Shown piece after piece: positions 1 through 64,000 of a DNA stretch of 64,000 nucleotides (the first letter of the stretch is position 1; each line of letters starts with the position of its first letter). The position numbers were made by a program, and so were the translations under genes. The notes under the pieces are model-generated. The model saw only the letters and a program-made list of their open reading frames with translations, had not been told where the DNA came from and did not search any database. Source of the DNA: Nitrospirota bacterium. GTDB taxonomy: Bacteria; Nitrospirota; Thermodesulfovibrionia; Thermodesulfovibrionales; JdFR-88. The stretch lies in contig JAKAKS010000051.1 in NCBI GenBank assembly GCA_021813405.1, forward strand, positions 1 to 64,000, in the 5' to 3' direction.

Positions 1-301
1 GAAAATATTCGGGACACATCCCAGATTCTTTAGGAAACCTTCATAATACCGGAATGGCCAGTAGCGCGAGTTAGAGGGTAAATCACGCACCCGCAAGCCA
101 TCCTACGTTCATGTCACTTTCTGGACGCAGTCCGCTCCATATAACCGCTTCCGGCCTGCGCGTGTTCCTACTGGAAATCATGTCCTTTGCCCCCCGGCAA
201 GGCAAAAATAAAACCAGCCGCTTCCACCTGGATTGAAACCCCGCCCGGCTTTCTTTTAAACTAATTAGTCGGGGTCTCAAGCCCTGCCCAAAGAGGATTT
301 T

Positions 302-2815
302 ATGCAGGAATATATAGTAATCAAGGGCGCCAGGGAGCATAATCTGAAGGACCTGGCCCTGAAGATACCAAGGCAAAAGCTCACAGTTATAACCGGCCCA
401 TCTGGTTCCGGCAAAAGCTCGCTGGCCATAGACACCATCTACGCCGAGGGGCAAAGGCGGTATGTTGAGAGCCTCTCTCCCTACGCCAGGCAGTTTCTTG
501 GCGAGCTGCAAAAGCCGGAGGTGGACTCCATCGAGGGGCTTTCACCCTCCATTGCCATCCACCAGAAGACGATAACAAGCAGCCCGCGCTCCACGGTGGG
601 CACCATCACGGAGATATACGACTACGCCAGGGTACTTTACACCCGCATAGGAAAGGCCTTCTGCTACAAATGCGGGGCCGGGATATCAGGCCAGTCCACA
701 GCGGACATAAGCGCGGCCATCAGGGACCTGCCGGAGGAAACCAGGGTACAGATACTCTCCCCCATAGTGCAGGACAGGAAGGGCGAGTATAAAAAAGAGC
801 TTTCCCAGATGAAGGCCGAGGGGTTTTTAAGGGCGCGGATAGACGGCCAGATGGTGGACCTCACGGAACAGGCCGCACTGGCAAAATACAAGAGGCACAC
901 CATAGAAATAGTTATAGACAGGCTCCGGATAAAAGCGGGCACGGGCAGACAGGTGAAAAACGCCGTGGAGACCGCGCTTAAATACTCCGACACGGTGATA
1001 GTAAACCTTATCGACCTTGGGCGTGACATGATATTCAGCAGCAAGGCGGTATGCCCCAAGTGCGGGGTAAGCTACCCGGACATCAACCCTATGTTCTTCT
1101 CCTTCAACAGCAGGGCAGGCGCGTGCCCTTCCTGCCGGGGGCTTGGTTACAGCTCCTATTACGAGGACGATGAGGAGATGATAGAGGAAAGCAAGCCCTG
1201 CCCTGCCTGCCATGGTATGCGGCTGCGGCCGGAGGCCCTTAGCGTAAAGGTTGGCGGGCTGAATATAGGAGAGTTCGCCAGCATGTCCGCCAGGGACTGC
1301 CTGGCCTTCGTAAAAGGGCTGGAACTGGACGCGAGGGAGCGGCTTATAGCCGAACGGATGCTGAAGGAGATAACCGAAAGGCTTGAGTTCCTGGGTAAGG
1401 TTGGGCTTGGCTACCTGACTTTGGCAAGGACATCGCTTACGCTTTCTGGCGGCGAATCCCAGAGGATCAGGCTTGCGGCCCAGATGGGCTCCGCCCTGAC
1501 CGGCGTGCTGTATATACTGGACGAGCCTACCATCGGGCTTCATCCAAGGGACTCCGGCATGCTGTTAGACAGCCTTGAATCCCTTACGGCGCAGGGCAAC
1601 ACCGTGATAGTGGTGGAGCATGATGAAGAGACGATGGTGCGCGCGGACCACATTGTGGACATGGGGCCGGGCGCGGGCACGCTGGGGGGGCAGATTGTGT
1701 CCGAGGGCAGCCCGGCGGAAATAATGGCGGACCCTCACTCGCTTACCGGGAAATACCTGAAGGGCACGCTGGAGATACCTGTTCCGGCGGCGCGCAGGAA
1801 GGCGGACCCAGAAAAAAGGCTGGAGGTAACCGGGGCCAGGGCGTTCAACCTCAAAAATATAGACATCAAAATCCCGCTTGGTGTTCTCATATGCGTCACC
1901 GGGGTGTCGGGCTCCGGCAAAAGCACGCTGGTTTCCGAGATAATCCTTAAAGGGCTGGCAAAGGAGTTTTACGGCTCGCCGGACCAGCCGGGCAGGCATT
2001 CGGAGATACGCGGGATGCAGCATCTTAGCAGGGTTTCCTCCGTGGACCAGGCGCCCCTTGGGAAAACCCCGCGCTCCAACCCGGCAACGTACACCGGCGT
2101 ATTCAGCTACATAAGGCGGCTTTTCAGCATGTCTGCGGAGGCAAAGGTGCGCGGCTACGGGGATTCGCGTTTCAGTTTCAACGTTGCCGGCGGGCGGTGC
2201 GAGACATGCAAGGGGGAAGGCCTGAAGAAGATGGAGATGCACTTCCTGCCCGGCGTTTACGTGCCGTGCGACGTTTGCCGCGGGGCGCGGTACAACAAGG
2301 AGACCCTGGAGATATTCTACAAGGGCAAAAACATCGCGCAGGCGCTGGAGATGACCATATCCGAAGCTTTGGAATTTTTTGAGCGCATCGCCCCAATACA
2401 GAGGCGGCTGAAGGTGCTGCAGGATGTTGGCCTGGGCTATCTTAAACTTGGCCAGCAGGCAAATACGCTTTCGGGCGGCGAGGCGCAGAGGGTACGCCTT
2501 TCACGTGAGCTTGGCAAAAAGGCACAGGGCGGCACGCTGTATATACTTGACGAGCCCACCACGGGGCTGCACTTCGATGATGTTGCCCGGCTGTTGCAGG
2601 TGCTGAACGGGCTGGTGGACAAGGGCAATACCGTACTGGTTGTGGAACATAACCTGGATGTGATAAAGTCCGCTGATTACATAATAGACCTTGGGCCGGA
2701 GGGCGGGGACGAAGGCGGGTATCTTGTGGCCTGCGGAACGCCGGAGGATGTTGCCGCCGTGCCTGGCTCTCACACAGGGGCGGCAATAGCCGGAAAGCTG
2801 CACTCAAACAGATAA
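302..2815 (+). CDS. uvrA: UvrA-family excinuclease ATPase, short form lacking the usual insertion domain
   Basis: Two ABC modules: Walker A GPSGSGKSS and GVSGSGKST; signatures LSGGESQRIRLA and LSGGEAQRVRLS; UvrA zinc modules CPKCG...CPSC and CETCKGEG...CDVCRG. 837 aa versus about 940 usual. Confidence 0.96.
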   Translation: MQEYIVIKGAREHNLKDLALKIPRQKLTVITGPSGSGKSSLAIDTIYAEGQRRYVESLSPYARQFLGELQKPEVDSIEGLSPSIAIHQKTITSSPRSTVGTITEIYDYARVLYTRIGKAFCYKCGAGISGQSTADISAAIRDLPEETRVQILSPIVQDRKGEYKKELSQMKAEGFLRARIDGQMVDLTEQAALAKYKRHTIEIVIDRLRIKAGTGRQVKNAVETALKYSDTVIVNLIDLGRDMIFSSKAVCPKCGVSYPDINPMFFSFNSRAGACPSCRGLGYSSYYEDDEEMIEESKPCPACHGMRLRPEALSVKVGGLNIGEFASMSARDCLAFVKGLELDARERLIAERMLKEITERLEFLGKVGLGYLTLARTSLTLSGGESQRIRLAAQMGSALTGVLYILDEPTIGLHPRDSGMLLDSLESLTAQGNTVIVVEHDEETMVRADHIVDMGPGAGTLGGQIVSEGSPAEIMADPHSLTGKYLKGTLEIPVPAARRKADPEKRLEVTGARAFNLKNIDIKIPLGVLICVTGVSGSGKSTLVSEIILKGLAKEFYGSPDQPGRHSEIRGMQHLSRVSSVDQAPLGKTPRSNPATYTGVFSYIRRLFSMSAEAKVRGYGDSRFSFNVAGGRCETCKGEGLKKMEMHFLPGVYVPCDVCRGARYNKETLEIFYKGKNIAQALEMTISEALEFFERIAPIQRRLKVLQDVGLGYLKLGQQANTLSGGEAQRVRLSRELGKKAQGGTLYILDEPTTGLHFDDVARLLQVLNGLVDKGNTVLVVEHNLDVIKSADYIIDLGPEGGDEGGYLVACGTPEDVAAVPGSHTGAAIAGKLHSNR

Positions 2816-2816
2816 T

Positions 2817-3851
2817 ATGGGGAGCAAAGGATTGAAAAAAAAAGCGGCTGCATTCATTGTAATCATGGCCCTGCTGGCGGTATTGCCGGCTTCGTGCAAG
2901 AGGGCCGGGCAGGATAAGGAAAAGATATACAGGAAAAGCTCCATCCTGCTGGACACGCTGGTAACGATAACCGTTGTTGCCGGTTCGCCAAAGCAAGCCA
3001 ATGATGCTATCGATGCCGCATTCGCCGAGATAGCCAAACTGCAAAAACTTATCAGCTTCTGGGACCCCAAAAGCGAGATATCCGAACTGGGAAGGGAATC
3101 CGGGATTAGGCCGGTAAAGGTATCGCCGGAAACACTGGACCTTATAAAAGACGCCGTTTACGTTTCCAAAAAAACCGGGGGCGCGTTCGACTGCACACTG
3201 GGGCCGGTTATTAAAGCCTGGAACATCCCTTACAGCAAAAAAATACCAAGCAAGGCAGTTCTGGACGCGGCGCGGAAACTGGTGGGTTATCAGAATATAA
3301 AAATAGACGAGGCCAATTCAACTGTGTTCTTCACCAAAAAAGGAATGTCCTGCGATACGGGCGGCATCGCAAAGGGATGGGCCGCGGACTACGCAGTAAG
3401 GGTGCTGAAGGCGCACGGCATAAAGGCGGGGATTGTAGCGGATGCCGGTGATATGAGGGTATTTGGAAAAAAGCCGGATGGCCACGGGTGGATGGTGGGT
3501 ATCCAGAACCCAAGGCCCAAGGGCAAAAACAGCCAGACGATAGCAAAGATTGAACTGGTGAACGCGGCCATATCCACCTCCGGGGATTACGAGAGGTATT
3601 TCATAATAAACGGCGTGCGGTACAGCCACATCATAGACCCCAGAACGGACTATCCGGCGCACGGGTTTGAAAGCCTTACCATGATAACACCAAAAGGCGT
3701 ATGGTCCGACGGGTTCTCTAAAATCTTCGTGCTTGGGCCCCAAAAGGGGATGCCCCTTGTAAACGCGCTTGGGTTCAACGCTGTGGCCGTGGACTCCAGG
3801 GGCAAGATTTATTACACCCCCGGCCTTAAAGGGAGGCTTATTTTCAAATGA
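2817..3851 (+). CDS. apbE: FAD:protein FMN transferase (ApbE family lipoprotein)
   Basis: N-terminal lipobox LPASC; ApbE-type segments [44 protein letters not shown]. Confidence 0.9.
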
Positions 3852-4042
3852 AGACAAAATGCCCCGTGTGCAAAAAAGAGGCGCAGTGGGAAGGAAACCC
3901 CTTCAGGCCTTTTTGCAGCGAAAGGTGCAGGCAGATAGACCTGGGGCTGTGGGTGTCTGAAGAGTACAGGATACCCGGCGAGAGCGCAGAAAAAGAAGAC
4001 GTCAAAAAAACCGGTGAGGACGGAGGGGAAGAAGATGAATGA
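3848..4042 (+). CDS. yacG: DNA gyrase inhibitor YacG-like zinc protein
   Basis: 64 aa; CPVCKK...[27 protein letters not shown] is typical of YacG; overlaps apbE stop. Confidence 0.85.
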
Positions 4043-4400
4043 AGCGGAGGCGGCCCTGCATGACGCCGTGGCGGAGGAGCTTAAAAAAAGGCTGCGCCAC
4101 CAGTACAGGGACATTAAAACAAATCTCTCCGGACAGAAAACGCACGAATACAAGGGGTTGTACCCGGACATGATTCTCTCGGAACAGGGCATGGTCCTTG
4201 CCATTCTGGAAATAGAAACTGAAAATTCCTTCAATCCTGATAGAATTGAATTATGGAAACAGCTGGCGGGTTCCGGGGCAAGGCTTATGCTGATGGTGCC
4301 GAAATCGCTGAAGCCCAGAATAGCCTCCGCCCTGTGGGACGCCGGGCTGGTGGACAAGGCGGCTGTTGGCAGCTACGAGATATCGATTCAAATGCCTTAG
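4035..4400 (+). CDS. Hypothetical protein, possible PD-(D/E)xK-like fold
   Basis: ORF in track starts at 4014; ATG at 4035 gives ATGA-like overlap with yacG. Segment [22 protein letters not shown] resembles a nuclease-like core. Confidence 0.6.
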
Positions 4401-4415
4401 CTGGAAGGAGGGCAT

Positions 4416-4814
4416 ATGGCAATCGGGACCGATATGAAGGTTAAAATAAAGATCGGGCCGGTATCACTGGACGCGCAGTTGCTGGATACCGAGACGGCCA
4501 GGGCAGTTTATGATCTTCTGCCAATCGAGGGCTTTAATAACGTGTGGGGCGACGAGTTCTACTTCGAGATACCGCTCTACATCCCCGCGGATACTGGCGC
4601 CACCTGCAACGTAAACGTGGGCGACATCGGGTACTGGCCGCCTGGCAAGGCCATAGCAATATTCTTCGGCCCTACCCCGCTTAGCGGCCCTGACGGCAAA
4701 CCCGTGCCGGCCAGCGATGTGAACCTGATAGGCAAGGTGACCGGAGACGTAAAGGAACTTGCGCGCGCAAAGGATTTTAATCCCATAATAATAGAAAAAA
4801 CTAACGAGGAATAA
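4416..4814 (+). CDS. Cyclophilin-like-fold protein (TM1367/DUF369-like)
   Basis: 132 aa; pattern GPVSLDAQLLDTETARAVYDLLPIEG...NVWGDEFYFEIP...VNVGDIGYWPPGKAIAIFFGPTP. Confidence 0.75.
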   Translation: MAIGTDMKVKIKIGPVSLDAQLLDTETARAVYDLLPIEGFNNVWGDEFYFEIPLYIPADTGATCNVNVGDIGYWPPGKAIAIFFGPTPLSGPDGKPVPASDVNLIGKVTGDVKELARAKDFNPIIIEKTNEE

Positions 4815-4822
4815 AGGAGGGT

Positions 4823-5644
4823 TTGCCCGGGATGACAAGGATCCTTGTAGCTGGGGCGATGGGACGCATGGGAGGGCGCATAGCCGCCCTGGGGCTGGAA
4901 ACGGAAGGCATAGAGCTTGCTGGCGGGTTTGAAAGAAAAGGGCATCCGGATGCAGGCAGGGACATGGGTGAGTTGCTTGGGCTTGGCAAAAAGCTGGGCG
5001 TTTCCCTGTCTGATGACATAAAAGCAGCGCTGGATTTGACTAGGGCGGACGTGGCGATAGACTTCACTTCGCCCGCCTCCACGCTTGAAAACCTGGGGGC
5101 ATGTTCCGCGGCCGGTAAGGCCATGGTAATCGGCACAACCGGATTCAAGCCGGAGGAACTGGAAGAGATAAAGAAACTCTGCTTGCGCGTGCCGTGCGTG
5201 ATGGCCTCCAACATGAGCCTTGGGGTAAACCTGCTTTCAAAGGTGGTTGCGCAGGTAGCCGCAGCCCTTGGCCCGGATTACGATATCGAGATTATCGAGG
5301 CTCATCACAGGCACAAAAAAGACGCCCCCTCCGGCACGGCGCTGATGCTTGCCAAGTCCATAACCAGCTCGACAGGCAAAAGCCTTGACGATGTAGCTGT
5401 GTATGCCCGGAAGGGCATGATAGGCGAGCGTGCAAAAGGGGAGATTGGCATCCAGACGATAAGGGCCGGGGACATTGTTGGCGAGCACACGGTAATCTTT
5501 GGCGGCCTGGGGGAAAGAATAGAGGTTACGCACAAGGCGTCCAGCAGGGACACGTTTGCGCGCGGAGCGCTGCGGGCCGCGTTATGGCTGGCCGGCAGGA
5601 AACCCGGGCTTTACGATATGCAGGACGTGCTTGGGCTGAAATAA
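4823..5644 (+). CDS. dapB: 4-hydroxy-tetrahydrodipicolinate reductase
   Basis: RILVAGAMGRMGGRIA nucleotide-binding motif; EIIEAHHRHKKDAPSGTALMLA DapB signature. Confidence 0.95.
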   Translation: MPGMTRILVAGAMGRMGGRIAALGLETEGIELAGGFERKGHPDAGRDMGELLGLGKKLGVSLSDDIKAALDLTRADVAIDFTSPASTLENLGACSAAGKAMVIGTTGFKPEELEEIKKLCLRVPCVMASNMSLGVNLLSKVVAQVAAALGPDYDIEIIEAHHRHKKDAPSGTALMLAKSITSSTGKSLDDVAVYARKGMIGERAKGEIGIQTIRAGDIVGEHTVIFGGLGERIEVTHKASSRDTFARGALRAALWLAGRKPGLYDMQDVLGLK

Positions 5645-5810
5645 TCATAATTTTTGTGGTTTAAAAGAGATGCTTTTCCTGGCCGTTTTGTTTGCCTTGC
5701 GGGGAAACGCGGGGGCGGTTTCGCGGAGCGGATGCGAACACCCCCCCGCGGAAAAAATAAAAACTTATATAAAAGAAAAAATATACCGGCAAATGCCGCC
5801 GCAGGCCTTA

Positions 5811-6218
5811 CTAATAAAGCGTTATCCCTTTATCATGCATGTACTCCTCAACAGCTTTTTTTGAAAAGAAATAAAGCTGATAAAAATAAAAGAGCGCCAT
5901 GAAAAAATTTATCAACCAGTTGCCGATAAGGCTGCCTCTATTTTGATAATGATTATTACGTACAACAACAAGCGTTAATACCGTCATGACAGCATAAAAT
6001 TTTATCAAAGGGCTTACCCAGACCTTTTTTCTTTTTAACCCCGAATATATTATTAAATTCCAAATCAGAAAGAGGCTTAATTTAGGCAGGGCGTTCAAGC
6101 CATATGTATGTGAAAATCCGGACAACAAATAAATAATCCCGAAAAACCCCAGAATCGAGAAGCTCAGATAAATCTTCCTCAGTATGCCAAGCCTGGATTC
6201 GATGCTGTCTTTCCGCAT
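5811..6218 (-). CDS. Hypothetical membrane protein
   Basis: Track ORF runs to 6284; ATG at 6218 follows a purine-rich RBS-like stretch. Several hydrophobic helices; no family recognised. Confidence 0.5.
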   Translation of the reverse strand: MRKDSIESRLGILRKIYLSFSILGFFGIIYLLSGFSHTYGLNALPKLSLFLIWNLIIYSGLKRKKVWVSPLIKFYAVMTVLTLVVVRNNHYQNRGSLIGNWLINFFMALFYFYQLYFFSKKAVEEYMHDKGITLY

Positions 6219-6813
6219 TCTCTTTTTTCCACTAATAAGGGCGCGTATTGCGCAGGCCGGGCCGGCCAGGGCCGCTTGCAGCATCCATTATACGCAAAAT
6301 TGTACCTTCCAGCCTTATAAAATTCACCTTTAAAACTTTGGCTCTTCAGGATTTTTGCTTGGGAAAGGACTTAGTTTGTTGGCTGTTGGTTTGCCTTACC
6401 CTTGGGGAAGCGGGCGATTTCGCAAAGCGGGCGCGGCGGACCTGCCGGCAGTCAATCGGCGATGGCCGTTTGCCGTATTCATGTAAGCCGCGCATGGTCA
6501 ATCCGCTGGGTAAGACCGCGCCCTAACGGATGCGAATACCGGCCGCGTAAAAAATCAGAGAACAGAATGGCATTAATGAAGCAAGAGCAACAGAAGCGAA
6601 GCCCATGGCCCCCGGCTATCGCCGGGTGACTACCTTTGGGAGCGCGCCTAACATCCACAAGATGCCTGAAGAGGCAAATTCACTTCTAAAAAATTTTTAG
6701 CCACTGAATTGCCGGGGGCATGCATATACTTTATAATTGTAAACGGGACATAATTGTAAAGCGGGGCGCGGGGCGCAGCGCCGCCATAAAATTACGGAGG
6801 GAATCATCTTAAA

Positions 6814-8733
6814 ATGGAAACGGGCGTAATCCACGGGGTCAGCCTTTTAACCGAGCTGGACGTATATCTTTTTAAAGAAGGGAACCATTCCAGGCTCCAT
6901 GACAAGCTTGGCGCCCATGTAATAGAGGCCGACGGCACAAAAGGGACGTGTTTTGCGCTGTGGGCGCCCAACGCCCTTGGCGTTTCCGTAATAGGCGACT
7001 TTAACGGCTGGAACACTGAAAGCCATCCGCTTTCGCCGCGCTGGGACGGCTCCGGCATATGGGAAGGGTTTGTGCCAGGCCTTGGGCACGGCGCGCTGTA
7101 CAAATACCACATAGTATCGCGTTTCGGCAATTACAAGGCGGACAAGGGCGACCCCCTGGCTTTTTTCTGGGAGGTGTCGCCTAAAACCGCCTCGATAGTT
7201 TGGGACTTGTCTTACGAATGGGGCGACAACGACTGGATGGACAGCCGGAAATCCAGAAACTCCCTGGGCAGCCCCTTCAGCATTTACGAAGTGCATCTTG
7301 GCTCCTGGCGGAGGGTGCCCGAAGAGGGCAACAGACCTCTTACCTACCGGGAGCTTGCCAATTATCTGCCGGATTATGTGGCCGGCATGGGATTTACGCA
7401 TGTGGAGTTTATGCCCCCCATGGAGCACCCATTTTACGGCTCCTGGGGATACCAGGTGCTGGGGTTCTTTGCCCCTACCAGCCGGTACGGCACGCCCCAG
7501 GATTTCATGTACCTGATAGACAAGCTCCATCAGAAGGGCATAGGGGTGGTGCTGGACTGGGTGCCTTCCCATTTTCCCGATGACGCTTACGGGCTTGGAT
7601 TTTTCGACGGCACTCATCTTTATGAGCACCAGGACCCCAAAAAAGGCTTCCATCCGGAATGGAAAAGCTCCATATTCAATTACGGCCGCAACGAAGTAAA
7701 GGCGTTTCTTACAAGCAGCGCCATGTTCTGGCTGGAAAAATACCATGCCGACGCGCTGAGGGTGGATGCCGTTGCCTCCATGCTGTACCTGGATTACGGC
7801 AGGCGTGAAGGCGAGTGGATACCCAATCATTACGGCGGCAAGGAGAATATTGAGGCAATTGCCTTCATCAGGAGCGTAAACGAGGCCGCGTACACCCGGC
7901 ACCCGGATATTGAGACCATCGCGGAGGAATCGACCGCCTGGCCCATGGTTTCCCGCCCACCGTATCTGGGGGGGCTTGGTTTTGGAATGAAGTGGAACAT
8001 GGGCTGGATGCACGATACGCTCAAGTATTTCTCGCTGGACCCCATCTTCCGCAAATACCACCATAACGACCTCACCTTCAGCATCTGGTATGCGTTCTAT
8101 GAAAATTTCGTCCTGCCTCTGTCGCATGATGAAGTTGTATACGGCAAAGGCTCGCTGCTGGGAAGGATGCCCGGTGACGACTGGCAGAAATTCGCCAATC
8201 TGAGGGCGCTGTTTGGATACATGTGGGGCCATCCCGGCAAAAAACTGCTCTTTATGGGCGGAGAGTTCGGGCAATGGAACGAGTGGTATCACGAGGAGAG
8301 CATCCATTGGCACCTGCTGCAATATCAGGCGCACCAGGGCGTGAACAAGTGGGTGCAGGACCTGAACGCGCTTTTGAAAAGCGAACCGGCGCTCTATGAG
8401 AGGGACTTTGAGATGGACGGCTTCGAGTGGGCGGATTTCTCCGACTGGGAAGGAAGCGTTATAAGCTTTGTCAGGAAAGGCCGGCCGGACCATGAGAAGG
8501 TGCTTGTAATCTGCAATCTCACGCCGGTGGTGAGGAAGAATTACCGTATCGGCGTGCCTGAAGGCGGGTACTGGAAGGAGCTTTTAAACAGCGATTCCAC
8601 CATATACGGCGGAAGCGGACAGGGCAATATGGGCGGTGTGGAAGCAGTGCCGGTGCCAATGCACGGCAGGTATCATTCGCTTACGCTTACGCTGCCGCCG
8701 CTAAGCGCAATGTTCTTCAAGCGGGCAAGGTGA
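6814..8733 (+). CDS. glgB: 1,4-alpha-glucan branching enzyme
   Basis: GH13 motifs: [56 protein letters not shown]. Confidence 0.96.
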
Positions 8734-8739
8734 TGCGGT

Positions 8740-9216
8740 TCAGGCCGGGATTGTCCTTTTCCTGGCCTCTATAAGGCGGCAGCCGTGGGCTTTTCCCTCG
8801 GTAAGCAGCATACTCAGCAGTTGCTTTAATTCGCCTTCGGCCTGTTTTGAGATAAGCACGTTCAGGAAAGATTCTATGGTGGAAAGCTCCAGCGAGGCGG
8901 CTATATCAAGGGCCTGTTCATGCGTGAGTGCCTGGCCCGATGCCCTTTTTTTGATCTCGTTTACTTCAGCCAGGGCCTTCTGTGAAAGAGGCAGGCTATC
9001 AGGCGCCCAGACTGGGATTTGCCCGCTGTGCTTGAAACAGTTCAGCATCAGGAAAAGCCTTGCGTGCCCTTTCTCTTCATCCGCCAGGCTTTTCCATAAA
9101 ACGCTTTCTTCCGGGAAACGAATGGCGAACTGGCTGTAGATCTCGGCTGTGGTGTGCTCGACAGCCACGCAGGTTTTAAGCAATTCAGTTTGCTGGTCCA
9201 AGGGCACGCCTCTCAT
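8740..9216 (-). CDS. Ferritin-like/rubrerythrin-like diiron protein
   Basis: Helical bundle with EHTTAEIY...EEKGHARLF and ELSTIESF...EGKAHG metal-ligand spacing. Confidence 0.7.
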   Translation of the reverse strand: MRGVPLDQQTELLKTCVAVEHTTAEIYSQFAIRFPEESVLWKSLADEEKGHARLFLMLNCFKHSGQIPVWAPDSLPLSQKALAEVNEIKKRASGQALTHEQALDIAASLELSTIESFLNVLISKQAEGELKQLLSMLLTEGKAHGCRLIEARKRTIPA

Positions 9217-9288
9217 TTTAATTTTATAAAAAGGGTTAGTGGGATGTCAAAGCTTGCTGCACGCGGAGGTTTGTGATAAAAGATTCGC

Positions 9289-9984
9289 ATGGGCAAGACG
9301 GTGCTGATAACGGGCTCTACACGGGGCATCGGTTATGAAACGGCCGCAAGGTTTTTAAAGGCTGGTTGCAGGGTGGCCGTCTTCTGCCGCCACAGGCATC
9401 ATGCGGACAAGGCCGCCAGGCAACTTGCCTCTTCCGCCCGGCCTGGAAACATCATGGCCCTTGCGGGGGACGTGCGGGTGGAAAAGGACGTGAGAGAGGT
9501 TGTAAGCCGGTGCCTGAAACATTTCGGCGGGATAGACGTGCTTGTAAACAACGCGGGCGTGCTTGTGTACAGGCCGGTTGAAAAGACAGCCGAAAAGCAA
9601 TGGGACGAGGTCATAGATACAAACCTGAAGGGCACATTCCTTTTTTTGAAACATACATTGCCGGTAATGAGGAAGCAGGGCGCGGGCACGATAATAAACA
9701 TATCTTCCGCGATGGGCGAAGCTGGCGAGGCGGATTTTTCAGCTTACTGCGCCTCAAAGTTCGGCGTTATCGGGCTTACGCAGTCGGTTGCGGAAGAGGT
9801 GGCCGCAGACGGCATAAAGGTTTACGCCGTGCTTCCATGGGCCGTGAATACAACACTGGGCGCGCGGGCCGGCCTGGAGCTTTCCCCTTCGCAGATGCTT
9901 GCCCCGCAATATGTGGCGGAAAAAATATTCCAGGCAGCAGAAGGCTCGAAAAAGACGGGCCATCTGTTCAGGGTTTACAAGTAA
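9289..9984 (+). CDS. SDR family oxidoreductase
   Basis: TGSTRGIGYETA, NNAGVLVY, SSAMG...YCASKFGVIGLTQ. Confidence 0.92.
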   Translation: MGKTVLITGSTRGIGYETAARFLKAGCRVAVFCRHRHHADKAARQLASSARPGNIMALAGDVRVEKDVREVVSRCLKHFGGIDVLVNNAGVLVYRPVEKTAEKQWDEVIDTNLKGTFLFLKHTLPVMRKQGAGTIINISSAMGEAGEADFSAYCASKFGVIGLTQSVAEEVAADGIKVYAVLPWAVNTTLGARAGLELSPSQMLAPQYVAEKIFQAAEGSKKTGHLFRVYK

Positions 9985-10040
9985 AAGTTTTCCGGTGATT
10001 TTTTTGATGATTTACCGTGCAGGGCCCCGTCTCGCTGCTT

Positions 10041-13000
10041 TCAAGCTGTCCTTAGCAGCATCTTTATACCCTTAAGCGGGATTGAGACCCAGTCCGGGCG
10101 GCTGTTTATTTCATAGGCAAGCTCGTAAACCGCCTTGTCCATGAGCATCGTGTCCAAAAGCGTATTGATATCGTTTTTGTCCCCGGGCAAAAAACCGGCC
10201 CCCTGCGCCATATCCAGGTAGGCCTTTAAAAAGACCGCACTTATGTAATAAAACCAAAGCTCTCCCCAGGGCTCAAGCGCCGGGATGTCATCGGGCCGCA
10301 ATGTCTTTGTCTCGAAGAGGGCGCGGTAAATGGCATAGTGGAAGGAGCGCACCATCCCGGCCACATCCCTGAAGGGGGATTTCTTGATGCGCCTCTCGCT
10401 TAGCGCCCTGGCCGGCTCGCCCTCAAAATCAATGATGCAAAAATCTTTCCCGGTATACAGCACCTGCCCAAGGTGGAAGTCTCCGTGTATTCTGAACCTG
10501 AACGTGTTTATCTTTTTCTGTGTAATCCTCTGCTGCATCCTGATTATCCGCTCCTCGGAATTAAGCACCTCAACGGCGTCCGGCCTGGCCTTTTCCGGCA
10601 CATATGCCATATTGGCCCTCAGAAGGTCCAGGGTGCGCCTTAAATGGGAGCGCATGGATTGATAAATGGACCTCTGGTAAAGAAGTGAAAACGGCTCCGG
10701 GGCAAAATCCGGCCCCGTGCCGGAAAAGAGCGCCGCGTGCATCTGCGCCGTGCGCTTGCCAAGCATCTCCACCAGCTCAAAGTAATACCCGCCCACAAGC
10801 TCCTTCATCTGAACAGGAACGTCCTGATAATCCAGCGGTGTTAACAAGGCCGGCAAGGGCGGAGGCACGCCGTTCTTTCTGGACTGGACGGCCTCGTAAA
10901 ATGACTTAAGGTCCTCAATAGTGTAGCTCCAGGCGTCGCCTTCGCTCTGAACAAAGCCGTTAAGCAGGGCGATGGTAAGCGGCTCCTTCGCCCCGCGCCT
11001 CATGTATTCAATGGCCCCGGCAAACGGGGGCGAGTTTTTGAAGCCGGTCTTCTCGGTAAGAAATTTTACTATCTCCAGGTCCGGATTTGGCCCCGCCTCC
11101 ATTTTCCGCGGGAATTTCATGAATAGCGTCTTTTCATAAGCAACGGCGGTATTGGTCTGCTCTGTCCGCAGCACCTCCGAAGCCAGCGGCAGGGCTATGG
11201 CATCCATCAGTTTCCTGACGAGCGCGCCGGAATACCCATATAATTCCCCGGACGGGGTCTTCATCCTTCTTTTGCGCCTGATAAAATCCAGCATTCTGGC
11301 CCTGAACTCTTCATCATAAACCGCGTCGAAAACCACGCATTCCACGCCGTCCACCTCGGCCCGCGCTATCACACATTGAGGGCACGCATCAACCATGGTT
11401 TTAACACGGTCCGCCGGGGAGTATTTCAGGAACATCTGGAAATTTTCGGCCAGCCCTTCCACATAATTGACCTCGATCACTATGAAGAAGACCGTTTGGC
11501 CGAATGCAAAATAATCAATTATATTTATCCGCCGCAGCGCCCTGCCCTTACCGCCAAACCAGCGGACGCTGGCAAGATAGCCGGGCAGTATATTGCCTTC
11601 CAGTTCGGTAAAGTAATCAGGCAGGTCCTCCCAGCGGTTCATGCTCAGCCGGGGCACCGGATGGGCCAGTATCTCCTCAGGCTCCTTTTTTCTGGTCATT
11701 ATAAACAAATGATACCAGTGCGCCCCAAGGGTGAGAACATAGGGTGTTTTTTCCCTTACCGCGGGGAACCTGTTCTGGCTGAAAATGTCCTCCGGAACGC
11801 AGCCGGTGAACCCGGAAAGATCAAGAGAAGTGACCTGCGAAAACCTTGAAAGGTTCACTACAACAAGGATGGTCTCCTCGCCGTATTGCCTGGTGAACGC
11901 CAGCACCTTATTGTTTGTTGGCGACAGCATCCTGAAATCCCCCCGGCCAAACGCCTTGAATCGCTTTCTGGCAGAAATGGACCTCTTCATCCACCACAAA
12001 AGTGACGACGCGTTCTTCATCTGGTTTTCCACATTGAGGGCCTCGTAATGGTATTCCGGGTCTATAATCACGGGCAGGTAAAGCATCTGCGGATTGGCGC
12101 GCGAAAACCCCGCGTTCTTGTCCGGGCTCCATTGCATCGGCGTCCTTACGCCATTTCTGTCCCCCAGGTAAAAATTGTCGCCCATGCCTATTTCGTCACC
12201 GTAATATATAACGGGGGTGCCGGGAAGCGTGAGCAGCAAAACATTCATAAGCTCTATTTTCCTGCGGTTATTCTGCATGAGGGGGGCCAGCCTGCGCCGG
12301 ATGCCCAGGTTTATCTTGGCCATCGGGTCCCTGGCGTAAACGCGGTACATATAGTCCCGCTCCTCGTCAGTGACCATCTCAAGCGTAAGCTCGTCATGGT
12401 TCCGCAAAAAGAGCGACCACTGGCAATTCTCGGGTATATTGGGGGTCTGTTCAAGTATGTCTATTATCGGGAACCTGTCTTCCATCTGCACCGCCATAAA
12501 AATACGCGGCATCAGCGGAAAGTGGAACGCCATGTTGCAGATATCGCCACTGCCGAAATAGGCAGCCGCATCCTCCGGCCACTGGTTGGCCTCGGCCAAA
12601 AGCATCCTGTTTTTAAACGATGCGTCCATATGCCGCCTGAGGCTGCGCAGGTATTCGTAAGTCTCAGGAAGGTTCTCGCAATTTGTGCCCTCGCGTTCAA
12701 ACAGGTACGGCACCGCGTCCAGCCTCATTCCGTCCACTCCCATGGACATCCAGAAATCTATCACCCTGGACAGGGCTTTTCTTGTCTGCGGGTAATCGAA
12801 GTTCAGGTCCGGCTGGTGCGAATAAAACCTGTGCCAGTAATAGGCCTTTGCGCTACTATCCCACGCCCAGTTGGAGCTTTCAAAATCGCCGAATATTATG
12901 CGCGCATCCCTGTACTTTTCCGGCGTCTGGCTCCAGACGTAAAACTTCCTCCACGCAGACCCCGGCACCGCCTTCCTGGACTTCTGGAACCATGCGTGCT

Positions 13001-13337
13001 GGTCCGAAGTGTGATTTAGCACAAGCTCGGTTATTACGCGTATCCCCCTTGCATGTGCGCTGCGCAGGAATTCCCTGAAGTCCCTCAGGTTGCCGTATTC
13101 CGGGTTCACCCCGAAATAATCGGAGATGTCGTAGCCGTCATCTTTCAGCGGAGAGGGATAAAACGGCAGAAGCCAGATGGCCGTAACGCCAAGGTATTCC
13201 AGATAGTCCAGCTTCTCCGTAAGCCCGCGAAAATCGCCCTTTCCGTCCCCGTTGGAATCAAAGAAGGTTTTAACATGCAGTTCATAGATTATTGCGTCCT
13301 TATACCAGAGAGGGTCGTCTTCCAGCCTGGCCGGCAT
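10041..13337 (-). CDS. treS: Trehalose synthase (TreS) fused to maltokinase
   Basis: N-terminal GH13 TreS (WYKDAIIYELHVKTF, GMRLDAVPYLFEREGTNCENLPETYEYL) followed by maltokinase domain (RFRIHGDFHLGQVLYTGKDFCIIDFEGEPAR). 1098 aa. Confidence 0.94.
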   Translation of the reverse strand: MPARLEDDPLWYKDAIIYELHVKTFFDSNGDGKGDFRGLTEKLDYLEYLGVTAIWLLPFYPSPLKDDGYDISDYFGVNPEYGNLRDFREFLRSAHARGIRVITELVLNHTSDQHAWFQKSRKAVPGSAWRKFYVWSQTPEKYRDARIIFGDFESSNWAWDSSAKAYYWHRFYSHQPDLNFDYPQTRKALSRVIDFWMSMGVDGMRLDAVPYLFEREGTNCENLPETYEYLRSLRRHMDASFKNRMLLAEANQWPEDAAAYFGSGDICNMAFHFPLMPRIFMAVQMEDRFPIIDILEQTPNIPENCQWSLFLRNHDELTLEMVTDEERDYMYRVYARDPMAKINLGIRRRLAPLMQNNRRKIELMNVLLLTLPGTPVIYYGDEIGMGDNFYLGDRNGVRTPMQWSPDKNAGFSRANPQMLYLPVIIDPEYHYEALNVENQMKNASSLLWWMKRSISARKRFKAFGRGDFRMLSPTNNKVLAFTRQYGEETILVVVNLSRFSQVTSLDLSGFTGCVPEDIFSQNRFPAVREKTPYVLTLGAHWYHLFIMTRKKEPEEILAHPVPRLSMNRWEDLPDYFTELEGNILPGYLASVRWFGGKGRALRRINIIDYFAFGQTVFFIVIEVNYVEGLAENFQMFLKYSPADRVKTMVDACPQCVIARAEVDGVECVVFDAVYDEEFRARMLDFIRRKRRMKTPSGELYGYSGALVRKLMDAIALPLASEVLRTEQTNTAVAYEKTLFMKFPRKMEAGPNPDLEIVKFLTEKTGFKNSPPFAGAIEYMRRGAKEPLTIALLNGFVQSEGDAWSYTIEDLKSFYEAVQSRKNGVPPPLPALLTPLDYQDVPVQMKELVGGYYFELVEMLGKRTAQMHAALFSGTGPDFAPEPFSLLYQRSIYQSMRSHLRRTLDLLRANMAYVPEKARPDAVEVLNSEERIIRMQQRITQKKINTFRFRIHGDFHLGQVLYTGKDFCIIDFEGEPARALSERRIKKSPFRDVAGMVRSFHYAIYRALFETKTLRPDDIPALEPWGELWFYYISAVFLKAYLDMAQGAGFLPGDKNDINTLLDTMLMDKAVYELAYEINSRPDWVSIPLKGIKMLLRTA

Positions 13338-13353
13338 TTTTTAAATGCTCACC

Positions 13354-15324
13354 TCACATGAAATAATCGAAATCGGCTTCCCTGCGCATGCGCGCATGCA
13401 CCCTGAAGATGCGGGCCGGCATCGTACGGGGGTCCAGTTCCACCGTATTGAATTCACCAGTCCAGATAAGCTTGTCGCCGCCAAGCAGGTCGTGCACAAG
13501 GTATTGCCTGCCACGTTCTATGCCAAGTTCGTAAACCGGCACCCTCAACCGGGCGGATTGCACGCGGAAGGGATCCAGGCTGGCAGCAACCAGTATCGCG
13601 TTATCCCCCGCCAGTTTGCCGTAAAAAATTACGGAATCGTTGTCGCAATCGTAAAATCTCAGGTTGCTTGTCTTATGAAGGGCGGGATTTTCGCGGCGTA
13701 TCCTGTTTATATGTGCAATCAGGTCTGCAAGGCTGTCCGGCTTGCCCCTGTCCCATTTTTTTATCTCGTATTTTTCGGAATCCAGGTATTCCTCCCTGCC
13801 GGGCAGCGCACTGTTTTCAAAAAGCTCAAATGCCGGGCCGTAGATGCCGTAATTGGATGAGAGCGTAGCGGCCAGCACCAGCCGTATGACAAATGCCGCC
13901 CTTCCTCCAAACTGAAGGTATTCCGGCAAAATGTCCGGCGTGTTGGCCCACAGGTTCGGCCTGAAATATTCGCTGGCCTCAGTGGCGGTAAGCTCCGTAA
14001 AGTAGTCCGTAAGCTCCGTTTTTGAATTGCGCCATGTAAAATATGTGTAGGACTGCGTAAACCCCAGCTTCGCAAGAGTGTGCATCGGCTTGGGGCGCGT
14101 AAAGGCCTCCGAAAGAAAGATTACGTCCGGCGAAATTTTCATTATTTCCGATATAAGCCACTGCCAGAACGCGAATGGTTTTGTGTGGGGGTTGTCCACC
14201 CTGAACACACGGATGCCCTTATCCATCCAGAAAAGCGCTATACCCTTAAGCTCATCCCACAACTCCTTCCAGCTTGGCGTTTCAAAATCAAAAGGGATAA
14301 TATCCTCGTATTTTTTGGGCGGGTTCTCGGCAAACTGCACCGTGCCGTCGGGCCGCCATTTAAACCATTCCGGATGCTCTTTTACATAAGGGTGGTCCGG
14401 GGAGCACTGGAAAGCCAGGTCCATTGCAACTTCCAGGCCCGCCTGCCTCGCTTTTTTAACGAAGTGCTCGAAGGCCTCCATCCCGCCAAGGGCCGGGTTG
14501 ACTGTTTTGTGACCGCCTTCCGGCGAGCCAATGGCCCATGGACTGCCCGGCTCTCCTTGCGCTGCCTGCGGCGAATTGTTCTTTCCCTTGCGCGCTTTTA
14601 TTCCAATAGGGTGTACAGGCGGAAGGTAGACGATATCGAACCCCATACGTGCAATCTCCGGGATAATTGCTTCGCAGCCGGCAAATGTGCCGTGCACGCC
14701 CCCCCCGTCGCATGAGCGCGGGAATATTTCATACCAGGCGCTGAAATTGGCCAGCGGTATGTCCACCACAACCTTTAGCTCTTTTTCATACCTGGTGAAA
14801 ACACTTCTGTCCGGATAGAGTTTCATCAGATCAAAAAGCTCCGGAGATAGCGCAAGCTCTACGGCGGCTGGAATGCCGCCCTGCGACAATTCTTCCAGTT
14901 TCCGCGCCAGCAGGGATAATTTTCCGTTATCGCCATCTGCCCTGCCTGCCGCGGCTTTTACCATGGCGGCGCCAATCTGGAAATCCGTCTGGCCCGCCTG
15001 CGCTGTCTCCCATTTTTTCCTGAGGTCTTTACGCCACGTGGAAAAGTGGTCCACCCAGCCTTCCAGCGTATAGATGAAAATCCCGGCGTGCTCCACTGTG
15101 AATTCGGCTGCCCAGCTGTCATTGGCGATATACCGCATCGGGACAGCGCGCCAGGAATTTTCCGCCTGGTGACGGTACAGGAGCGCTGCCGCAATCTCGT
15201 CATGGCCATGGGCGAAGATATCGGCCTGTACCTTTACCTTCTCGCCCGGGACCCTTTTTACCGGGAAAAGGCCGCAATCTATCTCCGGGTATACGCCGGA
15301 AATTACTATTCTTTTATTTTCCAC
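13354..15324 (-). CDS. glgE: Alpha-1,4-glucan:maltose-1-phosphate maltosyltransferase
   Basis: FDIVYLPPVHPIG, AMDLAFQCSPDHPYVKEHPEWFKWRPDGTVQFAENPPKKYEDI, FRVDNPHTKPFAFW are GlgE-like. Confidence 0.94.
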   Translation of the reverse strand: MENKRIVISGVYPEIDCGLFPVKRVPGEKVKVQADIFAHGHDEIAAALLYRHQAENSWRAVPMRYIANDSWAAEFTVEHAGIFIYTLEGWVDHFSTWRKDLRKKWETAQAGQTDFQIGAAMVKAAAGRADGDNGKLSLLARKLEELSQGGIPAAVELALSPELFDLMKLYPDRSVFTRYEKELKVVVDIPLANFSAWYEIFPRSCDGGGVHGTFAGCEAIIPEIARMGFDIVYLPPVHPIGIKARKGKNNSPQAAQGEPGSPWAIGSPEGGHKTVNPALGGMEAFEHFVKKARQAGLEVAMDLAFQCSPDHPYVKEHPEWFKWRPDGTVQFAENPPKKYEDIIPFDFETPSWKELWDELKGIALFWMDKGIRVFRVDNPHTKPFAFWQWLISEIMKISPDVIFLSEAFTRPKPMHTLAKLGFTQSYTYFTWRNSKTELTDYFTELTATEASEYFRPNLWANTPDILPEYLQFGGRAAFVIRLVLAATLSSNYGIYGPAFELFENSALPGREEYLDSEKYEIKKWDRGKPDSLADLIAHINRIRRENPALHKTSNLRFYDCDNDSVIFYGKLAGDNAILVAASLDPFRVQSARLRVPVYELGIERGRQYLVHDLLGGDKLIWTGEFNTVELDPRTMPARIFRVHARMRREADFDYFM

Positions 15325-15454
15325 AAGATTACCTGTTCTCTTTTTGCGGGCAGCGGGAAAAACGTGTTTCTTCCAAGAATTCTAGTGTAATTGTATCAGG
15401 CGGTCAAACACGGAAGCACCCGGTGCGCACACTTTGCACAGGGGCATTTTACTC

Positions 15455-15482
15455 TTGACAACGGGCTTAATTCGGGTAAATT
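15455..15482 (+). promoter_or_regulatory. Putative sigma-70-type promoter of the EPS cluster
   Basis: TTGACA at 15455-15460, 16-nt spacer, TAAATT at 15477-15482; lies upstream of the first EPS export gene. Confidence 0.35.
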
Positions 15483-15635
15483 TGATTATTAGGAGTTCGC
15501 AAAGAATCACTGTAAGCGAAAAGGCGAAGCAGTGCGCAAAATCCGCCTTCCTGATTCAAAAAATTTCAAACTGGTCAGTCGCGATAAAAATTGCCGCGAT
15601 AAAAATTAAAGAAACAAGGCCTGGGAACTGCATTA

Positions 15636-16511
15636 ATGTCCTTTTTCAAGATGCCGTCTGAAAACAAAACGCAATCAAAGGCGCAACTGAACAACCGTAT
15701 AGTGCGAATTAAGCCTTCAAGTGGCCTGGTGTCCCTGAAACTAAATGAATTATGGGAGTACAGGGAACTGCTCTACTTCCTGACCTGGCGCGATATCAAG
15801 GTGCGTTACAAACAGACGCTGCTTGGGGCCGGGTGGGCCGTTATTCAGCCTTTCTTCACGATGGTGGTATTCAGCCTTTTTTTCGGCAAGCTGGCAAAAA
15901 TGCCTTCGGACAACGTACCGTATCCCATCTTCAGCTTCGCCGCCCTTGTGCCATGGACGTTCTTTTCAAATGGAATGGGCCAGGCATCCAACAGCCTTGT
16001 GGGCAGCGCCAATCTTATCACGAAAGTGTACTTCCCGCGGCTTGCAATACCGCTGGCCTCGGTGCTGGTGGGCGCGGTTGATTTTACCCTGTCTTTTGCG
16101 GTGCTGATAGGGATGATGTTTTATTTCGGCTTGACGCCAACTTTAAATATAGTGTGGCTGCCTTTGTTGATTGTCCTTGTTATAGTGACATCTCTTGGCA
16201 TAGCGCTCTGGCTGTCGGCGCTGAATGTAAAATTCCGGGATGTCCGGTACGTAATCCCTTTTTTGACCCAGATATGGATGTTTGCCACCCCCATTGCGTA
16301 CCCAAGCAGCCTGTTGAAGCAGCCGTGGAATACCGTATACGGCATTAACCCGATGGTTGGCGTGGTGGAAGGCTTCCGGTGGGCGCTGCTAGGCACAAAG
16401 ACAGCGCCAGGCCTGATGGTAATAGTGTCCGCGGCGATGTCAGTCCTGCTTCTTGTTACCGGCGCCATTTATTTCCGGAGTATGGAAAAGACCTTCGCGG
16501 ACCTGGTTTAA
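15636..16511 (+). CDS. ABC-2 type polysaccharide export permease (Wzm-like)
   Basis: LTWRDIKVRYKQTLLGAGWAVIQPFFTM...; six hydrophobic helices; adjacent ATPase. Confidence 0.92.
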   Translation: MSFFKMPSENKTQSKAQLNNRIVRIKPSSGLVSLKLNELWEYRELLYFLTWRDIKVRYKQTLLGAGWAVIQPFFTMVVFSLFFGKLAKMPSDNVPYPIFSFAALVPWTFFSNGMGQASNSLVGSANLITKVYFPRLAIPLASVLVGAVDFTLSFAVLIGMMFYFGLTPTLNIVWLPLLIVLVIVTSLGIALWLSALNVKFRDVRYVIPFLTQIWMFATPIAYPSSLLKQPWNTVYGINPMVGVVEGFRWALLGTKTAPGLMVIVSAAMSVLLLVTGAIYFRSMEKTFADLV

Positions 16512-16518
16512 ATTCATC

Positions 16519-17841
16519 ATGGGCAATATCGCGGTAACAGCGGAAAATATCTGTAAAAAATACCGGATCGGGCGCGCGGAGGAAAGCTACCGGACCCTCC
16601 GGGACACTATTGCAGATGTCTTTTATTCTCCTTTCCGCAAGCTCACGGGCTACATTAAAAGCCGGAGCCAGCGCCGGAAAAGAGGCACAACCGAATTCTG
16701 GGCGCTCAGAGATGTAAGCTTTCAGGTTGGCAGCGGGGAAACGATCGGAATTATCGGCCGCAACGGAGCGGGCAAGAGCACGCTGTTAAAAGTACTGTCC
16801 CGCATTACAGAGCCCACTAAAGGGTTTGCAGAGATTCGGGGACGGGTATCGTCCCTCCTGGAAGTGGGCACCGGTTTTCACGCGGAGCTGACTGGAAGAG
16901 AAAACATTTATCTAAACGGTGCTATCCTGGGGATGCCCAGGGCCGAGATCAAGCGGAAATTCGACGAGATTGTAGCGTTCTCCGAGGTGGAAAAGTTTAT
17001 CGATACGCCGGTAAAGCGCTACTCAAGCGGCATGTACCTGCGCCTGGCCTTCGCGGTTGCGGCACACATGGACCCGGAAATTTTAATTGTAGACGAGGTC
17101 CTGGCGGTTGGCGATGCCAGGTTCCAGAAGAAGTGCCTTAACAAGATGGAAGATGTTGGCCGCACCGGGCGCACCGTGCTTTTTGTTTCGCACAGCATGC
17201 CTGCCATAACCCGGCTTTGCAGTAGGGCAATTTTCCTTGAAAACGGCACGATAACGTCCGACGGGCCATCGCATCAGGTGGTAAATTTATATTTGAGCGA
17301 CGGGCACGACACACCTGCGTCACGGATCTGGCCTTCTCCTGAGACCGCGCCATGCGGCGAGCTTGCCAGGCTAAGGGGCATAAGGGCCGTCACCGGGGAT
17401 CAGCAGCCCACTGACGTGGCTTATATAAACCAGACCTTCGGGATACAGATGGAATACGAAGTGCTGGAACCGGGCCATGTACTGATGCCATATCACCATG
17501 TTTTTAATAAAGAGAACATAGAGATCTTTGATGCGCACGATACCGATCCGGCCTGGCGCGGCCGTCCGCGCCCACAAGGCCGGTATATGAGCACCGTATG
17601 GATACCTGGCAACCTTCTGTCCGAAGGCACCTTGTTCATATCATCCGGCATTTCAAGGGTGGACATCGGGCAGTCGCAATTTTACGAAAAGGACGTGATA
17701 GCAATACAGGTAATTGAAAATCTCGAAAACCAGTCCCCCGCCCGCGGCGGCTGGATGCGTGACATGGGCGGAGTTGTAAGGCCCCTGTTCAGGTGGACAA
17801 CCAGATACAGCGGCAATGGGGCCGCCAATCAGGCGGGATAA
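16519..17841 (+). CDS. ABC polysaccharide export ATPase with C-terminal extension (Wzt-like)
   Basis: Track ORF starts 16453; ATG at 16519 (MGNIAVTAENICKKYRIG) is preferred. Walker A GRNGAGKSTLLK; YSSGMYLRLAFAVAAH; C-terminal beta-rich extension as in Wzt. Confidence 0.92.
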   Translation: MGNIAVTAENICKKYRIGRAEESYRTLRDTIADVFYSPFRKLTGYIKSRSQRRKRGTTEFWALRDVSFQVGSGETIGIIGRNGAGKSTLLKVLSRITEPTKGFAEIRGRVSSLLEVGTGFHAELTGRENIYLNGAILGMPRAEIKRKFDEIVAFSEVEKFIDTPVKRYSSGMYLRLAFAVAAHMDPEILIVDEVLAVGDARFQKKCLNKMEDVGRTGRTVLFVSHSMPAITRLCSRAIFLENGTITSDGPSHQVVNLYLSDGHDTPASRIWPSPETAPCGELARLRGIRAVTGDQQPTDVAYINQTFGIQMEYEVLEPGHVLMPYHHVFNKENIEIFDAHDTDPAWRGRPRPQGRYMSTVWIPGNLLSEGTLFISSGISRVDIGQSQFYEKDVIAIQVIENLENQSPARGGWMRDMGGVVRPLFRWTTRYSGNGAANQAG

Positions 17842-17853
17842 GATATTTAAAAT

Positions 17854-19305
17854 ATGGCCGATTTCACTTGTTTTTTTGATCGTGCGCTGGAACTTTATGA
17901 AAAAAGAGAGCTTCCTCAGGCGCTGAAGTACTCCTTTAAAGCCGTAACAAAGGCCCCCCTCAGATGGGCGGCATATGTCCTGATGTTGAAATCCCTTGCA
18001 CGGCTGGTCCTGCCGTCTTACTGCGTACTGGCATTAAAAGCCGCAAAACGGTCTGTCATTAATATCCTGGACTATGCTCATTACCTGCTGCTAAAAAAAG
18101 AACTGGCCGCAATACAGCCGCTGCAGTGCGGCGGTGCACAGAAAATCCTGTTCATAGTCCGGGACATGGGGATAGGCGGCGTTTCCAGGGTGAATCTGGA
18201 TATCATACAGGGAATGGCGGGCGGGCCATTTGAATTTCATGTTGCCGCGGCATCGCCTGTAAACAATGCGTGGTTCAGCCAGTTCAAGGCCTGCTGCCGC
18301 ACTGTTATTGTGCCAAAAAAAGAACTGTCCAGCATCAGGATATGGGGGAAGTATTTCTGCCAAATAGCCAGAAAAATGAATATTCAAACAGTCGCCGTTT
18401 CCAATTCATATGTGGGGTATCAGGTGCTGCCATATTTGAAATCAGAAATCCCGTCCATTAAGGCGGTGGACATTCTGCACATGGAAGGCATGTGGGGCAC
18501 AACAGACTTTTCGGCGTGGATTATACCTTACCTGGACAAACGGGTGCTTATAAGCAACTCGTTGAAGGACCACATGCTTAAGCAATACAAAAAATTCGGC
18601 GCCGCGGACAAATATAGCGGGCGGCTTGAAGTAATTTACAACGGGATAGATACATTAAATTACACCAGTGCCAGATACCGCAAAGGGAAATTCAAAGCGG
18701 AAAACGGCATACCCCAGGACGTAAAATTAATATCGTTTATCGGCCGGTTTTCACAGCAGAAACTTCCCCAGCTTTTTGTTGATATAGCAAACGGGGTACT
18801 CAAGCAAATGCCCGCCCAGGGGCTGAAATTCGTTATGGCCGGTGACGGCGAACTGATGGGAGATGTTAAAAAAGACATAAAAATGTACGGCCTGGAAAAA
18901 TATTTTTCCCTGACAGGCGCTCTGCAGGCAGACAAAGTGGCGGAGCTCCTTGCTGATACTTATCTTTTGCTGATTTCTTCATTGAACGAAGGCATGCCCC
19001 TTGTAATGTTCGAAGCGATGCTGATGGGGGTTCCGGTTATCAGCGCCCCCGTGGGCGCGATTGCCGAAGTGATTGAAGACGGTGCCAACGGCCGGCTGGT
19101 CTGCCAGCGTGAAAACGCCAGCACATATGTTAAAGCAGTGGACGATTTTATTTCTGGCAGACTGGACTACGATGAGATATCCAATAAGGCACGCCGTACA
19201 ATATCGGAGCGCTATTCCATTAAAAAAATGATACATGGTTATACTGAAATATTTCAGGGACTGCATTCGCCCGTTATTGTAAAAGGACGCCGGCCGGCAG
19301 CTTAG
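17854..19305 (+). CDS. Glycosyltransferase family 4
   Basis: GIGGVSRVNLDI; LISSLNEGMPLVMFEAMLMGVPVISAPVGAIAEVI. Confidence 0.88.
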   Translation: MADFTCFFDRALELYEKRELPQALKYSFKAVTKAPLRWAAYVLMLKSLARLVLPSYCVLALKAAKRSVINILDYAHYLLLKKELAAIQPLQCGGAQKILFIVRDMGIGGVSRVNLDIIQGMAGGPFEFHVAAASPVNNAWFSQFKACCRTVIVPKKELSSIRIWGKYFCQIARKMNIQTVAVSNSYVGYQVLPYLKSEIPSIKAVDILHMEGMWGTTDFSAWIIPYLDKRVLISNSLKDHMLKQYKKFGAADKYSGRLEVIYNGIDTLNYTSARYRKGKFKAENGIPQDVKLISFIGRFSQQKLPQLFVDIANGVLKQMPAQGLKFVMAGDGELMGDVKKDIKMYGLEKYFSLTGALQADKVAELLADTYLLLISSLNEGMPLVMFEAMLMGVPVISAPVGAIAEVIEDGANGRLVCQRENASTYVKAVDDFISGRLDYDEISNKARRTISERYSIKKMIHGYTEIFQGLHSPVIVKGRRPAA

Positions 19306-19311
19306 TAAGCC

Positions 19312-20283
19312 ATGGCAAAAAACCCGCTGGTCTCCATAATAATTTGCACCCATAACAGGGCAAAACTGCTCAGGGATGCGGTTGCAGGATCGATTGCTCA
19401 GCGTTACAGCCCTGCGGAAATCGTGGTGATAGATGACGGGTCCGCCGACAACACAAGCGAAGTTGCCGCAGAGTTCGGGAACCATGTCACGTACTTCCGC
19501 AGGGAGAAAAAAAGCATGGAATCCGCTATCAATCTGGCATGCAAGGAATTAGCCAATGGCGAATTCATAGCCATAAATGATGATGACGACCTGATGCATC
19601 CTGACCGCATTACCATACTTTATGATGCACTGAGCCGTTATCCGCAGGCAGTACTTGCCATAGGCGAGGCTGAGATGCTGGATGCGGAAGGCAACAGGAC
19701 CGGTTTCAGGACTACCTTGTCCATGAACGGGATAAAAAGCGGCCCTGTTTTGATAGAAAACGGCTACAAGGCAATATTATGGCCGCGTATTTCACCCACT
19801 ACGTGCGCCACATTGTTCAGAAAACGCGACGGGGAGCGCGCAGGGTGGTATGACGAGAGGTTCACAAGGTGCGGCGATACGGATTTCTTTGGCAGGCTGG
19901 CGCTGCTCGGGCCAGTCGTCTACGTCCCCAGGACTGTGGCCTATTACCGAAAAGGCCACCAGTCGAAATGGAGCAACAACGATATCAACAATATGGTTTG
20001 CGAATACAATAACATCCTACTCTTTGAAAAACACCTTGGTCTTGCAAACGGAAACAGGGAGATGAAAAAAAGGTTGCAGGAAAGGATGCTCCATTCAATG
20101 AAGCGGCTTGCGTTCCTGGAGCAAAAAACGGGCGGCATGCCGGAGGATATCCGGCGCGACCGGTTAATAACAGCCATATCCGTACTTAACGCAAGCGGGC
20201 GCATTGCCTATCAGATATACAAGGGTTTGAAACTGCCGGTAAGAAGCATCCTGAAAAAGGCATTCTGGCAGTTGTCTGCGTAA
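19312..20283 (+). CDS. Glycosyltransferase family 2
   Basis: VSIIICTHNRAKLLRDAV...VVIDDGSADNT...AINDDDDLMHPDR. Confidence 0.92.
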   Translation: MAKNPLVSIIICTHNRAKLLRDAVAGSIAQRYSPAEIVVIDDGSADNTSEVAAEFGNHVTYFRREKKSMESAINLACKELANGEFIAINDDDDLMHPDRITILYDALSRYPQAVLAIGEAEMLDAEGNRTGFRTTLSMNGIKSGPVLIENGYKAILWPRISPTTCATLFRKRDGERAGWYDERFTRCGDTDFFGRLALLGPVVYVPRTVAYYRKGHQSKWSNNDINNMVCEYNNILLFEKHLGLANGNREMKKRLQERMLHSMKRLAFLEQKTGGMPEDIRRDRLITAISVLNASGRIAYQIYKGLKLPVRSILKKAFWQLSA

Positions 20284-20333
20284 AAAATTACCGGAAAAAT
20301 TTTTCACAATTTATTGGATTAACTAAGGTCCCG

Positions 20334-22100
20334 GTGTTTCTAACCTATATTTGGCAATCCAGAGGGCTTTCCGGCATGGACGCGCAGGCCAGATTTTCAT
20401 CCGCCCTGCTGAAACAGCTTGAAACCTGCAAGGAGGCATTCGGGCAGCCCCCGTCGCTGAAATTAAAGCGGCTTGGAAATACCTTTATCGGCCAGATCCA
20501 TTACGAACCTGGCGTCCTTGGGTGGGACCCCTGGATGGACTTTGGAGACACCGGGATAACATGGGATGGGGTATGCGAAGATTTCCTTGGCAAAAAAACG
20601 GACGCCCGCGAAGCACTGAAAATCATAAATATTCTGGATTCGCAACCTGAAAAAATCAGCGCCTGGGAAGGCATGTTTGCTGTTGCCGCATGGCATGAAA
20701 ACAGGGTAATTATCGCCACCGCAGCGGCCGCGTGCCCTACACTATGGCATACGGAGGGCAAACACGGCTGGGCCTGGGGCCCGAAGGCAGGGCCTTTGCT
20801 TGAATTTACGGGGCAGCAGCCGCTTCCTGATAAAGCTTCACTTAATCTGTTTCTTAATTACGGATATTTCCTTGGAGGCCATTCACCTTTCAGAAACGTA
20901 TCCAGATTAGACAGCAGGCTGAAGATCGTTTTGGAAAATGGTGAGAAACCGAGGACTCAATCGTATATATCTGTAGGGGAACTATTGGAAGGAGCCCCGG
21001 AAGGCGCCTGGGACAAGAAAGTTTCGGAAGCTGCCGGCATTATAGTGCGCCGGGTGGAGGCCCAGCTGAAGCACAGCGACTCACCTGTTGTTCTGCTGAC
21101 AGGAGGAAGGGAAAGCAGGTCAATTGTTGCAGCAGCCGGGAAAACAGGCCTGCCATTTGCCACCACAACCGGCGGACCTGAAAATTCTGAAGACGTAAAG
21201 CTGGCATCACAGGTGGCAAAGACCCTGAAGATAGGGCACGGGCTAAGTGGCGGCAGTGCTGAAATGGACCTGATTTGCCGGACTACGGAACGGCTGAAAT
21301 TATGGGCACGGGTAAGCGAGGGCGTGTTGCCGTTGAATTACTGCCTGCATTTAACGGACTACCTGGCCTCCAGGCTGCCATACCCAGGCAGGCGCAGGCC
21401 GGTTTTGCACGGGTCACAACCCGGAATCGGCCGCGGCCTTATGTACAGGGACATTGAAGGCAGGAAGCTGCAATCCATGACATTGCGCGAAGCGCGCAAT
21501 GTTCTTGTCCAGAAAAATCCTTATTTGAAACCCGAACCCGAGGCCGATAACCAGTTGCAGGCAGTTTTTGCGCAGGTTGACAGCGCCTGCGAGGGCATGG
21601 ATGTTACTGCTGACCAGTGGCTGGATCTCTTTTACATTATGAAGAAAAGCCAGATATGGGGGCTGGATGTGCAATCGATGTATGCCCCAGTCCGGTGGGC
21701 CTGGATGCCCCTTTATGACAAACAGGTAATGCGATTGGGCTGGAAATTCACTACGGAGCAAAAAAAATCCGACCGGTTCTTCCTTGAAATCGCCGAGCAT
21801 ATCCAGCCCTCATTGAAAGGAATCATGTGCACAGGGCGCGATCCGGTTAGGGTTAAGCTGGCAGACCGCATCAAGGGCCGGGTTACTAATATGATCTCAG
21901 GTGCGCACAAAAAAGAGATAAACAGAACAGATGGCGGTATCCGGAACCTCTGGAATAATGCCCTGCTTGGCCGCAATGAAAATATGTGGCAGGAATTCAT
22001 TGACAGAAAAGATATTCTGAAACTAATTAATATATCTCCCCAGAACGCATTGTTGTGGCGCCTTGTTACAGTCGATTTCCTTGCAGAGTCATTCTTTTAA
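20334..22100 (+). CDS. Asparagine-synthetase-like protein lacking the catalytic N-terminal Cys
   Basis: PP-loop-like VVLLTGGRESRSIVAAA; C-terminal Asn-synthase-like layout; no MCGI start. Confidence 0.75.
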   Translation: MFLTYIWQSRGLSGMDAQARFSSALLKQLETCKEAFGQPPSLKLKRLGNTFIGQIHYEPGVLGWDPWMDFGDTGITWDGVCEDFLGKKTDAREALKIINILDSQPEKISAWEGMFAVAAWHENRVIIATAAAACPTLWHTEGKHGWAWGPKAGPLLEFTGQQPLPDKASLNLFLNYGYFLGGHSPFRNVSRLDSRLKIVLENGEKPRTQSYISVGELLEGAPEGAWDKKVSEAAGIIVRRVEAQLKHSDSPVVLLTGGRESRSIVAAAGKTGLPFATTTGGPENSEDVKLASQVAKTLKIGHGLSGGSAEMDLICRTTERLKLWARVSEGVLPLNYCLHLTDYLASRLPYPGRRRPVLHGSQPGIGRGLMYRDIEGRKLQSMTLREARNVLVQKNPYLKPEPEADNQLQAVFAQVDSACEGMDVTADQWLDLFYIMKKSQIWGLDVQSMYAPVRWAWMPLYDKQVMRLGWKFTTEQKKSDRFFLEIAEHIQPSLKGIMCTGRDPVRVKLADRIKGRVTNMISGAHKKEINRTDGGIRNLWNNALLGRNENMWQEFIDRKDILKLINISPQNALLWRLVTVDFLAESFF

Positions 22101-22127
22101 AACAGCCGGGGCTTATAAAATTACCTA

Positions 22128-22901
22128 ATGAAAATCTCCGCATTGATAAACAAACTGGCCGAGGCAAGATCAAAGCTGCAAAACCGGTATGCAAATTTAA
22201 TTGCTGAAAACCTGGAAAAAAGAATTCCCCGGGCCGCAGGGCTTTCAATTTCGTTTGATGATGCATATGTTGACGAATGGTTTTCAATAAGGCCGGTTTT
22301 TGACAGATATAAAGTAAAAGCCACTTTCTTTGTAAGCAATTTTGACCTGCTGACGGACGATAAAATCGAAAAGCTGAAAATATTGCGAAGCGACGGGCAC
22401 GAAATAGCGTTTCACGGTTTGCGCCACCTTAACGCCAATAAGTTTGCCGCTGAAAATTCGGTGAGTGAATACCTGGCAGCAGAGATTTTACCTGGCATAA
22501 AAACTATGGTGAGCAGGGGGTTTGCTCCAATAACTTTCTCCTACCCTTATGGCTGCCGCTCGGCCAGGCTGGATTGGGCCCTTTTACAATACTTCAGCCA
22601 TGTAAGAGGGGTTGCCAATGCAAACAATGGCAAAAACCTTTGCGATCAAAAAAGTATTTTTTATAAAAGCTCATCAGGTCTGTTGTTTGGGGCAGGGATA
22701 GACAATATTTATAAAACCAGCATTCAGGCAGTGCAGGATGCACTGAAAAAAGCGGCGGCTCAGAACAGTGTGCTGCTGCTTTTTGCCCACAGGACGTCCA
22801 GCGAAGAAGGCAATTACTGCACGCCAGCGGCCAAATTAGATGCCATTTTCAAGAGCGTGTCAGAGATGGATTTAAAATTTTACAGGATTAAGGACCTTTA
22901 A
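22128..22901 (+). CDS. Polysaccharide deacetylase (NodB-like)
   Basis: LSISFDDAYVDEW, ATFFVSNFD, HEIAFHGLRHLNAN. Confidence 0.82.
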   Translation: MKISALINKLAEARSKLQNRYANLIAENLEKRIPRAAGLSISFDDAYVDEWFSIRPVFDRYKVKATFFVSNFDLLTDDKIEKLKILRSDGHEIAFHGLRHLNANKFAAENSVSEYLAAEILPGIKTMVSRGFAPITFSYPYGCRSARLDWALLQYFSHVRGVANANNGKNLCDQKSIFYKSSSGLLFGAGIDNIYKTSIQAVQDALKKAAAQNSVLLLFAHRTSSEEGNYCTPAAKLDAIFKSVSEMDLKFYRIKDL

Positions 22902-22910
22902 GGAGCCATT

Positions 22911-24416
22911 ATGAAAATCATGTTCATTTATTCGGCCGGCGACGGCTTCGAATCTTCAGGGTTGCTGCGGTCCTGGGCGAAAATGCAGTTCGGCATTTCG
23001 TACATATCATCAATGTTAAAATCGCGCGGCCATAATACAGGCCTTATTGTCCTGTCCAGCAGCCAGCCATTAAACGAAAGGCTGATCAGACAGCATATGG
23101 ATGAATTCGGTCCCGATGTGGTCTGTTTTACCGCCGTTTTTTCCCAATACTCCTTCATTGAGAAAGCAGCCGCGTTCTGCAAAAAAAACTGGCCCGGCAA
23201 GTTCTACGTTGTAGGCGGCGTGCACGCAACCCTTAATCCTCATCAGGTTATAAACGGCCCCTTCGACGCTCTTTGCGTAGGCGAAGGGGAATATCCGGTA
23301 CTTGAATTATGCGAACATCTGAAGGAAAACAGAAAACCGCACGAAATCCAAAATCTCTGGCTCAGGACAGGTGATAAAATTCTCCAGAATGGCACGCGGG
23401 ATTTCATTCAGGACCTGAATGCCCTGCCCTTTGCGGACCGGCAGATGTGGGCGACCTGGATAAAGCAGGATGCGTCGGACGAAATTACATTGCTTGCCGG
23501 CCGCGGATGCCCACATGGCTGCACTTATTGCTCCAACCATTCCATCCGGAAAACAGCAAAAGGCAGATATGTCAGGATGAGGTCCCCGGAAAATATAGTC
23601 CGTGAAATAGAATTGATATATGCCAACTACCCGCAACGCAGGATTTACCTGGAAGCGGAATGCATCGCCCTCGATAAAAAATGGGCCTTTGATCTTTGCT
23701 GTAAACTGGCGGAATTCAACGCTTCCGTTAATAACGAAATAACCTTTGGATGCAATTTCAGGGTATCTGGCAATTCGGTTGATGAGGACCTGTTTGCCGC
23801 GTTTGAAAAGGCCAATATCCGGAAGATAAACATCGGCCTTGAATCAGGCAGCGAACGGGTACGGCGCGAAGTGCTAAAGCGCAATTACTCCAATGACGAT
23901 TTCCTGCGCGCTGCATCCATGGCCCGCCGCCACGCAATGGCGGTGAATGTTTACAATCTTATCGGCATACCCGGGGAAACCATGGACGACCACATGGAGA
24001 CGGTGCGCGTCAACCGCCTCTGCCAGCCAGACAATCTTTGCACCAGCATATTTTATCCGTATCCCGGCACCGAACTCCACAAAGTCTGCCTGGAGCGCGG
24101 GCTCATAAGTGAAACCGTAAATACCTCACAGGAACGCCGCACGGCCGTTCTTGACCTGCCCGGGTTCTCAAGCGCCCAGATACAAAAGGCATACAGGCTT
24201 TTTGAAAAACGTGTATATAAAGGAAGATTCCCGTGGTGGAAAGATCTGCTCCGGTCTGTCTATGGCTGGATGCCGCTTGGGGCAAGGTCCGCATCCAGCC
24301 GGGCAATGGCAAGGGTACCAGTTGCAAGGGCCTTGCGGGCAAGCCTCAAGCAACAGTTATTCGGGGCGGGCAAAACGCCATTAGCTGCAAACCATACGGA
24401 GATACGTTTCAAATGA
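22911..24416 (+). CDS. B12-binding-domain radical SAM protein
   Basis: N-terminal cobalamin-binding-like fold (YVVGGVHATLNPHQVI...CVGEGE), then GRGCPHGCTYCSNH (CxxxCxxC). Confidence 0.9.
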   Translation: MKIMFIYSAGDGFESSGLLRSWAKMQFGISYISSMLKSRGHNTGLIVLSSSQPLNERLIRQHMDEFGPDVVCFTAVFSQYSFIEKAAAFCKKNWPGKFYVVGGVHATLNPHQVINGPFDALCVGEGEYPVLELCEHLKENRKPHEIQNLWLRTGDKILQNGTRDFIQDLNALPFADRQMWATWIKQDASDEITLLAGRGCPHGCTYCSNHSIRKTAKGRYVRMRSPENIVREIELIYANYPQRRIYLEAECIALDKKWAFDLCCKLAEFNASVNNEITFGCNFRVSGNSVDEDLFAAFEKANIRKINIGLESGSERVRREVLKRNYSNDDFLRAASMARRHAMAVNVYNLIGIPGETMDDHMETVRVNRLCQPDNLCTSIFYPYPGTELHKVCLERGLISETVNTSQERRTAVLDLPGFSSAQIQKAYRLFEKRVYKGRFPWWKDLLRSVYGWMPLGARSASSRAMARVPVARALRASLKQQLFGAGKTPLAANHTEIRFK

Positions 24417-25786
24417 TAGTCAGGATCCGGCCACCGCTGGATATAGAAAAAATGACCAGAGTATTAGCCCATGCCCCAGGCCAGGAGGCCATAACGGAAT
24501 TCGAGAATACGTTTGCAGACCGGGTTGGCGCATGCGGCGCGATTGCGGTGGACAGGGGACGCGCCGCACTATTGATGGCATTGAAAATACTGAACATAAA
24601 ACCCGGTGACGAGGTAATAGTACAGTCCTTCATCTTCCATGCCGTCATCGATGCGATACTTGAAACCGGCGCCAAACCTGTCCTTGCGGACAGCCGCCTT
24701 GAAGACTTCAATATCGATCCGGAGTCAATTGAAAGCATGATAACTGCAAAGACAAAGGCGGTAATAGCCACTCACCTTGGCATGCCATGTGATATGGACG
24801 AAATAAGCTGGATAGCCCACAAGCACAATTGCGTCCTTATAGAAAATTGCGCTCACACACTGGGGGCGGAATACAACAAAGCGCCTGTGGGGCGGTTCGG
24901 CAACATGTCATTCTACAGCTTTGACGTGGACAAGCCGGTGTCCACAGGGGATGGTGGCATGCTCCTTATTAATGATCCAGGCCTTTTAAAAAGGGCGCAA
25001 AGCATTCGCGAGAGTTATCGCAAGGTCCCATTGGAAAAGGAAGAGGAGATCGTGTACGGGCTTTTGCTGCATTATCTTGCAACCAGCGAGGACTTTTACC
25101 CCAGGAACGGTTTTTTGCCCGTTGATTATGGCAAGCAGGCGGTAAAAAAGGACAAATTCCTTCAGTCCATGATAAAAGAGGCTGTCCGCGGAGATTGCAA
25201 AACCCAATTCCGGAAATGCATATGGCCGTATATGCAAAAAAAACAGATGTGCGGCGAGAGCAAATCCTGCGAAGCAGGTATTTTTAAGAGGCTCACTGCC
25301 CGCGCACGCATGTTTATTGGGAAACCGAGGATACCCAGGATAGATCATCCTTATCTCTTGATGAACTCATTAAGAAGTTCCGTGGGGGCTGAATGCCAGA
25401 AGGATTACGGGCTATATAAGGCACGGCGTGACCAGAACGCCCAATATTATTCCGATCATCTTAAAACGTCTGCTTTTAAAAACCCGGTGATTTCAAACGG
25501 CAAGAAACCAGCATTCATCAGGTATTGTGTTCTTAATGAGTCTGGATATGCCAATTCTAAAATAAAGGCCACAGCGCTGTCAGAAGGCTTTGAACTTGGC
25601 ATTTTCAACTGGAGCGCGCCGGTCCACTTGTGTTATCCCTATAACAAGTTACTGAATTTCGACCGTTTTAGATTGCAAAAAAGCGAGCATCTTGGGAAGA
25701 AACTTTTCAGTCTGCCAATTCATCCGTATATCAGCCATGAATCGCTGGAAAAAATAACGGCTTTCATGAACCGTTTTGCCAACTGA
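24413..25786 (+). CDS. DegT/DnrJ/EryC1/StrS-family PLP aminotransferase
   Basis: Track ORF starts 24233; ATG at 24413 overlaps the radical SAM stop (ATGA). GDEVIVQSFIFHAVIDAI...ENCAHTLGAEY...FDVDKPVSTGDGGM with PLP Lys. Confidence 0.86.
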   Translation: MIVRIRPPLDIEKMTRVLAHAPGQEAITEFENTFADRVGACGAIAVDRGRAALLMALKILNIKPGDEVIVQSFIFHAVIDAILETGAKPVLADSRLEDFNIDPESIESMITAKTKAVIATHLGMPCDMDEISWIAHKHNCVLIENCAHTLGAEYNKAPVGRFGNMSFYSFDVDKPVSTGDGGMLLINDPGLLKRAQSIRESYRKVPLEKEEEIVYGLLLHYLATSEDFYPRNGFLPVDYGKQAVKKDKFLQSMIKEAVRGDCKTQFRKCIWPYMQKKQMCGESKSCEAGIFKRLTARARMFIGKPRIPRIDHPYLLMNSLRSSVGAECQKDYGLYKARRDQNAQYYSDHLKTSAFKNPVISNGKKPAFIRYCVLNESGYANSKIKATALSEGFELGIFNWSAPVHLCYPYNKLLNFDRFRLQKSEHLGKKLFSLPIHPYISHESLEKITAFMNRFAN

Positions 25787-25795
25787 AAATAAATA

Positions 25796-26749
25796 ATGAA
25801 TAAATTTGCGGGTAACAATTGCGTGCCAATGGTAAACTCGCTTTTCCAGCAACAGTGGTGGCTGGAAGCAGTTGCTTCGGGGCGCTGGGCCGACATCATT
25901 ATAAAAAAGGGTGAAGAACCACTTCTCCGGTTCCCATATGTCATAGAAAAGAAAAACGGCTTCACCGGGCTGACCATGCCGTTAATTACACAAACACTTG
26001 GCCCGTGGCTGAAGCCCATGCAGGGCCGGCAGTCCAGCCAGCTTTCCCTTCAAAAAGAGCTGATGACCGAATTGATAGACCGCCTGCCGCCGCATGATTT
26101 TTTTTATCAGCGGTTCCACTATTCCATATTGAACTGGCTCCCTTTCTACTGGAAAGGCTTTAATCAGACTACGCGATATACATACATTCTTGATGACCTC
26201 TCAAATATCGATAATATCTGGGCAGGCATGAAGCCCAATATACGCAACAAAATCCGGAAGGCCGAAAGGGCCGGAATAGAAGTTTCTGATACCGATGATA
26301 TCGAAACTTTCCTGGACCTTTGCGAACTGACTTTTAAGAGGCAGGGCATGTTGATGCCTTTTACAAGGGATTTCGTGCGGAGACTGGATAACGCATGCGC
26401 CATCAGGGGCGCAAGGAAAATTTACATCACTCGCGACAAGACGGGCCGCCCCCAGACCGGCCTTTTTTGCGTATTCGACGCAAACTCGATGTATAACCTG
26501 ATGCAAGGCGGTGACCCCGAACTGCGTGGAAGCGGCGCCAATGCTCTGGCAATGTGGGAATCGATAAAATTTGCTTCAACAGTCACAAGAATTTACGATT
26601 TTGAAGGCTCCATGATAGAGCCAATAGAAGAGTTTTTCCGCAGCTTCGGCTGTATTCAGAAGCCCTACTTCGAAATCTCCAAAACAAACAGCCGCTTGAT
26701 GCAGATCGGCAGCCAGGCAAAAGGTTTATTAAAACTTTTTTTAAGGTAA
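25796..26749 (+). CDS. FemAB/GNAT-like acyltransferase
   Basis: NIRNKIRKAERAGIEV..., LFCVFDANSMYNLMQGGDPELRGSGANALAMWESIKFA, YDFEGSM typical of EPS-associated FemAB-like proteins. Confidence 0.8.
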   Translation: MNKFAGNNCVPMVNSLFQQQWWLEAVASGRWADIIIKKGEEPLLRFPYVIEKKNGFTGLTMPLITQTLGPWLKPMQGRQSSQLSLQKELMTELIDRLPPHDFFYQRFHYSILNWLPFYWKGFNQTTRYTYILDDLSNIDNIWAGMKPNIRNKIRKAERAGIEVSDTDDIETFLDLCELTFKRQGMLMPFTRDFVRRLDNACAIRGARKIYITRDKTGRPQTGLFCVFDANSMYNLMQGGDPELRGSGANALAMWESIKFASTVTRIYDFEGSMIEPIEEFFRSFGCIQKPYFEISKTNSRLMQIGSQAKGLLKLFLR

Positions 26750-26759
26750 TTTTTTCCAA

Positions 26760-28130
26760 ATGATAACGGTAAAAATTTCCGATAAGTTCATACAGGAAAA
26801 AAAGTACATTATTGATGTGCTGCTTTCGGAGTTCCTGGGCCTTGATTTCAAAGTCTCTGCCGTCCCCGGAAACCGCGATTACGAGGTGATCCTCGAGAAT
26901 GGGAATTCCCTTTTAATCAGGGATTCTTTTTTCAGCCGGTTTATGGATGGACTGGATTATTTAAATTTGAATGAAATACCTGGCAAGGTTGATTTTGTTA
27001 AAAACCAGTTCCTTCCAGGTGAAAATATACCCGTAATTTTCGGTACCCCTGAATTAACCGTCACAAAGAACAAAATAACCTGCGGTATAGACGTATTCGC
27101 CTCCTCTTTTTTCATGCTTGCCCGGTGGGAAGAATATCCAAATAAAAAAAGAGATGTCCATAACCGCTTCCCGGCATGCGAGTCCCTGGCTTACAAAAAC
27201 GGTTTTCTCAACCGGGCAGTTGTAAATGAATATGTAGAAATGCTCTGGAGCATGCTTTGCACGCTGAACTGTGGCCATTCCAGAAAAAAATGGGCTTTTA
27301 CGGTTTATGCAACCCACGACGTGGATTCTCCTTTCCGGTACGCGGACAAAAGCGCAGCCATTGCGGTTAAACAACTGGGAGGAGACCTGTTAAAGCGCAG
27401 AAACCCCAGTGCCGCCGTCTGTAATTTCAATTTGTGGGCAAGGACAACCCTGTTGGATACAAAAAAAGATCCGTACAATACGTTCGACAGCATTATGGAT
27501 TTCAGCGACAGGGCGGGCATTCACAGTACTTTTCTCTTTATTGCACAGGCTGCCAGGCCGGAATTCGACGGCAACTATTGCGTATCGGATAAGCTGCCTA
27601 GAAAGCTGCTGTCCGGCATAGCAAAACGGGGGCACGATATCGGACTGCATTTAAGCTATGGGTCTTTTGACGACCCGGCGCAGACAAAAAAAGAATTCGA
27701 TATATTGAAAACCGTTTGCCTTGAGGATGGCATACAGCCTAAGAAGTGGCTTTGCAGGCAACATTTTCTGCGCTGGGACACACCGGTGACTTTCGCCAAT
27801 ATTGAGGGGGCTGGCATTGATTATGATTCCACACTGTCCTTCCCGGACAGCGCCGGTTTCCGCTGCGGTGTCTGTTACGAATTTCCTGTATTCAATATTC
27901 TTACAAGGGAAAAACTCCGGCTTCGGGAAAGACCGTTGCTGGTTATGGAGTGCACAGTAATCGATCATCGGTACATGGGTTTAGGCGCCGGAGAAGAGGC
28001 CTTCTCATTTATTAAGTCTATTAAGGATACTTGCCGCCGTTATAATGGTGATTTTGTCATACTTTGGCACAACACCAGGTTTGTAGAACCGGCGGAATCA
28101 ACTTTATACGCACGGGTTTTGCAGGCTTAA
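26760..28130 (+). CDS. Polysaccharide deacetylase-like protein
   Basis: YATHDVDSPFR, STFLFIAQAARPEFDGNY, GHDIGLHLSYGSFDD. Confidence 0.78.
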   Translation: MITVKISDKFIQEKKYIIDVLLSEFLGLDFKVSAVPGNRDYEVILENGNSLLIRDSFFSRFMDGLDYLNLNEIPGKVDFVKNQFLPGENIPVIFGTPELTVTKNKITCGIDVFASSFFMLARWEEYPNKKRDVHNRFPACESLAYKNGFLNRAVVNEYVEMLWSMLCTLNCGHSRKKWAFTVYATHDVDSPFRYADKSAAIAVKQLGGDLLKRRNPSAAVCNFNLWARTTLLDTKKDPYNTFDSIMDFSDRAGIHSTFLFIAQAARPEFDGNYCVSDKLPRKLLSGIAKRGHDIGLHLSYGSFDDPAQTKKEFDILKTVCLEDGIQPKKWLCRQHFLRWDTPVTFANIEGAGIDYDSTLSFPDSAGFRCGVCYEFPVFNILTREKLRLRERPLLVMECTVIDHRYMGLGAGEEAFSFIKSIKDTCRRYNGDFVILWHNTRFVEPAESTLYARVLQA

Positions 28131-28150
28131 TCAAAAAAAGTGTTTTTTAG

Positions 28151-29578
28151 ATGAAAACAAAAAAACAAATATTATTGATTTTTGTAATTGGCTTGCTGAT
28201 TTCGTGCGGGTTTTGCCTGCAATCGCAAGCCGCGGTTTTTTATATTGCGCCGCATGGCAATGATACAAGTGCAGGGACAAAAAAATCACCCTGGGCCACA
28301 TTTACCCGTGCGATGCTATCAATGCGCCCGGGAGACACTCTGTATCTTGAAGATGGCGTCTATCATCCTTCGGTCAATTCGCCCCTTGATATTAAAGTTT
28401 CCGGCTTGAAGGATAAAAATATTACCTTTGCCGCGCTGCAGAACGGCAAGGCCGTTGTATACGGGGATTGGGCCAGGGCCCTGCAAATTCACAATCAGGC
28501 TTATGTAGTTGTAAGGGGCATAAATTTCCGCAACAGCGGGGGCGAAGGCAATGCACACGGTTTTGATATTGCAGGAAGCCGTCATATAACACTGGAAAGG
28601 CTTATCATGAACGGCGCATCCGGTGCAAATGCGGCATTGATCAGCCTGGCCGGCTCGCCATATACATTAGTGGAGGACTGCGCCGTAAGAGGGACAGCAA
28701 GGATATTAATTAATATCTATGAAAGCGACCACGTAACAATAAGGAGGTGCTGGTGCGCATGGGCGCGCAACGCTGCTAGCCAGGGGGATGGTGTGCAGGT
28801 TTACGGCTCCAATTACGTTACGGTAGAAAATTGCATAATCGAGGGACAAAACGGGGACGCGTCGGACGGGATAGCTGTTTGGGCAAATACCTATAACCGC
28901 TCGGCGGACCATAACAGAATTTTAGGCAACATTGTAATACAGTCGTCGTCATGGGCATTTCAAAACATCAGCGCCCAACATTTAATTACAGGCAACACGT
29001 TTCAAAATAATGTAGCCATGTTCTCGCGGTTAGGAATACGCCAGGGTGGCGATGACAAAATGAAATTTTTAAATAATACCCTATATGGCATTTCATCCCA
29101 GGCCTATGATGCTTCCGCATTCAAGCCAGACTCGCCTCATGATTCCGGTTTCACCATAAGCCTGGTATCCAGAAATAATTCTTTTGTAAAAGACGGTATG
29201 GGCATTTGCATATCGGGTAAATTCATAGGCGGCATTAATCAAGCTTACAACAATTATTTTGACGTGCGGGTCCCATATTGCGGCATTGAATCGGGAAAAC
29301 ACGATTACCGCATAAATCCGGCGTATAAATATTTAGAATATGGTTATGGCGCATTTCTCATGGTGCCTGAGACACTGCAAGGGAAAGGCGAAAATAGGGG
29401 CGGCATAGGGGCTTCGATTCTGTACCGTTACTTGAATGGAGCGCTCACCAGAACTCCGCTTTGGCCATGGCCGATGGAAAACCGGATAAAATCCGAATTC
29501 GGTGTAAGCCCAACATGGGCCTCTGCCGGGGGCTTATGGAAGACCTTGAAAAGAGTCTACGCATCTGAATACAAATGA
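28151..29578 (+). CDS. Secreted right-handed parallel beta-helix protein (DUF1565-like), paralog A
   Basis: Signal peptide; VFYIAPHGNDTSAGTKKSPWATFTRAM...PGDTLYLEDGVY; repeated N-rich coils; C-terminal TPLWPWPMENRIKSEFGVSPTWASAGGLWKTL. Confidence 0.85.
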   Translation: MKTKKQILLIFVIGLLISCGFCLQSQAAVFYIAPHGNDTSAGTKKSPWATFTRAMLSMRPGDTLYLEDGVYHPSVNSPLDIKVSGLKDKNITFAALQNGKAVVYGDWARALQIHNQAYVVVRGINFRNSGGEGNAHGFDIAGSRHITLERLIMNGASGANAALISLAGSPYTLVEDCAVRGTARILINIYESDHVTIRRCWCAWARNAASQGDGVQVYGSNYVTVENCIIEGQNGDASDGIAVWANTYNRSADHNRILGNIVIQSSSWAFQNISAQHLITGNTFQNNVAMFSRLGIRQGGDDKMKFLNNTLYGISSQAYDASAFKPDSPHDSGFTISLVSRNNSFVKDGMGICISGKFIGGINQAYNNYFDVRVPYCGIESGKHDYRINPAYKYLEYGYGAFLMVPETLQGKGENRGGIGASILYRYLNGALTRTPLWPWPMENRIKSEFGVSPTWASAGGLWKTLKRVYASEYK

Positions 29579-30879
29579 ATGGAAAAGTTTTAATAATCGC
29601 ATATTGCTTTCCTCCAATGCAGGTAATCGGCTCCCAACGTCCTTACGGAATAGCCAAATACTTGAAATACTACGGCTGGGAACCTATTGTGCTTACTGTT
29701 AAGCATCCAGGCAATTCCCCGGCCGGAATAAAAATTATTCCAACGGAATACTCAGACCGGCTGGCAAAAATAAAAAAAATATTCGGATTCAAAGCCGGAG
29801 ACGGCATGCATCAGCAACTGGGCATACCGGTAGCAAAGGATTTCGGATACCCCACATTGAAGAGCAAGGCTATAAAGGCCTTTAGGGAAATTGTTGCCTT
29901 CCCAGACAATGAAATCGGATGGCTCAGGCACGCCATGGCTTCAGCAACAAATTTGATTAGATTGGCGAAAATTGATGCCATGATCAGCACTTCAGCGCCG
30001 GTTACGGCCCATCTGATTGCAAGCAGGTTGAAAAAGAAATTTAAAATACCATGGATTGCCGATCTGAGGGACCTTTGGACGCAAAATCACTACTACAACA
30101 AATCCAAACCCCTCCGCTTTTTTGAGCAGGTACTGGAGCTAAATACCCTTTCTGGCGCAAATGCACTTGTTACAATCTCCAGCGCTTTGGCGGAAGAGCT
30201 TGCCAAACTTCACACTGGCAAGGAAATTCAGTGCATTACCAACGGTTTTGATCCGGATGAATTTGAAGAGATCCGCGCAACAGTGCCTAATAAATTCAGC
30301 ATAACGCATACCGGCAGACTGTATAACGGTAAAAGAGACCCGGTTATGCTTCTAAAAACTCTGGCCAAGCTTATCGACGCAAATAAAATTAAAAGGGATA
30401 TGGTAGAAGTATCATTTTATGGACCGGCAGAAAAATGGCTTTTTGACGACATCAAGAAATTCAATCTCGACGGAATAGTCCGTGTGCACGGGGACATACC
30501 CCGTTCTGACGCAATTAAAAAGCAGAGCCAATCGCAGCTATTACTGCTTTTATTATGGAATGAAAGCAGGGAAAAGGGGGTTTATACTGGAAAGCTATTT
30601 GAATACCTAGGCGCGCGGCGGCCGATTCTGGCTATTGGTGGCGGCAATAGCATCGTAAAAAATTTATTATTGGGAACCAGTTCCGGCGATTTTATTGAAA
30701 CCGAAAAACAATTGGCATCGTCAATCATGCGCTATTACGATGAATTCGTTTTAAGTGGCCTGGTCAAATATAATGGAAATACTTCAATCGAAAAATATTC
30801 ATTCCAGTCCATAGCCTTTGAATATGCCAAATTGCTGAATGCCATAACATTTCACACGGGGCATAAAAGTAATTTATGA
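29575..30879 (+). CDS. Glycosyltransferase family 4
   Basis: AYCFPPMQVIGSQRPYGIAKYL; FSITHTGRLYNGKRDPVMLLKTL; ATGA overlap with upstream gene. Confidence 0.82.
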   Translation: MNGKVLIIAYCFPPMQVIGSQRPYGIAKYLKYYGWEPIVLTVKHPGNSPAGIKIIPTEYSDRLAKIKKIFGFKAGDGMHQQLGIPVAKDFGYPTLKSKAIKAFREIVAFPDNEIGWLRHAMASATNLIRLAKIDAMISTSAPVTAHLIASRLKKKFKIPWIADLRDLWTQNHYYNKSKPLRFFEQVLELNTLSGANALVTISSALAEELAKLHTGKEIQCITNGFDPDEFEEIRATVPNKFSITHTGRLYNGKRDPVMLLKTLAKLIDANKIKRDMVEVSFYGPAEKWLFDDIKKFNLDGIVRVHGDIPRSDAIKKQSQSQLLLLLLWNESREKGVYTGKLFEYLGARRPILAIGGGNSIVKNLLLGTSSGDFIETEKQLASSIMRYYDEFVLSGLVKYNGNTSIEKYSFQSIAFEYAKLLNAITFHTGHKSNL

Positions 30880-32252
30880 GAACAATGCGTACATCATTAA
30901 TAAGAAATCCGGTATTCTTGATAGCAACTATCGTTCTGCCTCTGGCTATTTTAGTTACTGTGGCAACCACTCAATTCAACTGGCTGTACGGTTTTTTAAT
31001 AATAGTAGCGCCTCTGCTTTTATATCTTTCACTAAAAAAACCGTTTTTATTTCCTTTAGGTTTATATACATTTTCGATACCCTTCGAAAATCTTCTTATA
31101 ATGAGCGGTGCAAAACACGGGGCCACACTGACAAGGCTGCTGGGAGCGGCCGCTATCCTTGCGCTTCCGCTTAAGGGTGTTTTTGAAAATAAAATCAAAG
31201 CACCGGACAAACTAAGCATCTGGTGGGTTCTTTTCTCGGTTTATTGCATATTGTCGGCATTTTGGGGGATTTCGGGGGAAATGCCTTCTGTAAGGATTAT
31301 GACGATCCTGGGCCTTACATCCCTGTATTTGGCTGTATCGGCCTACAATGTAAGCCAGGAAGAATACGAAACCGTAAAGTGGTTCATATTCGCCGGCGGC
31401 CTCCTTTCATCCATAATGACCATAATTGCCTATCACCAGGGTCTGATGCAGTTTGGTGAGGCTGAACGGGTTTCGTTAATGTCCCTTGACGATAATAATG
31501 GAATTGGCGGAGTCAACAAACAGGCATTCGATATGTTGCTGCCCCTTGCAATATGCATTGGCATGTTATGGAAAAAAAACAAAATGGTGTTAAAGGGATT
31601 GTTCCTTATTTCATCATTTATAATGTTTTTCGGAATAGTCGTGACCGGGTCCCGCGGCGGGTTGTTTGCGGGGCTGGTGATTATGGGCTTTTTTATTTTT
31701 TATGCAAGAAATAGGCTTAAATCCGTTATTGTAACCATAATATTGCTACTCACCGCTTTTTCAATGACTCCTCAGTTTTTTGTAAACAGAATAAACAACT
31801 CAATTGCATCGCACGCCAGCGGCAGATTTGATATTTGGCACGTAGGATTAAAATCACTAGAGAAATACTGGCTTTTTGGGGCGGGCCTGGACTGCTTTCC
31901 ATATGCCTACACCAAGTTTGTGAACTACACACCAGTGTACATGGGCCTGGACAGGGCACCACACAATATTTTTATCGGGATGTTTGTTGAGCTTGGGATT
32001 ATCGGGGGCGGGTTGATGATTGCCGCCTTGATTATGAACTATTTGTCGATCGGCTCTAAAAAGTGGAGCAATAGCATGGATCATATCACGCTTAAAGCGG
32101 CGTTTGCGGCAATTATCACAGGCAGCCTGTCTCAGGATGTTGTCTGGTACAAGTCCTTTTGGCTACTGTGGATGATAATAATCATGTACAGGCACATCTC
32201 AGAAGAGAAGCCACTCCCGACAAAAAAAATGCAGCCCCGGGTACAGTTATAA
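30876..32252 (+). CDS. O-antigen ligase/polymerase (Wzy/WaaL)-like membrane protein
   Basis: Polytopic; VTGSRGGLFAGLVIMGF and GLDRAPHNIFIGMFVELGIIGG. Confidence 0.85.
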   Translation: MRTMRTSLIRNPVFLIATIVLPLAILVTVATTQFNWLYGFLIIVAPLLLYLSLKKPFLFPLGLYTFSIPFENLLIMSGAKHGATLTRLLGAAAILALPLKGVFENKIKAPDKLSIWWVLFSVYCILSAFWGISGEMPSVRIMTILGLTSLYLAVSAYNVSQEEYETVKWFIFAGGLLSSIMTIIAYHQGLMQFGEAERVSLMSLDDNNGIGGVNKQAFDMLLPLAICIGMLWKKNKMVLKGLFLISSFIMFFGIVVTGSRGGLFAGLVIMGFFIFYARNRLKSVIVTIILLLTAFSMTPQFFVNRINNSIASHASGRFDIWHVGLKSLEKYWLFGAGLDCFPYAYTKFVNYTPVYMGLDRAPHNIFIGMFVELGIIGGGLMIAALIMNYLSIGSKKWSNSMDHITLKAAFAAIITGSLSQDVVWYKSFWLLWMIIIMYRHISEEKPLPTKKMQPRVQL

Positions 32253-32255
32253 ATT

Positions 32256-34172
32256 ATGTGTGGAATTTGCGGTATATACGATAAGGGAAACACCAGCATT
32301 AATTCAGAAATACTATTGAAAATGCGCGACGTAATGCTCGCCAGAGGGCCTGACGATGCTGGCATGTTCATAGGGCCACATATAGGCCTTGGACACAGGC
32401 GTCTCAGTATACTGGATATTTCCGATGCTGGCCATCAACCTATGCACAACGAAGATAAAAACATATGGATAGTCTACAACGGTGAAATATACAACTACCA
32501 GGAACTAAAAAGTACACTAGCTGAAAAAGGGCATAAATTTCTTTCTCAAACAGATACTGAAGTTCTGATTCATGGTTATGAAGAATGGGGGATAGAAGGG
32601 CTTCTCCGGAAACTAAATGGCATGTTTGCGTTTGCAATCTGGAATTCAGCAACAGAAGAACTCACTCTTGCAAGAGATAGGCTTGGAATAAAACCGCTGT
32701 TCTATATGGAACACAATGGCACCATATACTTTTCTTCCGATATTAAATCAATCTATCTGGCGCGCGAAAAAGATTTAACTCTGGACTCAAATGCCATCGA
32801 TGATTTCCTGTATTTCTACTGCATCCCGCAAGAGAGATCGATATTTAAAGAAGTAAAAAAAATACCACCGGCAAGCTATTTATCCTTTAAAAAAGAAAAG
32901 AAAACACATGGCGAATACTGGCAATTAAGCTTTGCCGACAAATTGGAAATGAGCGAGGATGATTATCTTGACGAACTGCAGAAACGTCTGGTATCAGCCG
33001 TTAAGAAAAGAATGATCAGCGATGTACCCATAGGGGCATTTCTAAGCGGAGGTGTGGATTCCAGCCTAGTAGTAGCTATTATGGCTAACTTATCCGGCAC
33101 ACCTGTAAAGACATTTTCAATGGGCGTTAAAGAAGAATCGTATAATGAACTAAAATACGCAAACATGGTTGCAAAGCGATATGCAACAGATCATCATGTA
33201 TTTATTGCAGATCCGTTTAATGTCGGCATCCTCCCAAAAATTATCTGGGCATATGGAGAACCCTTTGCTGATGCCTCCCAAATACCGGTTTTTTATATTT
33301 CAAAACTTACGAAGGAGCACGTATCAGTGGCGCTAACCGGAGACGGCGGTGATGAATCTTTTTGCGGGTATGGCAGTTCCGTTGCTTATTTTTATTCAGG
33401 AATGTACCGGAAATATCTCCCTGAATTTTTCAGAAACAATATCGCGCCTCCTATTTTAAACCTTATCACTTCCGTAACCGGACGGCCCGGCCCTCTTGGT
33501 AAAATTCACACACTTGTGCGCTATGGCAGAGGGACTTTCAAAGACAGCCTGAAAATAGGTGGGGTTTTCGGGCTTGAATTAAGAAGCAAAATATATTCAC
33601 CCGACTTTTACAGGCAACTGTCTGGACGCACCCCAATAAGCACTTTTGAAAATTACTTAACCAGCACCGACGGATATTGCGAAGTAGATAAATCACTTTA
33701 TATGGGAATTAAGACTGCTCTTCCGAACGATTATCTGACAAAAGTGGATGTTGCAACTATGATGAACTCGCTTGAAGCCAGGTCGCCATATCTTGATTAT
33801 GAACTGATTGAATTCGCCGCAAAAATTCCGTCTAAAATTAAGATTAAGCACGGTTATCAAAAATACCTTTTAAAAAAAATGGCAAGCCGATTTTTACCAT
33901 ATGAGGCTGTATACAGAAAAAAATGGGGATTCGGAATACCAGTGGGTTCCTGGTTTAGGAATGAACTGCGTGCATTGCTTCCTTCTGTACTATTGAGTGC
34001 GCGTGCACAAAAAAGGGGCTATTTCAACATATCCTGTGTTCAAAGGCTCATTACAGAACATCAATCTGGAAGGCGCGACCACGCCTATCGCTTATGGACA
34101 CTCCTGTGCCTCGAATTGTGGCATTTGTTATTCATTGATAAACTACTTTCAGAATCGGACACTCTGCTCTAA
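32256..34172 (+). CDS. asnB: Asparagine synthase (glutamine-hydrolysing)
   Basis: MCGICGIYDKGN with Cys2; RLSILDISDAGHQPM; PP-loop FLSGGVDSSLVVAIM. Confidence 0.94.
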   Translation: MCGICGIYDKGNTSINSEILLKMRDVMLARGPDDAGMFIGPHIGLGHRRLSILDISDAGHQPMHNEDKNIWIVYNGEIYNYQELKSTLAEKGHKFLSQTDTEVLIHGYEEWGIEGLLRKLNGMFAFAIWNSATEELTLARDRLGIKPLFYMEHNGTIYFSSDIKSIYLAREKDLTLDSNAIDDFLYFYCIPQERSIFKEVKKIPPASYLSFKKEKKTHGEYWQLSFADKLEMSEDDYLDELQKRLVSAVKKRMISDVPIGAFLSGGVDSSLVVAIMANLSGTPVKTFSMGVKEESYNELKYANMVAKRYATDHHVFIADPFNVGILPKIIWAYGEPFADASQIPVFYISKLTKEHVSVALTGDGGDESFCGYGSSVAYFYSGMYRKYLPEFFRNNIAPPILNLITSVTGRPGPLGKIHTLVRYGRGTFKDSLKIGGVFGLELRSKIYSPDFYRQLSGRTPISTFENYLTSTDGYCEVDKSLYMGIKTALPNDYLTKVDVATMMNSLEARSPYLDYELIEFAAKIPSKIKIKHGYQKYLLKKMASRFLPYEAVYRKKWGFGIPVGSWFRNELRALLPSVLLSARAQKRGYFNISCVQRLITEHQSGRRDHAYRLWTLLCLELWHLLFIDKLLSESDTLL

Positions 34173-34190
34173 ATAGCCGTATTCACGACA

Positions 34191-35396
34191 ATGAGAATTT
34201 TTACTATATCAAATATGTATCCTCCTAATATGGGAGGGGGATTCATTCATAATCAGATTAAATACATAAAAAGCCTTGGCCACGAAATTACGACTGTAGT
34301 GCCTTCAGCGTATTGGCCCAGGATGATTCCAAGCGGAAAAAGATTGAGTTCATACCGAATGATCTCAAAAAAATGCATTATAGATAATATTCCAGTTTAT
34401 TACCCCAGATATTTACGTCTGCCTGGAAAATGGTTTCATCCTATTTCTTGTTATACACAATATTTGTCTCTAATGAATTTTTTCACTACCCTAGTCAAAC
34501 AATTCAGCCCAGATATAATTTATACCCATGGCGCTACAGCGCCCGGATATGTAGGATTGATGCTAAGCAAAAAGTACAAAATTCCATTGGTTTGTGCTCT
34601 AAGAGGAAGTGACATAAATCTATATCCGCAATATGATTGGTATTCACTTCGTATGACGAAAAAAGTTATTTCGGAAGCAGATCAAATAATTAGCGTAAGT
34701 TACGCATTAAAAAAGACCGCTCTAACAATCGCAAAACCCAAAAAGGAAATCGAGATAATTTATAACGGGTGCGATTCCAATATGTTTAAATTTAGGACAA
34801 TAGACAGGATTCAAATTCGCAGTAAATTCGGTATTCAAGAAAAAGAAAAAGTAATTACATTCGTGGGCAGCGTCACGCAATCAAAGGGAATATCAGATTT
34901 ACTGAGTGCTTTTATAAAACTAAACCGAAGGCTAAAAAAAAATCATCTTTTCATTATTGGTGATTTTCATCGCAATAATCCAGTAACCAGTTTTAAGCAG
35001 CACTACATTGAGTCAGCTAAAATATGGCAGATGGGTGTATTGCCGTCAACTGAAATTGTGAAACACCTAAACGCTTCTGATATTTTTGTTTTGCCGTCGC
35101 TGTCGGAAGGACTACCGAACGCGATTCTTGAAGCAATGTCTTGCGGACTGCCTGTCATCGCTACAAATGTTGGTGGTATTCCTGAGGCCGTTACGGATGG
35201 GCTAAATGGCTTTTTGATTAATGCGAATGATTCTGATGGCCTTGCAAACGCAATACATAAAGTCCTCACAAATGATGCACTAGCCAGAGACATGGGGCAA
35301 CAGGGTCGAGCGATAATTGAAAAAAATTTTCAGTGGGACAGCAACGCAAAAAAAGTTGTCGGACTTTTTGATAAGTTAATACCCCCTGACAACTAA
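34191..35396 (+). CDS. Glycosyltransferase family 4
   Basis: VGSVTQSKGISDLLSAF; VLPSLSEGLPNAILEAMSCGLPVIATNVGGIPEAV. Confidence 0.92.
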   Translation: MRIFTISNMYPPNMGGGFIHNQIKYIKSLGHEITTVVPSAYWPRMIPSGKRLSSYRMISKKCIIDNIPVYYPRYLRLPGKWFHPISCYTQYLSLMNFFTTLVKQFSPDIIYTHGATAPGYVGLMLSKKYKIPLVCALRGSDINLYPQYDWYSLRMTKKVISEADQIISVSYALKKTALTIAKPKKEIEIIYNGCDSNMFKFRTIDRIQIRSKFGIQEKEKVITFVGSVTQSKGISDLLSAFIKLNRRLKKNHLFIIGDFHRNNPVTSFKQHYIESAKIWQMGVLPSTEIVKHLNASDIFVLPSLSEGLPNAILEAMSCGLPVIATNVGGIPEAVTDGLNGFLINANDSDGLANAIHKVLTNDALARDMGQQGRAIIEKNFQWDSNAKKVVGLFDKLIPPDN

Positions 35397-35405
35397 CCGC
35401 CTCCG

Positions 35406-36536
35406 ATGAGAATTTGCCACCTAACCAGCTCGCATAAACCTAATGACGATAGAATATTTTATAAAGAAGCCATATCTCTTGCAAAAAAATACAAAGACAT
35501 ATGGATTGTCAGCGCTTATGAATCATCTGCCCCTAAAAAAACAGACGGAATTACCTTTAAGTTTTTGGGCATAAAACCCGGTAAATTGATTAATCGTTTA
35601 AGAATTATAAATGAACTTTATAAAACAGGTCTTGAACTAAAAGCAGATATATATCACTGCCATGAACCCGAATCTCTTCTTGCGGCTGTGCAATTGAAAA
35701 GAGCAATTAACAGCTGCGTAATATTTGACAGCCACGAAATGTATCATTCTACATTTTCACAACGGTTTCCTAATGTCCTCCGGCCTTTAGCTTCTGTGAT
35801 TTACTCGAAACTGGAAAACGTAATGATAAAAAAGTGCGACATCGTAATTGGAGCAACATTGCCTATATCCACGCATTTCGAGCAGATGCTCGGCGCCGTA
35901 AAAACGAAGACTATTCTCAATGGTGCGCTACCCGAGGTTTTAGGGCGCAGTGATACCCCCCCCTGGCTGGATGAAATTGTAATCTGCCATGAAGGCAGCT
36001 TAACATTCAAAAGAGGCCTGAGGCAAATTATAACCGCCCTCAACCTACTTACCGCTAAATATAACGTAAAACTAAAAATTATCGGTGATATAGCGGGAGT
36101 TGAAAGAAATTGGTTCAATCGATATACAGAAGTTAATAATTTGAGTTCCGCCATAGAAATTACAGGCTGGCTTGATTACACCAAATTGAAAAAAGCATAT
36201 CAGAGATGCCATATAGGCGTTGTAGCATTTGATGACAGCCCAAATCACGTAATAGCAGGTCCCAACAAATTTTTTAATTATATGCATTTTGGTATGCCAA
36301 TTATAGTTCCACGCCATTGCATAAATATGAAAGAAATAATTGAAAATATAAAATGCGGCATTGTCATTAATGACACTTCGGCATCGTCATTTGCTGACGC
36401 AATCGGTTATCTCATCGAACACCGCAAAGAGGCTATGGAAATGGGATTTAGGGCAAAATGTGCATCCGTTGACAATTTTGCCTGGCCGGTAATGGAAAGA
36501 AAGCTATTAAATATTTATTCTTCTCTTGAGCGGTAA
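35406..36536 (+). CDS. Glycosyltransferase family 4-like
   Basis: ADIYHCHEPESLLAAV; HEGSLTFKRGLRQIITAL; KFFNYMHFGMPIIVP. Confidence 0.85.
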   Translation: MRICHLTSSHKPNDDRIFYKEAISLAKKYKDIWIVSAYESSAPKKTDGITFKFLGIKPGKLINRLRIINELYKTGLELKADIYHCHEPESLLAAVQLKRAINSCVIFDSHEMYHSTFSQRFPNVLRPLASVIYSKLENVMIKKCDIVIGATLPISTHFEQMLGAVKTKTILNGALPEVLGRSDTPPWLDEIVICHEGSLTFKRGLRQIITALNLLTAKYNVKLKIIGDIAGVERNWFNRYTEVNNLSSAIEITGWLDYTKLKKAYQRCHIGVVAFDDSPNHVIAGPNKFFNYMHFGMPIIVPRHCINMKEIIENIKCGIVINDTSASSFADAIGYLIEHRKEAMEMGFRAKCASVDNFAWPVMERKLLNIYSSLER

Positions 36537-36544
36537 ATATAATT

Positions 36545-37510
36545 ATGTATATAAAAAAAATATCCGAAAACGAACTGGAAGACTATGAACAGACTACCAA
36601 GCAATACGGCTCTTTTTTCGACTGCCCAGCCTGGACGAAATTATTTGAAAAGGAAATAAATCATTATGGAATATACGACGGCGGACATAATTTGATTGGT
36701 GGTTATTATACATATGTTAAAAAAAAATGCGGACTGCATGTGTATTGCAATCCACCGCTAACTCCAAGCATAGGGCCTTTTTTCAAAAACGAAACAACAA
36801 ACCCTGTTCGCTTCATGGACAAATGCAAGCAGATTAGCTCTTTGCTTGCAGCACAAATTGATTCTATGGATTTTTCTGTAATTTCTTTTGCATTAGACAA
36901 AAAAATATTAGATGTTCAGCCATTTTATTGGCGCAATTTCAAGGTTATCCCCCAATATACGTATATATTAAGTCTTGATGACGACATTAAAAGTTTGTGG
37001 AATAATATGTCAAGTGAAAAAAGGAAAAGCATTTCAAAAGGGCTCAAAGATGGGCTTAAAATAAAAAAAATTGATGATTATAACGTTGTCAGCTCTCTCG
37101 CATCAAAAACCTTCACCAGGCAAAACAAAGCGATTGACAGCATTAATCTTAATAAGGTTCTTTTTAATTTTGCAAATGATGAAAACAGCTTCGCGTTTGC
37201 AGCTTATTTGCAAGGCCAACCCGTGGCAACAACCTTTTGCGTTCACGATGCAATGACTGCTTATTACTTGCTTGGCGGATATGATTCAGAAAATAAACAT
37301 CATGGGGCAGGTCCGCTGTGCATGTGGGAATCAGTTAAATATTCAAAATATATTGGGTTAAGTCAATTTGACTTTGAGGGGTCAATGGTTCCACCCATAG
37401 AAAAATACTTAAGAGGATTTGGAGGACAGCTGACCCCATATTATCGAGTAAACAAGGCAACGTTACCGCTGGAAATCGCTTTAAAAGTAGTAAAGAGGAA
37501 TTTATTTTAA
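36545..37510 (+). CDS. FemAB/GNAT-like acyltransferase
   Basis: SSEKRKSISKGLKDGLKI...YYLLGGYDSENKHHGAGPLCMWESVKYS...FDFEGSMVPPIEKYLRGFGG, same layout as 25796..26749. Confidence 0.8.
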   Translation: MYIKKISENELEDYEQTTKQYGSFFDCPAWTKLFEKEINHYGIYDGGHNLIGGYYTYVKKKCGLHVYCNPPLTPSIGPFFKNETTNPVRFMDKCKQISSLLAAQIDSMDFSVISFALDKKILDVQPFYWRNFKVIPQYTYILSLDDDIKSLWNNMSSEKRKSISKGLKDGLKIKKIDDYNVVSSLASKTFTRQNKAIDSINLNKVLFNFANDENSFAFAAYLQGQPVATTFCVHDAMTAYYLLGGYDSENKHHGAGPLCMWESVKYSKYIGLSQFDFEGSMVPPIEKYLRGFGGQLTPYYRVNKATLPLEIALKVVKRNLF

Positions 37511-38322
37511 TGAAAATCATACTGTCTCATGATGTAGATCACATTTCGGTGTGGGAACACAGAAAAGATATGCTTATTCCCAAGCATATAATGCGAAGCG
37601 CCATTGAATTTAGTTTAAATTTCATTACTTTCAGCGAAGTAGTTAAAAGACTTAATGATATAATTAAAAACAAATGGAACAATTTGGATGAGTTAATTAA
37701 GTACGATAAAGCAAACGATATTCCTTCAACTTTTTTTTTCGGAGTTCGAAACGGAATGTTATTAACCTATCCCTTATCAGACGTCAATTACTGGGCAACT
37801 AAAGTCTTTAGGGAGGGCTTAAATGCAGGCGTCCATGGAATCTCATTTGATGATTTAACAGAAATTAGAAAAGAATATAATTCGTTTGCGGAAATCACAA
37901 AAAAAAATAAAATAGGCATACGAATGCACTATCTCAGGAGCAACAAAAAAACGCTGGCGAATTTGGCCGAAGCCGGGTACCAATTTGACAGCTCACTTCC
38001 AATTTTAAGAGCACCCTTTAAAATATCAAACCTATGGGAATTTCCACTACATATTATGGACGGCAATATTTTATCAAGGAATGGGCATTGGCAAGATCAG
38101 ACTCTGGAGCAAGCCAAAATACATACAGAAAAAATAATCAGTAAAGGACTGAAGCTCGATCTTAAATACCTTACGATCTTGTTTCATGACAGGTACTTTA
38201 GTGACAGTTTTATCACTTGGAAAAAGTGGTACATGTGGACAATTGAGTATTTACAGCTAAATCGCTTCGAATTCATTAGCTTCGATGATGCCGTTCTGGA
38301 ATTGGAAAAGGTCCATTCCTAA
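37510..38322 (+). CDS. Polysaccharide deacetylase-like protein
   Basis: LSHDVDHISVWEHRKDM, STFFFGVRNG, GVHGISFDDLTEI, IGIRMHYLR. Confidence 0.75.
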   Translation: MKIILSHDVDHISVWEHRKDMLIPKHIMRSAIEFSLNFITFSEVVKRLNDIIKNKWNNLDELIKYDKANDIPSTFFFGVRNGMLLTYPLSDVNYWATKVFREGLNAGVHGISFDDLTEIRKEYNSFAEITKKNKIGIRMHYLRSNKKTLANLAEAGYQFDSSLPILRAPFKISNLWEFPLHIMDGNILSRNGHWQDQTLEQAKIHTEKIISKGLKLDLKYLTILFHDRYFSDSFITWKKWYMWTIEYLQLNRFEFISFDDAVLELEKVHS

Positions 38323-38352
38323 TATACTTCTGGTTTTTATCACAAACTTATA

Positions 38353-40008
38353 ATGAACTGGTTAAACACCTCACAAATTCAGATAGACAATGAGCGAAAG
38401 AACTCTCGACTGCTGATCAGTGATTTATATAATATTTATTGGGAAGGTTTTGTGTTTATGCCTGGCGTGCCCTCAGGAGAAGAATCTATTAAATCCTTCA
38501 CTCGGTATCTAGAAAAAGAACCAATTGAGTCAGCCTGCAGTTATTTAAAAGGAATTTTTTTTATTTTAATCACTTTAAAAGCAACCGGGCAAACATTTGC
38601 ATTCGTGGATAATTCTGGACTATATCATTCTTTTTATACTGAAACAACTGTGTCTTCTTCTTTTTTAAAATTAGCAAAATACAATTCCTACTCCTCGGCA
38701 GATTTTGATCCGGTTGCAGTAGCAGAATTTTTGCATTTTGGGTTTTTTTATTCATTCAAAACTTTTATACCGCAGATTAAAAAAATTTTATATAATGAAA
38801 TAGTTTGTGTTACCCAATTCAAAGCAACAATTGAGATTAGAAATAAAAAAATACCAGTATTTTTTAATCATACTGGCAGACTATCGTTTAAACAATTTTT
38901 TAATGAATTAGCAATCTCACTGAAAAATTGCAATTTTAGTGTAGATCTTACAGGGGGAATTGATTCAAGGCTTATTACTGCCATGTTGCGTCAAAGCGGA
39001 AGCAAATTCGAGACCGCCATGACAGGCGGAGAAGAAACTTACCCAGATATAGCGATTTCAAAAAAAGTAGCTAAAGCTGTCGGCTGTCCCTGGTTTGGCA
39101 CAATACATTCAGCACGCTTTTTTTTCAGTGATTTAAGAAATTTAGTAAAAGCCACGGATGGCCTATATGACGTTATCTATTATCACCGTTTATATCAATT
39201 TCAGATTGAAAGGAAAAAAAGAGGAATTGATACAATCATTTCAGGTGTTGGTGGAGAGTTATTCAAAGATTACTGGTGGCTGCACGAATTCCCGTTCTAT
39301 TATAAAAAAAACCCAGGCATTGAAAAATTTGTAGATAAGAGAATACTGGCAAACAATTCATTAACCGGCATACTATACGGAGCGGTACAAGATGCAAGCA
39401 TACTTTTGAGAGATAATTTAATAAAACTATTTTCAACATATACCTTAGATATTAATACTCGAACAATTGACAATATATATTTTCATATCATAATGGGAAG
39501 CGTTGCAGGAAGAGAATTGACATCTCATAGTTTTTTTCTCAAATGCTATGCTCCTTTTTTAGATCCGGAGCTGGCCAGCGCAGGCTTTAATTTATCGCGA
39601 CGAAGCCGGCTATATAATTTGATCCACAGAAAGGAGTTAACTAAACTCTACCCAGCAATTGCAAAACTGGCGACAAACGAAAATGGCATCTCGGTCTCTT
39701 ATAATTTTAAGGATATGATTACTGATTTACCGTTTTATTGCCAGGAAAAAATGAAACGTGCTTTAGTAAAGTTGAGAATTACAAGCAAAAAAAAGTCTGA
39801 AAATCTTAATGACCCTGCTTTGTATCCTATTATCAGAAAATCAAAAATTATGTCTGACTCTTTTAATAGGCTTAAAAAAATCGGATTTATACAAAGAAGG
39901 GCATCACTCAACCAAATAAATAACAAACATTTAGGCTCTCTTCTAACTCTCGGACTGGTCTCGGCCGAATTAGATACTAAATCGTTTAAAAAAAAGGATT
40001 CTCAATGA
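38353..40008 (+). CDS. Asparagine-synthetase-like protein lacking the catalytic N-terminal Cys
   Basis: PP-loop-like FSVDLTGGIDSRLITAML; ETAMTGGEETYPDIAISKKVAKAVG; no MCGI start. Confidence 0.75.
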   Translation: MNWLNTSQIQIDNERKNSRLLISDLYNIYWEGFVFMPGVPSGEESIKSFTRYLEKEPIESACSYLKGIFFILITLKATGQTFAFVDNSGLYHSFYTETTVSSSFLKLAKYNSYSSADFDPVAVAEFLHFGFFYSFKTFIPQIKKILYNEIVCVTQFKATIEIRNKKIPVFFNHTGRLSFKQFFNELAISLKNCNFSVDLTGGIDSRLITAMLRQSGSKFETAMTGGEETYPDIAISKKVAKAVGCPWFGTIHSARFFFSDLRNLVKATDGLYDVIYYHRLYQFQIERKKRGIDTIISGVGGELFKDYWWLHEFPFYYKKNPGIEKFVDKRILANNSLTGILYGAVQDASILLRDNLIKLFSTYTLDINTRTIDNIYFHIIMGSVAGRELTSHSFFLKCYAPFLDPELASAGFNLSRRSRLYNLIHRKELTKLYPAIAKLATNENGISVSYNFKDMITDLPFYCQEKMKRALVKLRITSKKKSENLNDPALYPIIRKSKIMSDSFNRLKKIGFIQRRASLNQINNKHLGSLLTLGLVSAELDTKSFKKKDSQ

Positions 40009-41126
40009 AGCTTATTTCCATAGTAGGCGCTAGACCTCAATTCGTAAAGGCCGCCGTCATATCGCGTGAAATAGCCATATACAACAAAAAAAATCCTGAT
40101 AATAATATAGAAGAAATTATAATACACACCGGCCAGCACTATGATAATAATATGTCAAAGATTTTTTTTAAAGAGATGCAAATACCTGAACCACAATATA
40201 ATCTAGGCATTTGCGACTGCTCGCACGGAGCAATGACCGGACGAATGTTGGAAAACATTGAGGTAATTTTAAAATCCGTCATGCCCAACGCCGTATTAGT
40301 TTATGGCGATACTAACTCAACGCTGGCCGGTGCACTTGCTGCATCGAAACTGCATTTGCCAGTTGCGCATATAGAGGCTGGCCTTAGGTCGTTTAATAGA
40401 AGAATGCCAGAGGAAACTAACAGAGTAGTCACTGACCATTTGTCCGATTTTTTATTTTGTCCAACGGAGACATCAGTCAAAAATTTGCACTCAGAAGGAA
40501 TCGGCTCCATTTCTAATTGCTTTGAAAAATTACCTCTTGTTCTTAATACTGGTGATGTCATGCTCGATGCGGTCAATTTTTATAGCCGGACAGGAAAATC
40601 CCAAATTAATTTAAGATATTTTTTAGATGCCGCTTATGATGGCTATTATCTGACTACAATTCACAGAGAGGAAAACACGAATAATAAAACCTGCCTTAAA
40701 AACATTTTTGCAGCCCTTAGAAGCATAGCAAAAAAAAGACAAGTGATTTTGCCGCTGCATCCGCGCACTAAAAAATTTGTATCTATGTTTAACATAAATA
40801 CCAACGGAATATCCGTAATCGATCCCGTTGGCTACTTTGATCTATTAAATTTACTCAGACATTCTAAAGCAGTATTTACAGACAGTGGTGGACTCCAGAA
40901 AGAAGCATATTTTTTTCAAAAACCGTGCATAACACTTCGTGAGGAAACGGAATGGACTGAACTGGTTGAACATGGATTTAATATTCTGACAGGGGCCAAC
41001 AAAAATGCAATCATTTCAGCCGAAAAAAGTTTTGACAGTAAAAAACTAGACTATTCAGGCAATCTTTATGGAAACGGCCATGCGGGAATGGCAATAATTG
41101 AAACCCTTGGTAAGTATCTCTTCTAA
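40005..41126 (+). CDS. wecB: UDP-N-acetylglucosamine 2-epimerase (non-hydrolysing)
   Basis: GARPQFVKAAVISREI, HTGQHYDNNMS, VYGDTNSTLAGALAASKLHLPVAHIEAGLRSFNRRMPEETNR, TDSGGLQKEA. Confidence 0.95.
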   Translation: MKLISIVGARPQFVKAAVISREIAIYNKKNPDNNIEEIIIHTGQHYDNNMSKIFFKEMQIPEPQYNLGICDCSHGAMTGRMLENIEVILKSVMPNAVLVYGDTNSTLAGALAASKLHLPVAHIEAGLRSFNRRMPEETNRVVTDHLSDFLFCPTETSVKNLHSEGIGSISNCFEKLPLVLNTGDVMLDAVNFYSRTGKSQINLRYFLDAAYDGYYLTTIHREENTNNKTCLKNIFAALRSIAKKRQVILPLHPRTKKFVSMFNINTNGISVIDPVGYFDLLNLLRHSKAVFTDSGGLQKEAYFFQKPCITLREETEWTELVEHGFNILTGANKNAIISAEKSFDSKKLDYSGNLYGNGHAGMAIIETLGKYLF

Positions 41127-41127
41127 A

Positions 41128-42360
41128 ATGAATATTTTGGTTATTAACCATTACGCCGGTTCAACACAACATGGCATGGAATACAGGCATTATTACCTAG
41201 CAAGGGAATGGGTAAAGCTAGGCCACAATGTTTATATCGTTGCCGCATCATTTTCACATTTACGCAATATACAACCCGAGGTAAAGACCTTCATTAAGCA
41301 TGAATTGATAGATGGTATTTCATATCTCTGGATAAAGACCCCAAAATATGCCGGGAATGGCGCAAGGCGAGCTTTAAACATTCTAATCTTCGCAATACTA
41401 CTCAGAATTTTTCGAAAGAAAATTACCGCCGTATGCCGGCCGGATGCTATAATAGCCTCTTCACCTCACCCTTTTGTTATTTACGGCGCATCCAGCATCT
41501 CTCGATCATCGAAAGCCAAACTGGTTTTTGAGATAAGAGATATTTGGCCCCTAACATTGACGGAATTGAGCAATATTTCGAGCCGGAATCCATTTATCAA
41601 ACAAATGAAAAAGGCAGAAGATATGGCATACTGTGTTTCCAATGACATTATATCTTTACTGCCCAGAATTGATCCTTACTTGGCAGCAAAAGGATATCAA
41701 AATAAAAGTATTTATATCCCTAATGGAATACAGTCATCCGAGTGGAAAGCCTACAGTGAATGCCAATTACAGGTTGCCTCTGAGTTGTCAAAAATGAGGG
41801 CAAAGGGGAAATTAATTATTGGCTATACTGGCTCTCATGGGCGTGCTAATGACCTATTTATTCTTCTCGAAGCTGCTGCCTTAATGAGAAATTATCAAGT
41901 GACATTTGCACTAATAGGATCGGGGCCGGAAAAAAAAAAGCTGCGCGAAAAGGCAGAACGCATAGGCCTTGATAATGTGCTTTTTTTGGATCCTGTCCCC
42001 AAAAGATATATTCCGGATATATTATCATTAATAGATATTCTGTATATAGGACTCGAGGGTAATGATATTTTCAGATACGGAATAAGCCCTAATAAATTAA
42101 TGGATTACATGATGTCAGCAAAACCAATAATACAAATGATTCAGGCCGGCAATGATCTTGTAGCTGAGAGTGGTTGCGGTGTATCTATATCTGTAAGAAC
42201 GCCCGAAAAAATTAAAGATGCAATCATTAGCCTAATGGATATGACTAAAGCAGAGAGGGAAGCGATGGGGTTTAGGGGAAGAAACTTCGTCCTGCAATAT
42301 CATGACTATTCAGTACTTGCTAAAAAATTTTTGCAGACTATTTCTGATCAGATAAATTAA
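41128..42360 (+). CDS. Glycosyltransferase family 4 (WbuB-like)
   Basis: Track ORF starts 41098; ATG at 41128 follows wecB stop. MNILVINHYAGSTQHGMEYRHYYLAREWVKLGHNVYIV. Confidence 0.9.
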   Translation: MNILVINHYAGSTQHGMEYRHYYLAREWVKLGHNVYIVAASFSHLRNIQPEVKTFIKHELIDGISYLWIKTPKYAGNGARRALNILIFAILLRIFRKKITAVCRPDAIIASSPHPFVIYGASSISRSSKAKLVFEIRDIWPLTLTELSNISSRNPFIKQMKKAEDMAYCVSNDIISLLPRIDPYLAAKGYQNKSIYIPNGIQSSEWKAYSECQLQVASELSKMRAKGKLIIGYTGSHGRANDLFILLEAAALMRNYQVTFALIGSGPEKKKLREKAERIGLDNVLFLDPVPKRYIPDILSLIDILYIGLEGNDIFRYGISPNKLMDYMMSAKPIIQMIQAGNDLVAESGCGVSISVRTPEKIKDAIISLMDMTKAEREAMGFRGRNFVLQYHDYSVLAKKFLQTISDQIN

Positions 42361-42367
42361 AGAAATC

Positions 42368-43303
42368 ATGCCTTCAAATTCACAAAACAAACCACTTAAA
42401 ATCGCTTACATATTACTTATACATAAAAACCCCGCTACTGTTAACGCATTAATTAGGCAGTTATCAAACAACAGCAATGCCGATATTTACATACATATAG
42501 ACAAAAAAAGTTGTAATTCTATTGCATCGAAAATATTTCGTAATGAAAAAACTATAGTCCTTAACGTAAACATTGACACCAGATGGGGGGATATAAGCCT
42601 GGTAGATGCCACAATTAATCTTTTAAGAGCAGCCGTAAACTCCGGGCGTCAATATGATTTCGTTTGCTTAAAAAGTGGGCAGGATTTAATGATAAGGGAT
42701 GGTTTTGAAAATTTTCTGGCTAAAAACCGTGATAAAATATTTATGAACGCTCAAAGAATTGAAAAAAACGACAAACATTCTTATTTCTGGAAAATAAAGT
42801 GGCCCCGATATGCCAGGAAGCAACATGATTCCGCCCTGAACCCATTTAGGATTTTGCGATTGGCATTAGTCTACTTATATAGATTGGGCATTAATGTCAG
42901 ACCAAATCCAGATGTTTTTCCAATGCATGTGCACAGAGGATCACAGTGGTTCTGTATACCAGGCTATGTAGCCGAATATATAATTAACTTTGTAGATAAA
43001 AATGATTGGTATTATAACAGCTTAAAGGACGCCTTAGCTCCAGATGAATATTTTTTTCAGACTATTATAATGAACTCTCAATATTCTGTTAATAATGTTT
43101 GTAATAACCTGACATATATCAGGTTTGGAGAGGCTGGCAGGAATAGGAATCACCCGGTTATCCTGAAAATGGGTGATGTACCAGAAATAGAAAAATCAGA
43201 GAAATTTTTCGCTAGGAAATTTGATCCTGCTGTTGATAACTCAGTTATAGATTATTTTATGGCAAAATTTCCGGCAAATCAGGATTACCCCCTGTGTGAA
43301 TAA
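42368..43303 (+). CDS. Core-2/I-branching-type beta-1,6-N-acetylglucosaminyltransferase-like (GT14)
   Basis: AYILLIHKNPATVNALIRQLSNN..IYIHIDKKS, RWGDISLVDATINLLRAA, MHVHRGSQWFCIPGYVAEYI, LAPDEYFFQTIIMNS. Confidence 0.85.
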   Translation: MPSNSQNKPLKIAYILLIHKNPATVNALIRQLSNNSNADIYIHIDKKSCNSIASKIFRNEKTIVLNVNIDTRWGDISLVDATINLLRAAVNSGRQYDFVCLKSGQDLMIRDGFENFLAKNRDKIFMNAQRIEKNDKHSYFWKIKWPRYARKQHDSALNPFRILRLALVYLYRLGINVRPNPDVFPMHVHRGSQWFCIPGYVAEYIINFVDKNDWYYNSLKDALAPDEYFFQTIIMNSQYSVNNVCNNLTYIRFGEAGRNRNHPVILKMGDVPEIEKSEKFFARKFDPAVDNSVIDYFMAKFPANQDYPLCE

Positions 43304-44033
43304 TAAAACTCTTGAAAGAAGGATTATCCCGAATAAATCCAGAATACTAAAAAAACTGGATCTATGCAAAATATTCCTCAAAGTCAACTTCAGAAAAATA
43401 ATACCGCGCCCTATGTCCCGCATTATAAGGAAACCAATTCAAGGGTGGATAGGTCCTGACATTTCCGCGCTGGAGGTTTTTGGTGCTGATGGCAGCGGGG
43501 TAACAAGAGACTACGCCCACATCGTATCTTCGCTGGAAATATGGGAGATTGACAAAAAATACGAAAACGAATTAAAGAAAAAATTCCCAAATGCAAAAAT
43601 TAAAATTACAGATTCATTCAAAGAAGTATGCGAAACCTCTGAAAAGTTCAACTTTATAGTAGTAGACAATGGAATATCGACCTACGGATCTTATTGCGAA
43701 CATTTCGAATTGTTTCCGTCAATTTTCAGAATAATGGAAGATTCAGCGATTTTAACCGTTAATATTATACCTTCTGTTAGTAAAAAAATGAGAAAGAAAT
43801 GGCCCTATGTATTCAATAAATTGCATCTTGAAAAACGAATGAGCTTTTACAACTCCGATCATCCGGAAAATTTGACCGCTTCTCAAATGATTCAGACATA
43901 TGAACAATTGTGCAAGCAAAATGGATTTCGAATCGTCCATCATTTTGTTATGAAAAGAAGGTTTTTCCTTCATTTTCTTGTAATGCACATCCAGAGAATT
44001 TCTCGCAAGCAGATATTATTCGCGAGAGCATAA
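43296..44033 (+). CDS. Possible class I SAM-methyltransferase-like protein
   Basis: ALEVFGADGSGVTRDYAHIVSSLEIWEIDKKYENEL...KFNFIVVDN resembles a Rossmann methyltransferase core. Confidence 0.5.
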   Translation: MNNKTLERRIIPNKSRILKKLDLCKIFLKVNFRKIIPRPMSRIIRKPIQGWIGPDISALEVFGADGSGVTRDYAHIVSSLEIWEIDKKYENELKKKFPNAKIKITDSFKEVCETSEKFNFIVVDNGISTYGSYCEHFELFPSIFRIMEDSAILTVNIIPSVSKKMRKKWPYVFNKLHLEKRMSFYNSDHPENLTASQMIQTYEQLCKQNGFRIVHHFVMKRRFFLHFLVMHIQRISRKQILFARA

Positions 44034-44899
44034 TGGAAAGTGAATACTTAGCATGGCTCAAGGCAACCCCAAAAGATATTTTTTATGAGGGCGGGGCTTT
44101 CTGGAGTGTTTACCAGGGTGCGGTTATGCCTGCTCTACCCTTCCCCGCATATTACAAACTAAACAGCAAGCAAGCCAAATCGTTATTAAAATTGACCAAC
44201 GCCTGGTTGCTGTGTTATTCCAGCGATCCCCAGGATAAAGAGACATCCTGGTGGTATGTTGTTTGTGATAAATTTGATCCGGCAAATCTTAGCGGAAAAA
44301 CTCGACAAAATATTAAACGAGGCAGGCGCGAGTGCATTGTAAAGGAAATCGGAGCAGAATGGCTGGCAATGAATGGTTACCAGTGCTATATTTCGGCCGT
44401 GACGAGATATAAAGGGAAAAGCCCGGTATCTCAAAACCAGTTCAGAAATTTAATATTAAACACTCTCGGAGGCCCATTTTCCTATTGGGGGGTCTTTTAC
44501 CGCGAAAACCTTGCTGGCTATTGCCAATGCATTATTGATGAAAAGCAGGTGGCCACAAATGTTACTAAATATGATCCCCAGTATTTGAAACATCGCAGCG
44601 CATATGCTCTTATTGACGAACTGATAAAAAAATACGTAGTTTCACAAGGTATGATCTTGAGCAATGGCAACAGGTCTATTGCGCACAACACTAATTATCA
44701 AGATGTTCTTATCAGTTTGGGGTTTCAAAAGAAGTATTGCAAGCTGAATGTTGTATACAATCCTTTGCTTAAGTTTGGATTAAGCGCTTTTTATCCCGTG
44801 CTATCCTCAATTAAATGGCTACCAGGAAGATATCCTTTCGATAAATTAGCCGCCTTGGTTTGCCTGGAAAAAATACGGAGGGAATCCTTTGCAGGCTGA
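44033..44899 (+). CDS. FemAB/GNAT-like acyltransferase
   Basis: Track ORF starts 43910; ATG at 44033 overlaps the previous stop. LSGKTRQNIKRGRRECIVKEI...YWGVFYRENLAGYCQCIID. Confidence 0.65.
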   Translation: MESEYLAWLKATPKDIFYEGGAFWSVYQGAVMPALPFPAYYKLNSKQAKSLLKLTNAWLLCYSSDPQDKETSWWYVVCDKFDPANLSGKTRQNIKRGRRECIVKEIGAEWLAMNGYQCYISAVTRYKGKSPVSQNQFRNLILNTLGGPFSYWGVFYRENLAGYCQCIIDEKQVATNVTKYDPQYLKHRSAYALIDELIKKYVVSQGMILSNGNRSIAHNTNYQDVLISLGFQKKYCKLNVVYNPLLKFGLSAFYPVLSSIKWLPGRYPFDKLAALVCLEKIRRESFAG

Positions 44900-45986
44900 T
44901 TTCAACTTCTTTTTTTACAAGGGTCGTGTAGCACTTTACGCCATTCTTAAATCAATAGATATAAAAAAGGGCGATGAGGTAATCGTCCCTGGTTTTACAT
45001 GCGTGGCTGTACCAAATGCAGTAGCTTATCTTGGGGCAAGACCAGTTTACGCCGACATCGATCCAGGAACTTACAATATTTCACCGGGATTCATTGCAAA
45101 AAGAATCAATGCAAGGACGCGAGCAATCATAGCGCAGCATACATTCGGCATACCTGCTGACATGGATCCTCTTGCTACGCTTGCCAGAAAACATAATATC
45201 CCTGTAATTGAGGATTCCTGCCATGCAATCGGATCAAGGTATAAGGGACGGGAGGTGGGCAGTTTTGGAGATGCTGCTTTTTTTTCTTCACAGTGGTCCA
45301 AGCCGGCCACAACCGGGCTGGGCGGCTGGGCCAAAGTAAACAACAGCAGTTCTTTGCAGGATTTAAAAACTTTTTACGAGCCCCTGCCGAGGCCTTCCAT
45401 AATGGAAAGCTTTTTTTTAAGGGCTTTATATTTGATGCACGAGAATTTTTTAACACCTTCTATTTTTTGGATGGCGAGAAAGATTTATAGAGAACTGTCC
45501 AAAAGAGGCCTGGTTATTGGTTCATCAACCAATGAGGAGCTTTCGTACGAAATGCCTTCAGCTTATGCCAAAAAAATGTCAGATTGGCAAATCAATCTGC
45601 TTTTTAAAAAATTAAATAGCATTGCTTCAGTTATCGAGCACAGGAAATGGGTAGTTTCCAAATATGAAACCCTTCTGCCTCAGGCCGGACTATCACCGTT
45701 AAGACTGCCAAATTATATGGAACCTGTTTTTCTACGCTATCCAGTTAGCGTAGCTGATAAAAAAGGCATTCTTGAATCTGCACGGAGAAACAGGATTGAA
45801 ATGGGAGATTGGTTTGTTTCACCAGTCCATCCGAATTTGAGCAATTGGGAAAAAATAGGTTATAAAAAAGGGATGTGCCCTAATGCTGAGAAGGCCTGTG
45901 AGCAGACCATTAATCTTCCAACCCATCCGCGTATTGGCATAAGGGAAATTGAAAAAAACGTAAGTTTTCTTAAAAAATTCAGATAA
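44889..45986 (+). CDS. DegT/DnrJ/EryC1/StrS-family PLP aminotransferase
   Basis: GDEVIVPGFTCVAVPNAV...EDSCHAIGSRYKGREVGSFGDAAFFSSQWSKPATTGLGG with PLP Lys. Confidence 0.9.
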   Translation: MQADFNFFFYKGRVALYAILKSIDIKKGDEVIVPGFTCVAVPNAVAYLGARPVYADIDPGTYNISPGFIAKRINARTRAIIAQHTFGIPADMDPLATLARKHNIPVIEDSCHAIGSRYKGREVGSFGDAAFFSSQWSKPATTGLGGWAKVNNSSSLQDLKTFYEPLPRPSIMESFFLRALYLMHENFLTPSIFWMARKIYRELSKRGLVIGSSTNEELSYEMPSAYAKKMSDWQINLLFKKLNSIASVIEHRKWVVSKYETLLPQAGLSPLRLPNYMEPVFLRYPVSVADKKGILESARRNRIEMGDWFVSPVHPNLSNWEKIGYKKGMCPNAEKACEQTINLPTHPRIGIREIEKNVSFLKKFR

Positions 45987-46002
45987 AGTAACTTATTAAA
46001 GA

Positions 46003-46032
46003 AGAAAAAAAAGGCGCACCAGGAGGTGCGCC
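46003..46032 (-). terminator. Rho-independent terminator of beta-helix gene B
   Basis: Minus strand GGCGCACC-TCCT-GGTGCGCC followed by TTTTTTTT. Confidence 0.85.
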
Positions 46033-46057
46033 CTGTGAGTCAGAGGCGAAAAGAGAG

Positions 46058-48271
46058 TTACTGAGTCTGGAAATTACTTGTAGGGCTTTGGGAAATAACC
46101 TGGCCATTTGAATCAACCGCCTGTACTGCCCAATAATAGGTGCTTCTGCTGTCAAGGTTCGAAACCGTATAGGATATTGTGCTGGCGCTGCCGCTTGAGA
46201 CAGACTGAGTGCCTGCCCCACCACACGATGAAAAGGCCGCAGCCACAAACAAAAGCGCTGCTATAAGCAGTAGCCTTTTCTTTTTATTCGTGAACACAAT
46301 TCCCGCCGGAAACACAAGCCCAAAAGGCAGCAACCCCACTCCGAGCCCTGCAAACAATGATTTGTCATTCTCCCTGGAATTAATCAGATATGCAACGTCC
46401 ACAGGTGATGCATTACTCAAATCAGAATTTTTCGAATACAACAGCCTGTATTTGTAAGGATTCTCATTTTCAGGCTTTTCCCAGGTAAACGTAACCGTTG
46501 TGGAAGTGGCCTCCCCTTGCGATGGCGATACAAGCAGAGGCGACACAGAGCCAGATGTGGCAGTTGTTGAACCGGAGGTGGAATTCGTAATGCTGCCAGT
46601 TCCCGAACTGGTTGACGTAGTTGTAGTACCGGATGTAGAGCCCGTTGTTGTGGTGCCGGAAGTTGATCCTGTTGACGTTGTTGTACTACCCGAAGCAGAT
46701 CCGGTTGAAGTTGATGTAGTAACTGATGTTGACCCAGTTGACACTGCCGTAGTCCCTGACGTGGAGCCGGTAGACGCAGTTCCGGAAGTCGTCCCGGTTG
46801 AAGTTAAGCTGGAAGTAGTGCCTGCTGGATAGACGCCGTTCAGTGTCTGCCAGATACCGCCGTTTGAAGCCCAGGTAACGCTCATCCCAAGTTCAGACTG
46901 TATCCTGCTTTCCATAGGCCAAGGCCAAAGCGGGCTGGAAGTGAGCATGCCATTGACGTATTCGTAAAGGGCATTGGCTCCGCGGTCCCCGATAGCGGAT
47001 GAAGGAATCAGATACGCCCCAAGGCCGTAAGTGGAGTAATCGTAATTGGGGTTTGTAAAACTATCGCTGCCGCTGCCTGAGCCGGAAGAATACAAGTTGT
47101 TCTGGGAATCGCCGGTAAGCCCACCGCTCTCCCATCCCGGATTGTTAATCGCAGAATTGCCCGACACGTAAGTTGCAAGGTTATAACTGTTGCTGCCAAA
47201 ATTGGCAACCAGTATGGCGGCATTGTGTGCGCCTTCAACGGTGTTATTTTCAATGGTCATATTTGTGTCGCCGCCGTTACGCAGAGGATATCCGTAATTA
47301 TTGAGGACCACATTGTCCTTGAAAATGGTGCCGGAGCATGTGCCCATTCCGCTGTCGACGGTGATCCATATGCCGTAAGACGACATATTGCGGGTGATAT
47401 TGCCATACGCCCTTTCGCCCGTAAGCCCATTGTAATGTCCCCAGAAGAGTATGCCGTCCGTCCCGCTGCCATTGTCGACTATAACATTGTTTTCAACCAG
47501 AACATTGCTTACACTGTAAATCTGGATACTGCTAGGGCCAATGGAATTGTTGCCCGGCTGCCAGTAAATGAAATTCCTGCGTATAACGCTGCCTGTGCCA
47601 TATACGTTGATGCCCACGCGGGGGGCAATCGTAGTGTAGGCGCTCGCAGCGTTCTCAACGTATACCGCGCAGTCTTCCACAAGCGTGTTTACTGCAGAGT
47701 TGTCAATTTCTATACCCATTGAGTTGTTTTCGCTTGCGCCGGCAACCGTGCCGGAGAAGCCCATGCCGAATTTATTCACAATATCTCGACGGAGTATGTC
47801 GTTGCCTCCCCATATTTCAATTCCATGAGACCAGCCAGACCCGTTGCCGCTGTTTCTAAAATTGATGCCGTCAATTTCCACGTAGGAGGCCGCGACCTGG
47901 CATGTAACATAATTGCCCTGCCCGTCTATGACCGCATTGCCATCGTTAAGGGCTTTAATGGTTATGCGCGAAGAAGAGTTGCCGGACGCCCTTACATACA
48001 GCACAACGGAGCCGCTCCCGGCGTTATTGATCGTGTAAGTGCCATCTTCCAGGTATAGAGTGTCGCCAGGGCTGAGTATGCCCATCGCATGGGAAAACGT
48101 CCGCCATGGCGCAGAAATGGTTCCAGCGGAACTGTCCGACCCGGACGGGGATATGTAATAGGTTGCAGCCGATGCAGCACCAGCATGGACTAATCCACCA
48201 AAGACTAGAATTGGCAGAAATGCCAGCACCAGCCTCACCAACTTGCTTCTTTTCAAAAACTTCCTTCCCAT
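46058..48271 (-). CDS. Secreted beta-helix protein (DUF1565-like), paralog B, with Ser/Thr/Gly linker and interrupted FN3-like C-terminus
   Basis: Signal peptide ending ASA; ATYYISPSGSDSSAGTISAPWRTFSHAM...PGDTLYLEDGTY; SSPLWPWPMESRIQSELGMSVTWASNGGIWQTLNGV; RBS GGAGG upstream of ATG. Confidence 0.88.
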   Translation of the reverse strand: MGRKFLKRSKLVRLVLAFLPILVFGGLVHAGAASAATYYISPSGSDSSAGTISAPWRTFSHAMGILSPGDTLYLEDGTYTINNAGSGSVVLYVRASGNSSSRITIKALNDGNAVIDGQGNYVTCQVAASYVEIDGINFRNSGNGSGWSHGIEIWGGNDILRRDIVNKFGMGFSGTVAGASENNSMGIEIDNSAVNTLVEDCAVYVENAASAYTTIAPRVGINVYGTGSVIRRNFIYWQPGNNSIGPSSIQIYSVSNVLVENNVIVDNGSGTDGILFWGHYNGLTGERAYGNITRNMSSYGIWITVDSGMGTCSGTIFKDNVVLNNYGYPLRNGGDTNMTIENNTVEGAHNAAILVANFGSNSYNLATYVSGNSAINNPGWESGGLTGDSQNNLYSSGSGSGSDSFTNPNYDYSTYGLGAYLIPSSAIGDRGANALYEYVNGMLTSSPLWPWPMESRIQSELGMSVTWASNGGIWQTLNGVYPAGTTSSLTSTGTTSGTASTGSTSGTTAVSTGSTSVTTSTSTGSASGSTTTSTGSTSGTTTTGSTSGTTTTSTSSGTGSITNSTSGSTTATSGSVSPLLVSPSQGEATSTTVTFTWEKPENENPYKYRLLYSKNSDLSNASPVDVAYLINSRENDKSLFAGLGVGLLPFGLVFPAGIVFTNKKKRLLLIAALLFVAAAFSSCGGAGTQSVSSGSASTISYTVSNLDSRSTYYWAVQAVDSNGQVISQSPTSNFQTQ
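46525..46832 (-). repeat. Low-complexity Thr/Ser/Gly coding repeat
   Basis: Encodes TSTGTTSGTASTGSTSGTTAVSTGSTSVTTSTSTGSASGSTTTSTGSTSGTTTTGSTSG...; recurring GTTGA(T/C)G/CCGGAAGT units on plus strand. Confidence 0.85.
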
Positions 48272-48290
48272 TCAAAACCTCCAAACATAA

Positions 48291-48328
48291 TAAAAAAAGC
48301 CTGTTTCCAGCAAAAAAAGGAAACAGGC
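48291..48328 (-). terminator. Intrinsic terminator serving as riboswitch expression platform (gene B)
   Basis: Minus strand GCCTGTTTCC-loop-GGAAACAGGC followed by TTTTTTTA, between aptamer and RBS. Confidence 0.85.
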
Positions 48329-48357
48329 CTCCAGGGATAAAACCCTGGTTGAGAGCA

Positions 48358-48466
48358 CTGTTTCTACGGCAGCCCGGCAGTCCTGTTCGCCTCACCGGCT
48401 GTGGATTTCAGGATCCGCGGCTTTGTGCCCCCTGGTTGCCCAGGGTTTACCTTTTCGGAAACAACA
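48358..48466 (-). ncRNA. GEMM-I (cyclic di-GMP-I-type) riboswitch aptamer, copy 1
   Basis: Minus strand TGTTTCCGAAAAGGTAAACCCTGGGCAACCAGGGGGCACAAAGCCGCGGATCCTGAA...CAGGACTGCCGGGCTGCCGTAGAAACA: GNRA loop (GCAA), AAACC, GCC..GCCGGGCTGCCG and closing P1 TGTTTC/GAAACA. Confidence 0.82.
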
Positions 48467-48500
48467 TCAGGTTTACTGCTAATTTAAAGAACGTGGATTA

Positions 48501-48506
48501 ATTGTA
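48501..48506 (-). promoter_or_regulatory. Putative -10 box of gene B
   Basis: Minus strand TACAAT, 22 nt downstream of the CRP-like palindrome and about 28 nt plus TSS offset upstream of the aptamer. Confidence 0.6.
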
Positions 48507-48528
48507 CTTGCCTTGTGTCTAAAAAGAA

Positions 48529-48544
48529 TGTAAGTACCATCACA
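48529..48544. promoter_or_regulatory. CRP/FNR-type operator upstream of gene B
   Basis: TGTAA-GTACCA-TCACA; matches the 5-6-5 layout of the CRP site; centre predicted at about -42.5. Confidence 0.7.
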
Positions 48545-48574
48545 GGAGGGTATTAATTTTAATTTGCAGGAGTT

Positions 48575-48608
48575 AAAAAAAAGGGGTACGCCAATGCCTG
48601 CGTACCCC
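48575..48608 (-). terminator. Rho-independent terminator of beta-helix gene C
   Basis: Minus strand GGGGTACGC-loop-GCGTACCCC followed by TTTTTTTT. Confidence 0.85.
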
Positions 48609-48640
48609 AAATTGGAGAGAGAGCCAAAATTGCGGGGCAG

Positions 48641-50668
48641 CTATTGAGTCTGGAAATATCCCGTAGAGCTCTGGGAAGTAACATGCCCGGCTGAATCGAC
48701 GGTCTGGACTGCCCAGTAATATTTAGTACCGCTTGCCAACCCGGAGACCGTAGTTGACAAGTTGCCTGATGCAGTATTGCCGCCTGAAGCCGCTGATGTT
48801 CCAGACGCTCCGCCGCCTCCACCACAGGAAGAAAAAGCCACAGCCGCAACCAGGAGCGTTGCCAGCAGCAGGAGCCTTTTCTTTTTATTATTTAATATGA
48901 TGCCCGCCGGGAACATTATCCCAAAAGGCAGAAGCCCCATCCCCAGCCCGGCAAAGGCTGAATTAACTGGAGCCTGGGCCTGCGCCGAGGAATTTATTAC
49001 AGTTGCAAGAGAGCCGTTGCTCAAATCGGAATTTTTGGAATACCAAATTTTGTATCCAGCAGGGTTGCCCTGCCCCGGTTTCGTCCACGCAAATGTTACA
49101 GTTGTAGATGTAACCTGCCCATTGGAAGGCGAAACAAGCTGGAGTGATGTTGATCCGGAACCGGATGGCTGCGACGATGACGACGAATTAACACCATTCA
49201 GCGTCTGCCAGATGCCGCCATTAGAAGCCCAGGTAACGCTTCTTCCCAGCTCCGACTGTATCCTGCTTTCCATAGGCCATGGCCATAGCGGGGTGGAAGT
49301 TAAAGTGCCATTTTGATATTCATACAAAACGGATGCGCCTATGTTAGATCCTGCAAGGGCCGAAGGTATCATCAGATATGCGCCATTGCCGTAAGTGGAA
49401 GTATTGTACCCCGGGTTAGTTGAGCTGTCACCAGTCCCGCTATTGGCCGACGTGCCGTAAAAATTGTTGGAACCTTCAGATGTAGAGCCTATATAACTGC
49501 CCCACGCCGATATCCCACCGCCGGAACAATTCAGAAAAGAGTTGCTCTGCGCATTGGTATTCAATGTGTAGCCGCCCGGATATCCCGACTGCTGCATTGA
49601 TACAATGCTCAGCCCTGGATTATTCCCGGCGTTAACGACAGTATTGTTTTTAAGCGTCTGGTTATTGTCGCCGCCATTTCTGAATCCATCTCCGGTATTT
49701 ATCAGCACATTGTTTTCCATATCAGTGCCGCTTACCTGGTCCGATCCGTTTTCCTGCGTTGCAGTCCAGATCCCCCATATAGATGTGTTCATAACAACGT
49801 TGCCTAATACCTTGTTGTTTTGGGCCTCGCCATTATAAGTGTTCACCCAAACCAAAATCCCGTCGCCCCCGTTACTGGGATCGCCAACTATAACATTGTT
49901 TTCCACAATGTCATTGCTCTGCCCGTATACCTGAATGCTGCCAGGGCCTACTGGGGAACCGCCGGGCTGCCAGTAAATGAAATTCCGTCTTATGACAGTA
50001 TTGCTGGCCCAGGTATTGATACCAAGCCGTGGTGTGCCATATGACTGACTGGTGCTTGAGGGAATATAGACAGCGTTGTCTTCAAGCAGATCATTGGAGC
50101 CGCCTATATTAATACCGGCGCAATTATTTTCCTGCGATGAGGCCGATGGGTCATTATAGCCAAAGCCATTGACTATGCACCTTCTCACCGTTATGTAACT
50201 GCCGCTCAAGTCCATCCCATGGCCCCAGTTGGTGCCGTTGCCTCCGCTGTTGCGGAAGTTTATTCCATCTATTTCTATATAGCTTTGGTATGCCCTGCAG
50301 GCTATAACGCTCTGCTGACCGTCCACAATTGCCTGCCCGTCGTTTAGAGCCTTGATCGTTATGGGATTGCCCGAAGAGCCCGATACCGTAATATACAGCA
50401 CAGCAGGCTGGCCGGGGTTGTTATTTGGGGTGTACGTCCCGTCTTCAAGATACAGGGTATCACCAGGCTGAAGAACGCTCATTGCATGCGCAAACGTGCC
50501 CCAGGGCGACGCGTTTGTTCCAGCGGAGCTGTCCGATCCGGATGGAGATATGTAATAGGTTGCAGCAGATGCCGCCCCGGCGCAAACCAATCCACCAAAG
50601 ACCAGAACCGTCAGAAATGCCAGCACCAGCCTCGCCAGTTTACTTTTCTTCAGAATCTTACTTGCCAC
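48641..50668 (-). CDS. Secreted beta-helix protein (DUF1565-like), paralog C, with interrupted FN3-like C-terminus
   Basis: GTG start at 50668 behind GGAGG (VASKILKKSKLARLVLAFL, aligned with MGRKFLKRSKLVRLVLAFL of paralog B); the track start at 50749 would lie inside the riboswitch. Same N-terminal DUF1565-like block and LWPWPMESRIQSELGRSVTWASNGGIWQTLNGV. Confidence 0.88.
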   Translation of the reverse strand: MASKILKKSKLARLVLAFLTVLVFGGLVCAGAASAATYYISPSGSDSSAGTNASPWGTFAHAMSVLQPGDTLYLEDGTYTPNNNPGQPAVLYITVSGSSGNPITIKALNDGQAIVDGQQSVIACRAYQSYIEIDGINFRNSGGNGTNWGHGMDLSGSYITVRRCIVNGFGYNDPSASSQENNCAGINIGGSNDLLEDNAVYIPSSTSQSYGTPRLGINTWASNTVIRRNFIYWQPGGSPVGPGSIQVYGQSNDIVENNVIVGDPSNGGDGILVWVNTYNGEAQNNKVLGNVVMNTSIWGIWTATQENGSDQVSGTDMENNVLINTGDGFRNGGDNNQTLKNNTVVNAGNNPGLSIVSMQQSGYPGGYTLNTNAQSNSFLNCSGGGISAWGSYIGSTSEGSNNFYGTSANSGTGDSSTNPGYNTSTYGNGAYLMIPSALAGSNIGASVLYEYQNGTLTSTPLWPWPMESRIQSELGRSVTWASNGGIWQTLNGVNSSSSSQPSGSGSTSLQLVSPSNGQVTSTTVTFAWTKPGQGNPAGYKIWYSKNSDLSNGSLATVINSSAQAQAPVNSAFAGLGMGLLPFGIMFPAGIILNNKKKRLLLLATLLVAAVAFSSCGGGGGASGTSAASGGNTASGNLSTTVSGLASGTKYYWAVQTVDSAGHVTSQSSTGYFQTQ

Positions 50669-50682
50669 TTTAAACCTCCAAA

Positions 50683-50720
50683 CAAAAAAGGCCTGTTTCC
50701 CTTTAAAAGGGAAACAGGCC
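50683..50720 (-). terminator. Intrinsic terminator serving as riboswitch expression platform (gene C)
   Basis: Minus strand GGCCTGTTTCCCTT-TT-AAGGGAAACAGGCC followed by TTTTTTG. Confidence 0.87.
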
Positions 50721-50748
50721 AACAGGGATAACACCCCGGTTGAAAGCA

Positions 50749-50860
50749 CTGTTTCTACGGCAGCCCGGCAGTCCTGTTTGCCTCGCGTACGGCTGGGGAT
50801 TTCAGGATCCGCGGCTTTGCGCCCCCTGGTTGCCCAGGGTTTACCTTTTCGGAAACATCA
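50749..50860 (-). ncRNA. GEMM-I (cyclic di-GMP-I-type) riboswitch aptamer, copy 2
   Basis: Minus strand TGTTTCCGAAAAGGTAAACCCTGGGCAACCAGGGGGCGCAAAGCCGCGGATCC...CAGGACTGCCGGGCTGCCGTAGAAACAG; contains the GEMM-type GCGCAAAGCC core. Confidence 0.86.
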
Positions 50861-50895
50861 GTTGATTTTTACTACGGGTTTACAACTCTTGAATT

Positions 50896-50901
50896 ATTGT
50901 A
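50896..50901 (-). promoter_or_regulatory. Putative -10 box of gene C
   Basis: Minus strand TACAAT, 22 nt from the proximal CRP-like palindrome, identical spacing to gene B. Confidence 0.62.
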
Positions 50902-50923
50902 GCCTTAGGTGCAGAGTGAAATA

Positions 50924-50939
50924 TGTAACAGCTGTCACA
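50924..50939. promoter_or_regulatory. CRP/FNR-type operator, proximal, gene C
   Basis: TGTAA-CAGCTG-TCACA, centre at about -42.5 relative to predicted TSS. Confidence 0.75.
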
Positions 50940-50943
50940 CGTA

Positions 50944-50959
50944 TGTAACGGCCGTCACA
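50944..50959. promoter_or_regulatory. CRP/FNR-type operator, distal, gene C
   Basis: TGTAA-CGGCCG-TCACA, centred 20 bp upstream of the proximal site (about -62.5). Confidence 0.75.
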
Positions 50960-50994
50960 TTGGAGATTTGAAAGCCGAATGCTGAAATTTGAAA

Positions 50995-51030
50995 TAAAAA
51001 AGGCCGGCTGGAATATTGTTTCCGCCGGCT
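50995..51030 (-). terminator. Rho-independent terminator of the CRP-like gene
   Basis: Minus strand GCCGGC-loop-GCCGGCC followed by TTTTTT. Confidence 0.75.
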
Positions 51031-51057
51031 TTGTGCTTGACTATGTCCCGCCTGCGA

Positions 51058-51777
51058 TTATTTCTCGATTTCCGAAAAATCCTTTTTCAAAAACTCTGGA
51101 CTGAGATACATAAATCTTTCGCTGAGGGTCAGATCCCCGTCCTTATTCCATTTATTAAAGATGCGCGTGACCGTTTCGCGGGTTATCCCAGTCATGTCGG
51201 CAATATTCTGATGAGTAAGCCGGATATCTATCTTTACGCCTTTGTCAGTTTTTATGCCATATGTGTCAGAGAGCATCGCAAACAGGGTCTTCAACCTGGC
51301 CGTTGCGTTATTGAAACTAAGTATCTGGATTCTTTCATAACTTTCACGAATACGTGCGCAGAAAATGGACAATAACCGCGTGACCAGTTTTTTCTGGCTG
51401 AACAGTATCTCGTAGAAATCAGCTTTGGAGACAATAGCTACATGTGAATTTTCAGTTGCAATAACCGTGGCTGGAACTGTTTTGCCATCTATCAGGGACA
51501 TTTCCCCGAAAAAATCACCGGCCGCGTGCAGCGCCAAAATGGTCTCTTTCCCGTCCTCGGTTATCTGAACAACCTTGACCTTCCCTTCCACAATGAGATA
51601 CATAAACTCATTGGTCTGTTCCTCCTGAAGGATGATCTCACCTTTTTTAAAGTCCCTGATAGATATCCTTTGCCGGACGTTTAACAGTTCCTCATCGGAA
51701 AGATCTGAAAAAAGGGCAATCCCTGCCAGATTTTCCCGGTGAGTCATACCTGATCGGCCACCTTTCAAATTCTCCAT
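51058..51777 (-). CDS. CRP/FNR-family transcriptional regulator
   Basis: Cyclic-nucleotide-binding fold (DFFGEMSLIDGKTVPATVIATENSHVAIV) and HTH with CRP-like recognition helix TRETVTRIFNKW. Confidence 0.92.
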   Translation of the reverse strand: MENLKGGRSGMTHRENLAGIALFSDLSDEELLNVRQRISIRDFKKGEIILQEEQTNEFMYLIVEGKVKVVQITEDGKETILALHAAGDFFGEMSLIDGKTVPATVIATENSHVAIVSKADFYEILFSQKKLVTRLLSIFCARIRESYERIQILSFNNATARLKTLFAMLSDTYGIKTDKGVKIDIRLTHQNIADMTGITRETVTRIFNKWNKDGDLTLSERFMYLSPEFLKKDFSEIEK

Positions 51778-51863
51778 ATATCAGCAATGCCTCCTTCAAA
51801 TAAGGTACAACTTTACGGCCGGGATTTCAAGAAGGCTTTCTTGAGGCCGGTATACAGCCCCTA

Positions 51864-52619
51864 TTATTCAGAAAGCATTATTAACTGAACCGGGAGTCTC
51901 CTGGCAGTCTGGCAGCCTGCGGCCAAGCCGTCTTCATACTTGCCTGGCCCATCCATTAGAAAAATTTCTTCTGCAGGCCATTGCCAGTCGGAAAACCAAG
52001 TCCAGCACCCATGTTTTTGATATAGCCTTTTCAAACCAGGTACCCGTTTGCCTGTTTTGAAAATTCTGGAAGGGTTCTGGAAAATGCTTTGATAATAAGC
52101 CATGAGTGCGGCAGACCGGTTGCTTACGTATCCAGGGCACCAAATAGACTGCTCTCCGTTCAGCTCATTGCATACGTGTTTAACTGCTCTGTATACCTGA
52201 ACGTGCTCCTCATGGCCATACTCCCCCCAGGGGTTATGGGTATAAATTACCGTGTACCCAGGCAGAATGGTTTTAAGCAGGGCCACCAGCCTTCCGAAGT
52301 TTTTACGATATTTGCAGGCTGCGCCCCTGTTATGAATTCCGACCCCGTACCTTGTGGGCAAAGGTTTCCTCCAATCAGCCAGGCCGGCGCATCCGGCCTC
52401 CTCTATTTCAAGCCATTTTACGTTCAAGGCCGGGTAACCGGAAATGCACCGCCTTCTGCCTTCGCTTATAGCCGGGTCCGTTGGAATATCAAGAAAACAG
52501 ATTACAACAGCGTCCGCCTTATCCAATACCGGGCTGAACCAAAGGATTTCATCATCAGGGTGCGCTGCAATTATAATCGTTTTTTGAGGTTGAATATCCT
52601 GCTGCGGGGGGGGATTCAC
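51864..52619 (-). CDS. PIG-L family deacetylase (LmbE-like)
   Basis: IIIAAHPDDEILWFSP; YTHNPWGEYGHEEHVQVYRAV. Confidence 0.88.
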   Translation of the reverse strand: MNPPPQQDIQPQKTIIIAAHPDDEILWFSPVLDKADAVVICFLDIPTDPAISEGRRRCISGYPALNVKWLEIEEAGCAGLADWRKPLPTRYGVGIHNRGAACKYRKNFGRLVALLKTILPGYTVIYTHNPWGEYGHEEHVQVYRAVKHVCNELNGEQSIWCPGYVSNRSAALMAYYQSIFQNPSRIFKTGKRVPGLKRLYQKHGCWTWFSDWQWPAEEIFLMDGPGKYEDGLAAGCQTARRLPVQLIMLSE

Positions 52620-53206
52620 TTCGTCAACGCGGCTGCGTCTTCCGGACTTGTCATGTTTTCAAACACGTTCTCCTGGCGCCATGAATCGTCAGGGGTAAAA
52701 TCAGGGAAAGACCCGTCCCGGTCAGATATTGCCCTTAATTCCATTGGCCATTTAAAGCCAAAGACAGGGTCATCCCAGCGTATGCCACGGGCGTGCTGGG
52801 GCCTGTAAAATTGTGACACCTCCACAAATACCTCGGTGTTGTCCCGTATGGTCATAAATCCGTGAGCAAGGCCTTCAGGCACAAACAGAACCTTATTTGA
52901 ACGGTCTGACAACTCCATCGATATCCATTTCAGATAATTTTCTGAACCCATCCTCAAATCAACTATGATGTTGAATACTGCCCCCAACATACACCGGATC
53001 ATCTTTTTCTCACCGAAGGGCTCTGCCTGATAATGAAGTCCGTGGATTGTGCCCTTTTTCTTGCTGAATGAAGTGCTTGACTGTACCGGTTTGCACATTA
53101 AATTCAGTTCTGCCAAACCCCATGGGTCGGCAGGCCGGTTTCCGCCCGCATCAGGTTCTATTATGAACACCCCGGGGATAGCACATTGGAGGATTTTCAT
53201 ATTCAT
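52616..53206 (-). CDS. dTDP-4-dehydrorhamnose 3,5-epimerase-like protein
   Basis: KKGTIHGLHYQAEPFGEKKMIRCMLGAVFNIIVDLR, VLFVPEGLAHGFMTI. Confidence 0.85.
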   Translation of the reverse strand: MNMKILQCAIPGVFIIEPDAGGNRPADPWGLAELNLMCKPVQSSTSFSKKKGTIHGLHYQAEPFGEKKMIRCMLGAVFNIIVDLRMGSENYLKWISMELSDRSNKVLFVPEGLAHGFMTIRDNTEVFVEVSQFYRPQHARGIRWDDPVFGFKWPMELRAISDRDGSFPDFTPDDSWRQENVFENMTSPEDAAALTK

Positions 53207-54318
53207 CTATATCCCAGGCAGTAATCTCCGCCGTCTGGAACAGTTTTATTCTCCGGGCCTGCATTTGTTCTGACAGGCCACAGCAGTTTTGGGGTGAGCA
53301 TTCCCTTTGACATCAACTCCTCAATCATTTTGAACCTGTTGAACCTGGAGGCACTGGCAATGAGGCCTGCAAAGGCCATATTCTCAATTCCGGATTTAAG
53401 CTCCCGAATCGTGAAGCGCAGACCGGACTCCGGCTGGTGGTCCGGAGCAAGTTTTTTAAAAAGGCTGAAATCAACCGCAAAGGAATTCATTTCAGGTGGC
53501 GCTGATTTATCAACGTAAATCTTGACGCCCGGTATCTCTTCGCCAACCGCCAGAGCAATATCCATCATCCTGTAATTGCAGTCATTGCTGCCGGCATTAA
53601 TTGCAAGGAAATGTCCGCCCTGGTAAACGTCCCTGCTTGCAGCCCAGTCGATAGCTCTGGCCATGTCCCTGATGTTAATCAGGGGTTTCCATGCATCGCC
53701 ATCGCCCGGCACGGATATTTCCCCTGTTGAAAAAGCGCACGCCACAAGATTATTCAGCACCAGGTCAAGCCTGAGCCTTTCGCTCATCCCGCATGCTGCC
53801 GGAAAACGCAACGATGTTACTTTGAAACCCGGTCCGGCTAGCCTTTCCAACTGCCTTTCTGAAAACACCTTGGCCTTTGCGCAGGCGGTCAGCGGATTTG
53901 GTGTTGCATACTCCATCATTTTTTTGCCGTCAGCGGAAAAGCCATATATACTGCAGCTGGAAGCATATACGAACGCGCCTACGCCCCTTCGTCGCGCCTC
54001 CAGGGCCAGGTCGATGGTGGCCAGGTAATTGATCTCAAAAGTAACATCCTCGATTAAGGGGCTTTCAGGACCGCCTGGAACCGCTGCAAGATGGATTACA
54101 ACATCAACTCCATCCAGAACCTTATGGGGAAAATTCCTTATGTCCGCAAAGCACTGGTAATCGATCATGCATTCAGGCAGAAATTCGTTTCCAGCCAGGC
54201 AGCTTGCAAAAAAACCGCTGTCCAAGCCGATTATTGATGCATCAGGCCTGCTCGCACGCAAACGCCTGACCACAGCCGGGCCCAGATAACCCATATTGCC
54301 TGTAATAAGTATCTTCAT
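53203..54318 (-). CDS. NAD-dependent sugar epimerase/dehydratase
   Basis: Track ORF starts 54348; ATG at 54318 gives MKILITGNMGYLGPAVVRRL. VIHLAAVPGGPES, ASSCSIYG. Confidence 0.88.
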   Translation of the reverse strand: MKILITGNMGYLGPAVVRRLRASRPDASIIGLDSGFFASCLAGNEFLPECMIDYQCFADIRNFPHKVLDGVDVVIHLAAVPGGPESPLIEDVTFEINYLATIDLALEARRRGVGAFVYASSCSIYGFSADGKKMMEYATPNPLTACAKAKVFSERQLERLAGPGFKVTSLRFPAACGMSERLRLDLVLNNLVACAFSTGEISVPGDGDAWKPLINIRDMARAIDWAASRDVYQGGHFLAINAGSNDCNYRMMDIALAVGEEIPGVKIYVDKSAPPEMNSFAVDFSLFKKLAPDHQPESGLRFTIRELKSGIENMAFAGLIASASRFNRFKMIEELMSKGMLTPKLLWPVRTNAGPENKTVPDGGDYCLGYR

Positions 54319-54833
54319 ACCACCTCTGTTGGACTGGCCATGACGCACAATTTAACCATTTGCTCTTTACCTGCTAATTCAATATGTTTGCAATTGCCGT
54401 GCCGGAAATCCAGGCTAACGTATTGTGAAGCCCCTGGCAGACTCCACCCGCCAGCGGATGATCATATAAAGCCACCTGAAGCTATAGTAATTTAGTGGGT
54501 TTAATCATGCGGAAATAGTTGTCAAGGGTTTCAATGAGGCGCGATCAATTCCCTGTTAAACCAACCGGAGTATCAGCACTGGAATATCCATTTTTTTTAT
54601 TTTCCCCTGAATTTCCAGCTGCATCGGAAAGCCGGCAATCACAAGCGAAAATTCATCTGGAGCGCATATTGAAGCGAATGGGTCCTGATTACCACTCACA
54701 ATAGCCCCCATTAAATTCCAGGTCTTAAGAAAAGCTGAACAAATCCGGGAAAATCTGGATTCATCTAAGGATATTCTTTTTAGCATAATATGTTTAATTC
54801 ATTATGTTTCATGAATAAACAAATGTGTTTCTT

Positions 54834-55644
54834 TTATATACAGAATGCCAAGGAGCTGGTGGCTTTCCTGCAGAGCCCTGAGCAGCTTTGACTGCACTGC
54901 CGTACCCAGTCAATTATTTCGTCCAGGAACATTGTACCGGCGCAAGCCTCCTCGAATCTTCCCGCCCGCCTTTCGCCGGCGAACGTGAACGCGCCTTTTT
55001 CGTAGCCAAAGAGCTCAGATTCCAATAATGGCCCCGGCATGGCGGCGCAGTTAACTGTCACAAAGGGATTTTTTCCTCTGATGCTGCCAAAATGCAGGGC
55101 GCATGCAATCAGTTCTTTTCCTGTGCCGGTCTCACCATTTACAAGCACATTGCTGTCCGAGTCACGGACAGAGTTTATAATTTTCTGGATTTTTAGAATT
55201 CCAGCGCTCCCGCCGGTAATCCTATGCCGGCTATGTACAGCCAGTTTCTGTTTCAGGCGCTCGATTTCACGTTTAAGTTGCCTTTGTTCCACAGCTCTTG
55301 CCAGAACTCCCTTTAAGCGGGAATAATCCGGCGGCTTAACAATATAATGAAAGACCCCCTTGCTCACAGCATCGACTGCTAAATCTATATTCCCGTGAGA
55401 GGTAAGAAAGATAACAGAAAGAACCGGCTCTTTTTTTAATATAAATTCAAAGAGGCCCTGCCCGTCTTTGCCTGGCATTCTGATGTCTGTTATAACCGTG
55501 TCCACATTTGAGCCTTCCAGTATGGAAATGGCTCCATTCAACAGAAATGGATTCAATCACGTCATACCCTTCCCGCCTTAGAAGCGCCGCAAGCACTTTC
55601 AGGGCATCGGGTTCGTGGTCCACTATAAGAATTCCAGGCTTCAC
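54834..55644 (-). pseudogene. Sigma-54 (NtrC-family) response regulator, frameshifted and truncated
   Basis: Receiver N-terminus in one frame (MKPGILIVDHEPDALKVLAALLRREGYDVIES), receiver/AAA+ in another (VDTVITDIRMPGKDG..., GETGTGKEL), then a second shift before VQSKLLRALQE and loss of the rest. Confidence 0.85.
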
Positions 55645-57740
55645 CTGTGCGCCGTTCCTGACACAGCGACTTCCGTTTCAACCAAATCATCCTGCCAGCG
55701 GCCGCCTTTTCTGAAATTAGGGACTATTTGCCCAAGAACCGATAACAGCCCCTCAGCCGAAAATGATTTAAGATGTCTTGCCATATCCTCAATAGCCTGG
55801 TCCAGCCCGTCAGGCGCCATGGCTTGAGGAATAGCTATCCTGAGCTTTTCATGGAAAGACCCTATTATCTTTTCACTGGAGTCGATCAATTCCTCAAAGA
55901 GCTTTTCACCTGGCCTGAGTCCTGAAATCACAATCTTTATCTCCTTATGAGGCACCAGGCCTGAAAGGCGGATAACGTTTTCAGCCAAGTCCATTATCTT
56001 TACCGGTTCGCCCATATCAAGCACAAAAATCTCTCCGCCGCTTCCAGCTGCGGCGGCTATAAGCACCAGCTGTATAGCTTCCGGAATAAGCATGAAAAAC
56101 CTGCGCATATTCGGGTGGGTAACTGTAAGCGGCCCCCCTCTTTTCAGTTGCTCCCTGAAAACAGGCAGCACGCTGCCGTTAGTGTCCATCACATTGCCAA
56201 AACGCACGGCCATGAATTTGGTGATCGACAAGCCGTTCATTTTCAAAGTCAGGAACTCCGATATTCTTTTTGTTGCACCCATAACGCTGGTCGGGTTGAC
56301 GGCCTTGTCCGTGGAAATCGTGACAAAGCTTGCCGCTCCGCAGCTGGCGGAAACTTCAAGCACGTTCTTTGTGCCAAACACGTTGTTTTTTACCGCTTCA
56401 AACGGATTGTCCTCCATCATCGGCACATGCTTGTATGCGGCGGCATGGAATACGATAGACGGCCTGGATTTGCTGAATATATAATCCAGATACCGGAAAT
56501 CCTGCACATCAGCGATCACCGGGATAATCCGCGTTCGCACCGCCGACCGCTTAAGTTCCCTGTCCACGTGGAAAAGATTGTTTTCATACCTGTCAAGAAG
56601 GATAAGTTCCGATGGATGGTACCGTGCTATCTGCCTGCATAATTCGGAGCCGATTGAGCCTCCCGCACCAGTCACAAGAACTGTACGCCCTTCCAAATAC
56701 TTGCTGATTGATTCTATATCCGTCCTGATGGGTTCCCGCTGCAGCAAGTCCTCCAGACATAAAGGTTTCATCTGTGATAGCATTGATTTTTGCTGGAGGT
56801 TCGATACAAGTTCTTCACTGCTTATATAGCCCTCATTAATAAAAATCTCGCCTAACCTACCGCCGTCCCTCAACTGTATCTGAAGGGCTTTTTTAAGCTG
56901 CCCGGAAGTAATTACTTCCTTTTCCACCATGAACTGGCCCAACTTGGAAGAAATTTTCAAGTTACCATTCAGCAAGTCGGTTAATAAAGGGAGTTTCTTT
57001 ATCGGTATGTCGTAGCCTTTGCACAGATCAAAAACTTCCCTTGCCTTTGGCGAGTCCTTCGGATCTGTAGAGATTATGACCTCGTCAGGAGACATTTTTT
57101 TAATCAGGCCAGGAAGGTCCGGTAGCGCTCCAAGGATAGGAATGCCGTTAATGGTAAGCCCTTTTTTGTATGGATCGCTGTCCACCAGGCCAAGCGGCAA
57201 ATAACCGTATCCAGGGTTGTTCACCATATCGCGGATTAGAAGCTCAGCCGAATCCCCGGCGCCCACTATTAATACTTTTTTGGAAGGACCTTGAGGATTC
57301 ACGCGCTCCCGCAACACCCGTATTAAAAATCTGAACCCCGCTGATAAGGTTACGAAGAGGAGCCAGTCCAGGATGTAAACTGAAACCGGGTATGCCGTAT
57401 TGCCATCCCAGTATCTTACAGCGGCAAAGAAGAAGAGGCTGCCAGCCGTGCTGGTTTGAAGTATTTTAAGCATGTCATTGATGCTAGCATATCTCCAAAG
57501 CCCCTTATGCAGGCCCAAACGGAGAGTTAAAACGACCCTGGTGGCCAATATCAATGGCAGATATTGCAGGAAACCACCCTTATAGGCTGAGGGGTTCAAC
57601 GTATTGAACCTGAGGGCAAAAGCAAAATAATTGGAGAGCAGGGCCTGAAAAAAAACAATTCCGATGAATGCGGGCACCCTGTTTTTAGCAACAAAATCCC
57701 TGATTTGGTCCAATTGTGGTTTAAATTTTTTAAATAGCAT
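55641..57740 (-). CDS. FlaA1/CapD/WbpM-like nucleotide-sugar epimerase/dehydratase with inserted MshEN-like motifs
   Basis: N-terminal membrane region; VLIVGAGDSAELLIRDM; VLVTGAGGSIGSELCRQI; VFHAAAYKHVPMMEDNP; SFVTISTDKAVNPTSVMGATKRISE. Insert KLGQFMVEKEVITSGQLKKALQIQ-LRDGG-RLGEIFINEGYISSEELVSNLQQK. Confidence 0.93.
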   Translation of the reverse strand: MLFKKFKPQLDQIRDFVAKNRVPAFIGIVFFQALLSNYFAFALRFNTLNPSAYKGGFLQYLPLILATRVVLTLRLGLHKGLWRYASINDMLKILQTSTAGSLFFFAAVRYWDGNTAYPVSVYILDWLLFVTLSAGFRFLIRVLRERVNPQGPSKKVLIVGAGDSAELLIRDMVNNPGYGYLPLGLVDSDPYKKGLTINGIPILGALPDLPGLIKKMSPDEVIISTDPKDSPKAREVFDLCKGYDIPIKKLPLLTDLLNGNLKISSKLGQFMVEKEVITSGQLKKALQIQLRDGGRLGEIFINEGYISSEELVSNLQQKSMLSQMKPLCLEDLLQREPIRTDIESISKYLEGRTVLVTGAGGSIGSELCRQIARYHPSELILLDRYENNLFHVDRELKRSAVRTRIIPVIADVQDFRYLDYIFSKSRPSIVFHAAAYKHVPMMEDNPFEAVKNNVFGTKNVLEVSASCGAASFVTISTDKAVNPTSVMGATKRISEFLTLKMNGLSITKFMAVRFGNVMDTNGSVLPVFREQLKRGGPLTVTHPNMRRFFMLIPEAIQLVLIAAAAGSGGEIFVLDMGEPVKIMDLAENVIRLSGLVPHKEIKIVISGLRPGEKLFEELIDSSEKIIGSFHEKLRIAIPQAMAPDGLDQAIEDMARHLKSFSAEGLLSVLGQIVPNFRKGGRWQDDLVETEVAVSGTAHR

Positions 57741-57766
57741 ATAGTCGAGCGCCTTCCCTTTGTTGG

Positions 57767-58369
57767 TTATTCAGCCTTATGGCGCCAGCTTTTGAAGACA
57801 GTTGTAATGATCAACCCTATATCTTTCAAAAGTCCCCTTTTTTCTATGTAGTCTGAAGACATCCTGATCTTCTCAGGAAGAATTAGAGCCAGATATGTGT
57901 CCTCACTTTTTTCTGATTGGCAGATAAGTTTTTCCTCATCCGAATAGGCGATAGAAGCCGGATCTGTAATACCCGGCCGCACCGAAAGGAGCTTGGAATA
58001 CTGGTCCCTGAATTTGTCAACATACTTCCATACCTCCGGGCGGGGCCCGACAAAGCTCATGTCCCCTGCCAGCACATTTACAAGCTGCGGCAATTCGTCG
58101 AGCTTGTATCTTCTGAGGAACGCTCCGACCCGCGTTATTCTGTTATCACCCCTGAATGTGACGAGTGGTGCATTGATGTTTCTGCCGTCCTCTTTCATGG
58201 TCCTGAATTTATAGATTGAAAACGGTTTAAAATTCATGCCTACCCTCTCCTGTTTAAAGATAACCGGACCACCATCTGACGTCTTAACTACTATTGCAAT
58301 AACGGCCATCAGGGGGGAAAAAACCAAGAGACCCGTTAAAGACAGGATTATGTCAAGGACCCTTCTCAC
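57767..58369 (-). CDS. Initiating sugar transferase (monotopic phosphoglycosyl transferase, WcaJ/PglC type)
   Basis: [58 protein letters not shown]. Confidence 0.93.
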
Positions 58370-59517
58370 CTCGAAAACTTGCCTGCAAGGTACAGCACCA
58401 CATCAATAACGCCGGAAACATCCTCTTCCATCATCCCTGGATAAATAGGAAGAGAAACCACCCTCTCAAAAATCCACTCAGAAGCAGGATACTCATGCGG
58501 CTTGCATCCATAAGTGTCTCTGTAGAAAGGATGCCGGTAAAGCGGCACAAAATGGACGGAACATCCGATTCCCCTGTCCACAAGCTGATTTATAAACTGG
58601 TCCCGGTCAATTTTAAGTGCATTAAGATTAAGCTTAAGCGCATAGAGGTGCCACGCACTTTCCCTGTCTGTTTTGACATCCGGTGGTATCAGTTCCCGCC
58701 GCTGGAGAAAGGCCTCGGTGTACCTTGCTGCTATCTCCTTGCGGCACATCCACATCCATTCCAGTTTTTCAAGCTGTGCAAGCCCCATTGCAGCCTGAAT
58801 GTCCGTCATGTTGTATTTACAGCCTGCCTCAACCACCTCGTAGCGCCAATGACCGTTTTTTGCGTACCTTTTCCATGCGTCACGTGACATACCATGCAAG
58901 CGCAAAACTCGCATATGGTCCGCCCACTCGTCATTGAACGTGGTGGCCATGCCCCCTTCGCCCGTGCATAAGGTCTTTGTCGCGTAAAAGCTGAAACAGG
59001 TTATATCGCCAATACTGCCGATTTTTTTATATCTGTACCACGCGGGCAATGCGTGCGCCGCATCCTCAATTACGTATATCCCGCGTCGGCTTGCAATTTC
59101 CTTTATCTCATCCATATCGCAGGGCTGTCCGGCATAGTGGACCGGGATAATGGCCCTGGTTTTGGGGGTGATATGGCGTTCCAGCCTGGAAACGTCCAGA
59201 TTATGTGTGGCAGGGTCCACGTCAGCCAAAACCGGTCTGGCTCTGAAATAGGAGAGCACTGAAGCGGTGGATGTAAACGTGAATGCGGGTACTATTACCT
59301 CATCCCCCTCTTTCAGGCCAACCGCCTTCAGCGCCAGATGAAGGCAAGCGGTGCAGGAATTCATTGAAACAGCGTGTTTCACCTCTGCGTATTCTGCGAA
59401 TTTGTTTTCGAATTCAACAGTTTTAGGCCCCATTGTGAGCCAGCCGGACCTGAGGGAATCAACAACTCCCTCTATCTCCTCACGCTCTACATATGGTTTA
59501 TGAAAAGGTATCTGCAT
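58366..59517 (-). CDS. DegT/DnrJ/EryC1/StrS-family PLP aminotransferase
   Basis: GDEVIVPAFTFTSTASVLSYF, EDAAHALPAWY, FSFYATKTLCTGEGGM. Confidence 0.94.
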   Translation of the reverse strand: MQIPFHKPYVEREEIEGVVDSLRSGWLTMGPKTVEFENKFAEYAEVKHAVSMNSCTACLHLALKAVGLKEGDEVIVPAFTFTSTASVLSYFRARPVLADVDPATHNLDVSRLERHITPKTRAIIPVHYAGQPCDMDEIKEIASRRGIYVIEDAAHALPAWYRYKKIGSIGDITCFSFYATKTLCTGEGGMATTFNDEWADHMRVLRLHGMSRDAWKRYAKNGHWRYEVVEAGCKYNMTDIQAAMGLAQLEKLEWMWMCRKEIAARYTEAFLQRRELIPPDVKTDRESAWHLYALKLNLNALKIDRDQFINQLVDRGIGCSVHFVPLYRHPFYRDTYGCKPHEYPASEWIFERVVSLPIYPGMMEEDVSGVIDVVLYLAGKFSR

Positions 59518-59606
59518 TTTCCCCTTCTTTGAATGACGTCAGGCCAAAGCAACGAAAAGGTGATTACACTGATTAATGACCTTTGTTACTATATGGCACA
59601 GGGAAA

Positions 59607-60887
59607 TCATGCTCTGACCACTTTCCCGTTGCCATTTCCGTTTTTAATGAAATTCCTGGTATCCACAAGAAGTTTAGAGTTGTGGAGTATAAAGTCAGGG
59701 TCGTAATCGGAATGGTCAGTTGCAACGAGAACACAGTCATACCCGGCAAGTGACTCTTGCGAAAGCTGGACCGAACCCTTGTTCAGGCCGTGCTTGCGTG
59801 TTCTGGGCGCGGCAGGAATATAAGGGTCATTGTAATCCACTTCGCTTCCCATGGAGCCGAGTATTTCGATTATCTTTAAGGAAGGCGACTCCCTGACATC
59901 GTCCACATCCTTCTTGTAAGCCAGCCCAAGCACGAGGACTCTAGCCCCCCTTATGCTTTTGCCGTTGTCATTCAGAGCTTCAACAACCCGCTGGGAAACA
60001 TAATACGGCATGTTCGTGTTTATCTCGCCTGCCAGCTCGATAAATTTGGTAGGTATGTCGTATTTGCGGGCCTTCCATGTAAGGTAAAACGGGTCCACCG
60101 GTATGCAGTGCCCGCCAAGTCCAGGCCCCGGATAGAATGGCTGAAACCCAAACGGTTTTGTGCTGGCCGCTGAGATGACCTCCCAGATGTTTATCCCCAT
60201 TCTGTCAAACAGCACCTTCAGTTCATTCACCAGTGCGATGTTCACGGCCCTGTATATGTTTTCCAGAAGTTTTGCGGACTCGGCCACTCTTGTGGACGAT
60301 ACCGGGACCACGTTTGCCACAATGTTCTTATACAGTGCGGAAGCCCGCTTAAGACATGCAGGCGTAAATCCGCCCACTACTTTTGGGATCATGCTCATTG
60401 AGAAACGCCCGTTATTGGGATCTTCCCTTTCGGGAGAAAAAGCAAGATTAAAATCCGCGCCGGCACGCAACCCTCTGCTCTCCAGTATGTCCTTCAAATC
60501 CTCGTCCGTTGTTCCGGGGTACGTGGTAGATTCGAGCACTACAAGATGTCCAGGCCTCAAGTGCTCTGATATGGATTTTGCCGTGCTGAAAACGAACGAG
60601 AGGTCCGGCTCACGGTATTCATTCAGCGGTGTCGGCACGCAGATTATTATAGAATCCACGTCTTTCAGGGCCGAAAAATCGGATGTGGGTTTAAACAAAT
60701 TTCCACACTGCCTTATGCTGCCTGAATCTATATGTTTGATATAGCTTTCACCTCTTGACAGGGACTCTATCTTCTTTTCGTCCACGTCAAACCCTGTCAC
60801 GCTGAAACCTTTGCGGCAGAACTCCAGAACGATTGGCAGCCCTACATACCCCAGTCCGATTACGCCGACTCTTTCAGTCATTTCCAT
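59607..60887 (-). CDS. Nucleotide-sugar dehydrogenase (UDP-glucose/UDP-HexNAc dehydrogenase family)
   Basis: VGVIGLGYVGLPIVLEF; PGPGLGGHCIPVDPFYLTWKA; LGLAYKKDVDDVRESPSLKIIE. Confidence 0.93.
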   Translation of the reverse strand: MEMTERVGVIGLGYVGLPIVLEFCRKGFSVTGFDVDEKKIESLSRGESYIKHIDSGSIRQCGNLFKPTSDFSALKDVDSIIICVPTPLNEYREPDLSFVFSTAKSISEHLRPGHLVVLESTTYPGTTDEDLKDILESRGLRAGADFNLAFSPEREDPNNGRFSMSMIPKVVGGFTPACLKRASALYKNIVANVVPVSSTRVAESAKLLENIYRAVNIALVNELKVLFDRMGINIWEVISAASTKPFGFQPFYPGPGLGGHCIPVDPFYLTWKARKYDIPTKFIELAGEINTNMPYYVSQRVVEALNDNGKSIRGARVLVLGLAYKKDVDDVRESPSLKIIEILGSMGSEVDYNDPYIPAAPRTRKHGLNKGSVQLSQESLAGYDCVLVATDHSDYDPDFILHNSKLLVDTRNFIKNGNGNGKVVRA

Positions 60888-61070
60888 AAAAATTTCCCCC
60901 TTTGGTTCCTGCTTTGTCTTCCGATATGCGGCCGATTTGGCAATGCTTCGCCCTTTTGCATATATTCCTGAGATATCCCGGAGCGGCCTGAAGACACACC
61001 GGAAGGTTCTTTAGCTTTGAAAGGATTAAAAGGAAATCTCGAAAATAATACTACCGATAATTAAAAAAGA

Positions 61071-61571
61071 TTATTCCGGCTCAAGGTCATTTGCATATAC
61101 CTTTATACCTATGCTCCTTCCAAGTATGTCAATATTGACCACAAAAATGTGCTCACCTTCCGAATTCATGACGGCCCCTCGCGCGCCCTTCAATGGCCCC
61201 CTTTTCACCCGGACCAGCGCTCCACTCTTTAAATGAGGGTAGACATTTACGCCATCACCGCCGGAGGTAAGCATTATCTTAAGCGATTCAATCTCGTCCT
61301 GGGGCACTGGAACAGGCCCATCCTGTCCTGATGCCAGAATGCTTACTACACCTCTGGTCCTGAGGACGTTTGCAAACTCAGAAGGATAGGAAGGAACATT
61401 TACAAAGAGATACCCGGGGAAAAGGGGAAACTCAACCAGCTTTTTCCTATCCTTCCATTGGTTAAGTTTTTTAATCGTTGGCAGAAATGTCTGCACCCCC
61501 TTGCGGCCAAGTTCACTTTGAGCCACAAATTCGTGCCTGGACTTAACATATGCAGCGTACCAGTTTAACAT
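61071..61571 (-). CDS. UpxY/RfaH-like NusG-family transcription antiterminator
   Basis: MLNWYAAYVKSRHEFVAQSEL...TFLPTIKKLNQWKDRKKLVEFPLFPGYLFVNV; KOW-like VRVKRGPLKGARGAVM. Confidence 0.88.
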   Translation of the reverse strand: MLNWYAAYVKSRHEFVAQSELGRKGVQTFLPTIKKLNQWKDRKKLVEFPLFPGYLFVNVPSYPSEFANVLRTRGVVSILASGQDGPVPVPQDEIESLKIMLTSGGDGVNVYPHLKSGALVRVKRGPLKGARGAVMNSEGEHIFVVNIDILGRSIGIKVYANDLEPE

Positions 61572-62323
61572 TTGTCTTTGTCATGAATTTGCAATTGGCA
61601 TGCCAATTCCGCCAGCAGTGGAAAAATTAAGCCGTAAGTACTGAATGGATATTTTTTAAATCTAATTTTTTGAGTTTGATGTATAAATAAGTAACATTAT
61701 GTATCCATATGTATCCATCAGAAACATGCGCTGGAAACTATTAAAAGGAATTTACTGGTAGATACATACTTACCATAAAACTCTTGTCCTTGCCGTTTTT
61801 TTTCACAAGCCTGACGTCGTAACATTGCAATAATTCACAGGTAATAAACAATCAAATACCCTTATCTTTACATGTGGAGAAGCTTCGCATCTGCCCGGCA
61901 TAACCGGCCCATTGTCCGCAACATCTGGGAAACACAACACGGCGCGTCCGTCCATTAACTGCTTCGAAAAACATGCTCACTTTCAATTTTCCGCCGAAAC
62001 CCATGGCAATGCTTTATTAACCACGTTAAATACGCCCTGCTCAAGCTGAAACGCATTATGTATAGCCATCACAACACTTTCCACCCGGAAAAACAAACTG
62101 CCCCCTTTATGGCGTTGAGAGGATTTATTCCGCTATAGGCAGGTATTGAGGCTATCTTGAAACAGGCGTTTGGAGCCACGGAGCTGCTTATAAAAAGTGT
62201 TCTACCTAATTGATAGAAATTGTCAATGAGGCTCCTATTAAACTTTTTTCAGATAGTATTACAACGGAATATTTTTTGCTAAGATTTTTCTGTTAGCCTA
62301 ATTTGAAAATCTGGAGGGACAAT

Positions 62324-64000
62324 AATGTGCGGCATAGTAGGATACCTGGGGAAAAGGAGCGCCGTGGAGGTCCTTATTGGTGGACTCGAGCGGCTCGAAT
62401 ACAGGGGTTATGATTCCGCCGGGGTAGCGTTTGTCAACGGGGCAGGCGTTGAGATCAAGAAAACATGTGGCAGGATAATCGACCTCTCAAATATGTTCCC
62501 CCCGCCATATCCCACGGCCAGGCTGGGCCTGGGCCATACACGATGGGCAACGCACGGGGCGCCCTCGGACAAAAACGCGCATCCGCATCAGGCCGGAAGT
62601 GTTGTGGTAGTGCATAACGGGATAATTGAAAATCACGACGATTTGCGCGCGATGCTCTCTTCGCAGGGCCACCAGTTCCAGTCCGAAACGGACACGGAGG
62701 TCATTTGCCATCTCTTATACAAATTCGTCAAGGAGGGCATGCCCACAAAAGAGGCAATGAAGCGCGCTCTGCCAATGTTAAAAGGCTCATACGCAATAGG
62801 CGCTATCTTTTCGGACGAGGAAGACAGGATATACGCGGCCAGGAACGGCAGCCCGCTTGTTCTGGGAATCGGACAGGGGGAATATTTCTTCGCTTCGGAC
62901 ATTCCGGCATTTCTCAAATACACCAAGAACTTCATATTCCTGGAGGATGGAGACCTATGCGCCATAACCCAGTCCGGATACGAGATAGAGCAGATACCTT
63001 CAAACGGAGACAAGAAGGGCGCTGCACAGAGGAAAATCGTGGAGATAGGGTGGTCCGCCGAGATGGCCGAAAAGGAAGGGCACAGCCATTTCATGCACAA
63101 GGAGATTCACGAGCAACCTGCTGCGGTCAAAAATACCACTGGGGAGTGGACCGGGAAACCGGGAAAACTGCTTGACGCGTTCGGGCTTACAGCAAAGAAC
63201 GTCCTGTCCATAGAAAGGCTGCAATTCGTCGCATGCGGCACGTCATATTATGCGGCGCTTGTGGGCAAAAGGATAATCGAGGACCTGGCCCATATTCCCG
63301 TAGATGTGGAGATAGCCTCGGAGTACAGGTACAAAACGCACTTCATAGACAAGGAGACCTGCTTCGTCTCCATAACCCAGTCCGGCGAAACGGCCGATAC
63401 GCTTGCAGCCCAGCGCGAGGCAGCACGCAAGGGCGCTAAAACGCTCACCATCTGCAACGTAGTGGGCAGCACCGCCTCCAGGGAGGCCGGCTCCGTGTTC
63501 TATACAAAGGCCGGCCCGGAAATGGGCGTGGCATCCACCAAAACGTTTACCGCCCAGGTAGCCGCATTGGCCATGCTGGCCGCGGTGCTGGGGATGAAGC
63601 GCGGGCGCATCTCGTCCGGGGAGGCTGGCAATTTCCTGAACCAGCTGGCGATGGTACCGGAGCTTATGGATAAGGCGCTGATGCTGGACGGGCCAATGAT
63701 GGAGCTTGCCACTGTGCTCAGGAATTCCGGCAACTTCCTGTACCTGGGAAGGGGAATTAGTTACCCTGTGGCGCTGGAAGGCGCGCTCAAGCTGAAAGAG
63801 ATTTCTTACGTGCACGCCGAAGGCTATCCGGCCGGTGAGATGAAGCACGGCCCCATAGCGCTGCTTGAAAAAGGGATGCCCGTGGTGCTCATAGCCCCGG
63901 CGGATGCCCTGATAGAAAAAACCCTGTCCAACATGGAAGAGGTAAAGGCCAGGGGGGCGCGGATAATTGCGATCACCGATGAGCCCGCCGCGTTCAGGGC
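62324..64000 (+). CDS. glmS: Glutamine-fructose-6-phosphate aminotransferase, truncated by window edge
   Basis: ATGTGCGGCATAGTAGGATACCTG = MCGIVGYL; TGHTRWATHGAPSDKNAHPH-like; ITQSGETADTLAA. Open to the window end in one frame; absent from the ORF track because there is no stop in the window. Confidence 0.95.

Follow-up and report, generated by a model that had tools for sequence, protein, structure and literature searches.

A class-I cyclic di-GMP (c-di-GMP) riboswitch of the GEMM-I type, found on the minus strand of a 64,000-nucleotide stretch of Nitrospirota DNA (the window), probably acts as a transcriptional OFF-switch for a gene encoding a secreted beta-helix protein, a direction of control that we infer from its alternative helices. 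The 3' strand of the aptamer's P1 helix (strand A) is shared by two mutually exclusive helices, pairing with the P1 5' strand (P) to close P1 or with the 5' arm of a downstream terminator (T) to form an antiterminator. The same platform recurs at a twin copy in the window (copy B) and at locus L001 on contig C4 of the source genome, which carries six GEMM-I RNAs in total on 2.9 Mb in 56 contigs. By class the window RNA appears ordinary and known, and it is of modest interest as a new member with a conserved, somewhat unusual platform. Feature coordinates are collected in Table 1.

Table 1. Positions of riboswitch elements and regulated genes in the window.
Feature	Position	Strand	Details
GEMM-I aptamer, copy A	48460-48364	-	RF03167 60.2 bits, RF01051 57.3 bits; G20/A47/C92, U22-A45, enlarged P3
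P strand (P1 5' side), GUUUC	48462-48458	-	pairs with GAAAC 48364-48360; P:A probability 0.90 for transcript ending after A
P1 bulge, UA	48366-48365	-	copy A
A strand (P1 3' side, switching strand), GAAACAG	48364-48358	-	from length-resolved folding
Linker hairpin CCAGGG-UUUUAU-CCCUGG	48348-48331	-	-11.4 kcal/mol
T strand (terminator 5' arm), CUGUUUC	48326-48320	-	alternative partner of A; A..T hairpin -21.7 kcal/mol, z -4.16
H strand (terminator 3' arm), GAAACAG	48307-48301	-	partner of T
Intrinsic terminator, copy A	48329-48292	-	stem GGCCUGUUUCC/GGAAACAGGCU + U7; -17.8 kcal/mol, z -4.62 vs shuffles
Gene A, secreted right-handed beta-helix protein	46058-48271	-	737 aa; PF13229 8e-7; ribosome-binding site GGAGG 48282-48278
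GEMM-I aptamer, copy B	50854-50755	-	RF03167 59.6 bits, RF01051 55.8 bits; G20/A47/C92, U22.G45
Copy B platform	50755-50693	-	A 50755-50749, T 50717-50711, H 50699-50693, then U tract
Gene B, beta-helix paralogue	48641-50668	-	675 aa; likely GTG start 50668; Chondroitinase B fold 9.7e-8, read from longer ORF 48641-50749

Aptamer identity and probable ligand

The initial annotation had placed a GEMM-I core on the minus strand, and its coordinates, strand and parts agree with Rfam matches that lie far beyond chance. In the covariance-model check set beforehand, RF01051 scored copy A at 57.3 bits against a cut-off of 35 bits, a gathering score that copy B exceeds as well. When the window was scanned with all of Rfam, exactly two matches were returned, both to RF03167 (c-di-GMP-I-GGC; E=1e-11 for copy A), whose cut-off of 59 bits the two copies pass marginally. 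Both the twin copy and RF03167 as the best-scoring family go beyond what had been annotated. P1 of copy A carries a UA bulge, which we take to recall the bulged A95 of Vc2; its P2 reads CCCUGG-GCAA-CCAGGG, and its P3 is ~20 nt larger than in most relatives.

In Vc2 numbering, the ligand contacts are G20, A47 and C92 (PMC4744006; PMC3764141), and both window copies have these c-di-GMP-type bases. Of the two ligands that had been considered for this RNA, c-di-GMP is favoured by this set of bases as the putative ligand, whereas cGAMP is disfavoured by the presence of G20, not A20, in both copies. The source genome encodes 14 GGDEF and 3 EAL domains, which we count in favour of the c-di-GMP model. 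The lower P2 pair 22-45 is kept but atypical, as copy A has U22-A45 there and copy B has U22.G45; C22 and G45 are highly conserved in class I (PMC3764141), and their replacement could weaken affinity.

That the RNA instead senses 3',3'-cGAMP, like related Geobacter riboswitches, is unlikely. The source genome does have a Hypr-type GGDEF gene (GHLIGS with GGDEF; L017, G000:C31:31255-31725, with orthologues L195-L205), and GHxxGS together with GGDEF is the signature of cGAMP synthases. However, this gene is kept in 12 of 12 family genomes and so has no discriminating power, leaving no variation to correlate with riboswitch types. In work on Geobacter, A at position 20 reportedly marks cGAMP riboswitches (GEMM-Ib), and L051 of G006, a cGAMP-type aptamer from the same family, carries A20 along with C21-G46 and U22.G45, against G20 in both window copies. 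Despite its Hypr gene, the source genome yielded no cGAMP riboswitch of the A20 type.

Competition between P1 and the antiterminator

The proposed alternative pairing of GAAACAG in the P1 3' strand with CUGUUUC in the terminator arm holds up in computation, forming a hairpin of -21.7 kcal/mol (z -4.2) that displaces P1 entirely in folding. When the copy A transcript was folded at growing lengths, at equilibrium with neither ligand nor pseudoknots, the probability of P:A was 0.90 for RNA ending after A and 0.86 after the linker, falling to 0.00 after T. Over the same course A:T rose from 0.00 to 1.00 once T was transcribed and stayed at 0.96-0.98 until H was complete, and T:H became dominant at full length only (0.77). 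Copy B followed the same course with a weaker initial P:A (0.49), A:T at 0.99 and a final T:H of 1.00, and its antiterminator and terminator have computed energies of -18.6 (z -3.9) and -24.3 (z -6.3).

Holding P1 closed at lengths where A:T is the best fold takes 7.2-9.0 kcal/mol for copy A and 6.1-10.4 kcal/mol for copy B, energy that ligand binding plus kinetics would have to supply. Forced P1 leaves the terminator intact, which lies wholly downstream and coexists with the whole aptamer; as in OFF-switches of the Cd1 kind, it is by computation the antiterminator, not the terminator, that competes with P1. The terminator stands directly before the ribosome-binding site as annotated, its U7 being followed by the Shine-Dalgarno sequence GGAGG (48282-48278) and ATG at 48271. 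A scan for sigma-70-type promoters just upstream of the riboswitch gave no match.

At low c-di-GMP, A would quit P1 for T the moment T has been transcribed, making T unavailable to H, and the gene would be read. At high c-di-GMP, the bound aptamer would keep P:A closed and leave T free to pair with H, ending transcription upstream of the ribosome-binding site. The linker of many relatives can also pair with the J1/2-P2 5' strand of the aptamer and may help to open it when empty. The OFF direction, first put forward in the initial annotation, is supported by computation, in that P1 and the antiterminator are exclusive and the layout is kept in 39 members.

Platform lineages and the linker

The search set comprised 179 genomes of the same order, and 39 distinct members, most of them from Nitrospirota, carry the full platform. 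Named genomes scanned for an exact pattern gave 33 stretches, also mostly from Nitrospirota (including Thermodesulfovibrionales), with some from Nitrospira, Geobacter and Desulfobacterales; no copy of the riboswitch was found in the viral contigs searched. Across the 39 members, standard pairs make up 83% of P:A, 95% of A:T and 98% of T:H positions, and A:T is better kept than outer P1, whose two outermost P:A pairs lack conservation. A permutation test on these members gave no signal of compensatory covariation in A:T (P=0.38), the strands varying too little.

Platform type follows the P2-base subtype: among aptamers with a terminator found, those of the GGU subtype have it downstream (OFF-like) in 38 of 40 cases, whereas 43 of the 46 with C at position 21 have the terminator 5' arm within the aptamer itself, an ON-like arrangement (Fisher P=2e-18, a value inflated by shared ancestry). 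The most suitable reading of this pattern is a pair of lineages whose platform types are opposite. The terminator scan covered all lengths, and in L004, L036 and L077 it picked an antiterminator-like or other hairpin, not the terminator; the two ON assignments within the GGU subtype (L160, L139) look like false positives.

These lineages also bear on whether the window RNA could be an ON-switch in which ligand prevents termination, a reading we consider very unlikely. Within the same order, a terminator 5' arm inside the aptamer, as in pilM (PMC9262584), does occur in 48 of 118 GEMM-I RNAs with a terminator found. The window copies, however, belong to the GGU subtype with its downstream terminators, and their own terminator is wholly downstream and compatible with the aptamer, so that only the antiterminator clashes with P1.

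Contact bases were counted in 151 aptamers aligned to a model built in this analysis, a set gathered with RF03167 and RF01051 and therefore biased to high scorers; positions 20/47/92 are G/A/C in 136, G/A/U in 8 and A/A/C in 7. All 151 have A47 and none has G47. It is thus highly improbable that the window RNA belongs to a c-di-GMP-I-GGC variant class with altered ligand recognition, even though RF03167 outscores RF01051 on it, just past the cut-off (60.2 vs 59). The G at position 47 in RF03167, as taken from the model consensus and not from the family's authors, is A in the window as in every aligned aptamer, and on L001, which has the same platform, RF01051 outscores RF03167 (66.7 vs 65.4). 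Base 47 thus gives no support to the "GGC" label, even if Rfam ranks it first. Pairs 21-46/22-45 show clear compensatory alternatives among the 151 aptamers (GU/AC, GC/GC, CC/GG), which supports P2 as drawn. The least probable reading, a relic aptamer in front of a terminator that serves as a constitutive leaky attenuator, could draw on the deviation of U22-A45 from the usual C22-G45 and on full-length equilibrium folds that favour the terminator even without ligand, but U22-A45 is a common subtype (47 of the 151) and not decay, and every contact base and the A:T:H set persist in both of the diverged copies (56% protein identity) and across genera.

Several variants were seen alongside the c-di-GMP OFF-switch layout. 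Three GGU-type members (L074, L151, L160) have no evident downstream terminator and carry a linker complementary to the Shine-Dalgarno region (e.g. CCACCUCC with GGAGGUGG), which suggests translational versions of the switch. Six loci are tandem (L052, L055, L056, L063, L087, L090), with a GGU-type OFF-like switch and its terminator immediately ahead of a GGC-type aptamer, an arrangement that might serve as a c-di-GMP gate with two steps; in L052, L055, L056 and L063 the next gene, where readable, encodes a secreted fibronectin-like protein. A second GEMM-I lineage with G20/A47/U92 occurs in the source genome (L003, L005) and in the same family (L039, L043, L046, L048, L049, L050), and by base-pairing logic it might prefer adenine at one ligand position (cGAMP). 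In several of its members, the terminator region contains GCCUUUUCG, complementary to CGAAAAGGC in the aptamer.

Many platform members hold, in the linker between A and T, a stretch like GGUUUACCUUUUC, which is reverse-complementary to GAAAAGGUAAACC in the member's own aptamer, a segment comprising J1/2 plus the 5' side of P2. Linker-aptamer duplexes reach -31 kcal/mol in L001, where the linker stretch GGUUUACC has an aptamer partner and pairing is strongest, and comparison with shuffled linkers gives p<0.05 for 19 of the 39 members. In copy A the 5' part of the linker, CCAGGGUUU, is complementary to AAACCCUGG in the aptamer (-17.1 kcal/mol, p=0.04 vs shuffles); the match is weak in the two window copies (p=0.04 and 0.09), where the linker self-folds. 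Taken together, the linkers fit their own aptamers better than swapped linkers do, with none of 5000 permutations as good for all 39 members, and P=5e-5 for the 25 members left after dereplication compared to P=0.6 for a control aptamer segment. Judged from these permutations, the linker is an unexpected element that coevolves with the J1/2-P2 strand of the aptamer, and we tentatively propose that it helps to dismantle the empty aptamer.

Wherever linker-aptamer pairing dominates in a member, A:T is possible only as a pseudoknot across it. For L001, the fold favoured by nested folding combines the linker-aptamer helix with the terminator, and OFF control at this locus therefore requires either a pseudoknot or kinetic trapping. 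One possible, still doubtful, generalization is a three-strand platform, in which the linker would act as an anti-aptamer on J1/2-P2 and the P1 strand would pair with the terminator arm across it as a pseudoknotted antiterminator, with polarity fixed by lineage and the OFF and ON lineages marked by their ligand-adjacent P2 pairs. We know of no described GEMM-I RNA with such a platform. Closely related aptamers with opposite platform types in one order, together with an anti-aptamer linker coevolving with the aptamer, offer a natural comparison in which the evolution of opposite outputs from one aptamer class becomes directly testable.

Regulated genes and comparison with known systems

The products of genes A and B are 56% identical over 500 aa of their beta-helix part. 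Gene A also matches part of the pectate lyase PelN model, with a score well under the curated cut-off, and with family signals that are weak to moderate the two proteins are perhaps polysaccharide lyases or surface proteins. Their neighbours encode glycosyltransferases, a UDP-GlcNAc 2-epimerase, a member of the UDP-glucose dehydrogenase family, a Polysacc_synt_2 protein and a dTDP-sugar epimerase. The genes behind this switch are beta-helix-like in two further family genera as well (L027 of G002, L029 of G008), whereas at L001 and L028 the product encoded next is predicted to be lipoprotein-like and matches no family. The C-terminal parts of both beta-helix genes (46058-46570 and 48641-49150) encode a fibronectin-like domain that is broken up by a hydrophobic stretch, by KKKR and by a lipobox-like FSSCGG; for the gene B copy there is a weak match, under the cut-off, to the C-terminal anchoring domain "lipo-invert" of NCBIfam.

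Secreted beta-helix proteins among exopolysaccharide genes would thus stand under a predicted c-di-GMP OFF-switch in the little-studied Nitrospirota. The proposed logic would have the protein made at low c-di-GMP and its production stopped in the state in which cells are sessile and build matrix, which suggests that beta-helix proteins are made as cells leave that state.

Among known systems, Vc2 of Vibrio cholerae shares G20, A47, C92, the GNRA loop of P2 and the P1 bulge with the window RNA (contacts: PMC4744006, PMC3764141), which differs in having U22-A45 or U22.G45 for C22-G45, a J1/2 one base shorter and a longer P3. RF03167 resembles the window RNA in overall consensus, with a score just past the cut-off, except for the model's G at position 47. 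The ON-switch pilM of Geobacter metallireducens (PMC9262584) has a highly similar aptamer fold and transcriptional control, but it senses cGAMP and its terminator consumes an aptamer strand, whereas in the window copies position 20 is G and the terminator is a separate element downstream. Cd1 of Clostridioides difficile, a proven OFF-switch (PMC9262584), shares the class-I aptamer, a T and H pair compatible with the aptamer, an antiterminator formed by the 3' P1 strand A with T, and the OFF logic, predicted for the window RNA by computation. The Cd1 antiterminator pairs with C87 and G86 of the binding pocket (PMC9262584), whereas A:T in the window starts below them, in P1 (GAAACAG); relatives of the window RNA also add a linker strand complementary to J1/2-P2, and the two systems differ in phylum and target gene.
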